A stretch of 64,000 bases of DNA from Ruaniaceae bacterium KH17. Lineage in GTDB: Bacteria > Actinomycetota > Actinomycetes > Actinomycetales > Actinomycetaceae. This document shows, in pieces, positions 1-64,000 of this stretch. The notes under the pieces are model-generated. The model was not told the DNA's origin. It did not search any database and saw only the letters and a program-made list of their open reading frames with translations. The stretch covers positions 124,001 to 188,000 of the forward strand of contig FZQV01000002.1 of the NCBI GenBank assembly GCA_900199505.1, written 5' to 3'. Both the position numbers and the translations under genes were made by a program. The stretch's first letter is position 1; every line of letters begins with the position of its first letter.

Positions 1-477
1 GCGGCGGGCATCTTCGTGGCCACGTATATCCCGTTTCTGGCCGGGTTCGCGGTGCTGATGGCGCATGAGCATAACGGAGCGGCGTTGGTGGCCACGTTCA
101 TCCTGCTCGTGGTTGGCAATGACACGGGCGGCTACGTCGTGGGCGTGTTGTTTGGGAAGCACCCTATCGCGCCGTCGATTAGCCCCAAGAAGTCGTGGGA
201 AGGCGCCGTCGGATCCTTCCTGCTGACCACTGCTGTGGCCGCAGTGGCGATGCACCTGTGGATGGATATTCCGCTCTGGTGGGCGCCAATTCTCGGTGTG
301 TTCATCGTGATCACCGCGACCACCGGGGATTTCGCCGAGTCGCTCCTGAAGCGCGATCTGGGGATCAAAGACTTCGGCATAATCCTTCCCGGCCACGGCG
401 GCATGATGGACCGACTCGATTCGCTTCTGCTGACGGCGCCCGCCGCCTGGCTGGTATTCACGGTGGGGGTGCGATGA
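1..477 (+). CDS. cdsA: Phosphatidate cytidylyltransferase (CDP-diacylglycerol synthase), 5' truncated
   Basis: The reading frame is open from base 1, so the N-terminal part lies outside the window. What remains is the C-terminal half of an integral membrane enzyme that makes CDP-diacylglycerol from phosphatidate and CTP. The family signature is clear: S-L-L-K-R-D, then K-D-F-G, then [11 protein letters not shown] near the C terminus. Three or more hydrophobic segments precede it. The stop overlaps the rlmN start (ATGA). CDP-diacylglycerol made here also feeds PgsA, encoded at 53502-54095. Confidence 0.95.
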
Positions 478-1634
478 CCGAGTTCGTTCCCGTCGAGTCG
501 CTCGACCCCGCGAAGCGGCTTCCGTTGCAGTTCACGGCGAAGCGCCGCGGCAAAGCGCCGCGGCATCTTGCGGATCTCGCACTGGCTGAGCGGCGTGAAC
601 TCGTTGCCGAGGCCGGCCTGCCGGCGTTTCGTGCGGAGCAGCTCTCACGGCACTACTTTGCGCATCTCACGCGCGATCCGGATGCAATGACGGATCTGCC
701 CGCGGCCCAACGTGAGTCGCTGTCGGACCTACTCCTGCCGGAGCTCGTGCGTGAGGTGACCGCCCTCGAAGCGGACGACGGTGCCACGATTAAGACCCTC
801 TGGGAGCTGTTCGACGGTTCCCGCGTGGAGTCCGTGCTGATGGCCTACCCGGGCCGTAACACGGTCTGCATCTCCTCCGAAGTGGGCTGCGGAATGGCCT
901 GCCCGTTCTGCGCCACCGGCCAGATGGGGTTAACTCGGAATCTCTCCACGGCCGAGATCGTGGAACAGGTGCGGCTGGCGGCAGCGGCTTGTGCGGATGG
1001 CACGCTTACTGGTGAACCAACGCGGCTCTCGAACATCGTGTTCATGGGAATGGGCGAACCACTCGCGAACTTCAAAGCCGTGATGGACGCCGTCCGCCGT
1101 CTCACCGATCCCGCACCGGAAGGTTTCGGCATCTCGGCGCGCTCCGTGGTGGTCTCCACCGTTGGCTTGGTTCCGGCGATCCGGAAGCTCCAGGCCGCCG
1201 GGATACCGGTGACGCTCGCGGTGTCCCTCCACGCTCCCGATGACGAACTGCGGGACAACCTGATCCCGATCAACTCGCGCTGGAAGGTGGGGGAGCTACT
1301 CGACGCCGCCCACGACTACTTCGAGGCCACTGGTCGCCGTGTCTCGATCGAGTACGCGCTGATCAAGGACATCAACGATCAGGCCTGGCGCGCGGATCTC
1401 CTGGCGCGCGAGCTCAACACGCGTGGCCGTGGCTGGGCGCACGTGAATCCGATTCCGCTCAACCCCACTCCCGGCTCGATGTGGACGGCTTCTGAGCCCG
1501 AAGTTGAGAGAAAGTTCGTCGAGACGCTGCGTGCTGCGGGAATTCGCACCACAGTGCGCGATACTCGTGGAAGTGATATCGATGGTGCGTGCGGTCAGTT
1601 GGCCGCCGCGGTTCTCACGGAAGGACGACGATGA
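474..1634 (+). CDS. rlmN: Dual-specificity 23S rRNA/tRNA adenine C2 methyltransferase RlmN
   Basis: This radical SAM enzyme methylates C2 of A2503 in 23S rRNA and A37 in some tRNAs. The 386-residue length fits the family. The [4Fe-4S] motif C-x3-C-x2-C is at C139, C143 and C146 (context [11 protein letters not shown]), followed by the GMGEP SAM-binding motif. The resolving cysteine is C373 in the GACGQL tail. The start ATG overlaps the cdsA stop and the stop overlaps the next start, both as ATGA, so it is translationally coupled in an operon. Confidence 0.97.
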
Positions 1635-2167
1635 CAAACGTGTTCCCACGCGTCGGACGCTGGCATCGTGGCTACCACACCGAGCAGGTGGACGAGTTCT
1701 TCGACACCGCTCGGACCGGGTACGAGAACGATGAACTCGACGACGAAACCGTGCGGGCGGCGGCCTTCGACATGGTCGTGGATGGCTACCAGACCGCCGC
1801 CGTCGACGCGGCCATCGATCGACTCGAGGCCGCTGTGGTGCGCCGCAAGCGCGCCAGCCACGTGGCCGCCACGAGCGAAGAATCCTGGATGTCCCAGGCC
1901 GTACAGCGCGCCACTACGCTCTACCCGCGGCTGCAGCGTCCCGCCGGCGAGCGCTTCGCGGACGCGCGCGGCGTGGGCTATGCCAAGGATGACGTCGATG
2001 CGCTGTGTGAGAACCTGATCGACTACTTCGAGTCCGGCTCCGGCATCAGTTCGCAGCAGATCCGGCTGACCACTTTCGAGCTTGCGCGCGGCGAGAATGC
2101 CTATGATGAGGCCGTTGTGGATGCCTTCCTTGACCGTGCGGTCGAGGTGCTGCTGGCGGTCGAATGA
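1631..2167 (+). CDS. DivIVA-domain-like protein between rlmN and dxr
   Basis: A 178-residue protein with two copies of a short DivIVA-like pattern: [11 protein letters not shown] near residue 14, and [10 protein letters not shown] near residue 116. Each is followed by a segment ending in a similar x-A-V-V-D-A-F/A-I-D-R-L helix. Proteins of this kind often sit between rlmN and dxr in actinobacteria. No long coiled coil follows, unlike true DivIVA/Wag31, so a polar scaffold role is not shown. It is coupled by ATGA overlaps on both sides. Function unknown; the name reflects the sequence pattern only. Confidence 0.8.
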
Positions 2168-3351
2168 GTCTGATTCTCCTCGGATCGACGGGGTCGATTG
2201 GGGTCCAGTCGCTCGACGTCGCTCGGCACGAAGGCATCGAGGTGATGGGGCTCGCCGCGGCGGGCAGTCGCATCGACCTGCTCGCCGAGCAGATCATCGA
2301 GTTTCATCCCGACGCCGTTGCGGTCGCCACCGCGGAGGCGGCCACGAACCTGCGTGCGGCCTTAGGCACAGCAGCGTCCGGCCTCGAGATTCTTGCGGGC
2401 CCGGACGCCGCCACCGAGCTCGCGGCGCGCGGCAACGATGCGTGTCAGGTCCTGAACGGCATGACCGGCGCGATCGGGCTGCGGCCCACCCTCGCGGCGT
2501 TGGACTCGGGCGCCCGACTGGCACTCGCCAACAAGGAATCGCTGGTGGTAGGTGCCGATCTGGTGACTCGGCACATGCGGCGTGACGGTCAGATCCTGCC
2601 GGTCGATTCCGAGCATTCGGCGATTTTCCAGGCGCTCGAATCGGGCCACCATGGACGCGGCCTCACCTGCTCGACGCGCGATGGCGCGAGCGAGGTGGAG
2701 CGGATCATCGTGACGGCCTCCGGCGGTCCGTTCCGCGGCCGGACCCGTGCCGAACTCGCCGAGGTAACGCCCGCGCAGGCCCTCAAGCACCCGAACTGGG
2801 AGATGGGTCCCGTGATCACGATCAACTCCTCGACCCTCATGAACAAGGCGCTTGAGGTGATCGAGGCGCATGTGCTCTATGACGTCGAGACGGTGGACGT
2901 GACCGTGCACCCGCAGTCGATGATTCACTCCCTGGTCGAGTTCGTGGATGGCTCCACGATCGCGCAGGTCTCGCCGCCGGACATGCGACTGCCGATCGCG
3001 CTCGCCCTGACCTGGCCGCGCCGGAGCTACCCTGCTCCGCACGTGGACTGGACCCAGAGCCATACGTGGACCTTCGAGCCCGTCGATTCGGAGACGTTCC
3101 CGGCGATCGAGTTGGCGCGTGCAGCCTACGCTGCCTCCGCCACGCACACCGCCGTCATGAACGCCGCGAACGAGGAGTGTGTGGACGCCTTCCTGAGCGG
3201 TCGCCTCGGCTACCTCGGCATCGTGGACACGGTGGCCGCCGTCGTCGAAGAACACGAGGGTATTCCGCGCGGCCAGGTGACGCTCGAGGCGCTCGATGAC
3301 GTCCAGGCGTGGGCACGGGCCCGGGCGCACGAACTGATGGGACGCGCATGA
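2164..3351 (+). CDS. dxr: 1-deoxy-D-xylulose 5-phosphate reductoisomerase
   Basis: Second enzyme of the MEP isoprenoid pathway; it converts DXP to MEP with NADPH. The protein (395 residues) opens with the NADPH-binding motif L-L-G-S-T-G-S-I-G, carries A-N-K-E-S and the metal-binding V-D-S-E-H-S region, and the S-S-T-L-M-N-K-A-L-E-V-I-E-A substrate-loop motif. Length is normal. Overlaps its neighbours by ATGA. ispG, also of the MEP pathway, lies one gene downstream, with the site-2 protease between them as in most actinobacteria. Confidence 0.97.
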   Translation: MSLILLGSTGSIGVQSLDVARHEGIEVMGLAAAGSRIDLLAEQIIEFHPDAVAVATAEAATNLRAALGTAASGLEILAGPDAATELAARGNDACQVLNGMTGAIGLRPTLAALDSGARLALANKESLVVGADLVTRHMRRDGQILPVDSEHSAIFQALESGHHGRGLTCSTRDGASEVERIIVTASGGPFRGRTRAELAEVTPAQALKHPNWEMGPVITINSSTLMNKALEVIEAHVLYDVETVDVTVHPQSMIHSLVEFVDGSTIAQVSPPDMRLPIALALTWPRRSYPAPHVDWTQSHTWTFEPVDSETFPAIELARAAYAASATHTAVMNAANEECVDAFLSGRLGYLGIVDTVAAVVEEHEGIPRGQVTLEALDDVQAWARARAHELMGRA

Positions 3352-4613
3352 GTTTTGCCGTTGGAATCATCATCCTTCTGCTCGGGGTGGTGCTCTCGAT
3401 CGGACTGCACGAGATCGGGCACATGCTTCCGGCCAAGTTGTGTGGCGTGAAGGTCCCCGAGTACTCGATCGGCTTTGGCCCCACGCTGTGGAAGACCAGG
3501 CGCGGCGAGACCACCTACTTCGTGAAGGCGATCCCGCTCGGCGGGTACGTCCGCATGGCCGGGATGTTGCCCCCAGCAAAGGGCGTGCCCGAACGAGACG
3601 CGAACGGCTACCTCTCGTGGGCCGAGGAGGCTCGCGAGGATGCACGTAAGGACATCGGTCCGGGCGAGGAGCACCGAGCGTTCAGCGCGCTAGCGGCGTG
3701 GAAGAAGCTGATCATCATGTTCGGCGGGCCGGTCACCAACTGGCTCCTCGCCGGAATCATTCTCGCGATCGTCTTCGCCGGCCTGGGTACCGCCGCCTAC
3801 ACCCCCACACTCACCTCCGTTCCCGAATGCGTGGCGTCGGCAGAGTGCGAGAATCCCGATGCGCCGGGCTACCTCGCCGGGCTCGAGGAAGGCGACCTGA
3901 TCGTCTCCTGGGGCGGGACCGCCGTCGCGAGTTGGGCGGACGTGACCGATGCCATCCGCAGTGGCGGCACCGAGGCAACCAGTGTGGTGGTGGAGCGCGC
4001 TGGCCAGGAACTCACACTCACGGTGACGCCACATCTCACCGAACGCGAGATCCTCGATGATGACGGCGACGTGGTCACCGCGGAGGTGCCGTTCGTGGGG
4101 ATCTCGCCGAGCATCGAGCTCCAGCGGCAGAGCCTCGCGAAGGTTCCCGGCGTCCTGTGGCAGGGAACCACGGCGACAGCCAGCGTAGTGACCTCGCTGC
4201 CAATCCAGCTCTGGAACACCGTGCAATCGCTCCTCGGGAACGAGCCGGATGCGGACCGCGAGGTGATCTCGCTGGTGGGCGTGGGGCAGATGGCCGGGTC
4301 GATTACGTCGGCCGAGTCCGAGAGCTACACCCTGGCGATGCGTGCGGTGGACATGCTCTCGCTCCTCGCCTCCCTGAACCTCGCGCTGTTTGTGTTCAAC
4401 ATGATCCCACTTCTCCCGCTCGACGGCGGCCACATCGCCGGCGCGCTGTGGGAGGGCATCCGGCGCGCCTTCGCAAAGGTAACGGGGCGCCCTGATCCTG
4501 GGCCCGTTGACCTCGCGCCACTGATGAAGGTGGGCTACTGGGTACTCGGCGCGCTCGTGCTCATGACTGTGATCTTGATGTGGGCGGATATCGCTTCGCC
4601 AATCGCCGGGTAA
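3348..4613 (+). CDS. rseP: Site-2 intramembrane zinc protease (RseP/Rip1 family, M50)
   Basis: A 421-residue membrane protease with the zinc motif H-E-I-G-H at residues 21-25 in the first membrane helix, a PDZ-like domain (about residues 170-240, A-G-L-E-E-G-D-L-I-V-S-W), and the third-ligand motif N-M-I-P-L-L-P-L-D-G-G-H near residue 350. Homologues cut membrane-bound anti-sigma factors and related substrates. Translationally coupled to dxr by ATGA. Its TAA stop forms the first three bases of the ispG -10 box. The membrane-tethered sigma protein at 23560-25782 is a conceivable substrate, but nothing in the sequence proves it. Confidence 0.95.
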   Translation: MSFAVGIIILLLGVVLSIGLHEIGHMLPAKLCGVKVPEYSIGFGPTLWKTRRGETTYFVKAIPLGGYVRMAGMLPPAKGVPERDANGYLSWAEEAREDARKDIGPGEEHRAFSALAAWKKLIIMFGGPVTNWLLAGIILAIVFAGLGTAAYTPTLTSVPECVASAECENPDAPGYLAGLEEGDLIVSWGGTAVASWADVTDAIRSGGTEATSVVVERAGQELTLTVTPHLTEREILDDDGDVVTAEVPFVGISPSIELQRQSLAKVPGVLWQGTTATASVVTSLPIQLWNTVQSLLGNEPDADREVISLVGVGQMAGSITSAESESYTLAMRAVDMLSLLASLNLALFVFNMIPLLPLDGGHIAGALWEGIRRAFAKVTGRPDPGPVDLAPLMKVGYWVLGALVLMTVILMWADIASPIAG

Positions 4614-4616
4614 TCT
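4611..4616 (+). promoter_or_regulatory. -10 box for leaderless ispG
   Basis: TAATCT, six bases (tgacac) before the GTG start of ispG. The first three bases are the stop codon of rseP. The spacing fits transcription starting at or very near the GTG, with no room for a Shine-Dalgarno site. Confidence 0.65.
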
Positions 4617-4622
4617 TGACAC

Positions 4623-5783
4623 GTGGCTATTCCAATCAATCTCGGCATTCCCACGGTGAAGGAAGAACCGCCGGTTCTCGCACCGCGTCAGCAGACCCGG
4701 CGGATTCGCGTAGGCGACGTCGAGGTGGGCGGCGGCGCACCGATCTCCGTGCAATCGATGACCACCACCAAGACCCACGACATCAACGCGACGCTTCAGC
4801 AGATCGCCGAACTCACGGCCGCGGGTTGCGACATCGTGCGCGTGGCCTGCCCCACGGATAAGGACGCGGAGGCACTGCCGATCATCGCGATGAAGTCGAA
4901 GATCCCGGTGATCGCCGATATCCACTTCCAGCCCCGATACGTGTTCGCCGCGATCGAGGCCGGATGCGGCGCGGTGCGTGTGAACCCCGGCAACATCAAG
5001 AAGTTTGACGATCAGGTCAAGGAGATCGCGCAAGCCGCGAAGGATCACGGCACCTCGATCAGGATCGGCGTGAACGCCGGCTCGCTCGACAAGCGCCTGC
5101 TGGAAAAGTACGGCAAGGCGACGCCCGAGGCGCTGGTCGAGTCCGCCGTCTGGGAGGCCTCGCTCTTCGAGGAGCACGGCTTCCACGATTTCAAGATCTC
5201 CGTGAAGCACAACGACCCGGTGGTCATGGTGCGCGCCTACGAGTTGCTGTCGGAGGCCGGCGATTGGCCGCTCCACCTGGGCGTGACCGAGGCCGGCCCC
5301 GCGTTCCAGGGCACCATCAAGTCCTCCGTGGCCTTCGGTGCCCTCCTCTCGAAGGGAATCGGTGACACGATCCGCGTCTCGCTCTCGGCTCCGCCGGTTG
5401 AAGAGGTCAAGGTGGGTAACCAGATCCTCGAGTCGCTGAACTTGCGCCCGCGCACGCTGGAGATCGTCTCCTGCCCGTCCTGCGGCCGCGCCCAGGTGGA
5501 TGTCTACGAGCTGGCCGACGCCGTCACGGCAGGTTTGGAGGGCATGACAGTGCCGCTTCGGGTCGCCGTGATGGGCTGCGTAGTAAACGGTCCGGGGGAG
5601 GCCCGCGAGGCCGATCTCGGTGTGGCCTCCGGTAATGGCAAGGGCCAGATCTTCGTGCGTGGCGAGGTGATCCGCACGGTTCCCGAGGACCAGATCGTGG
5701 AGACTCTGATTGAGGAGGCGAACCGCATCGCGGCCGAAATGGGCGAGGCGCCAGAAGGCGCCCCAATGGTTTCCGTGCGGTGA
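4623..5783 (+). CDS. ispG: 4-hydroxy-3-methylbut-2-enyl diphosphate synthase
   Basis: Iron-sulfur enzyme of the MEP pathway that reduces MEcPP to HMBPP. The protein has 386 residues, the normal short bacterial form without the plant-type insert. The cluster ligands are visible as S-C-P-S-C-G-R and, about 30 residues later, G-C-V-V-N-G-P-G-E. The R-x-G-x-N-x-G-S region lies in the TIM-barrel part. The GTG start is chosen because it follows a TAATCT box by six bases and gives the usual N terminus. Confidence 0.97.
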
Positions 5784-6619
5784 GATGGTCGTTGCGCCCG
5801 AGCGGCGTACGGACGATGGGCGAGGATGATCAGCCCGAAGTTCGCGCGCTTTTCGAGGAGCACGCCATCACGTCGATCCTTGCCGCGCAGAACCTCGGGC
5901 GGACCACGCCGGGCTCGAAGTTCCTGATTGTGGGCGACCCGGGCGAGATCCGCGCCGTCGCATGGTCCGGGCACAATCTCGTGCCCGTTGGTGATCCCGA
6001 GGCGATGCCGTTGCTGGCGCGCCATCTGAAGCGCCGGCCGCGCCGCGCCACGTCGATCGTGGGGGAGCGGTCCGCCGTCATGCGGCTGTGGGACGAGGTG
6101 AGCGGCTCCTGGGGCCGGGCCCGGGAGACCCGCGCGAATCAGCCCGCGCTCGTGATCCGGGAAGATCCGCATATTGCGGGCGATGATCGGCTCCGTAACG
6201 CCGATCCGCGGGATTTTGACCTGCTGTTCCCGGCCGCCGTCGCGATGTTCACCGAGGAGGTGGGTTACGATCCCACACGCTCCGGCAGCGGCTACCCGCA
6301 CTACGTGCGCACGCTGATCGAGAATCGGCGCGCCTACCTGATCGTGGAGCCAATCGACGGCGTCCCCACCGTTGTGTTCAAAGCGGATATCGGCGCGCTC
6401 TGGGGTTCGGTAGCGCAGATCCAGGGGGTCTGGACGCATCCCCGCGTGCGCGGCCACGGCCTCGCCACGGCGGCGATGGCCGAGGTGGTGCGGCTCGTGC
6501 GCCAGGATCTGGCACCCGTGGTGAGCCTCTACGTCAACGATTACAACGAGGCCGCGCGCCGGGTCTACGAGAAGGTGGGCTTCCGCCACGAGGCCACGTA
6601 CGCCACGATCATGATCTAG
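5780..6619 (+). CDS. GNAT acetyltransferase with N-terminal DUF4081-type domain
   Basis: A 279-residue two-domain protein. The N-terminal half (V-R-A-L-F-E-E-H-A, then [15 protein letters not shown]) resembles the actinobacterial DUF4081 domain. The C-terminal half is a GNAT fold with an acetyl-CoA loop around [14 protein letters not shown] and a final [16 protein letters not shown]. The GTG start overlaps the ispG stop (GTGA). The position directly after ispG matches the mycobacterial order (Rv2868c-Rv2867c). The acceptor substrate is unknown. Confidence 0.88.
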
Positions 6620-6648
6620 CGTCGCCGCAGAGTAGTGCGCGAACCGGG

Positions 6649-6654
6649 TAACCT
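6649..6654 (+). promoter_or_regulatory. -10 box for leaderless proS
   Basis: TAACCT, seven bases before the GTG at 6662. It supports GTG 6662 over the in-frame GTG at 6635 and the ATGs at 6668 and 6674. Confidence 0.6.
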
Positions 6655-6661
6655 TGGGCAC

Positions 6662-8434
6662 GTGCATATGAAGATGTCCAGCCTGTTCGTCCGTACCCTC
6701 CGTGAAGACCCCGCGGATGCCGAGTTGCCCAGCCACAAGCTGCTCGTGCGCGCCGGTTACATCCGCCGCAGCGCCCCCGGCGTCTACGCCTGGTTGCCGC
6801 TGGGCCTGAGAGTCTTGGCGAAGGTCGAGGCGATCGTGCGCGAAGGTATGGCCGAGATCAACGCCCAAGAGGTGCACTTCTCCGCGCTGCAGCCGCGGGA
6901 GCCCTATGAGGCCACGGGCCGCTGGGCGGATTACGGGCCCGGCCTGTTCCGGCTGAAGGACCGCCGCGAGAATGATTACCTCCTCGCGCCCACACATGAG
7001 GAGGCGTTTACGCTCCTGGTAAAGGACCTGTACTCCTCGTACAAGGACCTGCCGCTCGCGCTCTATCAGATCCAGACGAAGTTTCGGGACGAGGCGCGCC
7101 CCCGCGCGGGACTGTTGCGCGGTCGCGAGTTCATCATGAAGGACGCCTACTCTTTCGACATCGACGACGCCGGGCTGGACGTCTCCTACCAGGCGCAGCG
7201 CGATGCCTACGAGCGGATCTTCCAGCGCCTCGGACTCGACTACGTGATCTGCGCGGCGATGGCCGGCGCGATGGGCGGCTCGAAGTCCGAAGAGTTCCTG
7301 ATGCCCTGCGAGAACGGTGAGGACACCTTCGTGCGCTCACCCGGCGGCTACGCGGCGAACGTCGAGGCGGTCACCACGGTGGCACCTGCGCCGATCGATT
7401 ACTCGAATATCCAGCCCGCCCAGGCGCTGCACACGCCCGGCACTACCACAATCGCCACACTCGTGGCTCTGGCGAACGAGCAGTACCCGCGTGAGGACCG
7501 AGCCTGGACGGCCGCAGACACGCTCAAGAACGTCGTCGTCGCCCTGACACACCCGGACGGCGAGCGCGAGGTAATCGTGATCGGCGTGCCCGGCGATCGG
7601 GACGTGGACATGAAGCGCGCCGAGGCATCGCTGGCCCCCGCGCTCGTGGAGCCGGCCACCGAGGACGATCTGAAGAAGCACCCGGAACTCGTCGCCGGTT
7701 ACATCGGTCCGGCCGTGCTCGGACCGAACGCGGGGGAGGGCGCGGTGCGCTACCTGCTCGATCCCCGCGTGGTCGAGGGCACCAGCTGGATCACCGGCGA
7801 CAACCGCGTCGATTACCACGTGTACAACCTCGTGGCCGGCCGCGACTTTGTCGGTGACGGCTGGGTTGAGGCCGCCGAGGTGCGCGCCGGCGACCCCGCC
7901 CCGGATGGCTCCGGTCCGCTGGAGATGGCGCGCGGCATCGAGATCGGCCATGTGTTCCAACTCGGGCGGAAGTACGCTGACGCGCTGGGTCTCACCGTGC
8001 TGGATGAGAACGGAAAGTCCCGCGTTGTCACCATGGGCTCATACGGGCTCGGCGTCTCGCGCGCCGTGGCCGCGCTCGTGGAGACGCACCACGACGAGCA
8101 CGGTATCGTCTGGCCGATCCAGGTGGCACCCGCACACGTGCACCTGATCGCCACGGGCAAGGACCAGTCCGTGTTCGACGCCGCCGCGGCCCTCGCGTCC
8201 GAGCTGGATGCTGCGGGCATCGAGGTGCTTTACGACGATCGCGCGAAGGTCTCCGCCGGCGTGAAGTTCACGGACTCCGAGCTGATCGGCATCCCGTACA
8301 CCGCGGTGATCGGGCGTTCCTTCGCGGACGGCGTGATCGAGCTACGTGATCGGGCCACCGGTGAGCGCGTGGAACTCCCCGCCGACGGCGCCGCCGCGGC
8401 CGTGATTGAGAAGGTGCGGGCCGCGCTGAGCTAG
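6662..8434 (+). CDS. proS: Prolyl-tRNA synthetase
   Basis: Class II synthetase that charges tRNA(Pro). The 590 residues match the bacterial type with the inserted YbaK-like editing domain (about residues 225-400). Motif 2 appears around [19 protein letters not shown], and motif 3 around G-S-Y-G-L-G-V-S-R. The C-terminal anticodon-binding domain is present. The GTG start is set by the TAACCT box seven bases upstream. The stop codon overlaps, tail to tail, the stop of the minus-strand lipoprotein gene. Confidence 0.96.
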
Positions 8435-9285
8435 GAGTTCGCCGGAACCGCGACGCCTTCGAGTGCGCCAAAGCTCTCTCCGAGAGCGACGGCTTGCTCT
8501 GCGGCCGCCTGCATGGCGGCCAACGTGCTGGCCGGGTCTGAGCTGCTCGCCGAGGCGACGAGAAGCTCGCGCGCAAGGCCAGCGAAGAGGGACCCCAAGT
8601 CGGCATCGATGGCCTCGTAGACGGCCTCCCGGGGGTCGTCCTCGGTCGCCGCAACGCCGAGCGCCTCTGCCGACGCTTCGGCCCAGGCGCGGAAGCGCGC
8701 CGAGTCGGCCTTCGCGGTGCTCTCTGTGCCGGCGGCGGCGTCCTGGGCGGCGACCGTGTCGAGGATGTATGCGGCTTCATCCAGTGCGCGAATGGTCGAG
8801 GGAACGGCCGTCACGACGAGCTCCGGCCACGTGGGCGCGAGCGGCTCTCCCAGTTCGCCACGAAGCGTGGCCTCGTCCGCGGTCCGGGAGAGCGCGATCA
8901 CCGAATACAACAGCGCGATCGGCGGTTCCTGAGCCGCAATCGATGCCTCGATGAGGTCGGGAGTTGTGGTCGCGAGCAGATCCGCGAGCTCACTCTCAGA
9001 GGTTGGGGCCGAGATGTCCGCGGACTGACGGGTGGGAGCGTCGGTGGGCCCATCGCCGTCGGGCCAGGCCTCCCATACGCCACCGAGCGCTACGAGTTGC
9101 TCGGCCGCATGCGCGGCAACCGGTGCGAAGCCCGCCTCGCTCAGAACTTCCGCCCTGAGGGCCTCGCGCTGCCGCACCACCTCCGCCGCCGAGGGCTCGG
9201 GTGGGGTGGGATCGGAGGTTTCTATGCGTACCCCGCAACCTGTGAGGAGGAGCAGGGTGAGAACGGGGGCAAGGAGGCGCTTCAT
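8431..9285 (-). CDS. Ala-rich lipoprotein, probably DUF4439/ferritin-like
   Basis: A 284-residue predicted lipoprotein. The signal peptide [17 protein letters not shown] has a lipobox L-T-G-C with the lipidated cysteine at residue 17. The rest is almost entirely helical and Ala/Glu-rich, like the ferritin-like DUF4439 proteins next to proS in other actinobacteria (Rv2844 beside proS in Mycobacterium). I infer the family from context and composition, not from metal ligands that I could assign with confidence. The start ATG is the one that gives a proper signal peptide; an upstream in-frame ATG would add 17 polar residues. Convergent with proS. Confidence 0.8.
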
Positions 9286-9359
9286 CACGGCAATAATCCC
9301 ACGGTCTCGATGCGGTTTCGCGAGCGGCACGCACACCGCGCGTCCATTATGTGGACTTG

Positions 9360-9376
9360 GTTATGATATCCATAAC
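9360..9376 (+). promoter_or_regulatory. Inverted repeat upstream of the sulfur operon
   Basis: GTTATG-atatc-CATAAC, six-base perfect arms around a five-base centre, in an AT-rich patch. It lies directly upstream of the -10 box at 9384 and covers the -35 region, so it could bind a regulator of the sulfur operon. No regulator gene was identified. Confidence 0.5.
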
Positions 9377-9383
9377 GAGTGGT

Positions 9384-9389
9384 TATTGT
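9384..9389 (+). promoter_or_regulatory. -10 box for the leader peptide and sulfur operon
   Basis: TATTGT, seven bases before the ATG at 9397. This is the same geometry as the leaderless promoters elsewhere in the window, so the transcript may begin on the leader peptide's first codon. Confidence 0.5.
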
Positions 9390-9396
9390 TTCGGTC

Positions 9397-9468
9397 ATGA
9401 GCAGGAGGACGGATCTGATGAGCCGCATGCAGCAGCGAATGTGTGGCTGCATGTGCGCCGAGGCCTGA
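9397..9468 (+). CDS. Cys/Met-rich leader peptide (attenuator uORF)
   Basis: A small ORF of 23 codons from ATG 9397, or 16 codons from the in-frame ATG 9418, which has its own AGGAGG at 9403-9408 spaced by nine bases. The 16-residue form reads MSRMQQRMCGCMCAEA: four Met and three Cys, with C-G-C-M-C near the end. Short Cys-rich leader ORFs, often leaderless, precede sulfur operons in mycobacteria and act by cysteine-responsive attenuation. The downstream genes here are sulfur genes, so the same role is inferred. Ribosome stalling at scarce Cys-tRNA would change folding of the 125-base region before the rhodanese gene. Confidence 0.7.
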   Translation: MSRRTDLMSRMQQRMCGCMCAEA

Positions 9469-9507
9469 ATCACTCCCTCATCGCGTGGATCATTCACGTG
9501 CTCAGCG

Positions 9508-9536
9508 GCGCCACGTACCTCCCGAGCGTGTGGCGC
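9508..9536 (+). promoter_or_regulatory. Hairpin in the sulfur-operon leader, CCTCC in its loop
   Basis: GCGCCAC (9508-9514) pairs with GTGGCGC (9530-9536), seven perfect base pairs. The 15-base loop contains CCTCCC (9518-9523), which is complementary to the leader's own AGGAGG. It is a plausible alternative structure in an attenuation switch. Confidence 0.45.
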
Positions 9537-9555
9537 GCGCCCGCTTGAGAGGACT

Positions 9556-9589
9556 GGTTCCGCAGTCGACGTATCAATCGAAAGGAACC
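9556..9589 (+). promoter_or_regulatory. Shine-Dalgarno-masking stem before the rhodanese gene
   Basis: GGTTCC (9556-9561) is exactly complementary to GGAACC (9584-9589), which overlaps the Shine-Dalgarno AAAGGAA of the gene starting at 9593. When paired, it would block initiation. This is the expected output element of a leader-peptide switch. Confidence 0.5.
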
Positions 9590-9592
9590 CCC

Positions 9593-10780
9593 ATGTCAAC
9601 GAACGACACTCCACCCGAGCAGCTCGCGCAGGAGAACGCGGCGCCAGCGAAACGGAGCCCACTTGCCACCGCAGTCGCATTCGTCGCGGTGGCGGCCCTC
9701 GCCGGAACCGGCGGCTGGGTGATCGCCAAGTCCGGCGATACTGATCCCCAGGCACAGCCGACTGCGACCCAAGCGGACACCGAGTCTGCCGAGATCGTTG
9801 AGGTCGCGAGTCTCCGCGCCACTAGCTTCGCTGTGGGTGAGAACCGCGGATTCGAGACCGTTCATCAGGACGCCGCGGCGGATCGTGAGAACGTGCTTGT
9901 CAGTACGGACTGGCTCGCCGAGAGGATCTCAGCGGGCCTGGAAGAGAACAACATCGTCCTCGTTGATGTGAGTGAGGAGCTCGCGGCTTCCGAACTCACT
10001 CGCTACGTGGATGGTCACATTCCCGGTGCGCAGTTCCTCGACTGGGCCAGCGAGTTTACGGTGGCTAACACGCGCGAGTTCATCACTGCGGAGGAGTTCA
10101 CCGCCCTCGCGCAAGGAATTGGCCTCAACGACGATTCGACCCTCATCCTCTATGGCGACAACAACAACTGGTTTGCCGCGTACGCCGCGTGGGTCTTCAA
10201 GCTGTACGGCTTCGAGGATGTGCGCCTGCTCGATGGCGGGCTGAAGAAGTGGGAGCAGGTGGATGGCCGCGAGCTGGTGCAGGAGACCATCCAGCCGGCC
10301 GCAGGAAACTGGACCGCATCCGCGCAGAACTTCGACATCCGGGCGTTCCAGGTCGAAGCCGTTGCCGCGGCCACCGGCGAGCTCGATGTGAACCTCCTCG
10401 ATATTCGTTCGCCGGACGAGTACAACGGCATCGTGGGTGTGAGCCCCGAGATTTTCGGCGGCGAGCAGACCTCGATCTGGGGTCACATCCCCGGCGCCGT
10501 CAATGTGCCGTGGGGCACCATCGTGAACGAGGACGGGACGTACAAGTCGAATGAGGAGATCCAGGCCATCTACGAAGAGGCCGGATTGGACCTCAGTAAG
10601 CCGGTGATCGCATACTGCCGCATTGGCGAGCGGGCCAGCCACTCCTGGTACGCGCTCAGCCAGATTCTCGGCCACGAGGTGAAGGTCTATGACGGCTCGT
10701 GGACCGAGTACGGCAACTCGGTGGGCGTGCCCGTTGAGAACAACTCGGGCGAGCGTAACGGCGTGTGGGGCAAGTCGTGA
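9593..10780 (+). CDS. Membrane-anchored two-domain rhodanese (thiosulfate sulfurtransferase)
   Basis: A 395-residue sulfurtransferase. After a polar N terminus, residues about 23-45 form one hydrophobic anchor (S-P-L-A-T-A-V-A-F-V-A-V-A-A-L-A-G-T-G-G), so the catalytic part is probably outside the membrane. Two rhodanese domains follow. The second carries the active-site loop Y-C-R-I-G-E-R-A-S-H-S, catalytic C342; this loop is typical of SseA-type thiosulfate sulfurtransferases. The first has no cysteine at the matching place. AAAGGAA precedes the ATG. First full-length gene of the sulfur operon, followed 34 bases later by the YeeE/YedE permease. Confidence 0.9.
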   Translation: MSTNDTPPEQLAQENAAPAKRSPLATAVAFVAVAALAGTGGWVIAKSGDTDPQAQPTATQADTESAEIVEVASLRATSFAVGENRGFETVHQDAAADRENVLVSTDWLAERISAGLEENNIVLVDVSEELAASELTRYVDGHIPGAQFLDWASEFTVANTREFITAEEFTALAQGIGLNDDSTLILYGDNNNWFAAYAAWVFKLYGFEDVRLLDGGLKKWEQVDGRELVQETIQPAAGNWTASAQNFDIRAFQVEAVAAATGELDVNLLDIRSPDEYNGIVGVSPEIFGGEQTSIWGHIPGAVNVPWGTIVNEDGTYKSNEEIQAIYEEAGLDLSKPVIAYCRIGERASHSWYALSQILGHEVKVYDGSWTEYGNSVGVPVENNSGERNGVWGKS

Positions 10781-10814
10781 TCCACACTATTCGTGAGCTT
10801 CACCAGGGGCGTCG

Positions 10815-12077
10815 ATGACGGCGCCTGTGCGTGCAACCGGAGGCCCCCGCCCTGAGGCGGGGGTCGCCGGTGCGTCACGCACGCTCAACTGGACTCCGGC
10901 CGATACCGTGCGCACCACCATCGCCGTCGGAATCGCGATCGTGCTGCTCTCGCTCGCCTGGTGGCTCTCGGCCACGGGTGGCGAAGGCGTTGGTGGGCGT
11001 GGGGCGTCGTTTGCCCTCCTCGCAGGTACCGGCCTGGGAATCCTGTTCGAACGCGGCAGATTCTGCTTCTACTGCATCTTCCGCGATCTCTTCGAAGAGA
11101 AGAACAGCCGTGGCGTCTACAGCATTCTCGCCGCGATCGCCGTCGGGACGGTGGGATATGTGATCGTCTTCGCGATGCGGCTTGCGGACCCGACCTCCGG
11201 AACCTTGCCGAGTGATGCGCACATCGGCCCGGTGAGCATCGCGCTCGTTGCGGCCGGAGTTGCCTTCGGATTCGGAGTGGTGCTGTCCGGTGGTTGCATC
11301 GCCGGGCACATCTACCGGCTGGGCGAGGGTAATCTCCGCGCGATCCCGGGCTTGATCGGGGCGCTCATCGGGTTCGGGATCGGCTTCCTCACGTGGAACC
11401 CGATCTTCCTGAGCGTCCTCGGCAGTGCGCCGGCGCCATGGCTGCCGGCGGGAGCTGGCTATGGCGTCGCGCTGCTCCTGCAACTGGGTATCCTCGCCGC
11501 GATCGGGGTGTACCTGCTGCGGTGGAATCCGCCCGTTGCACCGCAGCCGGCCCGCATGATCGACGCCACCGAGATTCGCCGCAGGCTCTTCTTCACTCGC
11601 TGGCCGGCGCTGCTCACCGGCGGACTTGTTGGCCTGATCGGCTTCGTGGCATTCCTGCGCGGCCAGCCGCTCGGGGTCACCTCGCAACTGAGCGGTGCGA
11701 CCCGCACCGCGATGGACAACTTCGACCTCCTGCCGAGCACCCTGCTGGGCCTCGACTCGACGCTGCGGGGCTGCGTGGCTCTCGTGGTCGAGTCCATCAC
11801 GTCGAACGGGTGGCTGATCATCGGGGTATTCCTGGGATCGCTCGCGGCGGCATTGCCGGGCCGCCGGTTCCGAATCGAGAAGGTCACCCTGCGCAACGGC
11901 AGCACGGCTCTCCTCGGAGGCGTCCTGATCGGCTGGGGTTCGATCATCGGCCTCGGCTGCACGATCGGCGTCTTCCTCTCCGGCACCCAAGCGCTCGCAC
12001 TGTCCGGCTGGGTCTTCGCCGTCTCAGTGGTGGCCGCGCTCGGCGTGGGCTTCCACCTCCGACTACACCGCCTGTAG
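10815..12077 (+). CDS. YeeE/YedE family permease (thiosulfate/sulfur-compound uptake)
   Basis: A 420-residue membrane protein with about nine or more hydrophobic segments. The conserved cysteines of the YeeE/YedE (TsuA) family are visible: C84 and C87 in G-R-F-C-F-Y-C, C161 in S-G-G-C-I-A-G-H, and C382 in G-L-G-C-T-I-G. In the studied bacterial TsuA such cysteines line the thiosulfate path. The gene sits between a rhodanese gene and a cysteine synthase-rhodanese fusion, which fits import of thiosulfate for cysteine synthesis. The substrate is inferred from family and context. Confidence 0.88.
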   Translation: MTAPVRATGGPRPEAGVAGASRTLNWTPADTVRTTIAVGIAIVLLSLAWWLSATGGEGVGGRGASFALLAGTGLGILFERGRFCFYCIFRDLFEEKNSRGVYSILAAIAVGTVGYVIVFAMRLADPTSGTLPSDAHIGPVSIALVAAGVAFGFGVVLSGGCIAGHIYRLGEGNLRAIPGLIGALIGFGIGFLTWNPIFLSVLGSAPAPWLPAGAGYGVALLLQLGILAAIGVYLLRWNPPVAPQPARMIDATEIRRRLFFTRWPALLTGGLVGLIGFVAFLRGQPLGVTSQLSGATRTAMDNFDLLPSTLLGLDSTLRGCVALVVESITSNGWLIIGVFLGSLAAALPGRRFRIEKVTLRNGSTALLGGVLIGWGSIIGLGCTIGVFLSGTQALALSGWVFAVSVVAALGVGFHLRLHRL

Positions 12078-12106
12078 ACCACACCACCATCCAGAAAGGA
12101 CTCGCC

Positions 12107-13444
12107 ATGTCGAATCACTCTCTCCGCACGTACGAATCGATCCTCGAGCTACTGCCCGATGCGGACAACCCCACTCCGATTGTCCGGCTCCAGCGCGTCA
12201 CGGGATTTCAGCACGCGAAGGTCTACGCCAAGCTCGAGTGGTACAACCCCTTCGGCGCCGTGAAGGACCGCGTTGCCGCAAACCTGATCCGCGACGCCGA
12301 GGAACGCGGTGAGGAGTTGCGGAATCTCGTAGAGCCCACCTCGGGTAACACAGGGATCGGCCTCGCCATGGTCGCCAATGCTAAGAACTACGGATTCTCG
12401 GCGACACTCTCGAAAGCGGTTCCCTTCGAGAAACGCGCCGCGTTGCGGATCTTCGGCACGGATCTCGTGGAGTTGGACGACGATCTGTGCCCCATGCCCG
12501 GCCAGCCGGAAGGCGCAATGAACAAGGCGGCGGAGCTCGGGGAGCGCCCCGGGTGGAAGCAGCTCAATCAGTACGCCAATCCCGCCAACCCCGATGCGCA
12601 CTACCGCACCACCGGCCCAGAGATCTGGCGCCAGACAGGGGGAGAGGTGACCCACTTCGTGGCCGCACTCGGCACCTGCGGAACGATCACGGGCACCGGC
12701 CGCTTCCTCAAGGAGCAGAACCCGGACGTCCAGGTGATCGGTGTGCATCCCACACAAGGACATGACATCCCAGGCGTGCGCAGCCGTCGCGCCTTGGTGG
12801 TGACCGATTTCTTTCGGCCCGAGGAGTACGACGCGGTGGTCGAGATCGATGATGACACGGCGTATGCGCTCTGCCGCCGGCTCCACCTCGAAGAGAGCAT
12901 CATCGCCGGTCCGAGTGGGGCGCTCGCGCTTGCCGGTGCACTCCAGACCGTCCCGGATGAGCCCGGTGTCATCGCCGTCGTCACCTTCCCTGACAACGCC
13001 TACAAGTACATCTCGTCCTTCCAGCGACACCTGCCCGATCTCTTCCCGCCGGAGCCTGCGGCCGCTTCGCAGCCACCCGCGAACCCATTCGGGATCCACC
13101 TGGAGAACGCCTTCGCATTGGCAAAGAAGGGGCCCGACGTCGTCGGCCCGGCCGAGGCCGCACGTCGCCAGGCGGAGGGCTCGCTACTCGTCGATGTGCG
13201 GAACCCGGACGAAGTTGCCAGGGTACAGGCGATCGGCAGCCTTACGCTCCCGCTGCCGGAGATCTCCGAGGGCAGCCTCGCCGGACTCCCAGAGGATCGC
13301 GATGCGCCCATCCTCACCATTTGCGCGGCGGGCACGCGTTCGCTGTACGCGCTCTTGCTACTGAAGGCGCAGGGCTACAGGAACGTGACCAGCGTGGACG
13401 GCGGAATGGGGGCTTGGGTCGAGGCCGGCCTGCCAACCGGATAG
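12107..13444 (+). CDS. Cysteine synthase-like PLP enzyme fused to a C-terminal rhodanese domain
   Basis: A 445-residue fusion. Residues 1-310 are a fold-type II PLP enzyme: N-P-F-G-A-V-K-D-R with Schiff-base K53, T-S-G-N-T-G for phosphate and substrate binding, G-T-C-G-T-I-T-G-T-G, and A-G-P-S-G-A. A linker of about 30 residues leads to a rhodanese domain with L-T-I-C-A-A-G-T-R-S (C406). A sulfurtransferase tethered to a cysteine synthase suggests direct use of persulfide or thiosulfate sulfur; that is inference. AGAAAGGA precedes the ATG. The stop TAG forms the first bases of the -10 box before rimP. Confidence 0.88.
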   Translation: MSNHSLRTYESILELLPDADNPTPIVRLQRVTGFQHAKVYAKLEWYNPFGAVKDRVAANLIRDAEERGEELRNLVEPTSGNTGIGLAMVANAKNYGFSATLSKAVPFEKRAALRIFGTDLVELDDDLCPMPGQPEGAMNKAAELGERPGWKQLNQYANPANPDAHYRTTGPEIWRQTGGEVTHFVAALGTCGTITGTGRFLKEQNPDVQVIGVHPTQGHDIPGVRSRRALVVTDFFRPEEYDAVVEIDDDTAYALCRRLHLEESIIAGPSGALALAGALQTVPDEPGVIAVVTFPDNAYKYISSFQRHLPDLFPPEPAAASQPPANPFGIHLENAFALAKKGPDVVGPAEAARRQAEGSLLVDVRNPDEVARVQAIGSLTLPLPEISEGSLAGLPEDRDAPILTICAAGTRSLYALLLLKAQGYRNVTSVDGGMGAWVEAGLPTG

Positions 13445-13447
13445 GAT
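13442..13447 (+). promoter_or_regulatory. -10 box before rimP
   Basis: TAGGAT; its first three bases are the stop codon of the preceding gene. It would give a short leader carrying the strong Shine-Dalgarno AGGAGGT at 13467-13473. Confidence 0.45.
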
Positions 13448-13479
13448 GATCCCCGGACAACTTCACAGGAGGTCAGATT

Positions 13480-13920
13480 ATGGAGCAGGAACTCTACGCC
13501 CAACTTGCTGGCCCGGTTGCCGAGAGCGGACTATTCCTTGAGTCGCTCACGCTCACCCAGGGGAAGCGCGCCCGGCTCCAGGTGGTCGTCGATCTGCCCG
13601 AAGGCCCCGGTGGCGTTACCTCGGATCAGCTGGCTGACGCGACCCGCGCCGTCAACGCCGTGCTCGACGCCGATCCCGATGCGATCCCCGGTTCGTACAC
13701 CCTCGAGGTGACCACCCCGGGCATTTCGCGGCCCATGACCGACGAGCGCCAGTTCGGCCGCGCCGTCGGGCGACTGGTGAAGGCCACAATCGACGGCGAG
13801 ACGTTCACGGAGCGGCTCGCCGCGGTGCGCGAAGGCACCCTCGTGTTCGAGACCCGTGAGGTTCCGATTGCAGACGTGCGCAAGGCCGTCCAGGAGATTG
13901 AGATGGGGAAGGGAAAGTAA
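13480..13920 (+). CDS. rimP: Ribosome maturation factor RimP
   Basis: A 146-residue 30S assembly factor. Family features are L-Q-V-V-V-D-L-P in the first domain, Y-T-L-E-V-T-T-P-G-I-S-R-P linking the domains, and a C-terminal SH3-like domain. AGGAGGT lies six bases upstream of the ATG. The stop is directly followed by the nusA ATG, the usual rimP-nusA order. Confidence 0.95.
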   Translation: MEQELYAQLAGPVAESGLFLESLTLTQGKRARLQVVVDLPEGPGGVTSDQLADATRAVNAVLDADPDAIPGSYTLEVTTPGISRPMTDERQFGRAVGRLVKATIDGETFTERLAAVREGTLVFETREVPIADVRKAVQEIEMGKGK

Positions 13921-14907
13921 ATGGATATTGATCTACACGTGCTGCGCTCGCTGGAGTCGGAGCGAGGGATTCCCTTCAACACACTTCTCGCCGCGATCGA
14001 AGAGGCGCTCCTGGTGGCTTACCACCGTGAGGCCGGAGCGATTGAGCAGGCGCGAGTCGAGATCGACCGCAAGACCGGCACCGTTCAGGTTCTCGCTACC
14101 GAAATCGACGACGAAGGTAACCCGATCGGCGAGTTCGATGACACGCCGTCGGGCTTTGGCCGGATCGCCACCACCACGGCGCGCTCCGTGATCATGCAGC
14201 GCCTGCGCGATGCCGAGGACAACCAGGTGATGGGCTCACTGAGGGACAAGTCCGGAGAGATTCTCGCGGGCGTCATCGAGGCAGACCGCTCCACGCAGAA
14301 CGTCATGGTGAACGTGGGTGAGCTCGAGGCCGTACTGCCAACACACGAGCAGGTTCCGGGCGAGGTGTACCGCCATGGCGAACGGATCCGCTGCTTCGTG
14401 GTGGACGTTTCGCGCGGGCCGAAGGGCCCCTCGGTGACACTCTCGCGTACCCATCCGGGCCTCGTGCGCAAGCTCTTCGAACTCGAGGTGCCCGAGGTTG
14501 CTGATGGCACCGTGGAGATCGCCGCGATCGCGCGTGAGGCTGGTCACCGTACCAAGCTCGCCGTTGCGGCGAATCGGCCAGGTTTCAATGCGAAGGGGGC
14601 TTGCATTGGGCCCATGGGCCAGCGTGTGCGTGCCGTGATGGCCGAGCTCCAGGGCGAGAAGATCGACATCGTCGACTACTCCGATGACCCCGCCGAGTTC
14701 GTGGCCGCAGCACTCTCTCCGGCGCGGGTTTCCAGCGTTGAGATCGTCTCCGAGGAGACGAAGACCGTCCGCGTCGTGGTGCCCGATTACCAACTCTCAC
14801 TGGCGATCGGTAAGGAAGGGCAGAACGCGCGGCTCGCCGCACGGTTGACCGGCTGGCGGATCGATATCCACGCGGATACCGAGGCTCCTAGCGTCGACAC
14901 CGAGTAG
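13921..14907 (+). CDS. nusA: Transcription termination/antitermination factor NusA
   Basis: A 328-residue factor that binds RNA polymerase and nascent RNA. The N-terminal domain, S1 domain (about residues 110-180) and two KH domains (about 185-325; [10 protein letters not shown] and [14 protein letters not shown]) are present. The acidic C-terminal repeats of proteobacterial NusA are absent, as is normal for actinobacteria. It starts on the base after the rimP stop. Confidence 0.97.
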
Positions 14908-14912
14908 CCGAG

Positions 14913-15245
14913 ATGCGCCCTCGAGGGAGGAAAGGGGCTACACTTAACGATGGTTCCCCGGTTCGCACATGCGTGGGATGCCGGACACGGGACTACCGTC
15001 ATCATCTTCTTCGGTTCGTCGCCGTAGCCGGCGTGCTACACCACGATCGTGAGAAGACAATGCCGGGCAGAGGCGCATGGGTCCACCCCGAGTGTCTCGA
15101 AACTGCTGGTGAGCGTCGCGCGTTCAATCGTGCTTTGTACGGAACGTACGATTCACCAGCGGCACTGACAATCGGCCGCACTGCGGCCCAGACCCCAGAA
15201 AGCGGGTTGGAAGCTGATGGGCACCCGATGAGTTCCCAGCTATGA
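14913..15245 (+). CDS. ylxR: YlxR family RNA-binding protein (DUF448)
   Basis: A 110-residue basic protein with the family core [21 protein letters not shown] and R-R-A-F-N-R-A-L. The position between nusA and infB is diagnostic. YlxR binds RNA and, in Bacillus, affects transcription of many genes. The last 30 residues are outside the core and poorly conserved in type. Confidence 0.93.
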
Positions 15246-15301
15246 GCTGCCAGCACTAGTGCCTCGTTCCTGCCTCGGAACGAGCCGAGACAGGAGATTT
15301 T

Positions 15302-18013
15302 GTGGCCAAGCCGCGCGTACACGAGCTCGCGAAAGAGCTCGGAGTTCCAAGCAAGGTTGTGCTTGAGAAGCTCACCGAAATGGGTGAGTTCGTCAAGTCA
15401 GCCTCCTCAACAATTGAGCCGCCGGTCGCACGGCGCCTCCGTGAAGCCTTCCCACAGCAGGAAGGCGAGCCCGCCGCCGAGAAGTCGGCGGCCGAAAAGC
15501 CGGCCGCCAAGAAGCCTGCGGCAAGGCCCGCACCCGCGAAGCCGGCCCCCGTGGCACCCGCGGAGCCTGAGGCGCCGGCCGAGCCCGCCACCCCGGTAGC
15601 CAAGCCAGCGCAGCCCGAAGCGGCGCCCGCTGCTGCGAAGCCGGCAGCCGCCAAGCCTGCCGCCAAGCCCGCCGCAACCCCTGGCCCCAAGCCGGGAATC
15701 CCGCGGCCGGGCAACAACCCGTTTGCCACCTCGCAGGGCATGCCCCGGCCCGGCGGTCCACGTCCCGGGAACAACCCCTACGCTCAGGCGCAGGGCATGC
15801 CGCGTCCGGGCGCGCCCCGCCCGCAGGGTGGTTCCGGCCGTCCCGGCCCGCGCCAGGGCCGTCCGAGTGACGGTGCTCCGCGTCCCGGTGGCGGCCAGCG
15901 TCCGAACCCTGGCATGATGCCCGATCGTTCTGCGGCTTCTCGTCCCGGTCGTCCCGGCGCCCCTGGCCGCGGTGGTTCTGGCGGCGGTCGCGGCGCTGGC
16001 GGTGCAGGCGCGCCCGGTGGCGGCGCGCCCGGCGCCGGTGGCGGCTTCCCTGGTCGCGGCGGAACGGGCCGCGGCCGCGGCAACACGCAGGGCGCGTTCG
16101 GTCGCGGTGGCGGCCGTCCGGCCCGCGGCCGCAAGTCGAAGCGTGCGAAGCGCCAAGAGTTTGAGGAGCAGCAAGCTCCGATGGTCGGCGGCGTCTCGAT
16201 TCCGCGTGGAAACGGCGCCGAGGTTCGGATCCGTACCGGAGCATCGCTGGCCGATTTTGCGGACAAGATCGACGTCAACCCGGCATCGCTTGTCACCGTG
16301 CTCTTCCACCTGGGCGAGATGGCGACGGCGACCCAGTCCCTCGACGAGGACACGTTCCAGGCGCTCGGCGCCGAGCTTGGCTACAACGTGGTCATGGTCT
16401 CGCCCGAGGACGAGGACCGGGAGCTGCTGGAGTCCTTCGACATCGATCTCGATGCCGAGCTTGAGGCGGAGACCGAGGAAGACCTCGAACCGCGCCCGCC
16501 GGTCGTCACCGTCATGGGTCACGTCGACCACGGCAAGACCAAGCTCCTCGACGCGATTCGGCAGACCAACGTGGTTGCCGGAGAGGCCGGTGGTATCACC
16601 CAGCACATCGGTGCGTACCAGGTCGAGTTCACTCACGAGGGCGTCCTCCGGCCGATCACCTTCATCGACACCCCTGGTCACGAGGCATTCACCGCCATGC
16701 GTGCCCGTGGTGCCGAGGTAACGGACATCGCGATCCTCGTGGTGGCCGCGGATGACGGCGTGATGCCGCAGACCATTGAGGCGCTCAACCACGCGCAGGC
16801 CGCGGGTGTGCCGATCGTGGTCGCCGTCAACAAGGTGGACCGCGAGGGTGCGAACCCGGCGAAGATCCGCCAGCAGCTCACCGAGTTCAACTTGGTGGCC
16901 GAAGAGTACGGTGGCGACACCATGTTCGTGGACGTCTCCGCGCTGAAGCGCCAGGGAATCGACACGCTCCTCGAGGCAGTACTCCTGACGGCGGATGCGT
17001 CACTGGAGCTCTACGCGAACCCGGACAAGGCCGCGCGCGGTATCGCCATCGAGGCGAACCTCGACAAGGGCCGTGGCCCGGTGGCGACCGTCCTAGTTGA
17101 GTCGGGAACGCTCGCCGTCGGAGACGCGATCGTGGCGGGCACCGCCCATGGCCGCGTGCGCGCCATGTTCAACGAGCACGGTGAGAACCTCGACGTGGCG
17201 CTCCCATCGCGCCCGGTGCAGGTCCTCGGCCTCACCTCGGTGCCGCGTGCGGGTGACTCCTTCCTCGTGGCTCCAGATGACCGCACGGCACGCCAGATCG
17301 CGTCCAAGCGCGAGGCCGCTGAGCGCGCCGCCACGCTTGCCAAGCGCCGCAAGCGCATCTCGCTCGAGACCTTCGACGAGGCGCTGAAGCAGGGCAAGGT
17401 CGAGACCCTCAACCTGATCCTGAAGGGCGATGTCTCGGGTGCCGTGGAGGCGCTCGAGGACGCACTGCTCAAGATCGATGTGGGCGAAGAGGTCGATCTG
17501 CGGATCATCCACCGCGGTGTCGGTGCGATCACGCAGAACGACGTCAACTTGGCCACTGTGGACAACGCCATCATCATCGGCTTCAACGTCCGCCCGGCGG
17601 AGCGCGTGCAGGAGATCGCGGACCGCGAAGGCGTCGAGCTGAAGTACTACTCGGTGATCTACGCAGCTATCGAGGACGTTGAGGCGTCGCTGAAGGGCAT
17701 GCTCAAGCCGGAGTTCGAGGAGGCGCAGCTCGGTACCGCCGAGATTCGCCAGGTGTTCCGTTCTTCCAAGTTCGGAAACATCGCCGGTTCGATCGTCCGT
17801 TCGGGTACGATCCGCCGTGGCTCGAAGGCGCGCCTCCTGCGCGACGGCGTGGTGGTCGCGGACAATATCGTGGTCGACTCGCTTCGGCGCGAGAAGGATG
17901 ACGTCACCGAGGTTCGTGAGGGCTTCGAGTGCGGTATCGGGATCGGGGTTAAGGACATCCACGAGGGTGATGTCATCGAGACCTTCGAGATGCGTGAGAA
18001 GCCGCGCGACTAA
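15302..18013 (+). CDS. infB: Translation initiation factor IF-2
   Basis: A 903-residue GTPase that places initiator tRNA on the 30S subunit. The N-terminal IF2_N domain starts [14 protein letters not shown]. Residues about 60-285 are low-complexity, first Ala/Pro/Lys-rich and then Gly/Arg/Pro-rich. The G domain has G-H-V-D-H-G-K-T (about 406-413), D-T-P-G-H-E (about 454) and N-K-V-D (about 508). Domains II-IV follow. GTG start with AGGAG at 15292-15296. A strong hairpin terminator follows at 18026. Confidence 0.98.
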
Positions 18014-18025
18014 TAGATCGCTGTG

Positions 18026-18057
18026 AAGGGCGGTGGGGCGAAGGCCCCACCGCCCTT
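18026..18057 (+). terminator. Terminator hairpin after infB
   Basis: A perfect 14-bp stem: AAGGGCGGTGGGGC (18026-18039) with GCCCCACCGCCCTT (18044-18057), tetraloop GAAG. There is no long T run after it. It ends the nusA-infB transcript and separates it from the accessory block. Confidence 0.8.
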
Positions 18058-18071
18058 GACAATTCGTCCCA

Positions 18072-18077
18072 TAGACT
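18072..18077 (+). promoter_or_regulatory. -10 box upstream of the first DASS transporter gene
   Basis: TAGACT, 33 bases before the ATG at 18111. Unlike the leaderless cases here, this would leave a leader of about 27 bases. Confidence 0.4.
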
Positions 18078-18110
18078 GTGGTCGCACGCGGGCAACGATG
18101 ACGGGAACCC

Positions 18111-19508
18111 ATGCCAGACACCGCCACCACGAGACCCAGACCAACAGCGCTCCAAATCGGTGGGCGGATCATCGGGTTAGTCCTTTTCGCGATCCCTTTC
18201 ATCATTGAGATTCCTGGACTCGATGAGCCCGGTGAGCGGATGCTCTCGATCTTCTTGCTGGCCATCGCATTCTGGGTCACGCAGGCGATTCCACTCTTCG
18301 CAACGGCCACGCTGGTCATTCTGTTGCAAGTACTCTTGATTTCGTCCTCTGCGATCCTTCCGGTCACGGACGAGGCTGCTCCCGCCGCCGAGTACTTTGC
18401 GGCGCTCGCGAATCCCGTGATCATCCTCTTCCTCGGAGGCTTCCTGATCGCGGATGGTGCGGCGAAGTACGGCCTCGACAAGAATCTCGCGGCGGTCTTC
18501 GTCAAGCCCTTCGCGGGCTCCGCGCGCAAGCTCATCCTCGGGATGATGCTCATCACGACTCTACTGGGTGCGTTCATGTCGAACACCGCCACCACGGCGG
18601 CAATGTTCGCGATTGTGATTCCGATGCTTGGGATCATGCCGAACGCGAAGTCGAAGACGGCACTCGCGCTCTCGATCCCATTGGCCGCCAATATCGGTGG
18701 CGTGATCACGCCGGTCAGCACCCCTCCCAATGCGATTGCCGTCGGCATCCTCGCAGCCAATGGGTTCAGGGTCTCGTTCGTGGACTGGATGATGTTCTCT
18801 GTCCCCTTCATGCTGGTTCTGATGGCTGTCGTCTACCTCCTGCTCATACGTATGGTTCCCAAGGGCGAGCCCGTCGAGTTTGACGCCCAGGCGGACTTCG
18901 ATCGGTCCCCGAATGCGATCATCTTCTACGTCGTCGCAGGGGCGACGATCCTGATGTGGATGACCGAGCCCGTCCACGGGGTGGCGGCGAACGTCGTCGG
19001 CTTCATTCCTGTTGTCCTGCTGATTGCACTCGAAGTGATGGATGGCGATGACATCGGCACCCTCGACTGGCCCGTGCTCTGGCTTGTTGCAGGTGGAATC
19101 GCGCTTGGCGACGGGATCGGAAGGACGGGCCTCGACCGGTGGCTAATCGGCTGGTTCGATTGGTCAACGATGCCGAGAGTTGCGGCGATAGCCGGTCTCG
19201 TCTTCATGGCAATCTTGCTCGGCAACTTCATCTCCAATTCGGCCGCAGCCAACCTCCTGATACCCCTCGCGGTGGGCTTTGCCGCAACGATCGGCACGAG
19301 CGTCTACATGCTTGTGGCCATCCTTGCCTTGGCGAGTTCGTTGGGTATGACACTGCCGATCTCGACCCCACCCAATGCGATCGCGTTCTCCACCGGCGTT
19401 GTTCCACTCAAGCAGATGGCACTGATTGGGGTGGTCGTTGGGGTAGTAGGGGGTGTGCTGTTGGCCTTTGTGATGCCGTGGTACTGGACGCTCCTCGGCC
19501 GCGTCTGA
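18111..19508 (+). CDS. DASS (SLC13) family anion:sodium symporter, copy 1
   Basis: A 465-residue transporter with about 11-12 membrane segments. The two SNT signatures of the DASS/CitM-NaDC family are present as S-N-T-A-T-T-A-A-M and S-N-S-A-A-A-N-L-L. Each is paired with a proline/threonine loop (I-T-P-V-S-T-P-P-N-A-I-A and L-P-I-S-T-P-P-N-A-I-A-F). Members carry dicarboxylates, sulfate or related anions; the substrate cannot be read here. It is a close paralogue of the next gene and is followed by a two-component pair, so it is probably regulated by its own substrate or energy state. Confidence 0.9.
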   Translation: MPDTATTRPRPTALQIGGRIIGLVLFAIPFIIEIPGLDEPGERMLSIFLLAIAFWVTQAIPLFATATLVILLQVLLISSSAILPVTDEAAPAAEYFAALANPVIILFLGGFLIADGAAKYGLDKNLAAVFVKPFAGSARKLILGMMLITTLLGAFMSNTATTAAMFAIVIPMLGIMPNAKSKTALALSIPLAANIGGVITPVSTPPNAIAVGILAANGFRVSFVDWMMFSVPFMLVLMAVVYLLLIRMVPKGEPVEFDAQADFDRSPNAIIFYVVAGATILMWMTEPVHGVAANVVGFIPVVLLIALEVMDGDDIGTLDWPVLWLVAGGIALGDGIGRTGLDRWLIGWFDWSTMPRVAAIAGLVFMAILLGNFISNSAAANLLIPLAVGFAATIGTSVYMLVAILALASSLGMTLPISTPPNAIAFSTGVVPLKQMALIGVVVGVVGGVLLAFVMPWYWTLLGRV

Positions 19509-19522
19509 GACGCCCTGTTTAC

Positions 19523-19538
19523 TGGGGCGAAAGCCCCA
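19523..19538 (+). terminator. Small hairpin between the two DASS genes
   Basis: TGGGGC-GAAA-GCCCCA, six base pairs with a GAAA loop, 15 bases after the stop of copy 1. No T run. It could act as a weak terminator or mRNA-processing barrier. Confidence 0.4.
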
Positions 19539-19559
19539 AGTGGCGAGCGTCGCGGGGCC

Positions 19560-19565
19560 TAGGAT
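19560..19565 (+). promoter_or_regulatory. -10 box before the uORF of DASS copy 2
   Basis: TAGGAT, seven bases before ATG 19573, the geometry of the other leaderless promoters in this window. Confidence 0.5.
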
Positions 19566-19572
19566 TGGGCTC

Positions 19573-19599
19573 ATGCTCAGCGTCAGGTCAGGTAGTTAG
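19573..19599 (+). CDS. Eight-codon uORF abutting DASS copy 2
   Basis: ATG-CTC-AGC-GTC-AGG-TCA-GGT-AGT-TAG encodes MLSVRSGS. The TAG is directly followed by the ATG of the second DASS gene at 19600. The uORF start lies seven bases after a TAGGAT box, so it would be the first codon of a leaderless transcript. Terminating ribosomes could restart on the adjacent ATG. Too short to judge by coding statistics. Confidence 0.4.
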   Translation: MLSVRSGS

Positions 19600-21000
19600 A
19601 TGTCAGTCCTCGCCGAAGTGCAACCTAAATTGCGCCCACTCCAGGTGTGGGGACTCGTCCTCGGCGCGGTGGCCTTCATCGTGCCGTTTATCGTCGATAT
19701 TCCAGGCCTTGAGCCGCAGGGTGAGCGAATGCTCGCGATCTTCCTGCTCGCGATCGTCTTCTGGATTACGGAGGCCATTCCGCTCTTCGCCACGGCGACG
19801 CTCGTGATTCTGCTTGAGGTTCTGCTGATCTCCGAATCCGGCCTGTTCGCGTCGTTTGCAGGTGCTCCGACCGCCGCATCGGTTTTTGCAGCGATGTCGA
19901 ATCCCGTCATCATTCTCTTCCTCGGCGGATTCTTGATCGCGGATGGCGCGGAAAAGTACGGTCTGGATCGCAACCTCGCCGCCGTCTTCATGAAGCTGTT
20001 CAAGAGGAACTCGCGGCTCTTGATCCTCGGGATGATGCTGATCACCGCGGTGCTGTCGATGTTCATGTCGAACACCGCAACCACTGCTGCGATGTTTACG
20101 GTCGTGATGCCACTCATCGCTGCAATGCCGACCCCTAAGGCCAAGACTGCCCTTGCACTCTCGATTCCGGTAGCGGCGAATATTGGCGGTATCGGAACCC
20201 CCGTGGGAACGCCGCCCAACGCAATCGCAGTGGGAGCTCTGGCGGCACGTGGCGAGCAAGTCTCCTTCGTCGAGTGGATGATGATCGCAATGCCGTTCAT
20301 GCTTGTGCTCCTCGCTATCGCATGGTTCGTGCTCACACGCTCGGTTCCGAACGAAGGCGAAGTCGAGCTCGAGATGGTGGCCGACTTCGATCAGTCCCGA
20401 AACGCTCGCATCTTCTACGTGGTGGCGGGTTTGACGATTCTGCTCTGGATGACAGAACCGCTCCATGGCGTCTCCTCGAACATCGTGGGATTTGTGCCGG
20501 TGGTTCTGCTGCTGGCGTTTCGAGTCATGGGTGGCGGCGATATCAAGTTGCTCGATTGGCCGGTGCTCTGGCTCGTTGCCGGAGGCATCGCACTCGGTAA
20601 CGGTGTGGGAGCTACCGGCCTCGATGCGTGGCTCCTCGGCTCGTTCAACTGGGAGTCGATGCCGACCCTGATGGTGATCGCGGTATTGACTCTAATCGGC
20701 TTCGGCATGGCGAACGTGATCTCCCACTCTGCCACCGCCAACCTCCTCATCCCACTCGGACTGAGCTTCTCTGCGGTGATCGGAATCGACGTCGTCATGT
20801 TGGCCGTGATCCTCGCGATCTCGACGTCGCTCGGAATGTCGATGCCCATCTCGACTCCACCCAACGCGATCGCGTACTCAACCGGTGTTGTCCCACTGAA
20901 GTCCATGGCATTCTCGGGGCTCGTGATTGGTGGAGTTGGCGCGGCGATTCTCATCTTCGTGATGCCGTGGTTCTGGGAGATTACTGGAATGCTTGGCTAA
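19600..21000 (+). CDS. DASS (SLC13) family anion:sodium symporter, copy 2
   Basis: A 466-residue paralogue of the preceding transporter, alignable over its whole length (P-G-L-E-P-Q-G-E-R-M-L-A-I-F-L-L-A-I against P-G-L-D-E-P-G-E-R-M-L-S-I-F-L-L-A-I). The first signature S-N-T-A-T-T-A-A-M is intact. In the second, Asn is replaced by His (S-H-S-A-T-A-N-L-L against S-N-S-A-A-A-N-L-L), which may alter ion or substrate preference. Its stop TAA overlaps the ATG of the histidine kinase (TAATG), so transporter and sensor are translationally coupled. Confidence 0.9.
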   Translation: MSVLAEVQPKLRPLQVWGLVLGAVAFIVPFIVDIPGLEPQGERMLAIFLLAIVFWITEAIPLFATATLVILLEVLLISESGLFASFAGAPTAASVFAAMSNPVIILFLGGFLIADGAEKYGLDRNLAAVFMKLFKRNSRLLILGMMLITAVLSMFMSNTATTAAMFTVVMPLIAAMPTPKAKTALALSIPVAANIGGIGTPVGTPPNAIAVGALAARGEQVSFVEWMMIAMPFMLVLLAIAWFVLTRSVPNEGEVELEMVADFDQSRNARIFYVVAGLTILLWMTEPLHGVSSNIVGFVPVVLLLAFRVMGGGDIKLLDWPVLWLVAGGIALGNGVGATGLDAWLLGSFNWESMPTLMVIAVLTLIGFGMANVISHSATANLLIPLGLSFSAVIGIDVVMLAVILAISTSLGMSMPISTPPNAIAYSTGVVPLKSMAFSGLVIGGVGAAILIFVMPWFWEITGMLG

Positions 21001-22877
21001 TGAGCAGACTGATTGTGTTCATCTTCGGTGGCTTCGATGGGGTCGCCGATGTGTGCGACGCGCTCCAGGGCTTCTCGGACGTGCAGTCGATGCCGGATGC
21101 GCAGAGCGTCGTTGCCTATCTCGACTCCCACCCAGACGTCGAGGTTCCTTTCCTGATCGTGAACTCGACTGCGGTGGATGTGACATCGACGCTCATGGCA
21201 CTCTATGCCGATCCACGATTGGCGGGCGCGCGCAACGTTGTCCTGACCGACAAGGACGAGCACGATGACCTTGCCGGAGTGATCGACGCGGGACTCCTGC
21301 ACTCACTCGTGCGGGTTCCCGGACACCGCTGGTCGGTCCCCTCCTTCGCCACCTCCCAAGTGCATGCATGGATGTCGGATCGCGGGCTCGATCCGGTCGC
21401 GGTCATGAAAGGTCCAGAAGCCCCCGTGTCGGGAGAAGCCTCCGACCTCCTGCGAGAACTTGGCGAGTCAGATGAGGAGATCAACGAGGACCTCGTCGAG
21501 GCGCTCGACTCCGCATTCTCTAACCGCAACCCCCGCCTTCACCTCCCCGCCGGAGTGCGCCTCACGCGGCAAGGGGAGGAGGTGCGCGGTGTCTTCATCC
21601 TGCTTGAGGGCAACGTGGCGCTAACTCGGGCGACGCCGTCGGAGGAGCTCCTCATGCACCATGCCTCCACGGGCCGGGTCATCGGGATCATCTCTCTGGC
21701 TGGTGAGAAGCAGGCGTTCTTCACATCGACCACGACGAGCGATGTGGTGGCGATTGTCCTGAGCCTCGATCAACTCAAGACGGCGCTACGGAGGGATCCT
21801 CGAATCTCGGGGGATCTGGCCGTCAGCGCGATTCGGGGTCTCTCGCAACGGCTACTTCGCTCCGAAGCTCTCCAGGTTGAGCGCAATGAGCTCAATCGTG
21901 CACTCGAGCTGGAGCGGAACCGACTCACCCAGGCGCTGCACGATCTCGAGCAGGCGCGATTGGAGTTGGTTTCGCAGGCGAAGTTTGCGACGCTCGGCGA
22001 GCTATCCGCCGGAATTGCCCATGAACTGAATAACCCCGTGGCGGCATTGACGGGCGCGGCGCAACACATCGCCGAGGACATCGGGCCGATCCTCCAATCG
22101 CATCCGAATGGCGCGCTACTTCACACTGTGGCGCAGAGCATTCAGAACCGCGAGCCGCTTTCGACCGCGCGGGAGCGCGAGATCCGCCGTGAGATCGAGA
22201 GGCGAACGAAGGACCCGCAGATGGCATTCCGCCTTGTCGCAGCGGGAATCACGGACCCCGAGTTGGCCACGCGTCTTTCGGCCGATGACCTCGAGGTCGT
22301 GGAGCGTGCTGCCGGCTTGACCACCTCCGTTCGAAACATCGGGACGGCCTCCACGAGGATCTCCGAACTTGTGCAGTCGCTTCGCTCGTATGCGCGCCCC
22401 GGGGCGGAAGTCTCGGAGTTCGTGGACGTGAATGCGACGATTGAGGAGACGCTCACGTTGGTGGCACATCGCCTACGCGGCCTTGAGATCGAGCGGGAGT
22501 ACGGCGAGCTCATGCCGATCGTGGCGCATCCGTCGCAGCTCGGTCAGATGTGGACGAACCTGCTCGTCAACGCTGCCGAGGCGATGCAGGGGGAGGGCTC
22601 GATCGTGATCTCGACGGCGATGGTTGGCGACGGCATCGTGCGCGTCGACATCGCGGATAGCGGTCCGGGAATCCAGGCGGAGAATCTTGAGAGGGTCTTC
22701 GAGCCGCGATTTACCACCAAGCAAGGCACGATTCGATATGGAATGGGCTTGGGACTCGGGCTCACCCGTTCGCTGGTCGAAGCACACGGCGGCACGATTA
22801 CCGTCGAATCAGAACCCGGGCGCACCGTTTTCTCGGTGTGCCTGCCCACTACTGGGACACTCAAGGAGGAGACATGA
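21000..22877 (+). CDS. Soluble histidine kinase with N-terminal receiver-like and cNMP-binding domains
   Basis: A 625-residue sensor kinase with no membrane segment. Residues 1-125 look like a receiver domain that lacks the phosphoacceptor Asp and the Lys. Residues about 180-265 match a cyclic-nucleotide-binding jelly roll (L-P-A-G-V-R-L-T-R-Q-G-E-E, F-I-L-L-E-G-N-V-A-L). A coiled coil (about 285-325) leads to the dimerisation domain with H341 in G-I-A-H-E-L-N-N-P. The ATPase has N-L-L-V-N-A-A-E-A-M, D-S-G-P-G-I and G-M-G-L-G-L-G-L. The ATG overlaps the DASS copy 2 stop, and the stop overlaps the response regulator start (ATGA). The ligand is unknown. Confidence 0.88.
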   Translation: MSRLIVFIFGGFDGVADVCDALQGFSDVQSMPDAQSVVAYLDSHPDVEVPFLIVNSTAVDVTSTLMALYADPRLAGARNVVLTDKDEHDDLAGVIDAGLLHSLVRVPGHRWSVPSFATSQVHAWMSDRGLDPVAVMKGPEAPVSGEASDLLRELGESDEEINEDLVEALDSAFSNRNPRLHLPAGVRLTRQGEEVRGVFILLEGNVALTRATPSEELLMHHASTGRVIGIISLAGEKQAFFTSTTTSDVVAIVLSLDQLKTALRRDPRISGDLAVSAIRGLSQRLLRSEALQVERNELNRALELERNRLTQALHDLEQARLELVSQAKFATLGELSAGIAHELNNPVAALTGAAQHIAEDIGPILQSHPNGALLHTVAQSIQNREPLSTAREREIRREIERRTKDPQMAFRLVAAGITDPELATRLSADDLEVVERAAGLTTSVRNIGTASTRISELVQSLRSYARPGAEVSEFVDVNATIEETLTLVAHRLRGLEIEREYGELMPIVAHPSQLGQMWTNLLVNAAEAMQGEGSIVISTAMVGDGIVRVDIADSGPGIQAENLERVFEPRFTTKQGTIRYGMGLGLGLTRSLVEAHGGTITVESEPGRTVFSVCLPTTGTLKEET

Positions 22878-23368
22878 AGCTGGCGATTCTGGTGCTGGAG
22901 GATGAGGCACCCGTTCGCACCGCTCTCGCGCGGGACCTGGCGCAGTTCGCCGGAAACGTACGAGTGGAGATTGCCGAAGACGTCGATGACGCGCACGCCG
23001 TGATTGAGGAGATTCACCACGCGGGGGATCTCGTGGCGGTCATTCTCTCGGACCACCGGCTCCCTGGGATGACCGGTGTCGAGTTCCTCGTCGAGACGAT
23101 GCATGATCCGCGCCTCAAGTACGCTCGTCGGGTTCTCGTCACCGGTCAGGCAGGGCACGAGGACACGATCCGTGCGATCAACGAGGGAAGCCTGAGTCAC
23201 TACGTTTCGAAGCCGTGGACCACCGACGAGCTCACGAGTGTTGTGCGCAACGAACTCACCACATTCGTGCTCGATAACTCGATTGACCCGCTGCCGTACA
23301 TGACAGTCTTGGACTCGCAACGCGTTATGAGGGTGCTGCGGCATCGCCCCGGCGGCGCCGCCGTCTAG
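22874..23368 (+). CDS. Stand-alone response regulator receiver protein
   Basis: A 164-residue receiver. The acidic pair is in L-V-L-E-D-E, the phosphoacceptor is D60 (I-L-S-D-H-R-L-P-G-M-T-G), the Thr is in V-L-V-T-G-Q, and the Lys is K113 in V-S-K-P-W. About 35 residues follow without a recognisable DNA-binding or enzyme domain. Output must therefore be through protein contact, for example with the transporters, or feedback on the kinase. Coupled to the kinase by ATGA. Confidence 0.9.
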   Translation: MKLAILVLEDEAPVRTALARDLAQFAGNVRVEIAEDVDDAHAVIEEIHHAGDLVAVILSDHRLPGMTGVEFLVETMHDPRLKYARRVLVTGQAGHEDTIRAINEGSLSHYVSKPWTTDELTSVVRNELTTFVLDNSIDPLPYMTVLDSQRVMRVLRHRPGGAAV

Positions 23369-23516
23369 ACCTCGGACGAGAGCCCGGAGTCGCACGCCGC
23401 GGAGTAGTTAATACCCTTCTGTCGCGCAGAATGCATGAGTTGGATCACTTGACGTTGGATTTCTTCCGGAGTACTCGTCAGTCTCGGCCGCATGTGACAG
23501 TTCTGGAGCTCCTGGA

Positions 23517-23538
23517 CTTCTAAACCGCTGTTTAGAAG
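23517..23538. terminator. Bidirectional terminator between the response regulator and the sigma fusion
   Basis: CTTCTAAAC (23517-23525) pairs with GTTTAGAAG (23530-23538), nine perfect base pairs with a CGCT loop. It lies between convergent genes. The rest of 23369-23559 shows no gene. Confidence 0.55.
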
Positions 23539-23559
23539 GCCAGCAACTCCACAACCCGC

Positions 23560-25782
23560 TTATGGGCGAATCGTGTGTCTCTCTGTGACCGTCGAGTCCC
23601 CGCCGGAAAGATTGATAGTGACATCGAGGTTGAACCAACTCGGCTCGAACGTGAGCGTCAACGGGTTGACGTCACCGCTGGTGTCCCACTGTGTCGTGCA
23701 CGTGGCGATTGTCTTCAGGTCCCAGCCGACTAACGTGTCCCTGTACGAGCAGTTCCACCCGCTTGCCACAGTCGGACGGAATAGCAGAAAACGATCGAAC
23801 TCAAGAACGGCCGTCAGACTGACGATGCCGGGATCTCCGTCTGCAGTCGCATCCGGTGCGATCGTAACGACTCGCTGGTCGTCATCCCCCGAGACTGTGA
23901 ACGCGCTGATGCTCACGCTTGTGACTGTAGTTGGTTCCGGCTCCGGGTCGGGGCATTGTTCGGTCGTGACGTCGAAGGTCCATGTGGCGGTTGCGCCGTC
24001 GGCGAGGATGTAGCCGTCGAGGGCTGTGGCGGTGACAGTGATGGTGTCGCGCTCGCGGGTCTGGGTGTAGTCGACGCCTTCAATCTCGGGGATAGTTATC
24101 GTTGGTTCGATGCCGCATTCGGGGGAGTCGACTGTGGGGTTAGCTGGCGTGATCACCACCGGCTCCGAGTCCTCGCCGTCGCCGGGGTTCTCGCCGTCGC
24201 CGGGGTTCTCGCCGTCGCTGGGGTTCTCGCCGTCGCCGGGGTTCTCGCCAGCGTTGCCGTCGCCGTCACCGGGGTTCTCGCCGTTGCCGGTTCCACCGTT
24301 GCTGGTGCCCGATCCTGAGTTGCTGGAGTTGTTCTCGGCGTTGTCGTTTCCAGTGCCGCTTCCGGAGTTCCCGCCACCCGTGCCACCGTTGGTTCCATCA
24401 TTGCCGCCCGCGGCGTTGTTACCGGTCCCGCCGTTGCCGGTCCCGCCGTTGCCGGTCCCGCCGTTATCGGTCCCGCCGTTGGTGTCCGTCTCGGCGCCGG
24501 CGCTACTGCCGCCGTTCGTAGCCGGATTCACGACCGGTCCCTGCGGCGCGGTAGCCGGCTGGCTTCCTGAGCCGGACTGCGCCCCCGGTGCCACGAGATC
24601 GAGATCTACGAGATCGTCGTCGTCCAGAGGATCGATCGAGGTGATCGGGTCATCGCCCTCGGTCGGCGGAGCGGCTGCCGAGCCGTCGTCACCGGCAGCA
24701 TTACCCGAGTCAGCGGCATCGCCGGAATCAGCGGCATCACCGGAGTCGGTGGCCGGAGCTGCCATGTTCACACCGGGGTCGTCGGGGAGAGCGTCGCGGA
24801 TCGCGGGAACCGCCGCGACGGAGGTGGCGGTGGCGAGCACGAGCGCGGCGCCGACGAGAACCGCGTTCGTGGCAACCGGCCCAGCCGATGCGGCCGCCAT
24901 GAGGTACTTGTCCTGGAGCCAGCGAATCGGCTCACTTACGAAGGACACCGTGGTGACCGGCGCGGACGTCGCATAGCCAAGCCCGATTGTGCCCAGGATC
25001 GCCGGAGCGAGCACTGCGGCCAAGCTGTGGTTCATCTCGGTCAGTTCGAGGAACACGCCATAGCAGTTGTGGCATTCCTCGAGGTGTCGCTTCACCGCGG
25101 CCGAGTTGCGGGCACTCAGCTTGCCGCGCACATACGAGGGGAGCTGATCCACCATGCCTTGGCATAGCTCGTTTGCGCTCACGTCCGAGACGTGCTGGCG
25201 GAGATATGCCTGGCGCAGGCCCTCCTTCGCGCGGTAGGCGAGCGCGGACACCGAGTTGGCCGAGATGCCGAGCACGGAGGCGATCTGTGCCGGGCGCTCC
25301 TTCTCGACCTCGAGGTGCCAGAGCACGGTTTGCCAACTCTCGGGCAGGGCGAGGAATGCCTGGCGCACGGACTCGTTCTCAAACGCGAGCAGGACGGAGT
25401 CCGGGACCTCCACGGGAAGGTCGAGATCGTCCTCGTCACCCGTGAACCTCAACCGTTGCTCAACGCGCGCACGCTTGAAATGGACATGCCGCAGGGATGT
25501 GAGGAGATAGGCGCGGAAGGAGTCATCCGGCCCTCCACCATCTCGCAGTTGCGCGAGCACACTGACGAACGCTTCCGAGACGAGATCGTCCACCTCGCTG
25601 GGGCGTGCGAGCGATCGCGCGAGCCGCTCGGCCGAGTCTTTGTGGCGGAGGTAGAGCTCGGTGAAACTGGAATCGTCACCGTGCCGCACTTGATCGATGA
25701 GTTCCGCATCGGAGGCAACCGAGATCGACTCGTGCGAGTGATGGCCCCGCTCGTGCCGATCGGGCTGTGACGCCTCGGTCAT
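23560..25782 (-). CDS. ECF sigma factor fused to anti-sigma zinc motif, membrane segment and long exported tail
   Basis: A 740-residue fusion. Region 2 of an ECF sigma-70 protein is at about residues 25-105 and region 4 at about 140-195 (A-Q-I-A-S-V-L-G-I-S-A-N-S-V-S-A-L-A-Y-R-A). An anti-sigma-type zinc motif H233-x3-C237-x2-C240 (H-L-E-E-C-H-N-C) follows. Hydrophobic stretches lie near 253-275 and 300-325. Residues about 340-560 are low-complexity Asp/Ser/Ala, then Asn-Gly-Gly-Thr and Gly-Glu-Asn-Pro repeats. The last 170 residues look like a folded beta-rich domain with four cysteines, presumably outside the cell. ATG 25782 is chosen because GGAG lies six bases before it; ATG 25788 would abut GGAG. 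The ligand and the activation step are unknown. Confidence 0.85.
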   Translation of the reverse strand: MTEASQPDRHERGHHSHESISVASDAELIDQVRHGDDSSFTELYLRHKDSAERLARSLARPSEVDDLVSEAFVSVLAQLRDGGGPDDSFRAYLLTSLRHVHFKRARVEQRLRFTGDEDDLDLPVEVPDSVLLAFENESVRQAFLALPESWQTVLWHLEVEKERPAQIASVLGISANSVSALAYRAKEGLRQAYLRQHVSDVSANELCQGMVDQLPSYVRGKLSARNSAAVKRHLEECHNCYGVFLELTEMNHSLAAVLAPAILGTIGLGYATSAPVTTVSFVSEPIRWLQDKYLMAAASAGPVATNAVLVGAALVLATATSVAAVPAIRDALPDDPGVNMAAPATDSGDAADSGDAADSGNAAGDDGSAAAPPTEGDDPITSIDPLDDDDLVDLDLVAPGAQSGSGSQPATAPQGPVVNPATNGGSSAGAETDTNGGTDNGGTGNGGTGNGGTGNNAAGGNDGTNGGTGGGNSGSGTGNDNAENNSSNSGSGTSNGGTGNGENPGDGDGNAGENPGDGENPSDGENPGDGENPGDGEDSEPVVITPANPTVDSPECGIEPTITIPEIEGVDYTQTRERDTITVTATALDGYILADGATATWTFDVTTEQCPDPEPEPTTVTSVSISAFTVSGDDDQRVVTIAPDATADGDPGIVSLTAVLEFDRFLLFRPTVASGWNCSYRDTLVGWDLKTIATCTTQWDTSGDVNPLTLTFEPSWFNLDVTINLSGGDSTVTERHTIRP
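24164..24256 (-). repeat. 18-bp tandem coding repeat (Gly-Glu-Asn-Pro-Gly/Ser-Asp)
   Basis: About five copies of an 18-base unit read on the minus strand as G-E-N-P-G-D, with one copy G-E-N-P-S-D. Nearly identical DNA suggests recent slippage expansion. It lies inside the stalk of the sigma fusion protein. Boundaries are approximate. Confidence 0.75.
24415..24480 (-). repeat. 15-bp tandem coding repeat (Gly-Thr-Gly/Asp-Asn-Gly)
   Basis: Repeats of the unit gttgccggtcccgcc and a variant with ttatcg encode N-G-G-T-G runs in the same stalk. Boundaries are approximate. Confidence 0.65.
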
Positions 25783-25945
25783 TCTCATCTCCAGAAGTCA
25801 CGCCCGAACGTGCCCCGAGGCACGGCAGACTGCGAACGCTCTATTTTACCATTGACGTTTGCATTATGATCCCCTCAACCTTCGGCTAAATGTGACATAC
25901 ACCACATACATTTTGGCGTCATAAATGCCGAGTTCAGGGATCTCT
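25783..25945. promoter_or_regulatory. AT-rich divergent intergenic region upstream of the sigma fusion
   Basis: Bases 25845-25930 are much richer in A/T than the rest of the window. They hold -10-like elements in both directions (TAAAAT on the minus strand at about 25852-25857; TATGAT on the plus strand at about 25877). I could not fix a confident -35/-10 pair. It probably carries the sigma gene promoter and one for the RNA region to the right. Confidence 0.4.
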
Positions 25946-26200
25946 ACCTATGAAGGGTCGAGAACCGGGGGGGCGATCCTGGCTGAGGCTTCGAGCTTCC
26001 GCAGACGACTCGTGGGGGGTCGTGCCGAAAGGCACGCGGGCAGGCAGCGAGGCGCAGGTCAAAGCCACTGATGTGGTCCGCATTGGGTCACTCGGAATCG
26101 GGGGGTTCCGAGGGGGCAGTGCCCGTGGGGGGCAGTGCGGGTCACGTCAGATCGTGCGCTGGGGCCGTGCTCCGAGAGGAGTTGCGGCCCCAGCGCCGTT
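25946..26200 (+). ncRNA. Candidate structured non-coding RNA with G-run loops and strong terminator
   Basis: A non-coding stretch with five G runs of 5-7 bases (25967-25973, 26014-26019, 26100-26105, 26112-26116, 26127-26132). Several sit in loops of short hairpins, such as CGGAA-(TCGGGGGG)-TTCCG at 26093-26110 and ACGAC-(loop)-GTCGT at 26005-26023. A CGTGCC-GAAA-GGCACG hairpin lies at 26021-26036. It ends in the 12-bp terminator stem at 26156-26196, with no protein gene before it on this strand. No RNase P, tmRNA, SRP or known riboswitch core was found. The 5' end is not known. Confidence 0.35.
26156..26196 (+). terminator. Very strong hairpin terminator upstream of rbfA
   Basis: GCGCTGGGGCCG (26156-26167) pairs perfectly with CGGCCCCAGCGC (26185-26196). 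Inside is a second short stem CTCC-GAGA-GGAG. It is followed by cgtttctag. It insulates rbfA from upstream transcription. Confidence 0.8.
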
Positions 26201-26210
26201 TCTAGCCCCG

Positions 26211-26216
26211 TAAACT
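26211..26216 (+). promoter_or_regulatory. -10 box for leaderless rbfA
   Basis: TAAACT, six bases (ggtcac) before the ATG at 26223. No Shine-Dalgarno is possible because the terminator ends only 15 bases upstream of it. Confidence 0.65.
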
Positions 26217-26222
26217 GGTCAC

Positions 26223-26660
26223 ATGGCCGATAACCTCCGCGCACGCAAGATGGAAGACCGCATCCACCAGATCGTGGCGCGGCTCCTCGAATCACGCATT
26301 AAGGATCCTCGTCTGGGCTTCGTGACGGTCACGGCCGTCCGCGTCACCGGCGACCTCCAGCACGCCTCCGTGTTTTACACCGTCTTTGGGGACGACGACG
26401 CCCGCGAGGGTAGCGCTGCTGCGCTCCGTTCGGCCACCGGCATGATCCGCTCGGAGGTGGGCAAGCAACTCGGCGTGCGAATCACTCCGAGTATCGAGTT
26501 CATCCCCGACGCGCTCCCCGAGACCGCAGCCTCGCTCGAAGCGAAGCTCCGCGAGGCCGCCGAGCGTGACGCCGAAGTGGCGGCACTCGCCGCGCAGGCT
26601 GCGTACGCCGGCGATGAGAACCCCTACCGTGAGGCGGACACCGAAGCCGACGACGAGTAG
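26223..26660 (+). CDS. rbfA: 30S ribosome-binding factor RbfA
   Basis: A 145-residue KH-fold factor for late 30S maturation and cold adaptation. The core R-x-x-K-M-E-D-R-I-H-Q-I-V-A-R-L-L, D-P-R-L-G-F-V-T-V-T-A-V and I-x-F-I-P-D is typical. The C-terminal 30 residues are acidic. Its TAG stop overlaps the GTG start of truB by one base. Confidence 0.95.
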   Translation: MADNLRARKMEDRIHQIVARLLESRIKDPRLGFVTVTAVRVTGDLQHASVFYTVFGDDDAREGSAAALRSATGMIRSEVGKQLGVRITPSIEFIPDALPETAASLEAKLREAAERDAEVAALAAQAAYAGDENPYREADTEADDE

Positions 26661-27514
26661 TGGACGGTCTTCTCCTCGTCGATAAACCGGGCGGCTACAC
26701 ATCGCACGATGTTGTGGCCCGCACCCGCCGGGCTGCCGCCACCCGCCGTGTGGGTCACGCCGGAACCCTCGATCCCATGGCCACGGGACTGCTCGTGCTC
26801 GGCGTCAACCGTGCTACTCGTCTGCTTACCTATGTCGTGGGCGTGGACAAGACCTACACGGCGACCATCCGGCTCGGCCAGGCCACCGTGACCGATGACG
26901 CCGAAGGGGAGTTCACCACCCAGGCCGATGCGTCCGCCGTCGGGAGTGAACATATCGAGCAAGCGCTCGCGCGGCTTCGCGGCGAGATCCTGCAGGTACC
27001 CTCGGCCGTCTCCGCCATCAAGATCGACGGCAAACGCTCGTATGCGCGGGTTCGCGCGGGTGAGGATGTGGAGCTCGCCGCCCGTCCCGTCACCATTCGC
27101 CGATTCGAGGTCCACGAGGAGCATCGCCGCGGCGAGTGGATCGATCTCGACGTAACGGTCGAGTGTTCCTCCGGCACCTATATCCGTGCGCTGGCCCGCG
27201 ATCTTGGTGCTGCACTCGGGGTGGGTGGGCACCTCACGGCGCTGCGGCGGACACGAGTAGGTCCATTCGATGTGGAGCGTGCGCAGAGCCTCGAGAGTGT
27301 GATGGAGGAGGGCCCGCGCCTCCTCAGTGTCACCGAGGCCGCCTCGGCGCTGTTCCCCGTGTGGCAGCCGGATCCGAGCATCGTGATGGACGCGCGATAT
27401 GGCCGCCGGGTACCCGCCCCCGGTCAGCTGACCGCCTTGGCGGATCCCGACGGCGTTGTGGTTGCCCTGATCAATCCGGAGGGCAAGCCCGTGCTTGTCC
27501 TCGCCCCGGCGTAG
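26660..27514 (+). CDS. truB: tRNA pseudouridine(55) synthase TruB
   Basis: A 284-residue enzyme that makes pseudouridine 55 in the T loop of tRNAs. The N-terminal L-L-V-D-K-P-G-G-Y-T-S-H-D-V-V and catalytic Asp in H-A-G-T-L-D-P-M-A-T-G (about residue 38) are present, along with a C-terminal PUA-like domain. GTG start overlaps the rbfA stop. Its TAG stop forms the start of the next -10 box (TAGAAT, 27512-27517). Confidence 0.96.
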   Translation: MDGLLLVDKPGGYTSHDVVARTRRAAATRRVGHAGTLDPMATGLLVLGVNRATRLLTYVVGVDKTYTATIRLGQATVTDDAEGEFTTQADASAVGSEHIEQALARLRGEILQVPSAVSAIKIDGKRSYARVRAGEDVELAARPVTIRRFEVHEEHRRGEWIDLDVTVECSSGTYIRALARDLGAALGVGGHLTALRRTRVGPFDVERAQSLESVMEEGPRLLSVTEAASALFPVWQPDPSIVMDARYGRRVPAPGQLTALADPDGVVVALINPEGKPVLVLAPA

Positions 27515-27517
27515 AAT
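27512..27517 (+). promoter_or_regulatory. -10 box before the Cys/His-rich gene
   Basis: TAGAAT, sharing its first three bases with the truB stop codon. It would start a leader of about 20 bases that carries the Shine-Dalgarno GAAAGGA before ATG 27547. Confidence 0.5.
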
Positions 27518-27546
27518 CGCCTGTAGTTACTCGAAAGGACATCAAC

Positions 27547-27777
27547 ATGAGCGAATCTGGTTGCAACTGCGGCTGCGGCGGTAGCGGCACGAAGGACAAG
27601 GGCCTGCCCGCGGGCAAGGACGATCTCGGTCTCAAGGCGGCCAAGCCCGTTGCGCAGACCGCGGTGGCGACTGAGGAGCGCACCGGCGGCTGCGGGTGCG
27701 GCGGCCAGGGGCACGGTCACGGCCACGGCCACGGCCACGGGCACGGTGGTGGCGGCTGCGGCTGCGGCGGTCACTGA
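27547..27777 (+). CDS. Small Cys/His-rich putative metal-binding protein
   Basis: A 76-residue protein. The N terminus has C-N-C-G-C-G-G, the middle is a short Lys/Ala-rich linker, and the C terminus has G-C-G-C-G-G-Q, six alternating His-Gly pairs, then G-C-G-C-G-G-H. In total there are seven Cys and seven His, so it very probably binds metal (Ni, Zn, Cu or Co), or Fe-S as an alternative. It has its own -10 box and GAAAGGA Shine-Dalgarno, and its stop directly abuts the GTG of ribF. I do not recognise a named family. Confidence 0.75.
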   Translation: MSESGCNCGCGGSGTKDKGLPAGKDDLGLKAAKPVAQTAVATEERTGGCGCGGQGHGHGHGHGHGHGGGGCGCGGH

Positions 27778-28749
27778 GTGCAGATCTGGAATGGCGTCGA
27801 GGAGGTTCCCCACCTCGACGGTTCGGTGGTCACCATCGGCATGTTCGCCGGGATGCATCGCGGCCACAAGGCCGTGATTGCGCGCACCGTTGAGCGTGCG
27901 CGGCAACTCGGAGTGCGTTCGGTGGCGATGACCTTCACCCCGCATCCCGTGCTGGTGCATTACCCGGACCGCTACATCCGGCCCCTCAGCTCGGTCTCGC
28001 AACGACTCGAGCGGCTCGAGGCCCAGCACGTTGATGCCACGCTCCTGGTCAACTACACGCTCGAATTCGCCGCACTGAGCCCCGAGGAGTTCGTGCGCAC
28101 GCATATCGTGGATCTATTGAACGCCCGCGTGGTGGTGCTCGGATCGGATGCCCGCTTCGGTGCCGGGAACGCCGGTGACATCGAGACCATGCGTGAGCTT
28201 GGTGAGAAGTACGGCTTCGAGGTGGACGTCATCGACGATCTGGTGGATCCGGCTTCCGGCCGCCGCTGGTCCTCCACCTGGATCCGTGAGGCGCTTGCCG
28301 ACGGCGATGTGGAGACTGCCGGATATGTGCTCGGCAAGGCGCACTTGGTCCGCGGCGAGGTAGTGCACGGCGCACACCGCGGCCGCGAACTCGGTTATCC
28401 CACCGCCAATCTGAAGGCCGAAGATGTGGGTGTGGTCCCGATCGACGGCGTCTACTCGGGTTGGTTGACCGATGGAGACGTGCGCTACCCGGCCGCGATC
28501 TCCGTGGGAACGAACCCCACGTTCAAGGGCGAGGAGCGCACCGTTGAGGCGCACGTCCTTGGCCGGACCGATCTCGACCTCTATGGTCACGTGGTGACCG
28601 TCGAGTTCACGCACCGGCTGCGCCCGATGCTCGCGTTCGATGGTATCGAGCCACTGCTCGCGCAGATGCGCCAGGACATCATCGACACGGCAGACAACCT
28701 GGGGGAGCCGGTTCCGGTACCTCCCTGTGAGGACGTTCACGCCGGCTGA
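27778..28749 (+). CDS. ribF: Bifunctional riboflavin kinase/FAD synthetase
   Basis: A 323-residue enzyme that makes FMN and FAD. The N-terminal nucleotidyltransferase has G-M-F-A-G-M-H-R-G-H, in place of the more common G-x-F-D-G-x-H-x-G-H, and S-S-T-W-I-R. The C-terminal kinase has G-R-E-L-G-Y-P-T-A-N-L and G-V-Y-S-G-W. GTG start lies directly after the stop of the Cys/His gene, so the two are probably translationally coupled. Confidence 0.95.
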   Translation: MQIWNGVEEVPHLDGSVVTIGMFAGMHRGHKAVIARTVERARQLGVRSVAMTFTPHPVLVHYPDRYIRPLSSVSQRLERLEAQHVDATLLVNYTLEFAALSPEEFVRTHIVDLLNARVVVLGSDARFGAGNAGDIETMRELGEKYGFEVDVIDDLVDPASGRRWSSTWIREALADGDVETAGYVLGKAHLVRGEVVHGAHRGRELGYPTANLKAEDVGVVPIDGVYSGWLTDGDVRYPAAISVGTNPTFKGEERTVEAHVLGRTDLDLYGHVVTVEFTHRLRPMLAFDGIEPLLAQMRQDIIDTADNLGEPVPVPPCEDVHAG

Positions 28750-28775
28750 TCAGTGGGCCCGCGCGGCTTCGCTGA

Positions 28776-28781
28776 TAGAGT
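28776..28781 (+). promoter_or_regulatory. Possible -10 box before rpsO
   Basis: TAGAGT, with no clear -35. It would give a leader of about 80 bases containing a CCGGA...TCCGG hairpin before the Shine-Dalgarno AAGGAG. S15 often represses its own mRNA, but no specific binding motif can be assigned. Confidence 0.35.
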
Positions 28782-28870
28782 GATCATCGCCGTTAGATCG
28801 GCCACGGCTGTGTCATGCCCGGAAGAACATGCTCCGGTGCTCCGTGCAGCAAGGACAAAAAGGAGAACTC

Positions 28871-29140
28871 GTGCCCCTCGCACCAGACGTTAAGAAGCAG
28901 ATCATCGCCGAGTACGCCACCCATGAGGGTGACACCGGTTCGCCGGAGGTCCAGATCGCCCTGCTCTCGCAGCGCATCAAGGACCTGACCGAGCACTTCA
29001 AGACTCACAAGCACGACCACCACTCGCGCCGCGGCCTCATGCTGCTCGTGGGCCAACGTCGTCGCCTGCTCGACTACCTCGCCGACGTCGACATCGAGCG
29101 TTACCGTTCGCTGATCGAACGTCTCGGCCTGCGTCGATAA
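28871..29140 (+). CDS. rpsO: 30S ribosomal protein S15
   Basis: An 89-residue protein that binds the 16S rRNA three-way junction early in 30S assembly. The sequence [33 protein letters not shown] and Y-L-x-x-x-D-I-E-R-Y is typical. The GTG start has AAAAAGGAG at 28857-28865. rpsO before pnp is the common bacterial order. Confidence 0.98.
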
Positions 29141-29144
29141 CTTG

Positions 29145-29172
29145 TATGGCCCGGGAGTGATCCCGGGCCATA
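29145..29172 (+). terminator. Terminator hairpin after rpsO
   Basis: TATGGCCCGGGA (29145-29156) with TCCCGGGCCATA (29161-29172), 12 perfect base pairs and a GTGA loop. No T run. The following 130 bases up to pnp show no gene. Confidence 0.75.
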
Positions 29173-29305
29173 TTCGCACCAACTGAATACACCACTCACC
29201 ACCGCGCCGATTGGTTCGGTCTTCGGTAGTGGCTTCCGGAAATCTTCCGTGGGCTTCGATCGATGGCCGCCCGGCCGGCACGGTCGAACAGATATGGAGG
29301 AACCC

Positions 29306-31621
29306 ATGGAGGGTCCCGAGATTAAGTTCGCCGAAGCCGTTATCGACAACGGCTCCTTCGGCACCCGCACCGTTCGTTTCGAGACGGGGCGGCTTGCGCG
29401 CCAGGCTGCTGGTAGCGCGTCCGTGTACCTGGACCAGGACACGATGGTGCTCTCCGCCACCGCGGCGGGCAAGCACCCCAAGGACCAGTTCGACTTCTTC
29501 CCGCTCACGGTGGACGTTGAAGAGCGTCAGTACGCTGCCGGCAAGATCCCCGGCTCGTTCTTCCGCCGCGAGGGCCGCCCCGGCACCGAGGCGATCCTGG
29601 CCTGCCGCCTGATCGACCGCCCGCTGCGCCCCGCCTTCGTGAAGGGCCTGCGCAACGAGGTTCAGGTTGTCGCCACCGTGCTGGCAATCCACCCCGACGA
29701 CGCCTACGACGTCGTGGCCATCAACGCGGCCTCGATGTCCACGCAGATCGCCGGCCTGCCCTTCTCGGGCCCGATCGGTGGCGTGCGCATCGCCCTGATC
29801 GATGGCCAGTGGGTGGCCTTCCCCCGCTACAGCGAGGTGGAGAACGCCGTCTTTTCGATGGTTGTTGCCGGCCGCATCGTGGGTGACGACGTCGCCGTCA
29901 TGATGGTTGAGGCCGAGGCCACCGACAACGCGTGGAACCTCATCCAGGCGGGCGCCCAAGCGCCCACCGAGGAGATCGTGGCGGAGGGTCTCGAGGCCGC
30001 CAAGCCGCACATCCGCGCCCTGTGCATCGCGCAGAGCGAGGTGGCCGCTGTTGCGTCCAAGCCCACCGCCGAGTTCCCGCTGTTCCTCGACTACGAGGAT
30101 GATGTCTACGCGGCCGTTGAGGCTGCCGGCACCGCCGGGATCTCCCAGGGCATCACCATCGCGGACAAGCAGGAGCGTGAAGCCGCCCTGGACGCCGTCC
30201 GCCTCGAGGTGCAGGAAGCTCTTGCCGCAGAGTTCGAAGGCCGCGAGAAGGAGATCTCCGCCGCGGTCCGCGCCGTCACCAAGAAGCTCGTGCGCCAGCG
30301 CGTCCTCACTGAAGGCGTCCGCATGGACGGCCGCGGCCTCAAGGACATCCGCACCATCTCGGCCGAGGTCGAGGTGCTGCCCCGCGTGCACGGTTCGGCG
30401 CTGTTCGAGCGTGGCGAGACCCAGATCATGGGCGTGACCACCCTCAACATGCTCCGCATGGAACAGCAGCTCGACACCCTCTCGCCGGTGACGCGCAAGC
30501 GCTACATGCACAACTACAACTTCCCGCCGTACTCGACCGGTGAGACCGGCCGCGTCGGCAGCCCGAAGCGCCGCGAGATCGGCCACGGTGCACTCGCCGA
30601 GCGTGCGCTCGTGCCCGTGCTGCCGAGCCGCGAGGAGTTCCCCTACGCGATCCGCCAGGTCTCCGAGGCACTCGGCTCCAACGGCTCCACCTCGATGGGA
30701 TCCGTGTGCGCCTCGACCCTCTCGCTGCTGAACGCCGGTGTGCCGTTGCGCGCACCCGTGGCCGGTATCGCGATGGGTCTCATGTCCGACACCGTTGATG
30801 GTGAGACCCGCTACGCGGCCCTCACGGACATCCTCGGCGCCGAAGATGCGTACGGCGACATGGACTTCAAGGTGGCCGGTACGCGCCAGTTCGTCACCGC
30901 GATCCAGCTCGACACCAAGCTCGACGGTATTCCGTCCTCGGTGTTGCAGGCCGCGCTGACCCAGGCTCGCGACGCCCGCCTGTACATCCTCGACATCATG
31001 AACGAGGCGATCGACACTCCGGACGAGATGGCTGCCACCGCGCCGCGCGTGATCTCCGTGGTGGTCCCCGTTGACAAGATCGGCGAGGTCATTGGGCCGA
31101 AGGGCAAGATGATCAACCAGATCCAGGAGGAGACTGGCGCGGACATCACGATCGAGGACGACGGCACCGTCTACATCGGTGCCACCGACGGCCCCTCGGC
31201 CGAGGCTGCCCGCAACATGGTGAATGCGATCGCCAACCCGCAGATGCCTGAGGTGGGCGAGCGCTTCGTCGGAACCGTCGTGAAGAACACGACCTTCGGC
31301 TCGTTCGTCTCGCTCTCGCCCGGCAAGGACGGCCTGCTGCACATCTCGCAGGTCCGCAAGCTGGTGGACGGCAAGCGCATCGAGAACCTCGATGACGTGG
31401 TGCCGATCGGCTCCAAGGTCGAGGTTGAGCTCGCCGAGGTCGATCCGCGCGGCAAGCTGTCGCTGTGGGTTGTGATCGACGGCGAGGCCGCCGCAGTGGA
31501 GCAGGCACCGCGCCGCGACCGCGACGACCGCGGCGACCGTGGTGACCGTGGCGACCGCCGCCCGCGTAACCGTACTCGTCGTCGTCACGATGACGAGGAT
31601 GGTGAGAAGTCCGAGGACTGA
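29306..31621 (+). CDS. pnp: Polyribonucleotide nucleotidyltransferase (PNPase)
   Basis: A 771-residue phosphorolytic 3'-5' exoribonuclease. Two RNase PH domains flank an all-helical domain. A KH domain starts near residue 586 ([12 protein letters not shown]), and an S1 domain spans about 650-720. The C-terminal tail is charged, with R-G-D repeats. The start is ATG 29306, preceded five bases upstream by GGAGG; the upstream in-frame ATG 29294 is itself part of that Shine-Dalgarno. Confidence 0.97.
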
Positions 31622-31633
31622 GCACTCCTGAAT

Positions 31634-31663
31634 TGAGGGGCGGTGGGCAACCACCGCCCCTCA
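31634..31663 (+). terminator. Terminator hairpin after pnp
   Basis: TGAGGGGCGGTGG (31634-31646) with CCACCGCCCCTCA (31651-31663), 13 perfect base pairs and a GCAA loop. Confidence 0.8.
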
Positions 31664-31678
31664 GTCGTCTCAGGAGAG

Positions 31679-31684
31679 TAGTCT
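31679..31684 (+). promoter_or_regulatory. -10 box for the 39-residue membrane peptide
   Basis: TAGTCT, ten bases before ATG 31695. It would give a leader of only a few bases. Confidence 0.4.
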
Positions 31685-31694
31685 GCATTCGTGG

Positions 31695-31814
31695 ATGATT
31701 GAATCACGCAAGCGTCAGAATCGGCTCGTGCCATTGGCTCTTGCGGTTGCGGTGTTCCTGCTGGTCGAACTCTGGAAGTTCGTGATGCGACGCTTCGAGC
31801 CCGCGGCGCCGTAG
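31695..31814 (+). CDS. Small single-pass membrane protein (39 residues)
   Basis: An ORF with a basic N terminus (M-I-E-S-R-K-R-Q-N-R), one hydrophobic helix of about 19 residues (L-V-P-L-A-L-A-V-A-V-F-L-L-V-E-L-W), then a basic end (K-F-V-M-R-R-F-E-P). It lies between the pnp terminator and the M16 peptidase gene and has its own -10 box. Its TAG stop forms the start of the peptidase -10 box (TAGAAT). Function unknown; short length keeps confidence moderate. Confidence 0.5.
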   Translation: MIESRKRQNRLVPLALAVAVFLLVELWKFVMRRFEPAAP

Positions 31815-31817
31815 AAT
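31812..31817 (+). promoter_or_regulatory. -10 box for the leaderless M16 peptidase gene
   Basis: TAGAAT, six bases (gaggca) before ATG 31824. The first three bases are the stop codon of the small membrane ORF. Confidence 0.6.
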
Positions 31818-31823
31818 GAGGCA

Positions 31824-33137
31824 ATGCCCGCTCCTTTCTCCGTGATGCCGCTCGGCCCCGATTCTCAGTTCACCTTTGATGCCGACGGCGTCCAGATTCA
31901 GCGCTCGATTGCGCCGGGAGGGATTCGGGTCCTGACCGAGACAATCCCGGGCTCACGCTCGGCGTCGATCGGCGCCTGGGTGGCCGCCGGAAGCCGCGAT
32001 GAGGACGACGCCCACGCGGGTTCAACGCACTTCCTGGAGCACCTGCTCTTCAAAGGCACCCCTTCGCGGTCCGCGCTGGACATCGCTGAGGCATTCGACG
32101 CCGTCGGGGGAGAGGCTAACGCGGCGACGGCGAAGAACTACACGTGCTACTACGCGCGCGTGCTCGATGCCGATTCGCAGATGGCGATCGAGGTGATCAT
32201 GGACATGGTCACCTCGTCCCTGCTCGCCGAGGACGAGTTCGAGCTCGAGCGCGGTGTGATCCTGGAGGAACTCGCGATGTCCGCGGATGATCCCTCCGAG
32301 GTGCTGCACGATTCGTTCGCCGAGGCGGTACTCGCGCCCCATCCGCTCGCACGCCCGATCGGCGGTACTCCGGACCGGATTGCGGCGCTGCATCGCACAC
32401 ACGTGCTCGACTACTACCGCCGCACCTATGTGCCCAGCGAGCTGGTGATCACCGCGGCCGGATCGCTCGCCCACGAGGACGTCCTGCGGGCCGTGATCGC
32501 GGGCGCCGAGCGCGCCGGGTGGGACCTCGGTACCGGTGCGGCTCCGGCACCACGGCGGACCGCCACGGACGCGATCTATGCGCCCCCTGTCCGGCTCGCC
32601 ATCGCGCGCCCAATCGAGCAGACCCACATCGTGGTAGGCGGGCGTGGCCTCGCGAATGGCGACCCACGGCGGTTCGCGCTCAACGTGGCCTCGACGATCC
32701 TCGGCGGCGGCATGAGCTCGCGGCTGTTCCAGGAGGTGCGCGAGAAGCGCGGCCTGGCCTATTCGACCTACGCTTTCGCCTCCTCCTATGCAGAGGCCGG
32801 GTTGTTTGGTGCATACGCCGCCTGCGCGCCCGCCAAGGCCGACGCCGTCATCGATCTGCTGATCTCCGAACGCGAGCGGATGCGGGGCGTGACCGACGCG
32901 GAACTGGAGCGGGCGATTGGCCAGATCTCCGGCGGCTTCGTGCTCGGAATCGAGGACTCTGCATCCCGGATGTCCCGCCTCGGCAGCGCCGAGATCGTGA
33001 CGGGCGAACTCCTCTCCGTGGACGAGATCCTGGCCCGATACAGGTCCGTCACCGCGGAAGACATCCGCGAGGTGATTGAGTTCCTGACCACGGATGAACC
33101 CACAGTCGTCACCGTTGGCCCCGAACTCTCGTCCTAG
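31824..33137 (+). CDS. M16 family zinc metallopeptidase
   Basis: A 437-residue processing-peptidase-like enzyme. The inverted zinc motif H-F-L-E-H is at residues 69-73 and the third ligand Glu lies in E-L-E-R-G-V-I-L-E-E-L. A C-terminal inactive M16 half is also present (G-L-A-Y-S-T-Y-A-F). An M16 gene between pnp and dapB is the usual actinobacterial arrangement. Substrate unknown. The yaaA start follows two bases after its stop. Confidence 0.93.
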   Translation: MPAPFSVMPLGPDSQFTFDADGVQIQRSIAPGGIRVLTETIPGSRSASIGAWVAAGSRDEDDAHAGSTHFLEHLLFKGTPSRSALDIAEAFDAVGGEANAATAKNYTCYYARVLDADSQMAIEVIMDMVTSSLLAEDEFELERGVILEELAMSADDPSEVLHDSFAEAVLAPHPLARPIGGTPDRIAALHRTHVLDYYRRTYVPSELVITAAGSLAHEDVLRAVIAGAERAGWDLGTGAAPAPRRTATDAIYAPPVRLAIARPIEQTHIVVGGRGLANGDPRRFALNVASTILGGGMSSRLFQEVREKRGLAYSTYAFASSYAEAGLFGAYAACAPAKADAVIDLLISERERMRGVTDAELERAIGQISGGFVLGIEDSASRMSRLGSAEIVTGELLSVDEILARYRSVTAEDIREVIEFLTTDEPTVVTVGPELSS

Positions 33138-33139
33138 CC

Positions 33140-33943
33140 GTGCTGATCTGGCTGCCGCCATCGGAGGGAAAGACCGCACCGGAATCGGGACCCGCTCTCG
33201 AACTCGAATCCCTCGTCCTCCCCGAGTTGAGTGATGCTCGCTCCGAGGCGATGTCCGCTCTGCGTGCGCTCGGCGACGGCGATGAGGCGGCCCAGGTACT
33301 CGGTCTCGGAAGGAAGTCGGCCGCCGACGCCGCGCTCAACGTCACGCTCGATACTGCGCCATGCGCTCCGGCGATCGCGCTCTACACGGGCGTTCTCTAC
33401 GACCATCTCGACGCGGACTCCCTCGACCACCGCGCGAGGGCGCGCCTCGACGAGCATGTCTGGATCGCATCCGGGCTGTTCGGTCTCGTACGCCCGTCCG
33501 ACCTGATCCCCAATCACCGCCTCGCAATGGGAGTGAAGCTGCCGCCGCTCGGCAATCTCGCCTCCTGGTGGCGTCCGCGACTCGCGAGAGCCCTTCCTGA
33601 TCTCGCGGGACGAACGATCGTCGACTGCCGGTCGGGCGCGTACCGCGCCGCATACCTCGCCGCCGAATCTCACGTGCTCGAGATCGCCGTCGTTGAGGAA
33701 CGTGCCGCCGGCCGAAAAGTCATCACGCACATGGCGAAGAAGTGGCGGGGCCTCGCGGTCCGCCACCTGATCAGGAGCCCGGAGCCGGGGGAGTGCTCAT
33801 CGCGTGAGGATGTCATCGACGCACTCAGAGGGCTGACGGAACGCCCGGAGATCATCGCCGTCGAAATCGGCGATCGTCAACTCGCGCGCGCAGGGGGAAG
33901 CACCACGCGCGTCACGCTCGTGACCGAGTCGACGGAGATCTGA
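33140..33943 (+). CDS. yaaA: YaaA family peroxide-stress protein (UPF0246)
   Basis: A 267-residue protein with the family N terminus L-I-W-L-P-P-S-E-G-K-T, L-Y-T-G-V-L-Y-D, S-G-L-F-G-L-V-R-P-S-D-x-I and R-L-A-M-G. In E. coli, YaaA limits free iron and DNA damage under peroxide stress. GTG start is two bases after the M16 stop, so the genes are likely co-transcribed. The last 32 bases overlap the end of the convergent membrane protein gene. Confidence 0.88.
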   Translation: MLIWLPPSEGKTAPESGPALELESLVLPELSDARSEAMSALRALGDGDEAAQVLGLGRKSAADAALNVTLDTAPCAPAIALYTGVLYDHLDADSLDHRARARLDEHVWIASGLFGLVRPSDLIPNHRLAMGVKLPPLGNLASWWRPRLARALPDLAGRTIVDCRSGAYRAAYLAAESHVLEIAVVEERAAGRKVITHMAKKWRGLAVRHLIRSPEPGECSSREDVIDALRGLTERPEIIAVEIGDRQLARAGGSTTRVTLVTESTEI

Positions 33944-34361
33944 CGACTTCCACGTCGGCAGGAGGAGAGGCCAGAAGGGGCAGCAGGAGCATTGCCATGA
34001 CGATGGTGATCGAGCGGTTCTTCAGCAGATCCTCGCCGAACGATTCGGTGGGAAACCCGTAGCCGACGATCGTGATGAACACAAGAAAGACGAGCATGCC
34101 CCACACTGCGATTCGGACGAAGCGCCTCGTCGTGAGCCCGAGGCCGCAGGCGACCTGGTAGATCCCCAGCATGATCGTGAGCCAGCCGATATTCGGCATG
34201 ACGAATGACAACCAGACGTCGCTCAGCCACGGGATCAGTGCCGTATCGGCGAAGACCGCGTACCCCTCAGGCTGCGCGCGCCCGAGAATGAAGTGAGAGA
34301 TGCCGCCACCGATGAAGACGAGGGCGAACAGTGCCCGGATAGCGATGCGGTAGTACCTCAT
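33912..34361 (-). CDS. Predicted four-helix membrane protein (DoxX-like)
   Basis: A 149-residue protein with four hydrophobic segments (around residues 7-25, 48-70, 80-100 and 115-132) and the N-terminal G-G-G-I-S-H-F of DoxX-like proteins. The ATG overlaps the stop of the upstream TetR gene (ATGA), so it is the regulator's operon partner and probably its target. The family assignment is tentative. The 3' end overlaps yaaA by 32 bases on the opposite strand. Confidence 0.75.
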   Translation of the reverse strand: MRYYRIAIRALFALVFIGGGISHFILGRAQPEGYAVFADTALIPWLSDVWLSFVMPNIGWLTIMLGIYQVACGLGLTTRRFVRIAVWGMLVFLVFITIVGYGFPTESFGEDLLKNRSITIVMAMLLLPLLASPPADVEVVRSPSTRSRA

Positions 34362-35017
34362 CGGCCCTCCTTGAGATGAGTCCTGCGGAAATGAGTGACA
34401 TGCCCCGCGAGGAGGTGGAGTGCGCGCTGCTCGTCCTGCTCCGCGTACTGCATGAGCATGTGAATCGGACCGAAGAAGGCGAGCGCGGTCTGCTCGGGGG
34501 AGAGGTTCTCGCGGAACTCGCCTGTCGCGAGCAGTGTCTCGAAGAGCTCGGTCTGGAAATCCAAAGGACGTTCGACGAAGTATGCGTGGAAGCGGGCCGA
34601 GACATCGGCGTCGCGATACTGCTCGATGACCAGGAGCCGTCGAAGCTTCGCGAACTGCGAGTCGTGAAGTACGAAGTCGAATATGGCGCGAGCGATCGTC
34701 TGCAGAGTCTCTTCATCGATGTCCTCATAGCGCACCGCGACATCGCTGCCCGCCGCTTTGCTGAAGGTTCCGGCGACTTCGTTCAGGCGTTCATCGGCAC
34801 GATCGATCAGAGCATCGAAGATCGCCTGCTTCGACGGGAAGTGCTTGTAGACCGAGCTCTCGCGTATTCCGACGGAACGTGCGAGATCGCGAATCGACGT
34901 TCCGCTGAATCCGTCCCGAGAGAAGCCGTCGAGCGCGGCGTCCAGAAGGGCGTCACGTGTGTCACGGCGCCGAGTTTCGGTGCGCGGGGCATCAGCTAAC
35001 GAACGTTCGCTTTTCAC
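34358..35017 (-). CDS. TetR family regulator, linked to the DoxX-like gene
   Basis: A 219-residue repressor. The DNA-binding domain is at about residues 17-65 (T-R-D-A-L-L-D-A-A-L-D-G-F-S-R-D-G-F-S-G-T and S-V-Y-K-H-F-P-S-K). The longer open frame upstream is not used: GTG 35017 is preceded by TAATCT (35025-35030) with seven bases between, which fits a leaderless transcript. Coupled by ATGA to the membrane protein gene. Divergent from dapB, 62 bases away. Confidence 0.88.
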   Translation of the reverse strand: MKSERSLADAPRTETRRRDTRDALLDAALDGFSRDGFSGTSIRDLARSVGIRESSVYKHFPSKQAIFDALIDRADERLNEVAGTFSKAAGSDVAVRYEDIDEETLQTIARAIFDFVLHDSQFAKLRRLLVIEQYRDADVSARFHAYFVERPLDFQTELFETLLATGEFRENLSPEQTALAFFGPIHMLMQYAEQDEQRALHLLAGHVTHFRRTHLKEGR

Positions 35018-35024
35018 ATTGTTG

Positions 35025-35030
35025 AGATTA
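35025..35030 (-). promoter_or_regulatory. -10 box for the leaderless TetR gene
   Basis: TAATCT on the minus strand, seven bases (caacaat) before GTG 35017. Confidence 0.6.
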
Positions 35031-35066
35031 GCACGTGCTGGTGCCCGGCACATGGAGTTCGACCCG

Positions 35067-35072
35067 TAGTCT
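35067..35072 (+). promoter_or_regulatory. -10 box for leaderless dapB
   Basis: TAGTCT, seven bases (tgattcc) before ATG 35080. Confidence 0.6.
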
Positions 35073-35079
35073 TGATTCC

Positions 35080-35799
35080 ATGAGAGTTGCAGTGGTGGGC
35101 GCCGCGGGGCGCATGGGTCAGACGGTGTGCCGAGCGATCGACGACGCTCCCGATCTCGAACTCGTGGCCCGCCTGGATGAGGGCGACGATCCACACTCCC
35201 TCGAAGGCATCGCGGATGTGGCCGTGGAGTTCACAGTCCCGAGCCAGTCCGAGGCGAATGTGCATGCGCTGCTGGATGCGGGAGTCGCCGTCGTGGTCGG
35301 CACCACCGGATGGACGGAGGAGTCGCTTCAGCGGGTCCGCGAACACGCCACTGACGTGGCCGGCCACGTGTTCATCGCCCCGAACTTTGCGCTCTCCGCC
35401 GTGCTCGCGATGCGCTTCGCGGCGATGGCGGCGCCGTACTTCGAATCCGCCGAGGTGATCGAGCTCCATCACCCGAAGAAGGTGGATGCGCCATCCGGCA
35501 CCGCGCTACACACCGCGCGTGGCATCGCGGCTGCGCGTGAGGGGCGCCCCAGTCCGGACGCCACCGAGACCGGTTTCGAGGCGCGCGGAATGGAAACCGA
35601 CGGCGTTCGCGTCCACGCGGTCCGTCTCGCCGGGTTGATGGCGCACGAGGAGATCTTGTTCGGCAACGTAGGGGAGGGCCTCACGATTCGCGCGGACTCC
35701 TACGATCGCTCCAGCTTCATGCCGGGTGTGCTGCTCGCCGTGCGCAAGGTGCAGGGACTGCCTGGACTCACCGTGGGCCTCGACGCGCTCCTCGACTAG
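35080..35799 (+). CDS. dapB: 4-hydroxy-tetrahydrodipicolinate reductase
   Basis: A 239-residue NAD(P)H enzyme of lysine and diaminopimelate synthesis. The nucleotide motif V-V-G-A-A-G-R-M-G-Q opens the protein and the catalytic E-L-H-H-P-K-K-V-D-A-P-S-G-T is present. ATG 35080 is chosen because it starts the Rossmann fold and follows the TAGTCT box; an upstream GTG would add 15 polar residues. dapA, the preceding enzyme in the pathway, is at 38758. Confidence 0.96.
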   Translation: MRVAVVGAAGRMGQTVCRAIDDAPDLELVARLDEGDDPHSLEGIADVAVEFTVPSQSEANVHALLDAGVAVVVGTTGWTEESLQRVREHATDVAGHVFIAPNFALSAVLAMRFAAMAAPYFESAEVIELHHPKKVDAPSGTALHTARGIAAAREGRPSPDATETGFEARGMETDGVRVHAVRLAGLMAHEEILFGNVGEGLTIRADSYDRSSFMPGVLLAVRKVQGLPGLTVGLDALLD

Positions 35800-35802
35800 T
35801 AC

Positions 35803-36333
35803 CTAGAGGCCGGCGTACCAGGCGTTCTCGGTGATCGTGCCGGTGCCGATCTCGTAGCCGCGGCGCACGCCACGCTGACCGAAGCCGGCCGATTCGAGGA
35901 ATCCTTCGCGAGGCTTGTCGCCCGAGACACACCAGATCTGGACCGAATCCGCGCCGGTTTGGCGCAGGATGTCCGCGCACGCCGCGAGTAGCCGCGAGGC
36001 GTGACCTTTTCGGCGGTCCTCCCGGGCCACCTCGAGGGCGAGGATCTCGGCAGGAGGGCCCTCATCGCCGTCGGCATCGGGGATCGGCTCCTCGACCGGA
36101 GCAATGGCTGCGAATCCCACCACCCGCGTGTCCTCCAACGCCACGAGGATGCGGTGCTTTGCGGAGGGCGGATCCTCGATGGCGTCGAGCCACTGAGTCT
36201 CGAAGGATTCGGGGTCCATGATGACCTCTTCGCCGGAGCCGAGCTTCAGCAAGGCCGCGAAGTTGGCGGCATGGATCACCGCGATAGCGTGGGCATCTTC
36301 GGGCAATGCGGGCCGGACGGAGAGATCTGCCAT
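35803..36333 (-). CDS. GNAT family N-acetyltransferase
   Basis: A 176-residue single-domain GNAT. The acetyl-CoA loop follows L-A-L-E-V-A-R-E-D-R-R-K-G-H-A-S-R-L-L, and the C-terminal F-L-E-S-A-G-F is typical. Convergent with dapB and divergent from the SIMPL-domain gene. The ATG follows TAAGGT by six bases. Acceptor unknown. Confidence 0.88.
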   Translation of the reverse strand: MADLSVRPALPEDAHAIAVIHAANFAALLKLGSGEEVIMDPESFETQWLDAIEDPPSAKHRILVALEDTRVVGFAAIAPVEEPIPDADGDEGPPAEILALEVAREDRRKGHASRLLAACADILRQTGADSVQIWCVSGDKPREGFLESAGFGQRGVRRGYEIGTGTITENAWYAGL

Positions 36334-36339
36334 ACGTCA

Positions 36340-36345
36340 ACCTTA
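36340..36345 (-). promoter_or_regulatory. -10 box for the leaderless GNAT gene
   Basis: TAAGGT on the minus strand, six bases before ATG 36333. Confidence 0.55.
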
Positions 36346-36355
36346 CGTGGTGCAG

Positions 36356-36361
36356 TATCTT
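36356..36361 (+). promoter_or_regulatory. -10 box for the leaderless SIMPL-domain gene
   Basis: TATCTT, six bases (tcgact) before ATG 36368. Its -35 region would overlap the divergent GNAT gene's promoter and start. Confidence 0.55.
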
Positions 36362-36367
36362 TCGACT

Positions 36368-37015
36368 ATGAGCAGCGTGACAATTTCCGTACGAGGACAC
36401 AGTGAGGTGCGTACCGCACCGGAGCTGGCCACGGTCTACTTCTTCGTGAACTTCGAGGGCGGCGAGCGCGACTCCGTGCGTTCGGCGGCACTCAATCTCG
36501 CGGCCGAGCTCACTGATGAACTGAACGGCCATGCCGACGGCGTGGACTGGCACTCCGAGAGCCTGTCCATCTGGTCCGACCGGCCGTGGAACAACGAGGG
36601 CAAGCGACTGGACCCCGTGTACCACGCACAGGTGAACTTCGTGGCGAAGACCGCGAACTTCGACCTGCTCGGCAAGCTCCTGGATTCGCTCACCGAGCGC
36701 GAGGGCGTGACCGTCAACAGTGTCTCGTGGAGCCTCACGGACGAGACGCGGCTGCGGATCGAGCGGGAACAGGCCGTGGCGGCCGTAGCCGAAGCGACTG
36801 CGCGTGCCCAGGCTTACGCCGCGGCGCTCGGCTTGGCGAACGTGGTGCCAGTGCATCTTGCGGACACCGGACTGCTCGGAGACGTCTCCGTGAAGGGTGC
36901 GTCGGCCGACATGCTGATGGCGCGCAGTTTCGCCGGAGGCTCGCCCGAGGTGGCCCTCACGCCAGACGAGATCAAGGTGTCCGCGGGCGTGGAGATGCGG
37001 TTCGAGGCGAACTAG
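36368..37015 (+). CDS. SIMPL domain (DUF541) protein
   Basis: A 215-residue protein. The N terminus [18 protein letters not shown] and the C-terminal half (A[13 protein letters not shown]) match the SIMPL/DUF541 family. There is no signal peptide or membrane helix, so it is predicted cytoplasmic, unlike many periplasmic relatives. Function unknown. Stop codons overlap tail to tail with lipA (37012-37015). Confidence 0.85.
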
Positions 37016-38043
37016 ACCGCGGCGGCTCGGGCCGCTTCCTTCTTCACGAGGCTGAACGCTTCCTGCCGCGCGGGCTCGTCCGCGCCCTCGGCGAGATGCG
37101 CGAGATGCGCCGGGAGCTCGCGCCCCCATTCCTTCATCGCCGAAACCCAAAGCCGCCCGGCGCGGTACGAGGAGCGCACGAGCGGGCCAGCCATAACGCC
37201 CTTGAACCCGGCATCGCGGGCCACATCGGACCAGTGCACGAACTCCTGCGGCTTCACCCATCGATCGATCGGGTGGTGCAGGGGAGAGGGGCGCAGGTAC
37301 TGCGTGATCGTGAGGATGTCGCAGCCGGCCTCGGCGAGATCGTAGATCGCCGCCTCCACTTCGTCGTCGCGTTCGCCCATGCCCAGGATCAGGTTGGACT
37401 TGGTGACAAGCTCGGCCGCGCGCGCCATGGAGAGCACGGCGAGCGACTTGTCGTAGGTGAAGGCCGGCCGGATCTTCTTGAAGATTCGCGGCACGGTCTC
37501 GAGATTGTGCGCGAAGACCTCGGGGCGGGCGTCGAACACCTTGCCCACGAGCTCCGGCTTGGCTCCGAAGTCCGGCGGCAGGATCTCCACGCCCGTGTTT
37601 GGATTGACGGCGTGAATCGCCCGGATCGTGTCCGCATAAAGCGAGGCGGCGCCGTCGGGCATATCATCGCGGGCAACGCCGGTGACGGTGGCGTACCGCA
37701 GGCCCATGGTGCGTACGGACTCGGCCACCTTCATCGGCTCCTCGGGATCGAGGGCGCGCGGGCGGCCGGAGGTGATGTCGCAGAAGTCGCAGCGGCGGGT
37801 GCAGATGTCGCCGCCGATCAGGAACGTGGCCTCGCGGTCCTCCCAGCATTCGTAAATGTTGGGGCAACCGGCCTCCTGGCACACCGTGTGCAGGCCGGTG
37901 GACTTCACGAGCGAATGGATCTCCGTGAACTCGGGGCCCACCTTGGCGGTGGTGCGGATCCAGTCCGGCTTCTTCTCGATGGGGGTCTCGGCGTTGCGGG
38001 CCTCGACGCGCAGTAGGCGGCGCTCGCCAGGGGTCACACTCAT
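37012..38043 (-). CDS. lipA: Lipoyl synthase
   Basis: A 343-residue radical SAM enzyme that inserts two sulfurs into octanoyl-protein. Auxiliary cluster ligands C55, C60, C66 ([12 protein letters not shown]) and radical SAM ligands C81, C85, C88 (C-T-R-R-C-D-F-C) are present. The conserved R-S-S-Y-x-A of the C terminus supplies the last cluster ligand. ATG overlaps the lipB stop (ATGA). Confidence 0.97.
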
Positions 38044-38672
38044 GCGGTCTCCAGTTCGAATGTCTCGGCTAGCTGGCGTTCGACGATCTCGATCACGGAC
38101 TCCACCGTAACCTCTCGTCCTAGTTCGTTGCTCAGCGTGGTCACATCGGCGTCCGCGATGCCACAAGGAGTGATCACTTGCGTGAAGCCCAGCGTGTTGT
38201 TGCAGTTGAGCGCGAAGCCGTGCATCGTGACACCGCGCGCCACACGCACGCCGATCGCGCAGACCTTGCGATCGCGCCCCTTGCCGTCCACCACCCAGAC
38301 TCCGCTGCGGCCCGCGACCTGCTGGGTTTCGAGCCCAAGCTCGGCACACACGCTCATGATGGCGCGCTCCAGCCGGCGCACGTATTCGACCACGTCGAGC
38401 GGCTCCGGCAGGTGCAGGATCGGGTAGCCAACGAGCTGGCCTGGGCCGTGCCAGGTGATCTTGCCGCCGCGGTCCACATCGATCACTGGAACGTCCGAGG
38501 TGGGGCGATCCCACGAGGCGGTGCGGCGCCCCGCGGTGTAGACAGATTCGTGCTGCAGCAACAGCACCGTGTCCTCCTGGGTGCCGGCGACGACGTCGGC
38601 ATGGATGCGCTGTTGCAGCTCCCACGCCTCCGGGTAGGGGATGAAACCGGGTCCGAGGCGGTTGAACTTCAT
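38040..38672 (-). CDS. lipB: Octanoyl-[acyl-carrier-protein]:protein octanoyltransferase
   Basis: A 210-residue enzyme that transfers octanoate to lipoyl domains for LipA. The motif [17 protein letters not shown] is present. The catalytic Cys is C170 in I-T-P-C-G-I, with the partner Lys in K-V-C-A-I-G-V-R. Leaderless by the TAGGGT box. Coupled to lipA. Confidence 0.96.
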
Positions 38673-38678
38673 GGTGTG

Positions 38679-38684
38679 ACCCTA
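38679..38684 (-). promoter_or_regulatory. -10 box for leaderless lipB
   Basis: TAGGGT on the minus strand, six bases before ATG 38672. Confidence 0.55.
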
Positions 38685-38745
38685 TCGCGCCCTCGCATGG
38701 CGGCCACAGTTCGGGCAGAGGGACGCGCGGTGGCGCGGTTCGCGC

Positions 38746-38751
38746 TAGCGT
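38746..38751 (+). promoter_or_regulatory. -10 box for leaderless dapA
   Basis: TAGCGT, six bases (aggcgc) before ATG 38758. Confidence 0.55.
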
Positions 38752-38757
38752 AGGCGC

Positions 38758-39654
38758 ATGAGCGCGCGCGAACTCTTCGGCACAGTCATTCCGGCCATGG
38801 TGACGCCCTTCCACGAGGACGGGTCGATCGACCTCGATTCGGCCCAGCGTCTCGCTGTCGCATTGGTCGACGGCGGCTGCGACGGCATCCTGGTCTCCGG
38901 CACCACAGGCGAGTCGCCCACCACGCACGGCCCCGAGAAGGAACAGCTCGTGCGGGCCGTCGTCGAGGCGGTGGGGGAGCGCGCCAAGGTGATGGCTGGC
39001 GCGGGCTCGAACGACACCGCGCACGCCGTGCGAATGGCGCAGGCCGCTGCCGGGGCCGGCGCGGATTCGTTGCTCGTGGTCTCGCCGTACTACAACCGGC
39101 CGAGCCAAGACGGCGTGGCCGCGCACATCGAGACGATCGCCTCCTCGACCGACCTCCCCGTGATGGTCTACGACATCCCCGGCCGCACCGGCGTCGCAAT
39201 CGGCCCCGAGTGCTCCGCACGGATTGCGCAGCACCCGAACATCATCGCCTTCAAGGACGCCGTTGGCGATCCGACCGCCGGAACACGCCGCGGGCGCGAC
39301 GTAGGCATGGAGGTCTATTCCGGCGACGACGCACTCACCCTGCCGTTCATGGCGCAGGGCGCCGTGGGCATCGTCTCCGTGAGCGCGCACGCGATCCCTG
39401 AGATCCTCCGCGAGCTCGTGGACGCGATGTATGCCTCGGACTATGCGGCGGCGCTCGCCGCACACATTCGCGGTGAGCGCGTGATCGACGCGATCATGGG
39501 GACCGGGCAGGGCGCGGTCATGGCGAAGCTCGCCGCGTATGTGCTCGGCCACATCGAGACACCCACTTTGCGGCTCCCGCTGGTGCCCGCGGAGGACGCA
39601 TGGCGCGAGCAACTGATCGCCGAGCTGACGGCGCTCGGCAAGACCGTCCGGTAG
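38758..39654 (+). CDS. dapA: 4-hydroxy-tetrahydrodipicolinate synthase
   Basis: A 298-residue TIM-barrel aldolase that condenses pyruvate with aspartate semialdehyde. The Schiff-base Lys is K166 in [19 protein letters not shown] and V-S-P-Y-Y-N-R-P are typical. It supplies DapB. The usual actinobacterial neighbour RNase J is not adjacent here; about 9.5 kb of lipid-linked and transport genes separate them. Its end is one base from the convergent TetR gene. Confidence 0.97.
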
Positions 39655-39655
39655 G

Positions 39656-40354
39656 TCAGGCCTTGGGTGGGAGAACGGCGTCGACAATCGCACGGATCGC
39701 GAACTCGGTCGCCTCGCCCAAGTTGACCGCGTCGGGTTCCACGAGCCACTGATACTGCAGCCCATCCATCACGGCGAGGATCGCCGCCGATGCCTGCGCG
39801 ATCTTCTTCTCATCTGTCACGCCCTGCTCGGCGCACAGTTCCCGGAAGGTATCGGCGAGCTCGGTGCGCAAGTTGAGGTAGCGCGCCTTGAAATAGTCCA
39901 GTGCCGGGTGATCGTCTGTGATCGCTTCACCCGAGAGTACCTCGAAGCCCTGCACGATCCCGGGGCGCTCGCTGTTCCGGAATGCGGTTTCGATGAGGTG
40001 ATCGAACATCTGCCGCCCGGTGGGCATCGTGCGCCGGCCCATCGCCGCTAGATCGGCCACGTCTCGATACCGAACGGTCTCGAGGAGCAGATTCCGCTTA
40101 CTGCCGAAGTGGTGGAGCACGCCCGCGTGTGTGATCCCCACCTGTTCCGCGATCTCTTGGAGCGTCGCGGTCGCGTAGCCTTTCGAGCCAAAGACCTCGG
40201 TGGCCGCGTGCAGAATCTCGATGCGCTTCCGGATCGTTTCGGGCCGCACTCGGTCTGGTCGGAAAATGTCCGCGTTGCCGGGCGCCGCATCGGCCTCGTC
40301 CTGCCAGATCGCGATGATGGCGTCCTCGGACGGGGTGGTGTGAAGGGCGGTCAC
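39656..40354 (-). CDS. TetR family regulator of the ABC-glycosidase operon
   Basis: A 232-residue regulator. The helix-turn-helix region is at about residues 40-85 ([24 protein letters not shown]). A long N-terminal extension of about 40 residues precedes it. GTG 40354 is chosen because GGAGA lies five bases upstream; the frame is open back to a TTG at 40378. Last gene of the minus-strand operon, 30 bases after the GH3 gene. It is the likely reader of the dyad at 48263-48278; that link is inference. Confidence 0.85.
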
Positions 40355-40384
40355 GTCAATTCTCCAGTTAGCAGACAAACACGC

Positions 40385-42622
40385 TCAGGCTACCGTGAAC
40401 CCCGCCCCCAACAGATCGGACACACGGGATGACGGGCCCACGAGTAGCGTGAACTCGCCCGGCTCCACCACACGCTCGCCCGCGGCGTTGACGATTGTGC
40501 ACGCAGAAACCGGCACCCGCACCTCGACCTCGATCGACTCGCCGGGCGCCACCCAGGCCTGCGTGAACGCCTTCAGTTCGCGATCGGCCCAGCTGGCACT
40601 CGTCACCTCGTCCCGGATGTACGCCTGTACCGTTTCCCGGCTTGGGCGCGTCCCGGTGTTTGTGAGGGTCACATGCCCGACGACGTCGTCATCCAATCCC
40701 AACTCTGCGGCGTCCAGGCGGAGCTCACTGTAGGTGACGGTGGTGTACGACTTCCCCTCACCGAAGGCCCAGGCGGGCTCCTGCGTGAGATCGGCGTAGC
40801 GGGTGCCGTGCTGGCCGCGCACCTGCATGTAGTAGGTGGGCTGCTGCCCCGCGTGACGCGCGAAGGAGATGGGCAGCCGGCCCACCGGCTCGATGTCGCC
40901 ACACAACAGTTCGGCGAGTGCCTGCCCACCCTTCATACCGGGGTTCGCGGCCCACACCACGGCCGCGGCGTGCTCCGCCGACGGCGGCAAGATGAGCGGC
41001 TTCGAGGCGAGCAACACGATCACTACGGGCTTTCCGGTGGCGATCAGCGCATCGATCAACTCGTTCTGGCCGCCCACCAGGTTGAGGGTGGCGGTGGAAC
41101 GGCCCTCGCCGCACAGGAAGATGTTGTCACCCACCACGGCCACCACGACGTCGGCAGCCTCGGCCACGGCAACAGCCTCGGCGATCTGTGCCGGGTCCGT
41201 CGGGGCGGGGGCGATGATCGGCATCCGCGGCTGGCCATCCGGGTAGAACTGCCCTTCGGGGTTCGGTAGGAGCACGGCGATCTCCGAGCCGCGCGCGTAG
41301 CTGACCTCTCCGCCGCGCGCTTCGACGAGCGCCCGAATCCCGTCGAGTGGAGTCGTGGACATCTCGCGCGGTTGGCCGCCCGGCATCTCGGCCTGACCCG
41401 AGCGGCCGGCCCAGTCGCCAAGGAGGCAGTCGACGTCGTCGGCGACGGGCCCGACGACGGCCACCTTCAGTGGGGCTGCCAGCGGCAGAGTGCCGTCGTT
41501 CTCCAGGAGCACGAGCGATTCCCGTGCCACCTCGAGGTTGAGCTCTTGGTGTGAACCGACCACCTCGGCAATGCGCGCCTCGTCCGGCAGGCGCGGGTTC
41601 TCGAAGAGTCCGAGCTCGAACTTGAGCGTGAGGATCCGCTCCACGGCGCGATCGAAGGCATCGGCGTCGATCAGGCCATCGGCGACGGCCTGCTGTGCGC
41701 CCTCGAAGAAGGTGGGTGTGGTCATCACCATGTCGTTGCCGGCCGTGGTTGCGGCGGCTGCGGCATGCGCAATATCTGGCTGGATCTTCTGCTCCCAGAC
41801 CATCCGGCCCACGTTGTCCCAGTCCGTGATCAGGGTCCCGGTGTAGCCCCATTCGCCCCGCAACACGTCTGTCAGGAGCCACTCGTTGAGGGTCACGGGG
41901 ACGCCGTCGGTGGTTTGGTAACCGAGCATGAACGTGCGGCAACCGGCGCGCGCTACCCGCTCGAACGGCGGCAGGAACCACGAACGCATCTTGCGGTGCG
42001 AAATGTCCGCCTCCGAGGCATCACGCCCACCCTGGGTCTCCGAGTAACCCGCGAAGTGCTTCGCCGTGGCGAGGATCGCTGTGGGGTCATCGAGTCCCTC
42101 TCCCTGGTAACCCTCGACCACCGCGGTGGCGAGTTCACCAATCAGGTGCAGGTCCTCACCGAAGGTCTCGTCCACGCGCCCCCAGCGCAGATCGCGGGCG
42201 ATGCACAGCACGGGGGAGAAGGTCCAGTGCGTGCCGGTCGCAGCGATCTCCGTTGCTGCAGCCCGTGCGAAACGCTTCATGAGCTCCGGGTTGAACGATG
42301 ACGCCATTCCCAGTTGGGTGGGGAAGATCGTTGCACCGGGCCAGAACGAATGGCCGTGGATGCAGTCCTCGCCTACCAGGAGCGGGATCCGCAACCGAGT
42401 CTGTTGGGTCAACTCGTTCGCCTGAACGATTCGTTCGGGCGAGGTGTGCAGGATCGAGCCCACCGAACGCCCGACCACGATATCGGTCAGGTCGCCCCTC
42501 GCGTCGAGTTGCATCATCTGCCCGATCTTCTCGGCGAGAGTCATCCGGCCGAGCAGATCCGCCACCCGATCGGGGATCGAGAGCGAAGGGTCGAGGTAGG
42601 GGGCGGAGGGATTGGATCCCAT
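40385..42622 (-). CDS. Glycoside hydrolase family 3 beta-glycosidase
   Basis: A 745-residue GH3 enzyme without a signal peptide, so probably cytoplasmic. The N-terminal barrel carries A-K-H-F and the nucleophile D267 in T-L-I-T-D-W-D-N. The C-terminal alpha/beta sandwich and a fibronectin-III-like domain (F-G-E-G-K-S-Y-T-T, T-L-T-N-T-G) follow. It lies in an operon with a binding-protein ABC transporter, which suggests hydrolysis of an imported beta-glucoside or xyloside. AAAGGA precedes the ATG. The exact sugar cannot be read. Confidence 0.92.
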   Translation of the reverse strand: MGSNPSAPYLDPSLSIPDRVADLLGRMTLAEKIGQMMQLDARGDLTDIVVGRSVGSILHTSPERIVQANELTQQTRLRIPLLVGEDCIHGHSFWPGATIFPTQLGMASSFNPELMKRFARAAATEIAATGTHWTFSPVLCIARDLRWGRVDETFGEDLHLIGELATAVVEGYQGEGLDDPTAILATAKHFAGYSETQGGRDASEADISHRKMRSWFLPPFERVARAGCRTFMLGYQTTDGVPVTLNEWLLTDVLRGEWGYTGTLITDWDNVGRMVWEQKIQPDIAHAAAAATTAGNDMVMTTPTFFEGAQQAVADGLIDADAFDRAVERILTLKFELGLFENPRLPDEARIAEVVGSHQELNLEVARESLVLLENDGTLPLAAPLKVAVVGPVADDVDCLLGDWAGRSGQAEMPGGQPREMSTTPLDGIRALVEARGGEVSYARGSEIAVLLPNPEGQFYPDGQPRMPIIAPAPTDPAQIAEAVAVAEAADVVVAVVGDNIFLCGEGRSTATLNLVGGQNELIDALIATGKPVVIVLLASKPLILPPSAEHAAAVVWAANPGMKGGQALAELLCGDIEPVGRLPISFARHAGQQPTYYMQVRGQHGTRYADLTQEPAWAFGEGKSYTTVTYSELRLDAAELGLDDDVVGHVTLTNTGTRPSRETVQAYIRDEVTSASWADRELKAFTQAWVAPGESIEVEVRVPVSACTIVNAAGERVVEPGEFTLLVGPSSRVSDLLGAGFTVA

Positions 42623-42671
42623 GGTTGAGTCCTTTGTGAGTTTGGGAAGGGAAACGTGGATGCGGATCGCG

Positions 42672-43694
42672 CTAGCTGTCCGGATCGCCGTCGGAGGCGG
42701 GGCTGGTGTCCGTGCTGATCTGACGCACCTGGGTGAGCGTGTCGTTCACGTTCATGCCGCGCTTCTTCATCGCGCGGGCACGTTCGCCGGCGGAGCGAAG
42801 CCGCGGGTTCACGTACTCGTCGATGCCGAAATTCAGCAGTGACAGGCCTACGCCGATCGCCGCAATGCAGAGACCTGGAGGCAGGTACCACCACCACTGG
42901 TTCTGCTGGAAAGCGCCCTGCGCGGAGGCCCAGTTGAGGATGGTGCCCCAGTTGTAGTTGCTGACCGGGATTACGCCGATGAACGAGAGCGTGGTCAGGC
43001 TGAGCACGGCGGCCGTCATGGTGCCCACCACGCTCGCGGCGATCAACGCCATCAGGTTCGGCAGCATCTCGACGGCGATGATCCGGCGCAACGGTTCACC
43101 GTTCGCCTTCGCCGCTTGAACGAAGTCGCGATTGCGCAGAGACATGGTTTGCGCGCGCAACACTCGTGCGCCCCACGCCCAGCCGGTGAGGCCAAGCACC
43201 AGCGCAATCACCCACAGCGGCGGGTCCTCGAACAGTGAGGCCACCACGATAATGAGCGGGATGCCGGGCAGGACCAGGAACACGTTTGCGAGGGCGGAGA
43301 GCGATTCGCTCTTCCACCCCGTGGTGTATCCGGCGACGACGCCAACTGTCACCGCGATTGTCACTGCGATGAGTGTGGCGAGGATACCCACCACCATCAC
43401 ACCGCGGGTTCCCCAGATGATCTGGCTGAGGACGTCCTCGCCGAGATGTGTGGTGCCGAGCCAGTGCTCCCGCGAGGGCGGCTGGAATCGTGCCGTGGCA
43501 TTGATTTGGGTGGGCGGGTAGGGCGCAAGCTGCTCCGCGAAGATGGCCACCAGCGTGAAGAACGCCAGGATCGACAGGCCCGCGATCGACTTGCCGTTCT
43601 TAAACATTGCGAAGGCCGATGCGAAACCGCTACTGGATGACGGCGGGGTCGGAACCGAATCGGTGAGGGCGGCATCTGAGACTTGGGTCGACAT
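42672..43694 (-). CDS. ABC transporter permease, DppC/OppC type
   Basis: A 340-residue permease with an N-terminal cytoplasmic tail, six membrane helices and the EAA-like loop (R-N-R-D-F-V-Q-A-A-K-A-N-G). The long exported first loop contains P-S-R-E-H-W-L-G-T-T-H-L-G-E-D-V, typical of the DppC group. ATG 43694 starts two bases after the stop of the partner permease; a longer frame would overlap it. Confidence 0.93.
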   Translation of the reverse strand: MSTQVSDAALTDSVPTPPSSSSGFASAFAMFKNGKSIAGLSILAFFTLVAIFAEQLAPYPPTQINATARFQPPSREHWLGTTHLGEDVLSQIIWGTRGVMVVGILATLIAVTIAVTVGVVAGYTTGWKSESLSALANVFLVLPGIPLIIVVASLFEDPPLWVIALVLGLTGWAWGARVLRAQTMSLRNRDFVQAAKANGEPLRRIIAVEMLPNLMALIAASVVGTMTAAVLSLTTLSFIGVIPVSNYNWGTILNWASAQGAFQQNQWWWYLPPGLCIAAIGVGLSLLNFGIDEYVNPRLRSAGERARAMKKRGMNVNDTLTQVRQISTDTSPASDGDPDS

Positions 43695-43695
43695 A

Positions 43696-44778
43696 TCAGG
43701 ACTCCGTCTGGCGGGTGCGGGGATCAAGGAAGGCGTACGCGACATCGGCGAGGATGTTCGCGAGAAGCACGGAGATTGTGATCACGAGGAACACGCCCTG
43801 CATCAGCGCGTAGTCCTTGGCGTTCGTCGCATCGAGCAGCATCTTGCCGACTCCGGGATAGCTGAAGACCATTTCCATGACCACGGTGCCTCCCACGATG
43901 AATCCGAGCGAAAGGGCGAAGCTTTGGATCTGCGGGAGCACGGCGTTGCGGGCCGCGTATCGCCACAGCACGCGCCGGTTCGGCAGGCCCTTTGCCTGAG
44001 CCACAGTGATGTAGTCCTCGTCGAGGACGGTCAGCATCATGTTGCGCATTCCGAGCATCCATCCGCCGAGGGAGGCGATCACGATTGTCAGCGCGGGCAG
44101 TGTGCCGTGATGGATCACTTGTCCAATGAACTCCCAGTTCCATCCGGGTGAGATGCCTGGCCCGAAGGCCTTACCGATCGGGAACCACTTGAGGTTCACG
44201 GCGAAGATCGCGATGGCAAGCAGGCCGAGCCAGAAGTAGGGGATGGTGTTGAAGAAGGTCGTGAGTGGGATCAGGAAATCGAGTTTGCTGCCGCGCTTCC
44301 AGCCGATCACCGCGCCGAGACTCGTTCCGATGCTGAAGGCGATGACGGTGGCAATACCCACGAGTCCGACCGTCCACGGCAGTGCGCCCGCAATGACTTC
44401 GGTGACGGGACGCATTCCATGCGTGAACGCGATTCCGAGGTCGCCTTGGAGCAGCAGCTTCCAGTAGTCCAGGTATTGCTGCCACATGGACTTGTCGGTA
44501 TCGAGTCCGAGCAGTGCACGCAGCGCATCGGCCGCTTCGGCGCTGATGTTCTGGTTTCGTGCGAGGTATTGGCTGACGGCGTCGCCCTTCATCATGCGGG
44601 GGATGAAGAAGTTGATGGTCAGTGCCGCCCACAGTGTGAACAGGTAGAACAGGGCGCGATTACCGAGGAAGCGCCAGGGAATGCGGGCATGCGACTTCAC
44701 GACCTCGTGCGTGCTGGTGCCTTCCGCGAGTGGGTCGTGTTCGACGACATCGGCGTTCGGAGGAGTCGTGGCGGGCAT
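43696..44778 (-). CDS. ABC transporter permease, DppB/OppB type
   Basis: A 360-residue permease. F-L-G-N-R-A-L-F-Y-L-F-T-L-W-A-A-L-T-I-N-F-F-I-P-R-M opens the first helix, and the loop D-E-D-Y-I-T-V-A-Q-A-K-G-L contacts the ATPase. Its ATG shares its first base with the last base of the ATPase gene stop. Together with the next gene it forms the membrane channel. Confidence 0.93.
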   Translation of the reverse strand: MPATTPPNADVVEHDPLAEGTSTHEVVKSHARIPWRFLGNRALFYLFTLWAALTINFFIPRMMKGDAVSQYLARNQNISAEAADALRALLGLDTDKSMWQQYLDYWKLLLQGDLGIAFTHGMRPVTEVIAGALPWTVGLVGIATVIAFSIGTSLGAVIGWKRGSKLDFLIPLTTFFNTIPYFWLGLLAIAIFAVNLKWFPIGKAFGPGISPGWNWEFIGQVIHHGTLPALTIVIASLGGWMLGMRNMMLTVLDEDYITVAQAKGLPNRRVLWRYAARNAVLPQIQSFALSLGFIVGGTVVMEMVFSYPGVGKMLLDATNAKDYALMQGVFLVITISVLLANILADVAYAFLDPRTRQTES

Positions 44779-45584
44779 TATTCACCTCCAAGGATGCTGC
44801 CGGAACCGGCGAAGTGCTTCTCGGGATCGGGCGACGAGTCCCGCAGGCTCCGGGTGTAGGGATGCTGGGGAGTGAGGATGACGTCGTCGGCCGAGCCGTG
44901 TTCGACGATCCTGCCGCGGTTCAGCACGATGATCTCGTCGCTAAAGTGCCGCGCCGTCGCGAGATCGTGCGTGATGTACAGGACGCCGAGGCCTTCTTCG
45001 CGCTGCAAGTCCGCCAAGAGGTTGAGCACCCCGAGTCGGATCGAGACATCCAGCATCGAGACGGGTTCGTCGGCGACGAGGAGGGTGGGCCGCGAGGCGA
45101 GCGCGCGGGCGATCGCGACACGTTGCCGCTGGCCACCGGAGAGCTCATGCGGGCGGCGATCGATCACATCGTTCGGCACGAGGCGGACGCGCTCGAGGAG
45201 CCTGCGAACCTCGGCATCAACCTGGTCCTTCGCGACGACGTGATCGAGCCGCAGCGGCCGCTCGATATGGTGCCGGATGGTGTGATAAGGGTTCAGCGAC
45301 GCAAACGGGTCCTGGAACACCATGCGCAGTTCCTGGCGGTATCTCCGCAGGCCCTTGCCGCTGTTGGGGATCGGGGCGCCATCGAGGAGGACCTCACCGG
45401 AGGTGGGCGTCTCGAGGTGGGTCAGGATCTTGGCGATCGTGGACTTGCCGCTACCGGACTGGCCCACGAGGCCGATCGTTTGGCCCGATTCGAGGTGGAA
45501 CGAGACGTCGTCGAGCGCCTTGATCTGGCCGGCGCCGCGGACGTTGTAAATCTTGGTGACGTTGTTGAAGTCGAGCGTGGTCAT
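44778..45584 (-). CDS. ABC transporter ATP-binding protein, DppF/OppF type
   Basis: A 268-residue ATPase with Walker A G-Q-S-G-S-G-K-S-T, signature L-S-G-G-Q-R-Q-R, Walker B L-L-V-A-D-E-P and H-D in I-T-H-D-L. The C-terminal H-P-Y-T-R-S-L region is typical of the peptide/oligosaccharide subfamily. ATG overlaps the preceding ATPase stop (ATGA). Confidence 0.94.
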   Translation of the reverse strand: MTTLDFNNVTKIYNVRGAGQIKALDDVSFHLESGQTIGLVGQSGSGKSTIAKILTHLETPTSGEVLLDGAPIPNSGKGLRRYRQELRMVFQDPFASLNPYHTIRHHIERPLRLDHVVAKDQVDAEVRRLLERVRLVPNDVIDRRPHELSGGQRQRVAIARALASRPTLLVADEPVSMLDVSIRLGVLNLLADLQREEGLGVLYITHDLATARHFSDEIIVLNRGRIVEHGSADDVILTPQHPYTRSLRDSSPDPEKHFAGSGSILGGE

Positions 45585-46408
45585 CGCGCCACGACTCCCT
45601 TCTCGCCGGTGAGGCGGGGGAAGGACGCGAGGAGCGTCTTCGTGTAATCGTTCGTGGGCTTCGTCCAGATCTGCTCGGCCGTACCGAGTTCGACGATCCT
45701 GCCCTCTTTCATGATTGCGATACGATCCGTGATCTCCAGCAGGAGCGGCAGATCATGGGTGATAAAGACGACCGTGAAGCCGAACTCCTCCCGGAGCGCC
45801 GAGATCTGGCGGAGAATCTCGCGCTGGACCAAGACATCGAGCGCCGTGGTGGGCTCGTCCATAATCATCAGCTGTGGGCGTAGCGCCAACGCCATGGCGA
45901 TCATGACGCGCTGCCGCATACCGCCGGAGAGTTCGTGGGGGTAAGAACGGCTGCGCTGGGCGCCCACCTTGACGATCTCGAGAAGCTCCGCCACTTCGGC
46001 ACGGCGCTGCTTTCTCGACATCTCCGGGCGGTGCACGATGAACACGTCGTCGAGCTGCTTGCCGACTTGGGCCACGGGGTTCAGTGCGTTCATTGCGCCC
46101 TGGAAGACCATCGAGATCTTGTCCCATCGGAAGTGCTGCATCTGCTCGGCATCGAGTGTGTTCACGTCGATGTCCGTGCCGGAGGCGTCATGGAAGATCA
46201 CCTCACCATTCGTGATCACCGCCGGCGGCTTCAGGAGCCGCTGAATGCCATACGCCAGGGTGGTCTTGCCGCAGCCGGACTCACCCGCGAGTCCGAGAAT
46301 CTCGCCGCGTCGCAGTTCGAGATTGACGTCGATCACGGCCCGCACGGGCGGGTCGACGTCGTAGACCACCGAAAAGTCTCGAACCGAAAGGAGGGTGTTG
46401 CTCGTCAT
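45581..46408 (-). CDS. ABC transporter ATP-binding protein, DppD/OppD type
   Basis: A 275-residue ATPase with Walker A G-E-S-G-C-G-K-T-T, signature L-S-G-G-M-R-Q-R and Walker B L-M-I-M-D-E-P. Start ATG 46408 gives the usual N terminus; the open frame upstream crosses the intercistronic hairpin at 46434-46459. It pairs with the next ATPase as a heterodimer. Confidence 0.94.
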   Translation of the reverse strand: MTSNTLLSVRDFSVVYDVDPPVRAVIDVNLELRRGEILGLAGESGCGKTTLAYGIQRLLKPPAVITNGEVIFHDASGTDIDVNTLDAEQMQHFRWDKISMVFQGAMNALNPVAQVGKQLDDVFIVHRPEMSRKQRRAEVAELLEIVKVGAQRSRSYPHELSGGMRQRVMIAMALALRPQLMIMDEPTTALDVLVQREILRQISALREEFGFTVVFITHDLPLLLEITDRIAIMKEGRIVELGTAEQIWTKPTNDYTKTLLASFPRLTGEKGVVAR

Positions 46409-46433
46409 CGAGTCATCGCTTTCCGAGAGTTGT

Positions 46434-46459
46434 GCGGGGGTGGGTTGCCCCACCCCCGC
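46434..46459 (-). terminator. Intercistronic hairpin after the binding-protein gene
   Basis: GCGGGGGTGGG (46434-46444) with CCCACCCCCGC (46449-46459), 11 perfect base pairs with a four-base loop. Hairpins here commonly stabilise the binding-protein mRNA and lower expression of downstream ABC genes. Confidence 0.7.
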
Positions 46460-46467
46460 GTCTGTGA

Positions 46468-48207
46468 CTACTTAACCTGCAGCTTCTGCAGGATCAAGAC
46501 GATGTTCGGCTGGGTGGGGTCGCCAGCCGCATACGGGTCGTTCTCGTCCGGCCAACCCACGTAGTTGCGGGTGTTGTACTGGGCGAGCAGCGGGTGCGCA
46601 CCCAGGGTAATCGCCGGGATGTCCTCGACATATGCGGTCTGGATGATCTCCAGCGCCGCCATGCGATCCTCGTCCGAGGATGCGTTGGCGTAGGCGTTCA
46701 GCGCATCAGTCACCTCGGGGTTGTCGTAGCGGCCGAAGTTAAAGGTCGCGTTGTCATCGACGATCCAGCGGGTGTCCATCGTGGAGGTGTAGAGACCGTA
46801 CGCGTTGTTCGTGGACTCCAGCCAGTGGATGATCGAGTCGAAGGTGCCGGTGGTCCGGGCCTCGTCCCATCCGCCCCAGTCCGGGGTGTCGATCTTGACC
46901 TCGACGCCGAGGATGTCCTTGGCCTCTTCGGCGATGAGTTGCTGCTGGGTGTTCCAATCGGACCATCCGGCGGGAACGGAGATCCGGAAGCTCACGGCGC
47001 CGCCAGATGGGTACTGCAGAACGTCGTTGCTGTCCCAGGTATAGCCGGCGTCGGTGAGAATCTCGCGAGCCTTGTCCTTGTCCACGGAGTAGTTCTCATC
47101 GGCGAACTGCGGGAGGATCTCGTCGGAGAGCAGATCGGCCAGGCCGGTCTTGTTCCAGATCGCCTCCGAGGCACCCTCGCGCGCAATCTGCACGTACGCT
47201 TCGCGATCGATCGTGTAGGCGAGTGCCTCACGGAAGGCGACGTCGTCGAACGGGGCCTGCTGCAGGTTCATGAACAGCGTGGCGGCACCACTCGTGGGGG
47301 CCACGAAGAAGTGGTTCTCAGGATCGGCGGCCAGGAAGCTGGTCTCGATCTGCGGCAGGAACGCCTGCGCCCAGTCGGCGTCACCGGAGACGAGTGCGGT
47401 GGTCAGAGCTGCGTTGTCACCGTAGGAGATGTAGTGCAACTCCGGCACAGCGAGTTCGCCGCCCCACCAGTTCTCGTTCGCCGTAAGCGTGACAGACTCC
47501 GTGGTCCAGTTAGTGAGCACGTACGGTCCGGTACCGATCGCCTGGCCCTCACCCGTGATCGGGTCCGTGCTCGGGTCCTCGATGTTCTCCCAGATGTGCT
47601 TCGGCGCGATCGGGGTGTGGAGGACGGAGGCCTGGCGTACGAACATGGACTGGCCGAACGTGATGGTCACCGCGTCGCCGTCAGTGTCGATGCTCTGGAT
47701 GTTGAACCCGGAAGCGTCGACGAGGCTTCCGTCGGTGTACATCCCGAAGGTGAAGACGATGTCGTCGGCGGTGAAGGCCTCGCCGTCGGACCAGGTCACG
47801 CCGGAGCGGGGGACCACGGTCAGCGCGGAGAAATCATCGTTCCACTCCACCGACTCGGCGAGCCACGGCGTGGTGCCGAGATCGCCGGTGGGGTTCACGA
47901 GGGCGAGGGGCTCGAAGATGACCATGCGGTAGCTGTACATCGAGGCCGAGGAATCGCCCAGGTACGGGTTGTTTGACTGGGTCGTGATAGCGCCGTCGGG
48001 CTTGGCGATGGTGAGCGCCACCGTGCCCTGGCCGCCGGAACCCTCGTCCGTTCCGCCGTCTGTTGCGCCATCGGTTGCTGCGCCGGTGGAGCCTCCTGGC
48101 TCCTCCGTGGAGCTATCGGAGCCGCATGCTGCGAGTCCAGTAGCAGTGAGTGCGAGAGCGGCAGCAAACGCTACGGCCTTTCGCGAAAATGGTTTTCTGA
48201 GCGACAT
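46468..48207 (-). CDS. Extracellular solute-binding lipoprotein, family 5 (peptide/oligosaccharide)
   Basis: A 579-residue lipoprotein. The signal peptide ends in T-G-L-A-A-C-G (lipidated Cys near residue 29), followed by a Ser/Gly/Thr/Asp-rich linker. The SBP family 5 fold shows W-L-A-E-S-V-E-W, G-T-G-P-Y-V-L and R-E-A-L-A-Y-T-I-D-R. Family 5 proteins bind peptides, nickel or, in several cases, oligosaccharides. The linked GH3 enzyme favours a beta-linked oligosaccharide. GAGGAG precedes the ATG. First gene of the operon. Confidence 0.92.
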   Translation of the reverse strand: MSLRKPFSRKAVAFAAALALTATGLAACGSDSSTEEPGGSTGAATDGATDGGTDEGSGGQGTVALTIAKPDGAITTQSNNPYLGDSSASMYSYRMVIFEPLALVNPTGDLGTTPWLAESVEWNDDFSALTVVPRSGVTWSDGEAFTADDIVFTFGMYTDGSLVDASGFNIQSIDTDGDAVTITFGQSMFVRQASVLHTPIAPKHIWENIEDPSTDPITGEGQAIGTGPYVLTNWTTESVTLTANENWWGGELAVPELHYISYGDNAALTTALVSGDADWAQAFLPQIETSFLAADPENHFFVAPTSGAATLFMNLQQAPFDDVAFREALAYTIDREAYVQIAREGASEAIWNKTGLADLLSDEILPQFADENYSVDKDKAREILTDAGYTWDSNDVLQYPSGGAVSFRISVPAGWSDWNTQQQLIAEEAKDILGVEVKIDTPDWGGWDEARTTGTFDSIIHWLESTNNAYGLYTSTMDTRWIVDDNATFNFGRYDNPEVTDALNAYANASSDEDRMAALEIIQTAYVEDIPAITLGAHPLLAQYNTRNYVGWPDENDPYAAGDPTQPNIVLILQKLQVK

Positions 48208-48256
48208 TGCCTCTCCTCTAGAGATTGTCCCCGGCACATCCGCGTGACGGTTGACA

Positions 48257-48285
48257 CAAGGTTACTTACTGGCAAGTAAGCTGTC
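48257..48285 (-). promoter_or_regulatory. Promoter of the ABC-GH3-TetR operon
   Basis: On the minus strand, -35 TAGACA (48280-48285), a 17-base spacer, and -10 TAACCT (48257-48262). This is the best sigma-A-like promoter in the window. The spacer is filled by a dyad operator. Confidence 0.7.
48263..48278 (-). promoter_or_regulatory. Dyad operator CTTACT-TGCC-AGTAAG
   Basis: A perfect palindrome with six-base arms lying wholly between -35 and -10. The size and the position are those of a TetR-family repressor site. The operon's own TetR product (39656-40354) is the natural candidate. Confidence 0.65.
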
Positions 48286-48331
48286 TACTGCCGTTATGAA
48301 ACTGATACGTTCGAGGCAACGCGGGCGGGTG

Positions 48332-49201
48332 CTACGCCGGGGTGAGGCGGCGGGCCTCTGAGATCCAGAAGGCGGCGAACAGCGAGATCTCCCACCACTC
48401 GAGTATGAGAATCATGTGCCCAGGCGCGACCCAGTGCGTAATCACACCCACGACGACGGCGCCCAGGGTCATCAGCCCGAAGATCACGCGGTAGCGATTC
48501 TGGTAGGCAAGCTGGTGTGAATCTGCTCCGATCTCCTCACCGATCGTGTTCGCCGAGAGCGCGGGCCAGGCGTGTGACCACACGGCGGCGGCCAGCGCCA
48601 TGATGAGGAAGATTGCCGCAACGCCGTGGATATGCGGTAGCGTCACGACGTCGGTCCGCGGCACCCAGAGTTGGTACATCGCGTACCCAAGGAATCCTGC
48701 GAGAGTAAGAAGCGTGCACGCCACGAACCCCACCGCCACTCTGGTTGCGCGGCCGCGATCCAGCTGCCGAACGATCCCCGCCATGTAGACGATGCACAGC
48801 ACTGTGACCAATGTGAGGCTGATCCGAAGTGACCACACATACTCGCTTGCGGTGACGCCGTCGGGAGAGAGGAGCTCACGGCCACGCAGATCATCGAGGA
48901 TGCCGTCCAGTCCGGTGGGCACGAGGGCCACGAACAGCGCGTAGAACGCCGCGCCCTTCAGGTTGTAGCGTTCCACCGGGTTCGAGCTTGGGTAGGCGAT
49001 CATGCATGCTGCGAGGGCGATGAGGACGCCCACAAAGACGTCGCGCACCGGTCCGCCGTAGAACGCGCTGATTGAACCCGGCAGATTGCGAGACTGGAAG
49101 GCGGAGCCGAAGCTCACGATAAGGAGGGCGCCCGGCAGGATCACCATGAGCCAGTGCAGCATCGAGTATGTGGGGCGGGAATCAGTGCTGATCTGGGACA
49201 T
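48332..49201 (-). CDS. Multi-pass membrane protein of unknown function
   Basis: A 289-residue protein with seven or so hydrophobic segments. The first third has G-S-I-S-A-F-Y-G-G-P-V-R-D-V-F-V-G-V-L, a pattern seen in uncharacterised bacterial membrane proteins. AAGGGAG (49207-49213) precedes the ATG and a TACTCT -10 box lies at 49222-49227. I cannot assign a function. Nothing links it to the neighbouring operons. Confidence 0.8.
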   Translation of the reverse strand: MSQISTDSRPTYSMLHWLMVILPGALLIVSFGSAFQSRNLPGSISAFYGGPVRDVFVGVLIALAACMIAYPSSNPVERYNLKGAAFYALFVALVPTGLDGILDDLRGRELLSPDGVTASEYVWSLRISLTLVTVLCIVYMAGIVRQLDRGRATRVAVGFVACTLLTLAGFLGYAMYQLWVPRTDVVTLPHIHGVAAIFLIMALAAAVWSHAWPALSANTIGEEIGADSHQLAYQNRYRVIFGLMTLGAVVVGVITHWVAPGHMILILEWWEISLFAAFWISEARRLTPA

Positions 49202-49221
49202 GGCGTCTCCCTTCTGTGCCA

Positions 49222-49227
49222 AGAGTA
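49222..49227 (-). promoter_or_regulatory. -10 box for the multi-pass membrane protein gene
   Basis: TACTCT on the minus strand, 20 bases before ATG 49201, leaving room for the Shine-Dalgarno. Confidence 0.45.
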
Positions 49228-49270
49228 GGCCCACCCCGTGTGTGACGTCCATCACCTTGCGTGGGGAACG

Positions 49271-49276
49271 TAGACT
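49271..49276 (+). promoter_or_regulatory. -10 box for leaderless RNase J gene
   Basis: TAGACT, six bases (gaggcc) before GTG 49283. Confidence 0.65.
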
Positions 49277-49282
49277 GAGGCC

Positions 49283-50959
49283 GTGAGCCATCCGCATCCT
49301 GATCTGACCAAACCGCCCGCACTCGCGAAGAACACCCTGCGCATCGTCCCGCTCGGCGGGCTCGGGGAGGTGGGCCGCAACATGACCGTCTTCGAGATCA
49401 ACGGCAAACTCCTCATCGTGGACGCCGGCGTGCTGTTCCCGGAGGACAACCACCCGGGCGTGGATCTGATCCTGCCGGACATCAACAACATCAAGGACCG
49501 GATGCAGGACGTGGTGGGCATCGTGCTCACGCACGGCCACGAGGACCACATTGGCGCGGTTCCGTATGTGTTGCGCATGCGCGAGGACATCCCGATCTAC
49601 GGTTCCGAGCTCTGCCTCGCCTTCGTGGAGGCGAAGCTCAAGGAGCACCGGATCAAGGCGAAGACGATCGTCGTGAAGGAGGGCGACGTCCAGAAGCTCG
49701 GCCCGTTCGAATGCGAGTTCGTGGCGGTGAACCACTCGATCCCGGACGCGCTCGCCGTATTCATCCGCACCGTGGCCGGCAACGTGCTGCACACCGGTGA
49801 CTTCAAGATGGACCAACTCCCGCTCGACGGCCGGATCACGGACCTGCGCGCCTTCGCCCGCCTCGGCGAGGAGGGTGTGGACCTGTTCATGACAGACTCC
49901 ACCAACGCCGAGGTCCCCGGCTTCACGACGCACGAGCGCGAGATCGGCCCCGTGTTGGACACGGTGTTCGGCCAGTCCCGCGGCAAGATCGTGGTGGCCT
50001 CGTTCGCCTCGCACGTGCACCGCATCCAGCAGGTGCTCGACGCCGCTGCCCGGCACGGCCGCAAGGTGGTCATGGTGGGCCGCTCGATGGTCCGCAACAT
50101 GGGCCTCGCCGCAGATCTCGGGTATCTGAATGTGCCCGACGGCGTTCTGGTGGACTTGAAGGCGGTGGCTTCCCTCCCAGACGATCGCCTCGTGCTGATC
50201 GCGACCGGTTCGCAAGGCGAGCCGATGGCTGCACTCTCACGCATCGCGAATCGCGATCACAAGGTCGAGGTGGGCCCCGGTGACACGGTCATCTTTGCCT
50301 CCTCGCTGATCCCCGGCAACGAGAACTCCGTGTTCCGCGTGATCAATGGCTTGATGCGGCTCGGCGCCCGCGTGGTGCACCAGGGCAATGCCAAGGTGCA
50401 TGTCTCCGGCCACGCCTCGGCTGGTGAGCTGCTCTACTGCTACAACATCGTGCGGCCCAAGAACGTGATGCCGGTGCACGGCGAGATCCGGCACCTCGTG
50501 GCGAACGGGGCGCTCGCGGTCCAGACCGGTGTGGATCCGGACCGGGTCATGCTCGCGGAGGACGGCGTCGTCGTCGATCTGTCCGAAGGCGTGGCCCGGA
50601 TCGTGGGCGCGGTTCCGTGCGGATACCTGTACGTGGACGGGTCCTCGGTGGGGGAGATTACGGACGCCGAACTGAAGGACCGCCTGATTCTTGCGGAGGA
50701 GGGCTTCATCTCCGTGTTCGCCGTGGTCGATTCCTCTTCCGGCGAGATCGTGGCCGGTCCGCATATCCAGGCCCGAGGCATGGCCGAAGACGAGTCCGTG
50801 TTCGATCAACTTGATCTGACCGGACCGCTCGCGGAAGCCGCCCGCGATTACCGTGACGCGCACCAGCTGGAGCAAGTGCTTCGCCGCGCGGTGGGGCAGT
50901 TCGCCTCCCGTAAGTTGCGCCGTCGGCCCATGATCATCCCGGTGGTCATCGAGACATAG
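49283..50959 (+). CDS. rnj: Ribonuclease J
   Basis: A 558-residue metallo-beta-lactamase/beta-CASP nuclease with endo- and 5'-3' exonuclease activity in RNA processing. The zinc motif T-H-G-H-E-D-H is near residue 82; H-T-G-D-F-K-M-D and T-D-S-T-N follow. The S-G-H-A-S beta-CASP motif and P-V-H-G-E are present. GTG start is fixed by the TAGACT box. Confidence 0.97.
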   Translation: MSHPHPDLTKPPALAKNTLRIVPLGGLGEVGRNMTVFEINGKLLIVDAGVLFPEDNHPGVDLILPDINNIKDRMQDVVGIVLTHGHEDHIGAVPYVLRMREDIPIYGSELCLAFVEAKLKEHRIKAKTIVVKEGDVQKLGPFECEFVAVNHSIPDALAVFIRTVAGNVLHTGDFKMDQLPLDGRITDLRAFARLGEEGVDLFMTDSTNAEVPGFTTHEREIGPVLDTVFGQSRGKIVVASFASHVHRIQQVLDAAARHGRKVVMVGRSMVRNMGLAADLGYLNVPDGVLVDLKAVASLPDDRLVLIATGSQGEPMAALSRIANRDHKVEVGPGDTVIFASSLIPGNENSVFRVINGLMRLGARVVHQGNAKVHVSGHASAGELLYCYNIVRPKNVMPVHGEIRHLVANGALAVQTGVDPDRVMLAEDGVVVDLSEGVARIVGAVPCGYLYVDGSSVGEITDAELKDRLILAEEGFISVFAVVDSSSGEIVAGPHIQARGMAEDESVFDQLDLTGPLAEAARDYRDAHQLEQVLRRAVGQFASRKLRRRPMIIPVVIET

Positions 50960-51002
50960 GTCTGTGCGGCGCGGCGTTGCAACGATTTCGTGTGGCACCC
51001 GG

Positions 51003-51008
51003 TACTCT
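51003..51008 (+). promoter_or_regulatory. -10 box before ftsK
   Basis: TACTCT, ten bases before ATG 51019; the transcript would have at most a few untranslated bases. Confidence 0.5.
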
Positions 51009-51018
51009 GGGGCCACTT

Positions 51019-53523
51019 ATGGCTAACCGTACGACTTCCCCCGCACGGCAGGCCCCGCGGGCGAGCGCGTCACGTGAGGGCCGTACTTCCCAGCGCTCAG
51101 AAGGGAGGAAGGCCGTGGCCAGTACCGCGTCGAAGCAGCCCAAGAAGTCTCCTGCGCCGGAACCAAAGCCCGCGCGGCATGACGGGATCGCGTTCCTCCT
51201 GATTGCCATCGCGATCGTGGTGGCGATCCGCGAATGGTTCGGGCTCTCGGGCCTCGCCGGAGAAGTGATCCACCACGCCGTCGCCGGCGCATTCGGCGTC
51301 CTCGGCGTGATCGTCCCCGTGGTGCTCGTGATCGTTGCAATCAGGCTCTTCGCGAAGCCCGCCGAGAACCGCGTTAACAACCGCGTGTGGCTCGGTTTCC
51401 TGATGCTGCTTGGCGCGATAGCCGGCATCATTCACATCGCACAGGGCGCCCCGGGTCCCTTTGATGACATCGCCGCGGTCGAGGCCGCTGGCGGCGTAAT
51501 CGGGTGGGCGCTCGGTGCCCCCCTCGCTCTTCTGTTCACGGAGTACGCCGCGATTCCGCTCCTGGTACTGCTCGGCTTGCTCTCGATCCTGACGATCACT
51601 TCCACTCCCGTGGCCTCACTTCCCGAGAAGTTCCGCAAGATTCTCCCCAAGCGCGAGGCCGACGACGTCGATGACGAGTTCGAGGGCGCCGCACCCAAGA
51701 AGCGCCGCGGCCTGGGCTGGGGCCGCAAGTCCAGCGACGAAACCCAGGTTTTCTCCGAGCCCTACGACTCGGCCGTGTTGCACGAACCGGACCCGAGTGC
51801 CCACACCGAACTGATATCCTCCTCGCGCACCCGCGTGCTCCCAACCGAGCCGTACGACGTCGAGCAGGACGAGAAGAAAGCCAGCAAGAAGAAGGCCGAG
51901 CCGGAACTCACCGCGCCGCCCACGGTGGCGCTGCCCGCGCGCGCCGAGCAGTTGGAGCTCGACCCGAGCATCGTCTACGAGCTGCCCGGTGACAAGCTGC
52001 TTGCGCAGGGACCGCCGCACAAGGTGCGTTCCGCCGTCAACGAGCGTGTGCTCGAGGCGCTCACGCGAACCTTCCAAGAGTTCGAGATCCCGGCCACCGT
52101 GACCGGATTCTCGCGTGGTCCCACGGTCACCCGGTACGAGGTGGAGGTGGGCCGTGGCACCAAAGTAGAGCGCGTCATGGCTCTGGAGAAGAACATTGCC
52201 TACGCCGTCGCCAGCGCGGACGTGCGCATCCTCGCGCCGATCCCCGGAAAGTCCGCGATCGGCATCGAGATCCCCAACGCGGATCGCGAAACCGTGGCGC
52301 TCGGAGACGTGCTGCGCTCCGATGCCGCCCGCCGCACACACCACCCCCTCGTCGTCGGTGTGGGGAAGGACGTTGAGGGCGGTTACGTGATCGCCAACCT
52401 CGCGAAGATGCCGCACCTGCTCGTGGCCGGTGCCACCGGCTCCGGTAAGTCCTCGTTCGTGAACTCGATGATCACCTCGATCCTGATGCGCTCCACCCCC
52501 GAAGAGGTGCGCATGGTGCTCGTGGACCCGAAGCGCGTGGAGCTCACCAACTATGAGGGCATCCCGCACCTGATCACCCCCATCATCACCAACCCCAAGA
52601 AGGCCGCAGAGGCCCTCGAATGGGTGGTTCGCGAAATGGACATGCGCTACGACGATCTCGCCCACTTCGGCTTCAAGCACGTGGACGATTTCAACGCGGC
52701 TGTGCGCGCTGGCAAGGTCACCGCGCCCCCGGGATCCGAGCGCAAGATCGCCACCTACCCGTACCTCCTCGTGATCGTGGACGAGCTCGCGGACCTGATG
52801 ATGGTGGCCCCGCGTGATGTGGAGGCCTCGATCCAGCGCATCACGCAGCTTGCTCGCGCCGCCGGCATCCACCTGGTGCTCGCCACCCAGCGTCCCTCCG
52901 TGGACGTGGTGACCGGTCTGATCAAGGCGAACGTGCCCTCCCGGCTGGCGTTTGCGACGTCGTCTCTCGCGGACTCGCGTGTGATTCTCGATTCGCCCGG
53001 CGCCGAGAAGCTTGTGGGCCAGGGTGACGCGCTGTTCCACCCGAGCGGTAAAGCGAAGCCAATGCGCGTGCAGGGCGCCTGGGTCACCGAGAAGGAGATC
53101 CAGGAGATCGTTGCGCACGTCAAGGAGCAGATGAAGCCCATCTACCGCGAAGACGTGGCCGTGGTGGCCCCGAAGAAGCAGGTGGATGATGACATCGGCG
53201 ACGATCTCGATCTGCTGCTACAGGCCGCCGAGCTCGTGGTCACCACGAACTTCGGCTCTACCTCGATGCTTCAGCGTAAGCTTCGGGTAGGCTTCGCGAA
53301 GGCCGGGCGGCTCATGGATCTGCTCGAGTCCCGCGAGATTGTCGGCCCCTCCGAGGGGTCGAAGGCCCGCGAGGTGCTGGTGCGGCCGGACGATCTTCCG
53401 GCAACGCTCGCGATGCTTCGCGGTGAGGATCCGCCGGAGGAGTACTTCGATAATGCCGACGGCGCCAGCAACAGTGATGATGACGAGGATGGCGAGGACG
53501 CATGGGAGCTGACCGGCAGGTAA
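51019..53523 (+). CDS. ftsK: DNA translocase FtsK/SpoIIIE
   Basis: An 834-residue septal DNA pump. A basic N-terminal tail precedes about four membrane helices (residues 55-200), followed by a charged linker. The motor has Walker A G-A-T-G-S-G-K-S (about 469) and Walker B L-L-V-I-V-D-E-L-A-D-L. The C-terminal gamma winged helix (S-T-S-M-L-Q-R-K-L-R-V-G-F-A-K-A) reads DNA orientation. The end overlaps pgsA by 22 bases. Confidence 0.97.
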   Translation: MANRTTSPARQAPRASASREGRTSQRSEGRKAVASTASKQPKKSPAPEPKPARHDGIAFLLIAIAIVVAIREWFGLSGLAGEVIHHAVAGAFGVLGVIVPVVLVIVAIRLFAKPAENRVNNRVWLGFLMLLGAIAGIIHIAQGAPGPFDDIAAVEAAGGVIGWALGAPLALLFTEYAAIPLLVLLGLLSILTITSTPVASLPEKFRKILPKREADDVDDEFEGAAPKKRRGLGWGRKSSDETQVFSEPYDSAVLHEPDPSAHTELISSSRTRVLPTEPYDVEQDEKKASKKKAEPELTAPPTVALPARAEQLELDPSIVYELPGDKLLAQGPPHKVRSAVNERVLEALTRTFQEFEIPATVTGFSRGPTVTRYEVEVGRGTKVERVMALEKNIAYAVASADVRILAPIPGKSAIGIEIPNADRETVALGDVLRSDAARRTHHPLVVGVGKDVEGGYVIANLAKMPHLLVAGATGSGKSSFVNSMITSILMRSTPEEVRMVLVDPKRVELTNYEGIPHLITPIITNPKKAAEALEWVVREMDMRYDDLAHFGFKHVDDFNAAVRAGKVTAPPGSERKIATYPYLLVIVDELADLMMVAPRDVEASIQRITQLARAAGIHLVLATQRPSVDVVTGLIKANVPSRLAFATSSLADSRVILDSPGAEKLVGQGDALFHPSGKAKPMRVQGAWVTEKEIQEIVAHVKEQMKPIYREDVAVVAPKKQVDDDIGDDLDLLLQAAELVVTTNFGSTSMLQRKLRVGFAKAGRLMDLLESREIVGPSEGSKAREVLVRPDDLPATLAMLRGEDPPEEYFDNADGASNSDDDEDGEDAWELTGR

Positions 53524-54095
53524 CTGCGCCGCTGTGGAACATCGCGAATGTGCTCACGATGATCCGCCTCGTGCTCGTGCCCGTGTTCATTTGGGCGTTC
53601 CTGCAAGGGACGCCTGGCTGGCGAGTCACGGCGACCATCATCTTCCTCGTTGCGGCGATCACTGACCACTTCGATGGCAGTCTTGCCCGCTCTCGCAACC
53701 TCATCACGAACTTCGGCAAGATCGCGGACCCGATCGCGGATAAGGCCCTGGTGATGTCCGCGCTGATCCTGCTGGCGTGGGACGGTGCCATGCCGTGGTG
53801 GGTCACGATCGTGATCATCATCCGCGAACTCGGCATTACGCTCTTGCGCTTCGTGATGCTACGCCGCTCGGTGATGGCCGCCTCGAAGGGTGGCAAGCTG
53901 AAGACCGTGCTCCAGATGATCTTCATTGTGGGCCTGCTCATGCCATGGAACGTGATTTTCCCCGATGGCCTCAGCAGCTTCTTGCACGGATTCAGCATCG
54001 TGGTGATGTACCTCGCGCTCGCCGTGACCGTGCTCAGCGGCATCCAATACTGCGTGGACGCCTGGAAGATCGCGCGTGGCCAGTCCGACAGCTGA
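53502..54095 (+). CDS. pgsA: CDP-diacylglycerol-glycerol-3-phosphate 3-phosphatidyltransferase
   Basis: A 197-residue membrane enzyme of the CDP-alcohol phosphatidyltransferase family. The active-site motif D-x2-D-G-x2-A-R-x8-G-x3-D-x3-D appears as D-H-F-D-G-S-L-A-R ... G-K-I-A-D-P-I-A-D. Four to five helices. ATG 53502 lies inside the end of ftsK; no later start preserves the N-I-A-N-V-L-T-M-I-R-L first helix. Overlaps cinA by 20 bases. Confidence 0.94.
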   Translation: MGADRQVTAPLWNIANVLTMIRLVLVPVFIWAFLQGTPGWRVTATIIFLVAAITDHFDGSLARSRNLITNFGKIADPIADKALVMSALILLAWDGAMPWWVTIVIIIRELGITLLRFVMLRRSVMAASKGGKLKTVLQMIFIVGLLMPWNVIFPDGLSSFLHGFSIVVMYLALAVTVLSGIQYCVDAWKIARGQSDS

Positions 54096-54576
54096 GGCGG
54101 CCGTTGTGGCGCTCGATGGGCGCACCGTGGCGGTGGCCGAGTCGCTGACCGCCGGGTACGTCTCCGGCGCACTGGCAACCGTTCCTGGGGTCTCGGCGAT
54201 CCTGCGCGGGGGAGTGGTCGCCTACTCGCCCGAGATCAAGATTTCGCTCCTCGGTGTGGATCCGGATCTGATCGCCGCGGGTGGCACGGTTCAGCCTGAA
54301 GTGGCACAGCAAATGGCGCGCGGCGTGGCAGAGCGCCTCGGTGCCCAGTTTGGGATCGGAACCACCGGCGTTGCGGGGCCGGGTTCCGCGGAGGGCCACG
54401 CGGCGGGCGAATGCTTCGTGGCCGCCGTCGACCTCGAGAACGGCGTGGGTGTGGTGGAGCACCTCCTGCTCGAGGGGGATCGTGACGAGGTCCGCCGGGC
54501 GTGCTCGGAGGCGGCACTCGAAATATGTGCCCGGCTCGCGGAACAAACTCGCCCTCTCGGGCGTTACACGGAATGA
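54076..54576 (+). CDS. cinA: CinA C-terminal family nicotinamide-nucleotide amidohydrolase
   Basis: A 166-residue protein corresponding only to the C-terminal (PncC-type) domain of CinA. It has [26 protein letters not shown] and T-G-V-A-G-P-G. It deamidates NMN in pyridine-nucleotide salvage. GTG start inside pgsA; stop overlaps the clgR start (ATGA). Confidence 0.92.
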
Positions 54577-54917
54577 TGAACACTATGAACACCCGACCCC
54601 GTACCCGGATCGACGCTGGCCCGTCGAACGCGCTGTTGCGCCGCGAGATCGGCGACGTGCTGCGCACGATACGCCAGAACCAGGGCCGCACGCTTCGCGA
54701 GGTGTCCTCTGCCGCGCAGGTCTCGCTTGGTTACCTCTCCGAGGTGGAGCGTGGCCAGAAGGAGGCCTCCTCAGAGCTCCTCTCCGCCATCTGCAATGCG
54801 CTCAACGTGCCGCTCTCCGTGGTGTTGCGCGAAGTTGCGGACCGCGTGAGCGTGGTCGAGGCCGTCAACGTGCCAGATACCATCCCCGCGGATCTCTACT
54901 TCACCGCCGTGCGGTGA
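54573..54917 (+). CDS. clgR: ClgR-type XRE transcriptional regulator
   Basis: A 114-residue regulator. The helix-turn-helix region [28 protein letters not shown]-x-K-E-A-S-S-E-L-L is almost a consensus ClgR. In other actinobacteria ClgR activates Clp protease and, in some species, recX genes. ATG-ATG start at 54573 overlaps cinA; the stop overlaps the next GTG. Confidence 0.93.
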
Positions 54918-55123
54918 AGCACTCCGAACTGACTGAGGCCCTGCAGACCGTCTTCGGACGGGATGTGGGGCCTTCGCTTGCCCAGGACCTTGTCCTTGTG
55001 GAGCTTGGTTCGAGAACCGTGGCCGACGCCGTCGGGCAGGGTGTGCCGCCCCAACTTGCCTGGGCGGCCCTCGCCCGGGAGATGGGCGTCTCTGAGGAGT
55101 TTCCACACCGCCGCGCGCGTTAG
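54914..55123 (+). CDS. DUF3046 protein
   Basis: A 69-residue protein of the small actinobacterial family found just before recA. Typical features are S-E-L-T-E-A-L, a central [13 protein letters not shown] and a C-terminal W-A-A-L-A-R-E. GTG start overlaps the clgR stop (GTGA). Function unknown. Confidence 0.88.
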
Positions 55124-55154
55124 AACGCATGAGCCGTGGGCGTGTCGCACCCGA

Positions 55155-55170
55155 TCGAACAAATGTTCGT
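55155..55170 (+). promoter_or_regulatory. LexA (SOS) box and recA promoter
   Basis: TCGAAC-AAAT-GTTCGT matches the actinobacterial/Gram-positive SOS box (CGAAC-N4-GTTCG). A -10-like TACAGT follows at 55173-55178, so LexA would cover the -35 region of recA. Confidence 0.85.
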
Positions 55171-55177
55171 ACTACAG

Positions 55178-55203
55178 TTGTGCACAGGTGAGAGTTATCC
55201 ACA
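55178..55203 (+). promoter_or_regulatory. Two DnaA-box-like sites in the recA leader
   Basis: TTGTGCACA (55178-55186; one mismatch to TTGTCCACA) and TTATCCACA (55195-55203; exact DnaA-box consensus), same orientation, eight bases apart. They lie between the SOS box and the recA start. Confidence 0.45.
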
Positions 55204-55338
55204 GATTGAGAAATTGGTGGGTGCTTCGTGTCAGTGGTCGGGCATAGTGTCACCTCTGAACCACTCGGAGAGGGTGGAGCAGTTCGAGACCAGCGTTGTA
55301 CGCAGGTGGGAAGCCACCGGAACCGGAGAGGTGAATAG

Positions 55339-56382
55339 ATGCCGCAGGTAGCAGATCGTTCGAAGGCCCTTGAGGCCGCGCTCGCGCAGATCGACAAGAG
55401 TTTTGGTAAGGGCTCCGTAATGCGGCTGGGGGATGAGAATCGTCCCGCCGTCTCCGTGATTCCCACCGGATCGGTGGCCCTCGACGTGGCCCTCGGCATT
55501 GGCGGGCTCCCGCGTGGCCGCGTGGTCGAGATCTACGGCCCGGAGTCCTCGGGTAAGACCACTGTGGCGTTGCACGCCGTTGCGAATGCGCAGCGGGCGG
55601 GCGGCATCGCGGCATTCATCGACGCCGAGCACGCGCTCGATCCCGAATACGCCAAGAAGCTGGGCGTGGACACGGACGCGCTCCTGGTTTCGCAACCGGA
55701 TACCGGCGAGCAGGCGCTTGAGATCATGGACATGCTGATCCGTTCGGGCGCGCTAGACATCGTGGTGATCGACTCCGTGGCCGCGCTCGTGCCGAAGGCC
55801 GAAATCGAGGGCGATATGGGCGATTCCCACGTGGGTCTGCAGGCGCGCCTCATGTCCCAGGCGTTGCGTAAGATCACCGGTGCGCTCTCTGGCACCGGGA
55901 CCACCGCCATCTTCATTAACCAGTTGCGCGAGAAGATCGGCGTATTCTTCGGTTCCCCGGAGACCACGACCGGCGGCAAGGCTCTGAAGTTCTACTCCTC
56001 GGTGCGGCTCGATGTACGCCGGATCGAGACCCTCAAGGAGGGCGCGAACCCCGTAGGCAACCGCACTCGCGTGAAGGTCGTGAAGAACAAGATGGCGCCG
56101 CCCTTCAAGCAGGCGGAGTTTGACATCATCTACGGCCAGGGCATCTCCCGCGAGGGCGGTCTGCTGGACCTCGGCGTGGAGCACGGTATCGTGCGCAAGT
56201 CCGGTGCCTGGTACACCTACGAAGGCGATCAACTCGGCCAGGGCAAGGAAAACTCGCGGTCCTTCCTGAAGGACAATCCGGATCTCGCCAACGAGATCGA
56301 AGGGAAGATCCTCGCCACACTGGGGATTGGTGCCGCAGCCGAGGCCGCGGCCGACGAGCCCGGCGTTCCGGATGGCCTCTGA
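55339..56382 (+). CDS. recA: Recombinase RecA
   Basis: A 347-residue ATPase for homologous recombination and LexA cleavage. Walker [10 protein letters not shown] is at residues 67-75. L[16 protein letters not shown] and I-F-I-N-Q-L-R are intact; there is no intein. GGAGAGG precedes the ATG. Overlaps recX by 11 bases. Confidence 0.99.
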
Positions 56383-56875
56383 GGACGCGCCCACGGCAGC
56401 CTCACAGACTACTGCCGCACAGGCAATCGTCTATCGCCAGCTGGCGCAGCGGGATCGCACCCGCGCCCAGCTGGCGAAGAAGCTCGCCGAACGTGGCGTG
56501 AACGAGGCCGTGGCCGCGGAGGTGCTCGATTCCTTCGAAATCGCCGGGCTCGTGAATGATGCCAACTACGCCGAGCGATATGCCGAGTATGGGCGCACGG
56601 AGAGGGGACTGTCCAGGCGCGGGATCTCTGCGAAGCTCGCCGAAGCTGGCGTGGCGCCGGAACTCATTGCCGATGCCCTCGAGTCGTACGAGGCCGAGCC
56701 CGAGCGTGAGGTGGCGCTAGAGCTCGCCCGGAAGAAGGCGCCGTCGTCCCATGGGCTCGATCGCGATGTCCGGTTTCGACGGATCGCCGGATTTCTGGCG
56801 CGCCGCGGGTTTCCGAGTAGCATCGTGGTCAGCGTGACCCGCGAAGTGCTCGACAACGAGCCGGAGATCCCCTGA
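56372..56875 (+). CDS. recX: Regulatory protein RecX
   Basis: A 167-residue helical modulator of RecA. It has [24 protein letters not shown] and G-x-S-x-x-G-I-x-x-K-L repeats of three-helix units. ATG lies within the end of recA. Convergent with gluD, six bases apart. Confidence 0.94.
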
Positions 56876-56881
56876 GGCTCC

Positions 56882-57859
56882 TTACTGGCGGGGGTCCCGG
56901 CGGTGAATGAACGTCTCGTCGACGCCAGGGAGGCGCTCCTCGTGCCCGTGCGGCCCGAACTCGTCGGCGGGAATAGTGCGCATCGGATCCAGCCCTGGGG
57001 CGAGACCTTCATCCGCGTTCTGGAGCGGAATAGTAGAGCCAGCGGTGCGGCTCCGTAGACGCCGTGAGACGAATCCCGCGAGCCACGTGAGCGTGTAGTT
57101 GATGATGATGAACATGACTGCCGCGACGATCAGCGCGGGGATCAGGTTCTGGAATGAGGTACCTACAAGCCGTGCCGAGCGGAGCAACTCCGAGTACGTG
57201 ATCAGGTAGCCGAGCGCGGTGTCCTTCAGAATCACCACAAGCTGGGAGAGCATCGAGGGCATCATGGCAACGAGCGCTTGCGGCAGCAGGATGGTGCGCA
57301 GAACCTTCCCGGTGCTCATCCCAATGGAGAGCCCGGCCTCGGATTGTCCCGAAGGTAGGTTCAGCACGCCGGATCGCACGAGTTCGGCCATGACCGAACC
57401 GTTGTAGAGCGTCAGCGCGCTCACGACGGCCCAGAATGGCGCATCCGTGGGGTGCATGATCCCGGACTTCGAATAGAAGAAGTAGAAGAAAATCATCATC
57501 AGCAGCACGGGGACCGCGCGGAAGAACTCGACGATGATGCCGCTCAGCAGCCGAATGAGCCTGTTCTGCGAGAGCCGGCCCATGCCGAAGAGCAGGCCGA
57601 AGACATTGGCGGTGACCACCGAGACCGCGGCCGCCTTCAGCGTCGCGATCAGGCCAGGAATCAGGAACGTGGTCCAGGTCTGAGCCTGAATGAAGGGGGT
57701 CCATTTCGCAGCGGTGAGCTGACCGCGATCGGCCAGAATCACGAGGACGAAGGCCAGAATCCCGAGCACGAGCGCGACGCCCACGATGTTGAAGATCATG
57801 ATGCGGCGCCGACCCTTGGGGCCCGGTGCGTCAAAAAGGAGTGAGGAGCCGGCACTCAT
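56882..57859 (-). CDS. gluD: Glutamate ABC transporter permease GluD
   Basis: A 325-residue polar amino acid permease (HisM type). Helices surround the E-F-F-R-A-V-P-V-L-L-M-M and Y-N-G-S-V-M-A-E motifs; the ATPase-contact loop is S-E-A-G-L-S-I-G-M-S. A hydrophilic tail of about 45 residues ends the protein, as in corynebacterial GluD. ATG overlaps the gluC stop (ATGA). Confidence 0.88.
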   Translation of the reverse strand: MSAGSSLLFDAPGPKGRRRIMIFNIVGVALVLGILAFVLVILADRGQLTAAKWTPFIQAQTWTTFLIPGLIATLKAAAVSVVTANVFGLLFGMGRLSQNRLIRLLSGIIVEFFRAVPVLLMMIFFYFFYSKSGIMHPTDAPFWAVVSALTLYNGSVMAELVRSGVLNLPSGQSEAGLSIGMSTGKVLRTILLPQALVAMMPSMLSQLVVILKDTALGYLITYSELLRSARLVGTSFQNLIPALIVAAVMFIIINYTLTWLAGFVSRRLRSRTAGSTIPLQNADEGLAPGLDPMRTIPADEFGPHGHEERLPGVDETFIHRRDPRQ

Positions 57860-58536
57860 CGCGCCACCTTCAATCGGTTGCTGAGATAGGTGGTAAGCAT
57901 GCCCATCGGGAGCACGATGATCACGAATCCTGTGGCGAAGAGGAGGAAGATGACGAACAGCAAGTCCGCCCGGTTCTCCACCATCTCGTTCATGATTGTG
58001 GAGGCTTGAAGCACGCCGGCCGCTTGGGCCACCGTGGTGTTCTTCGTCAGTGCGATCAGCGTGTTTCCGAGTGGGGCCACGGCGCCTCGGAATGCCTGGG
58101 GGAGGATCACGAGCCCCATCGATTGGCCGAATCCGAGACCAACCGCGCGTGCCGCTTCGGCCTGGCCTGCTGGCACCGTGTTGATGCCCGAGCGAAGCGC
58201 CTCGGCCACGAACGCGGCGTGGTAGATCGAGAGTGCCAGCACCGCGAGCCGGAATGAGTTCGTCGCGATGAAGTCGCCCGAGCCGGGTTGCGCGAGAACC
58301 ACGCCAAGCTGACCCCAGAGGCCCAATGCCGCGGCCAGCACGATCAGAGTGAGCGGCGTGTTTCGAACAAGGTTCACGTAGGTCGCACCGGCCCACTGCA
58401 ACGATGTTGCCGGTGACACGCGCATGATCACGATGATCGTGCCGATCACCAGCGAGCCGATGGCGGACCAAAAGGTGAGTTGGATTGTCACCCAGAATGC
58501 GCCCAGTACGTCGTACTGACTTAGGAGTTCAGACAC
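57856..58536 (-). CDS. gluC: Glutamate ABC transporter permease GluC
   Basis: A 226-residue permease with N-T-P-L-T-L, Y-H-A-A-F-V-A-E-A-L-R-S-G and Q-A-E-A-A-R-A-V-G-L motifs. The GTG start at 58536 has GGAGGTGGAGG just upstream; the frame is open beyond it, but only through the hairpin at 58554-58587. Confidence 0.88.
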   Translation of the reverse strand: MSELLSQYDVLGAFWVTIQLTFWSAIGSLVIGTIIVIMRVSPATSLQWAGATYVNLVRNTPLTLIVLAAALGLWGQLGVVLAQPGSGDFIATNSFRLAVLALSIYHAAFVAEALRSGINTVPAGQAEAARAVGLGFGQSMGLVILPQAFRGAVAPLGNTLIALTKNTTVAQAAGVLQASTIMNEMVENRADLLFVIFLLFATGFVIIVLPMGMLTTYLSNRLKVAR

Positions 58537-58553
58537 CCTCCACCTCCCTGACG

Positions 58554-58587
58554 GAGTGAGTGGGGCGCACTGGCGCCCCACTCACTC
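58554..58587 (-). terminator. Intercistronic hairpin between gluB and gluC
   Basis: GAGTGAGTGGGGCGC (58554-58568) with GCGCCCCACTCACTC (58573-58587), a perfect 15-bp stem with a four-base loop. Expected to make binding protein more abundant than permeases. Confidence 0.75.
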
Positions 58588-58591
58588 ACAA

Positions 58592-59431
58592 CTAGCTGCA
58601 GTTCCCGCCGGGAGTGGGCGGGTTCGTGTCGGTGTTGTACTCGTAGTCGGCACCGGCATTGTCCTTGAGTGCCTGCTCCCACGAACCATCCTCGATCATC
58701 GCGCTGATCGCCTCGTTGATCGCATCGCAACGACCGGACTCCTTCGGGATACCAACGCCGTAGTTCTCAGTCGAGAACTTCTCGCCCACAAGCTTGAGCT
58801 CTCCGGCGTATGCATCTTGGTTGGCGAAGCCCGCCAGGATGATGTCATCGGTGGTCAGGGCATCCACGGTGGTGGCTGTCAGAAGCTCGACGCACTCGGA
58901 GTAGGTCTGAGCTTCGTACAGCTCCACGCCGGCCGAGTACTCATCCTTGATGCGTTGCGCGGAAGTCGAGCCCGCCACCGAGCAGAGGGTCTTGCCATCG
59001 AGACCGTCCGGGCCGCTGATGGAGTCGTCGTCGGCCCGCACGAGCAGGTCCTGGCCAGCCACGAAGTACGGGCCACCAAAGTCGACGAGCTCCTTGCGGG
59101 AGTCTGTGATGGAGTAGGTCGCGAAGATCATGTCCACCTGGCCGTTCTGAATCATCGTCTCGCGCTGTGACGAGACCGACTCCACGAACGTGATTTGGTC
59201 CTCGGAGAAACCGAGCTTGTCGGCAACGTACCTGGCCACATCGACATCGAAGCCGCTGAACGAGCCATCTGCTTCCTTGAGTCCGAGACCGGGCTGATCG
59301 AACTTGATGCCGATCGTGATGCCGTCGCCGGAGCCTTCCCCGGCTGTTGCCGCGCCGCCGTCATCACCGCCACAGGCGGCCAGCGCGAGCGTTGCTGCCG
59401 CTGCCGCGGCGATCAGTGCTGTCTTCCTCAT
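58592..59431 (-). CDS. gluB: Glutamate-binding lipoprotein GluB
   Basis: A 279-residue family 3 solute-binding lipoprotein. The signal peptide ends A-L-A-A-C-G-G. G-F-D-V-D-V-A-R-Y-V-A and the late Cys pairs are typical of actinobacterial GluB. ATG 59431 is preferred: AAGGAG ends six bases before it, while ATG 59437 abuts the Shine-Dalgarno. Confidence 0.9.
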   Translation of the reverse strand: MRKTALIAAAAAATLALAACGGDDGGAATAGEGSGDGITIGIKFDQPGLGLKEADGSFSGFDVDVARYVADKLGFSEDQITFVESVSSQRETMIQNGQVDMIFATYSITDSRKELVDFGGPYFVAGQDLLVRADDDSISGPDGLDGKTLCSVAGSTSAQRIKDEYSAGVELYEAQTYSECVELLTATTVDALTTDDIILAGFANQDAYAGELKLVGEKFSTENYGVGIPKESGRCDAINEAISAMIEDGSWEQALKDNAGADYEYNTDTNPPTPGGNCS

Positions 59432-59443
59432 CTTCATCTCCTT

Positions 59444-60190
59444 CTAGTGTGTCAACAGTTTCGACAAGAAATCTCTCGCCCGGTCTGAGCTGGGATTCGT
59501 AAAGAACTCGTTCGGGGAGTTTTCCTCGACGATCTGACCATCCGCCATGAAGATCACGCGATCGGCGGCCTTTCTCGCGAAGCCCATCTCGTGAGTCACC
59601 ACGATCATGGTCATGCCTTCCTTGGCAAGGTTCGTCATGACGTCGAGGACCTCGTTGATCATTTCGGGATCGAGTGCGGAGGTCGGCTCATCGAAGAGCA
59701 TGACTTTGGGGTTCATCGCCAAGGAACGGGCGATCGCCACGCGCTGCTGCTGGCCACCGGAGAGTTGCGCCGGGTATTTCTGTGCCTGGGAATCGACACC
59801 CACGCGCTTCAGGAGGCCCATGGCGAGTTCTTCGGCGTCCTTCTTGCCCATCTTCCGGACCTTGATCGGGCCGAGCGTGACGTTCTCCAGAATCGTTTTG
59901 TGCGCGAAGAGGTTGAAGGACTGGAACACCATTCCAACTTCGGCGCGAAGCGCGGCCAACGCTTTGCCCTCTTCGGGCAGGAGCTTGCCATCCACATGGA
60001 TGGTTCCCTCATCGATCGGCTCGAGGCGGTTGATGGTGCGGCACAGGGTGGACTTACCCGAGCCGGATGGCCCGATCACCACCACGACCTCGCCCTGATT
60101 CACTTGCAGATTGATGTTCTGCAACACATGGAGGTCTCCAAACCACTTATTGACGCCTTCGATCCTGACAAGAGCTTCCGTACCTGGCAT
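59444..60190 (-). CDS. gluA: Glutamate ABC transporter ATP-binding protein GluA
   Basis: A 248-residue ATPase with Walker [10 protein letters not shown], signature L-S-G-G-Q-Q-Q-R, Walker [14 protein letters not shown], and H in V-T-H-E-M. First gene of the gluABCD operon, leaderless by its TAGCGT box. Confidence 0.93.
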
Positions 60191-60196
60191 GGTGTC

Positions 60197-60202
60197 ACGC
60201 TA
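60197..60202 (-). promoter_or_regulatory. -10 box for leaderless gluA
   Basis: TAGCGT on the minus strand, six bases (gacacc) before ATG 60190; same box and spacing as dapA. Confidence 0.6.
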
Positions 60203-60305
60203 ACGGAGATGCGGCTCGGCGCAAGTCGAGCGGGTTACAACTGTGTAACGATGAACATCGACAAAACCCGCTCCAGCGGCACCATTCTCCTGATATGACT
60301 GGGAT

Positions 60306-61937
60306 ATGAGCATTCCCATCGTCGAGATTGCCCACTCAGCCGGAATCGATGCAGACTCCCTCATTTCCTACGGTCGTGACATCGCCAAGTGCCCGCTCAC
60401 CCCCACAAGTGGTGAGGCGCCGCTGGTCATGGTCACGGCGATCACGCCGACGCCGCTCGGGGAAGGAAAGACGACCACGGTCGTTGGGTTGGTGCAGGGT
60501 TTGGCGAGACTCGGGCGCCGCCCGATCGCCACTCTTCGACAGCCCTCGCTTGGGCCCACCTTTGGCATCAAGGGCGGCGCGGCCGGTGCAGGGGCGAGCC
60601 AGGTGATCCCCGCCGAGAAGCTCAATCTGCATCTCACTGGCGACTTCCACGCGATCACGGCGGCACATAACCTGCTTTCCGCGATGGTCGATAACCACCT
60701 ACACCACGGCAACACGCTCGGCATCGAACCGCATTCGATCACCTGGCCGCGGGTGCTGGACGTCAACGATCGAGCGCTGCGAAACATCGTCGTCGGGCTC
60801 GGGCGGCAACTCGACGGCGTACCTCGGCAAAGCTCGTTCGACATCACTGCTGCATCCGAGATCATGACGATCATTGCGCTGTCCACGTCCCTTGAGGACC
60901 TGCGCGAACGGCTCGGGCGCATCGTGGTGGGCTACACGCATCATGGTGTCCCGGTCACCGCCGAGCAGTTGCAGGCGGCCGGGGCAATGACGGCGCTTCT
61001 GCGCGATGCGCTGATGCCGAATCTGATGCAGACCACCGAAGGCGTGCCGGTGCTGATACATGCGGGCCCGTTCGGGAACATCTCGATCGGGAACTCCTCC
61101 GTGGTGGCGGATCTGGTGGCGTCGAGCCTTGGCGACATCGTGGTGACCGAGTCCGGGTTCGGCGCCGATCTGGGCGCCGAGCGAATGGTCAATCTGAAGT
61201 CGCGGGTCTCCGGCTATGCGCCCTCGGCCGCAGTGGTGGTGGTCACGGTGCGTGCGATGAAGGCGTACTCCGGCGCGCACTACATAGTGCCCGGGCGGCC
61301 GTTGCCGCCGGCGATGCTTGAGGAGAATCCGGCGCAGGTCGCGGCCGGGCTCGCAAATCTCGCACACCATCTACGGATCGTGGGGCAGTGGGGGATTCCC
61401 ACGGTGGTGGCCATCAATGCGTTCCCCGAGGATCACGAATCCGAGCACAGCGTGATCGCTGAGTTCTGTGCGGAGCGTGGGGTGCGGTGTGCGGTGAGCC
61501 GGCACGTCGCCGAGGGCGGTGCGGGTGCCGAGGATCTGGCCCGGGAAGTGATCGAGGCGGTGTCCGGGCCGGTTGAGGTGCGACGGGATTACGAGCCCGA
61601 GCAGAGCCTCATCGAGAAGATGGAAGCGGTGGCGCGGAACGTCTACGGTGCGGCAGGAATCGACCTGGCGCCGACCGCGCGGCGCGAGCTAGCGCGGTTC
61701 ACCGAGCGTGGCTTCGGTGGGCTCCACGTGGTGCTAGCCAAAACGCACCTCCACATCGCGCACACCGCCCACCCGGGGGAGGGCTGGCTCCTGCCGATCC
61801 GCGAGGTGCGGCTCGCCGCCGGTGCGGGTTACGTCTATGCGATCACCGGGTCGCTCTCCACCATGCCAGGGCTGCCGAGCCATCCGAACGCCGAGAAGAT
61901 CGATGTCGTTGACGGGGAGATCATCGGGCTTACGTAG
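60306..61937 (+). CDS. fhs: Formate-tetrahydrofolate ligase
   Basis: A 543-residue ATP-dependent enzyme that makes 10-formyl-THF from formate. The ATP-binding motif is T-P-T-P-L-G-E-G-K-T-T; G-I-K-G-G-A-A-G and F-G-A-D-L-G-A-E are typical. There is no clear Shine-Dalgarno; a TATGAC-like box ends seven bases before the ATG, so it may also be leaderless. Divergent from gluA. Confidence 0.96.
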   Translation: MSIPIVEIAHSAGIDADSLISYGRDIAKCPLTPTSGEAPLVMVTAITPTPLGEGKTTTVVGLVQGLARLGRRPIATLRQPSLGPTFGIKGGAAGAGASQVIPAEKLNLHLTGDFHAITAAHNLLSAMVDNHLHHGNTLGIEPHSITWPRVLDVNDRALRNIVVGLGRQLDGVPRQSSFDITAASEIMTIIALSTSLEDLRERLGRIVVGYTHHGVPVTAEQLQAAGAMTALLRDALMPNLMQTTEGVPVLIHAGPFGNISIGNSSVVADLVASSLGDIVVTESGFGADLGAERMVNLKSRVSGYAPSAAVVVVTVRAMKAYSGAHYIVPGRPLPPAMLEENPAQVAAGLANLAHHLRIVGQWGIPTVVAINAFPEDHESEHSVIAEFCAERGVRCAVSRHVAEGGAGAEDLAREVIEAVSGPVEVRRDYEPEQSLIEKMEAVARNVYGAAGIDLAPTARRELARFTERGFGGLHVVLAKTHLHIAHTAHPGEGWLLPIREVRLAAGAGYVYAITGSLSTMPGLPSHPNAEKIDVVDGEIIGLT

Positions 61938-61954
61938 GCACTCCTTTGCTCACG

Positions 61955-61960
61955 TAGAAT
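61955..61960 (+). promoter_or_regulatory. -10 box before miaB
   Basis: TAGAAT, ten bases before ATG 61971. It argues against the in-frame GTG at 61962, which would lie inside or before the start of transcription. Confidence 0.5.
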
Positions 61961-61970
61961 CGTGGGCGAC

Positions 61971-63443
61971 ATGCGTAGCTACCACGTGCGCACCCTTGGG
62001 TGCCAGATGAACGTCCACGATTCCGAGCGGATGGCCGGGCTCCTCCAGAGCAACGGGTACGTCCCGGTCATCGATGTGCCCGAGCACGCCCAGCGGGCTA
62101 CCTCTGCGGGGGATGAGGGGGCGGACGTCGTCGTCATCAACACGTGCTCCGTGCGCGAGAACGCGGCCACCCGGCTCTTTGGCAATCTCGGCCAACTCGC
62201 CTCGGTGAAGCGGGAACGCCCGGGGATGCAGATCGCCGTCGGGGGATGCCTGGCTCAGCAGATGCGCCAGGGCATCATCGACAAGGCGCCGTGGGTGGAC
62301 GTGGTGTTTGGCACGCACAACCTCGACGTGCTTCCCGTGCTCTTGGAGCGCTCGCGGCACAACGCGGATGCGCAGGTGGAGATCGAGGAATCGCTGAAGG
62401 TGTTCCCCTCCACGCTTCCGACTCGGCGCGATTCGCACTGGGCGGCATGGGTATCGATTTCGGTGGGGTGCAACAACACCTGCACCTTCTGCATCGTGCC
62501 GCAGTTGCGCGGCAAGGAGCGGGACCGCCGCCCCGGGGACGTGCTTGCCGAGGTGGGTGCGGTGGTCTCCGAGGGTGCGCTCGAGGTGACGTTGCTTGGT
62601 CAGAACGTGAACTCGTACGGAGTCTCGTTTGGTGATCGGGGTGCCTTCGCGAAGTTGCTGCGCGCGTGCGGTGAGATCGATGGGCTGGAGCGGGTGCGAT
62701 TCACGTCGCCGCACCCGGCCGCGTTCACGGACGACGTGATCGATGCGATGGCCGAGACCCACAATGTGATGCCGTCGCTGCACATGCCGTTGCAGTCCGG
62801 CTCGGACGCGGTGCTGCGTGCGATGCGGCGCTCCTACCGCTCCGCAAAGTTCCTCGGGATCCTCGAGCGCGTGCGGGATCGGATGCCCGAGGCGGCGATT
62901 ACCACGGACATCATCGTGGGATTCCCCGGCGAAACCGATCAGGACTTCGAGGACACGCTGCGGGTGGTCGAGGAGTCGCGGTTCTCCTCTGCATTCACGT
63001 TCCAGTACTCGCCGCGGCCGAACACGCCTGCGGCGGACCGTGAGGATCAGATTCCTGCGGACGTGGTGGCCGAGCGATATGCCCGGCTCATCGAGCTTCA
63101 GGAGCGGATCGGCACGGCCGAGAACGAGGCCTGTGAGGGGCGCGAGGTTGAGGTGGTGGTTTCCGAGGGGCTCGGGCGCAAGGATGGCGCCACCGCGCGC
63201 ATCTCGGGCCGTGCCCGGGATAACCGGCTCGTTCACGTCGCCGTTCCTGCGGGGGCCAAGGAGCCGCGGCCAGGTGACGTTGTCATTTCCGTGATCACAC
63301 ACGGCGCGCCGCACCACCTGGTGGCCGATTCGGCGCAGTACTCACTGCGCCGCACCCGTGCCGGTGACATCTGGGAGGCCGCGAAGGCCGCGCCGCCCGC
63401 TGGCGTCTCCTTGGGCATGCCGTCGATCCGTGTGGGCGCCTGA
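61971..63443 (+). CDS. miaB: tRNA-2-methylthio-N6-dimethylallyladenosine synthase MiaB
   Basis: A 490-residue radical SAM methylthiotransferase acting on A37 after MiaA. The N-terminal cluster ligands are in T-L-G-C-Q-M-N (C11), I-N-T-C-S-V-R and G-G-C-L-A-Q. The radical SAM motif is [10 protein letters not shown]-terminal TRAM domain is present. Followed one base later by miaA. Confidence 0.96.
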
Positions 63444-63444
63444 T

Positions 63445-64000
63445 GTGACAACACCGATTCTCGCCATCGTTGGGCCGACGGCGTCCGGGAAGACCGCGCT
63501 CGGCCTCGACCTGGCGGAACGGCTGGGTGGGGAGCTGATCAACGCGGACGCGATGCAGCTCTACCGCGGCATGGACATCGGCACCGCCAAGACTCCTGTG
63601 GCCGAGCGGCGCGGGATCCCCCACCACCAAATCGACGTGCTCGAGCTCTCCGAGGACGCAGCCGTGGCGACGTATCAACGCAAAGCCCGGGCCGACGTCG
63701 TCAGCATTCGTTCGGGGTGTCGCGTACCCGTGGTGGTGGGTGGCTCGGGGCTGTATCTGCGCGCGCTACTTGACGAGATGGAGTTTCCGGGGACCGATCC
63801 GGAGGTGCGAGCGGCGGTGGCGGCCCGCGCCGAGGAGATTGGGGGACCGGCGCTGCATGCGGAGCTCGCCTCGAAGGACCCACCGGCGGCCGCAGCGATC
63901 GATCCGCGCAACGTGCGGCGCGTGGTGCGGGCCCTGGAGGTTATCGAGCTCACCGGGCGACCGTTCACCGCGACCTTGCCGCGGCAGGAGTACGTGGAGC
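63445..64000 (+). CDS. miaA: tRNA dimethylallyltransferase MiaA, 3' truncated by the window
   Basis: The frame runs from GTG 63445 to the end of the window without a stop; about 185 residues are visible. The P-loop [28 protein letters not shown] and [13 protein letters not shown] motifs identify it. It prenylates A37 of tRNAs, the substrate for MiaB encoded just upstream. Confidence 0.95.

Follow-up and report, generated by a model that had tools for sequence, protein, structure and literature searches.

A short open reading frame (ORF) with a cluster of cysteine codons probably acts as a ribosome-read cysteine sensor for the sulfur operon that it precedes, a reading to which we assign a probability of about 0.6. 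The ORF lies in the window, by which we mean the whole stretch of 64,000 nucleotides that was analyzed. The region around it (9337-9592) has a divergent gene on one side, lipoprotein-like by eye, and three co-oriented genes on the other: a rhodanese, a YeeE/TsuA-like transporter, and a CysM-rhodanese protein. The leader ORF shares the + strand orientation of these cysteine-metabolism genes and lies 5' of them. Judging by the gene families, the operon (9593-13444) likely takes up thiosulfate and turns it into cysteine. This type of control is probably one already known, found here on another operon and in a lineage that often has similar leaders before its main cysteine synthase gene. Feature coordinates are collected in Table 1.

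Table 1. Features of the leader region and of the operon, with positions in the window and the basis of each assignment.
Feature	Position	Strand	Basis
Leader ORF, 23 codons, MSRRTDLMSRMQQRMCGCMCAEA, stop TGA 9466-9468	9397..9468	+	sequence; shuffle test; G+C by codon position
16-codon in-frame version of the leader, Shine-Dalgarno (SD)-led as in family cysK leaders	9418..9468	+	sequence
TATTGT, -10-like box, 7 bases 5' of ATG 9397 (leaderless configuration)	9384..9389	+	sequence
AGGAGG, SD-like, 9 bases 5' of in-frame ATG 9418	9403..9408	+	sequence
Cys codons TGT 9442, TGC 9448, TGC 9454 (MCGCMC)	9442..9456	+	sequence
Perfect 8-bp stem inside leader ORF, CATGCAGC 9426-9433 / GCTGCATG 9446-9453	9426..9453	+	sequence
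Perfect 6-bp inverted repeat GTTATGATATCCATAAC (GTTATG-N5-CATAAC) over -35 region; candidate operator	9360..9376	.	sequence
Segment with the stop codon, rich in C and poor in G (7 C, 1 G); candidate site of Rho entry	9466..9482	+	base counts; Rho entry inferred
Dominant predicted spacer stem, 9505-9512 with 9556-9563	9505..9563	+	72-92% of ensemble, thermodynamic model only
Inverted repeat GCGCCAC/GTGGCGC, CCTCC in loop, 39 nt 3' of leader stop	9508..9536	+	sequence; 4-10% of predicted ensemble
GGTTCC 9556-9561, complementary to GGAACC 9584-9589 over rhodanese SD	9556..9589	+	pairing probability 0.08-0.27
Membrane-anchored tandem rhodanese (sulfurtransferase)	9593..10780	+	domain searches; anchor by eye
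YeeE/TsuA-like sulfur (thiosulfate) transporter	10815..12077	+	Pfam Sulf_transp
CysM-like cysteine synthase with C-terminal rhodanese domain	12107..13444	+	domain searches

An earlier note on this DNA had described an ORF of 16 or 23 codons with four Met and three Cys in its last 16 codons, a TATTGT box seven bases before its first ATG, and a GTTATG-N5-CATAAC inverted repeat at the -35 region. All three are present at the positions it gave, the last 16 codons reading MSRMQQRMCGCMCAEA. The spacing TATTGT-N7-ATG fits an mRNA beginning at 9397, with the SD-led in-frame start at 9418 as the alternative. The Cys codons are codons 16, 18, and 20 of 23, near the stop and non-contiguous. Two elements had been overlooked, namely the AGGAGG at 9403-9408 and the stem inside the ORF, which contains the second Cys codon and two overlapping Met codons.

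We asked how readily such an ORF arises by chance. In dinucleotide-preserving shuffles of 9337-9592, a leaderless-type promoter (a short ORF preceded at 5-9 bases by a promoter-like box) coincided with three or more Cys within eight residues in 10 of 5000 cases. Among the 12 leaderless-configured short ORFs of the window, the leader ORF alone has three Cys. A further 185.8 kb of this genome, beyond the window, holds 29 such ORFs, and none of them reaches three Cys in eight residues. Its G+C content at codon positions 1, 2, and 3 is 10, 13, and 20 of 23 (one-sided Fisher p = 0.0024), which is coding-like. Taken alone, the Cys cluster was borderline (p = 0.05, 100 shuffles), as would suit the alternative that the ORF is a chance frame and that a transcription factor bound to the 9360-9376 palindrome controls the operon alone, as other operator-like repeats may in Nesterenkonia. 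The palindrome does cover the -35 region, and it is single-copy, with no second instance in the genome at up to one mismatch. However, a comparable promoter palindrome arose in 334 of 5000 shuffles, making it only mildly unusual, and the joint promoter and Cys test, the coding-like composition, and the Cys leaders that precede cysK both in this genome and elsewhere in the family all speak against a chance frame. We therefore consider sole control by the palindrome unlikely. A protein regulator on it may act besides the leader.

Putative Cys leaders of this kind are a common device of the window's family. In the same genome, cysK is preceded by a Cys leader ORF, MTTVAAARRCMCLMC, with the SD-like sequence GGAAAGGA (L145 / L151). 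We compared 70 cysK regions, namely this one and 69 others of the family (L152-L220), made up of the 30 best-scoring and 40 hand-picked for genus spread from 204 genomes with cysK. In 53 of the 70, an SD-led ORF before cysK had two or more Cys within a stretch of eight residues; the reverse strand yielded 2 of 70 and shuffles 2.3. Requiring three or more Cys left 35 of 70, compared with none on the reverse strand and 0.3 in shuffles. The 17 regions that fell short comprised six having a Cys ORF without an SD and eleven in which this criterion revealed none. Among the eleven was G058, a family member that carries the rhodanese operon and has no Cys ORF before that rhodanese either. The MCGCMC of the window is similar to MCCCMC, found in the cysK leaders of G193 and G194, both of the family. 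Because Cys leaders are common in the family, the window leader is probably one more, placed on another operon. The proposal that a Cys leader with a leaderless-type promoter controls a sulfur operon is thus supported in its sensor half, both by these cysK leaders and by distant orthologous leaders described below; its other half, translational masking, fared worse.

In most family cysK leaders, a covarying hairpin, modeled here as R1, directly follows the leader stop. Its alignment (A2) holds 36 sequences and 15 pairs, 12 of them with changes on both sides, and 92.6% of its cells are paired, versus 79.2% in shuffles and at most 57.1% when slid. These 36 were what remained of the 53 passing leaders after leaving out seven doubtful picks, six that by eye fitted the alignment poorly (G210, G211, G082, G125, G085, and G086), and four near-duplicates; the covariation count is favored because poorly aligning leaders were left out. 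Two of the doubtful picks, G022 and G198, carry the hairpin. Searching the order with R1 gave one match in each of 19 out of 248 genomes, 18 in the family and one (G320) outside, under strict filters by which weak copies may be lost. The sole match outside the family (L241, in another family of the order) has a Cys-rich frame (CACCPCCR) just before it. R1 scored 56.3 bits on the cysK copy of the same genome, itself one of the 36 model-building sequences. The hairpin is absent from the window leader, where the best score in 9300-9700 was 3.2 bits. The 15 regions submitted to Rfam gave no match at E up to 1, and no description of R1 was found in the literature searched, which mostly excluded subscription journals. 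The family cysK leader would offer a well-supported structured RNA for work on mechanism.

We also examined operons orthologous to that of the window. A scan of named genomes yielded 62 transporter loci, with a rhodanese upstream of the transporter in 58 and the remaining four starting at a contig end. Of 59 regions, 8 had an ORF with three or more Cys per eight residues before the rhodanese, and 2 of 59 had one on the reverse strand. The 13 orthologous regions with rhodanese identity above 50% came from G058 of the window's family, six Nesterenkonia, and six genomes of Microbacteriaceae or similar, and not one of them had an ORF reaching three Cys per eight residues. The earlier note had proposed to test whether relatives keep the Cys codons; on orthologues this test failed, and the lack of the ORF from the closest operons is a point in favor of a chance frame. 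By eye, the Nesterenkonia operons (L047-L050, L055, and L099) apparently have ATGTGAAC-type operator-like repeats in common instead of a Cys leader. A CATAGT box was likewise seen upstream of the rhodanese in some of them.

More distant operons carry leaders of another sequence. A KRRxID(Y/F)(C/A)R leader precedes the rhodanese in 29 of 64 loci (of which L046 and L054 are one record), in freshwater actinobacteria of the acI type (L058-L107). Five KRRxID peptides were scanned against the NCBIfam Ms5788A model, and all five matched it with scores under the cut-off. Third-position divergence of the KRRxID leaders was 0.43 versus 0.08 and 0.10, an excess that is partly built in because the search pattern selects for the peptide. 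Most of these leaders, with one or two Cys, did not rise above shuffles by Cys count. The putative freshwater actinobacterial leaders are therefore supported by conservation, not Cys richness. By eye, some are leaderless-configured and others SD-led. Cys-rich short ORFs encoding unrelated peptides were also seen before the operon at L072, L082, L065, and L108 (Chloroflexota), L075 (Pleurocapsa), and L057 (Cellulomonas bogoriensis). Those of L072 and L082, two Anaerolineae, are homologous to each other; the ORFs in single Chloroflexota, cyanobacterial, and Cellulomonas loci are single occurrences, counted without regard to conservation.

The window peptide itself matched nothing in NCBIfam or Pfam, and nothing was returned against NCBIfam NF042933 (Ms5788A) at E up to 10. 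A likeness to SRRxDL had suggested an Ms5788A homologue and fell away in shuffle tests: on a home-made Ms5788A-like profile, the peptide scored -4.1 bits, equaled by 2727 of 4509 scored shuffles. Searching family genomes with the window peptide gave matches at E 0.03-0.7 in 26 of 213 genomes, its own included. The five of these matches that were inspected (L119-L123) were each taken, by eye, for chance frames. Ms5788A-like peptides below the family cut-off, such as MYELHLTSRRHIDLLRVRSMSCRP, were seen at L110, L111, L112, and L113, in four genomes, three of the family and one from elsewhere in the order; weaker matches in that search are noise, since 8 of 14 controls also match.

How might the leader act? 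We infer its translation, stalling, and direction of response from these features. Transcription would probably start at or near 9397, and a ribosome would translate 16 to 23 codons, meeting Cys-Gly-Cys-Met-Cys close to the end. When Cys-tRNA is ample, the ribosome would run on to the stop, leaving the 124 nt between the TGA and the rhodanese ATG at 9593 as untranslated, GC-rich RNA. Scarce cysteine would make it stall on 9442-9456, raising expression of the genes for sulfur uptake and cysteine synthesis. For the output, we weakly favor premature Rho-type transcription termination in the spacer over SD masking, because neither an intrinsic terminator nor stall-dependent opening of the ribosome binding site (RBS) was found in the leader. 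The one terminator-like site lies upstream, at 9342-9356. Rho termination has been suggested for mycobacterial cys leaders, a prediction its own authors term weak in the portion of their paper used here (PMC1262725), and this suggestion together with the C-rich stretch at 9466-9482 accounts for our weak lean to Rho.

The earlier note had instead proposed translational masking, in which a Cys-stalled ribosome would free the rhodanese SD from the GGTTCC/GGAACC stem, as in mycobacterial polycysteine ORFs. RBS unmasking was reportedly advanced by Canestrari et al. in 2020 as the mechanism of the mycobacterial polycysteine leaderless short ORFs. It is also described for translation attenuation in the consulted part of PMC13236596. 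The exact 6-mer complement over the SD is indeed present, but it is ordinary, an equally good one occurring in 122 of 2000 shuffled leaders (~6%). Its predicted pairing probability is 0.27 with a ribosome on Cys codons 1 or 2 and 0.08 with one at the stop, the direction opposite to a release of masking. The RBS (9583-9595) keeps an unpaired probability of 0.53-0.56 across all six modeled ribosome states, and of 0.553 with or without a ribosome on the third Cys codon, near that of shuffled spacers. Bases 9556-9563 are predicted to pair with 9505-9512 instead, in a stem that competes in the model with both the SD-masking pairing and the 9508-9536 hairpin. These values come from thermodynamic stall modeling, which ignores co-transcriptional folding. 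On this evidence, we set masking aside as the leading output and judge it improbable.

The 9508-9536 hairpin with its CCTCC loop, another element of the earlier note, exists as a repeat, but its share of the predicted ensemble led us to reject it as the dominant fold. Overall RNA folding of the leader was within chance (z = -0.86). Rfam 15 gave nothing at gathering score in the leader, and two chance-level matches lay far below (E up to 5).

Sensing of cysteine would be joined by sensing of methionine if a stall at either Cys or Met codons set expression. Internal Met makes up 4 of 22 residues of the window peptide, against 2% (nominal p = 0.0009, post hoc), in keeping with the four Met in its last 16 codons, and Met and Cys also occur together in several cysK leaders of the family, for example MNMMTAMMCCCMCL. 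Read from their longest SD-led starts, 46 family cysK leaders have 38 Met in 779 residues (nominal p = 8e-7), a figure that counts related sequences as independent; the Met p-values are too small because the sequences are related. In contrast, read from the starts nearest the Cys tract, the same 46 leaders have 21 internal Met in 750 residues (p = 0.08), and 34 of the 46 have none. The extra Met of the longer versions lies mostly at the start and may represent alternative start codons. Within the window leader, two of the Met codons face each other across the 9426-9453 stem. For the family leaders, the answer turns on which start codon is taken; we hold dual sensing to be very unlikely, and keep to a cysteine sensor as the preferred reading.

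A broader reading for this lineage is that Cys leaders, partly Cys/Met and unrelated to each other, would form a ribosome-read sulfur regulon, acting on cysK with a covarying hairpin and on rhodanese-YeeE-CysM without an RNA switch, the window copy having an output that needs no RNA structure, for example exposure of the RNA to Rho past the stop. We offer this regulon tentatively and think it rather unlikely to hold as a whole.

The window leader shares several traits with known systems. Like the polycysteine leaderless ORFs of mycobacteria, as presented in the parts of PMC9031893, PMC9094748, and PMC13236596 consulted, it is short, would lie at the mRNA 5' end if transcription starts at 9397, and has a Cys tract, a leaderless-type promoter, and a position 5' of cysteine-metabolism genes. 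Unlike them, its peptide is unrelated to the Ms5788A type, its target is a rhodanese-YeeE-CysM operon, it has an internal SD-led start, and it lacks stall-dependent RBS unmasking in the thermodynamic model. Candidate leader peptides with Cys runs before cysteine genes of Mycobacterium, P. acnes, and B. longum (cbs) were described by Seliverstov et al. 2005 (PMC1262725); in the portion of that paper used here, these too have Cys codons near the stop and no terminator hairpin, and their authors suggested Rho. They lie on other operons, and rhodanese and thiosulfate go unmentioned in that portion. With the NCBIfam families NF042933 (Ms5788A) and NF042934, the window leader shares being a Cys leader ORF, and in freshwater actinobacteria the orthologous rhodanese-YeeE operon has sub-cut-off matches of the Ms5788A type upstream; the window peptide, unlike those leaders, has no profile match.

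Closer to home, the family cysK leader is likewise Cys-rich, in the same genome, and 5' of a cysteine synthase gene, with an MCxCMC-like end in two members, whereas it is SD-led and then directly followed by R1. Cys codons in a leader ORF also occur in uORFC-8-2, upstream of cysS in Rhodobacterales, where they are in tandem and ribosome-mediated attenuation was proposed, according to the consulted part of PMC8632094. That system differs from the window in having an intrinsic terminator with a U-run, a cysS target, and another phylum as host (PMC8632094, same part).

If the cysteine-sensor reading is true, cysteine-responsive leader ORFs would govern the uptake and use of reduced sulfur, beyond the classical cys genes, and unrelated leader peptides would do so in several lineages, including the window's family, freshwater actinobacteria, and possibly Chloroflexota. 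The window leader would then be a compact test of a Cys-stalled ribosome acting without an obvious RNA switch. Elsewhere in the window, the sole match at Rfam gathering score was an Actino-pnp RNA at 29215-29271 on the + strand.
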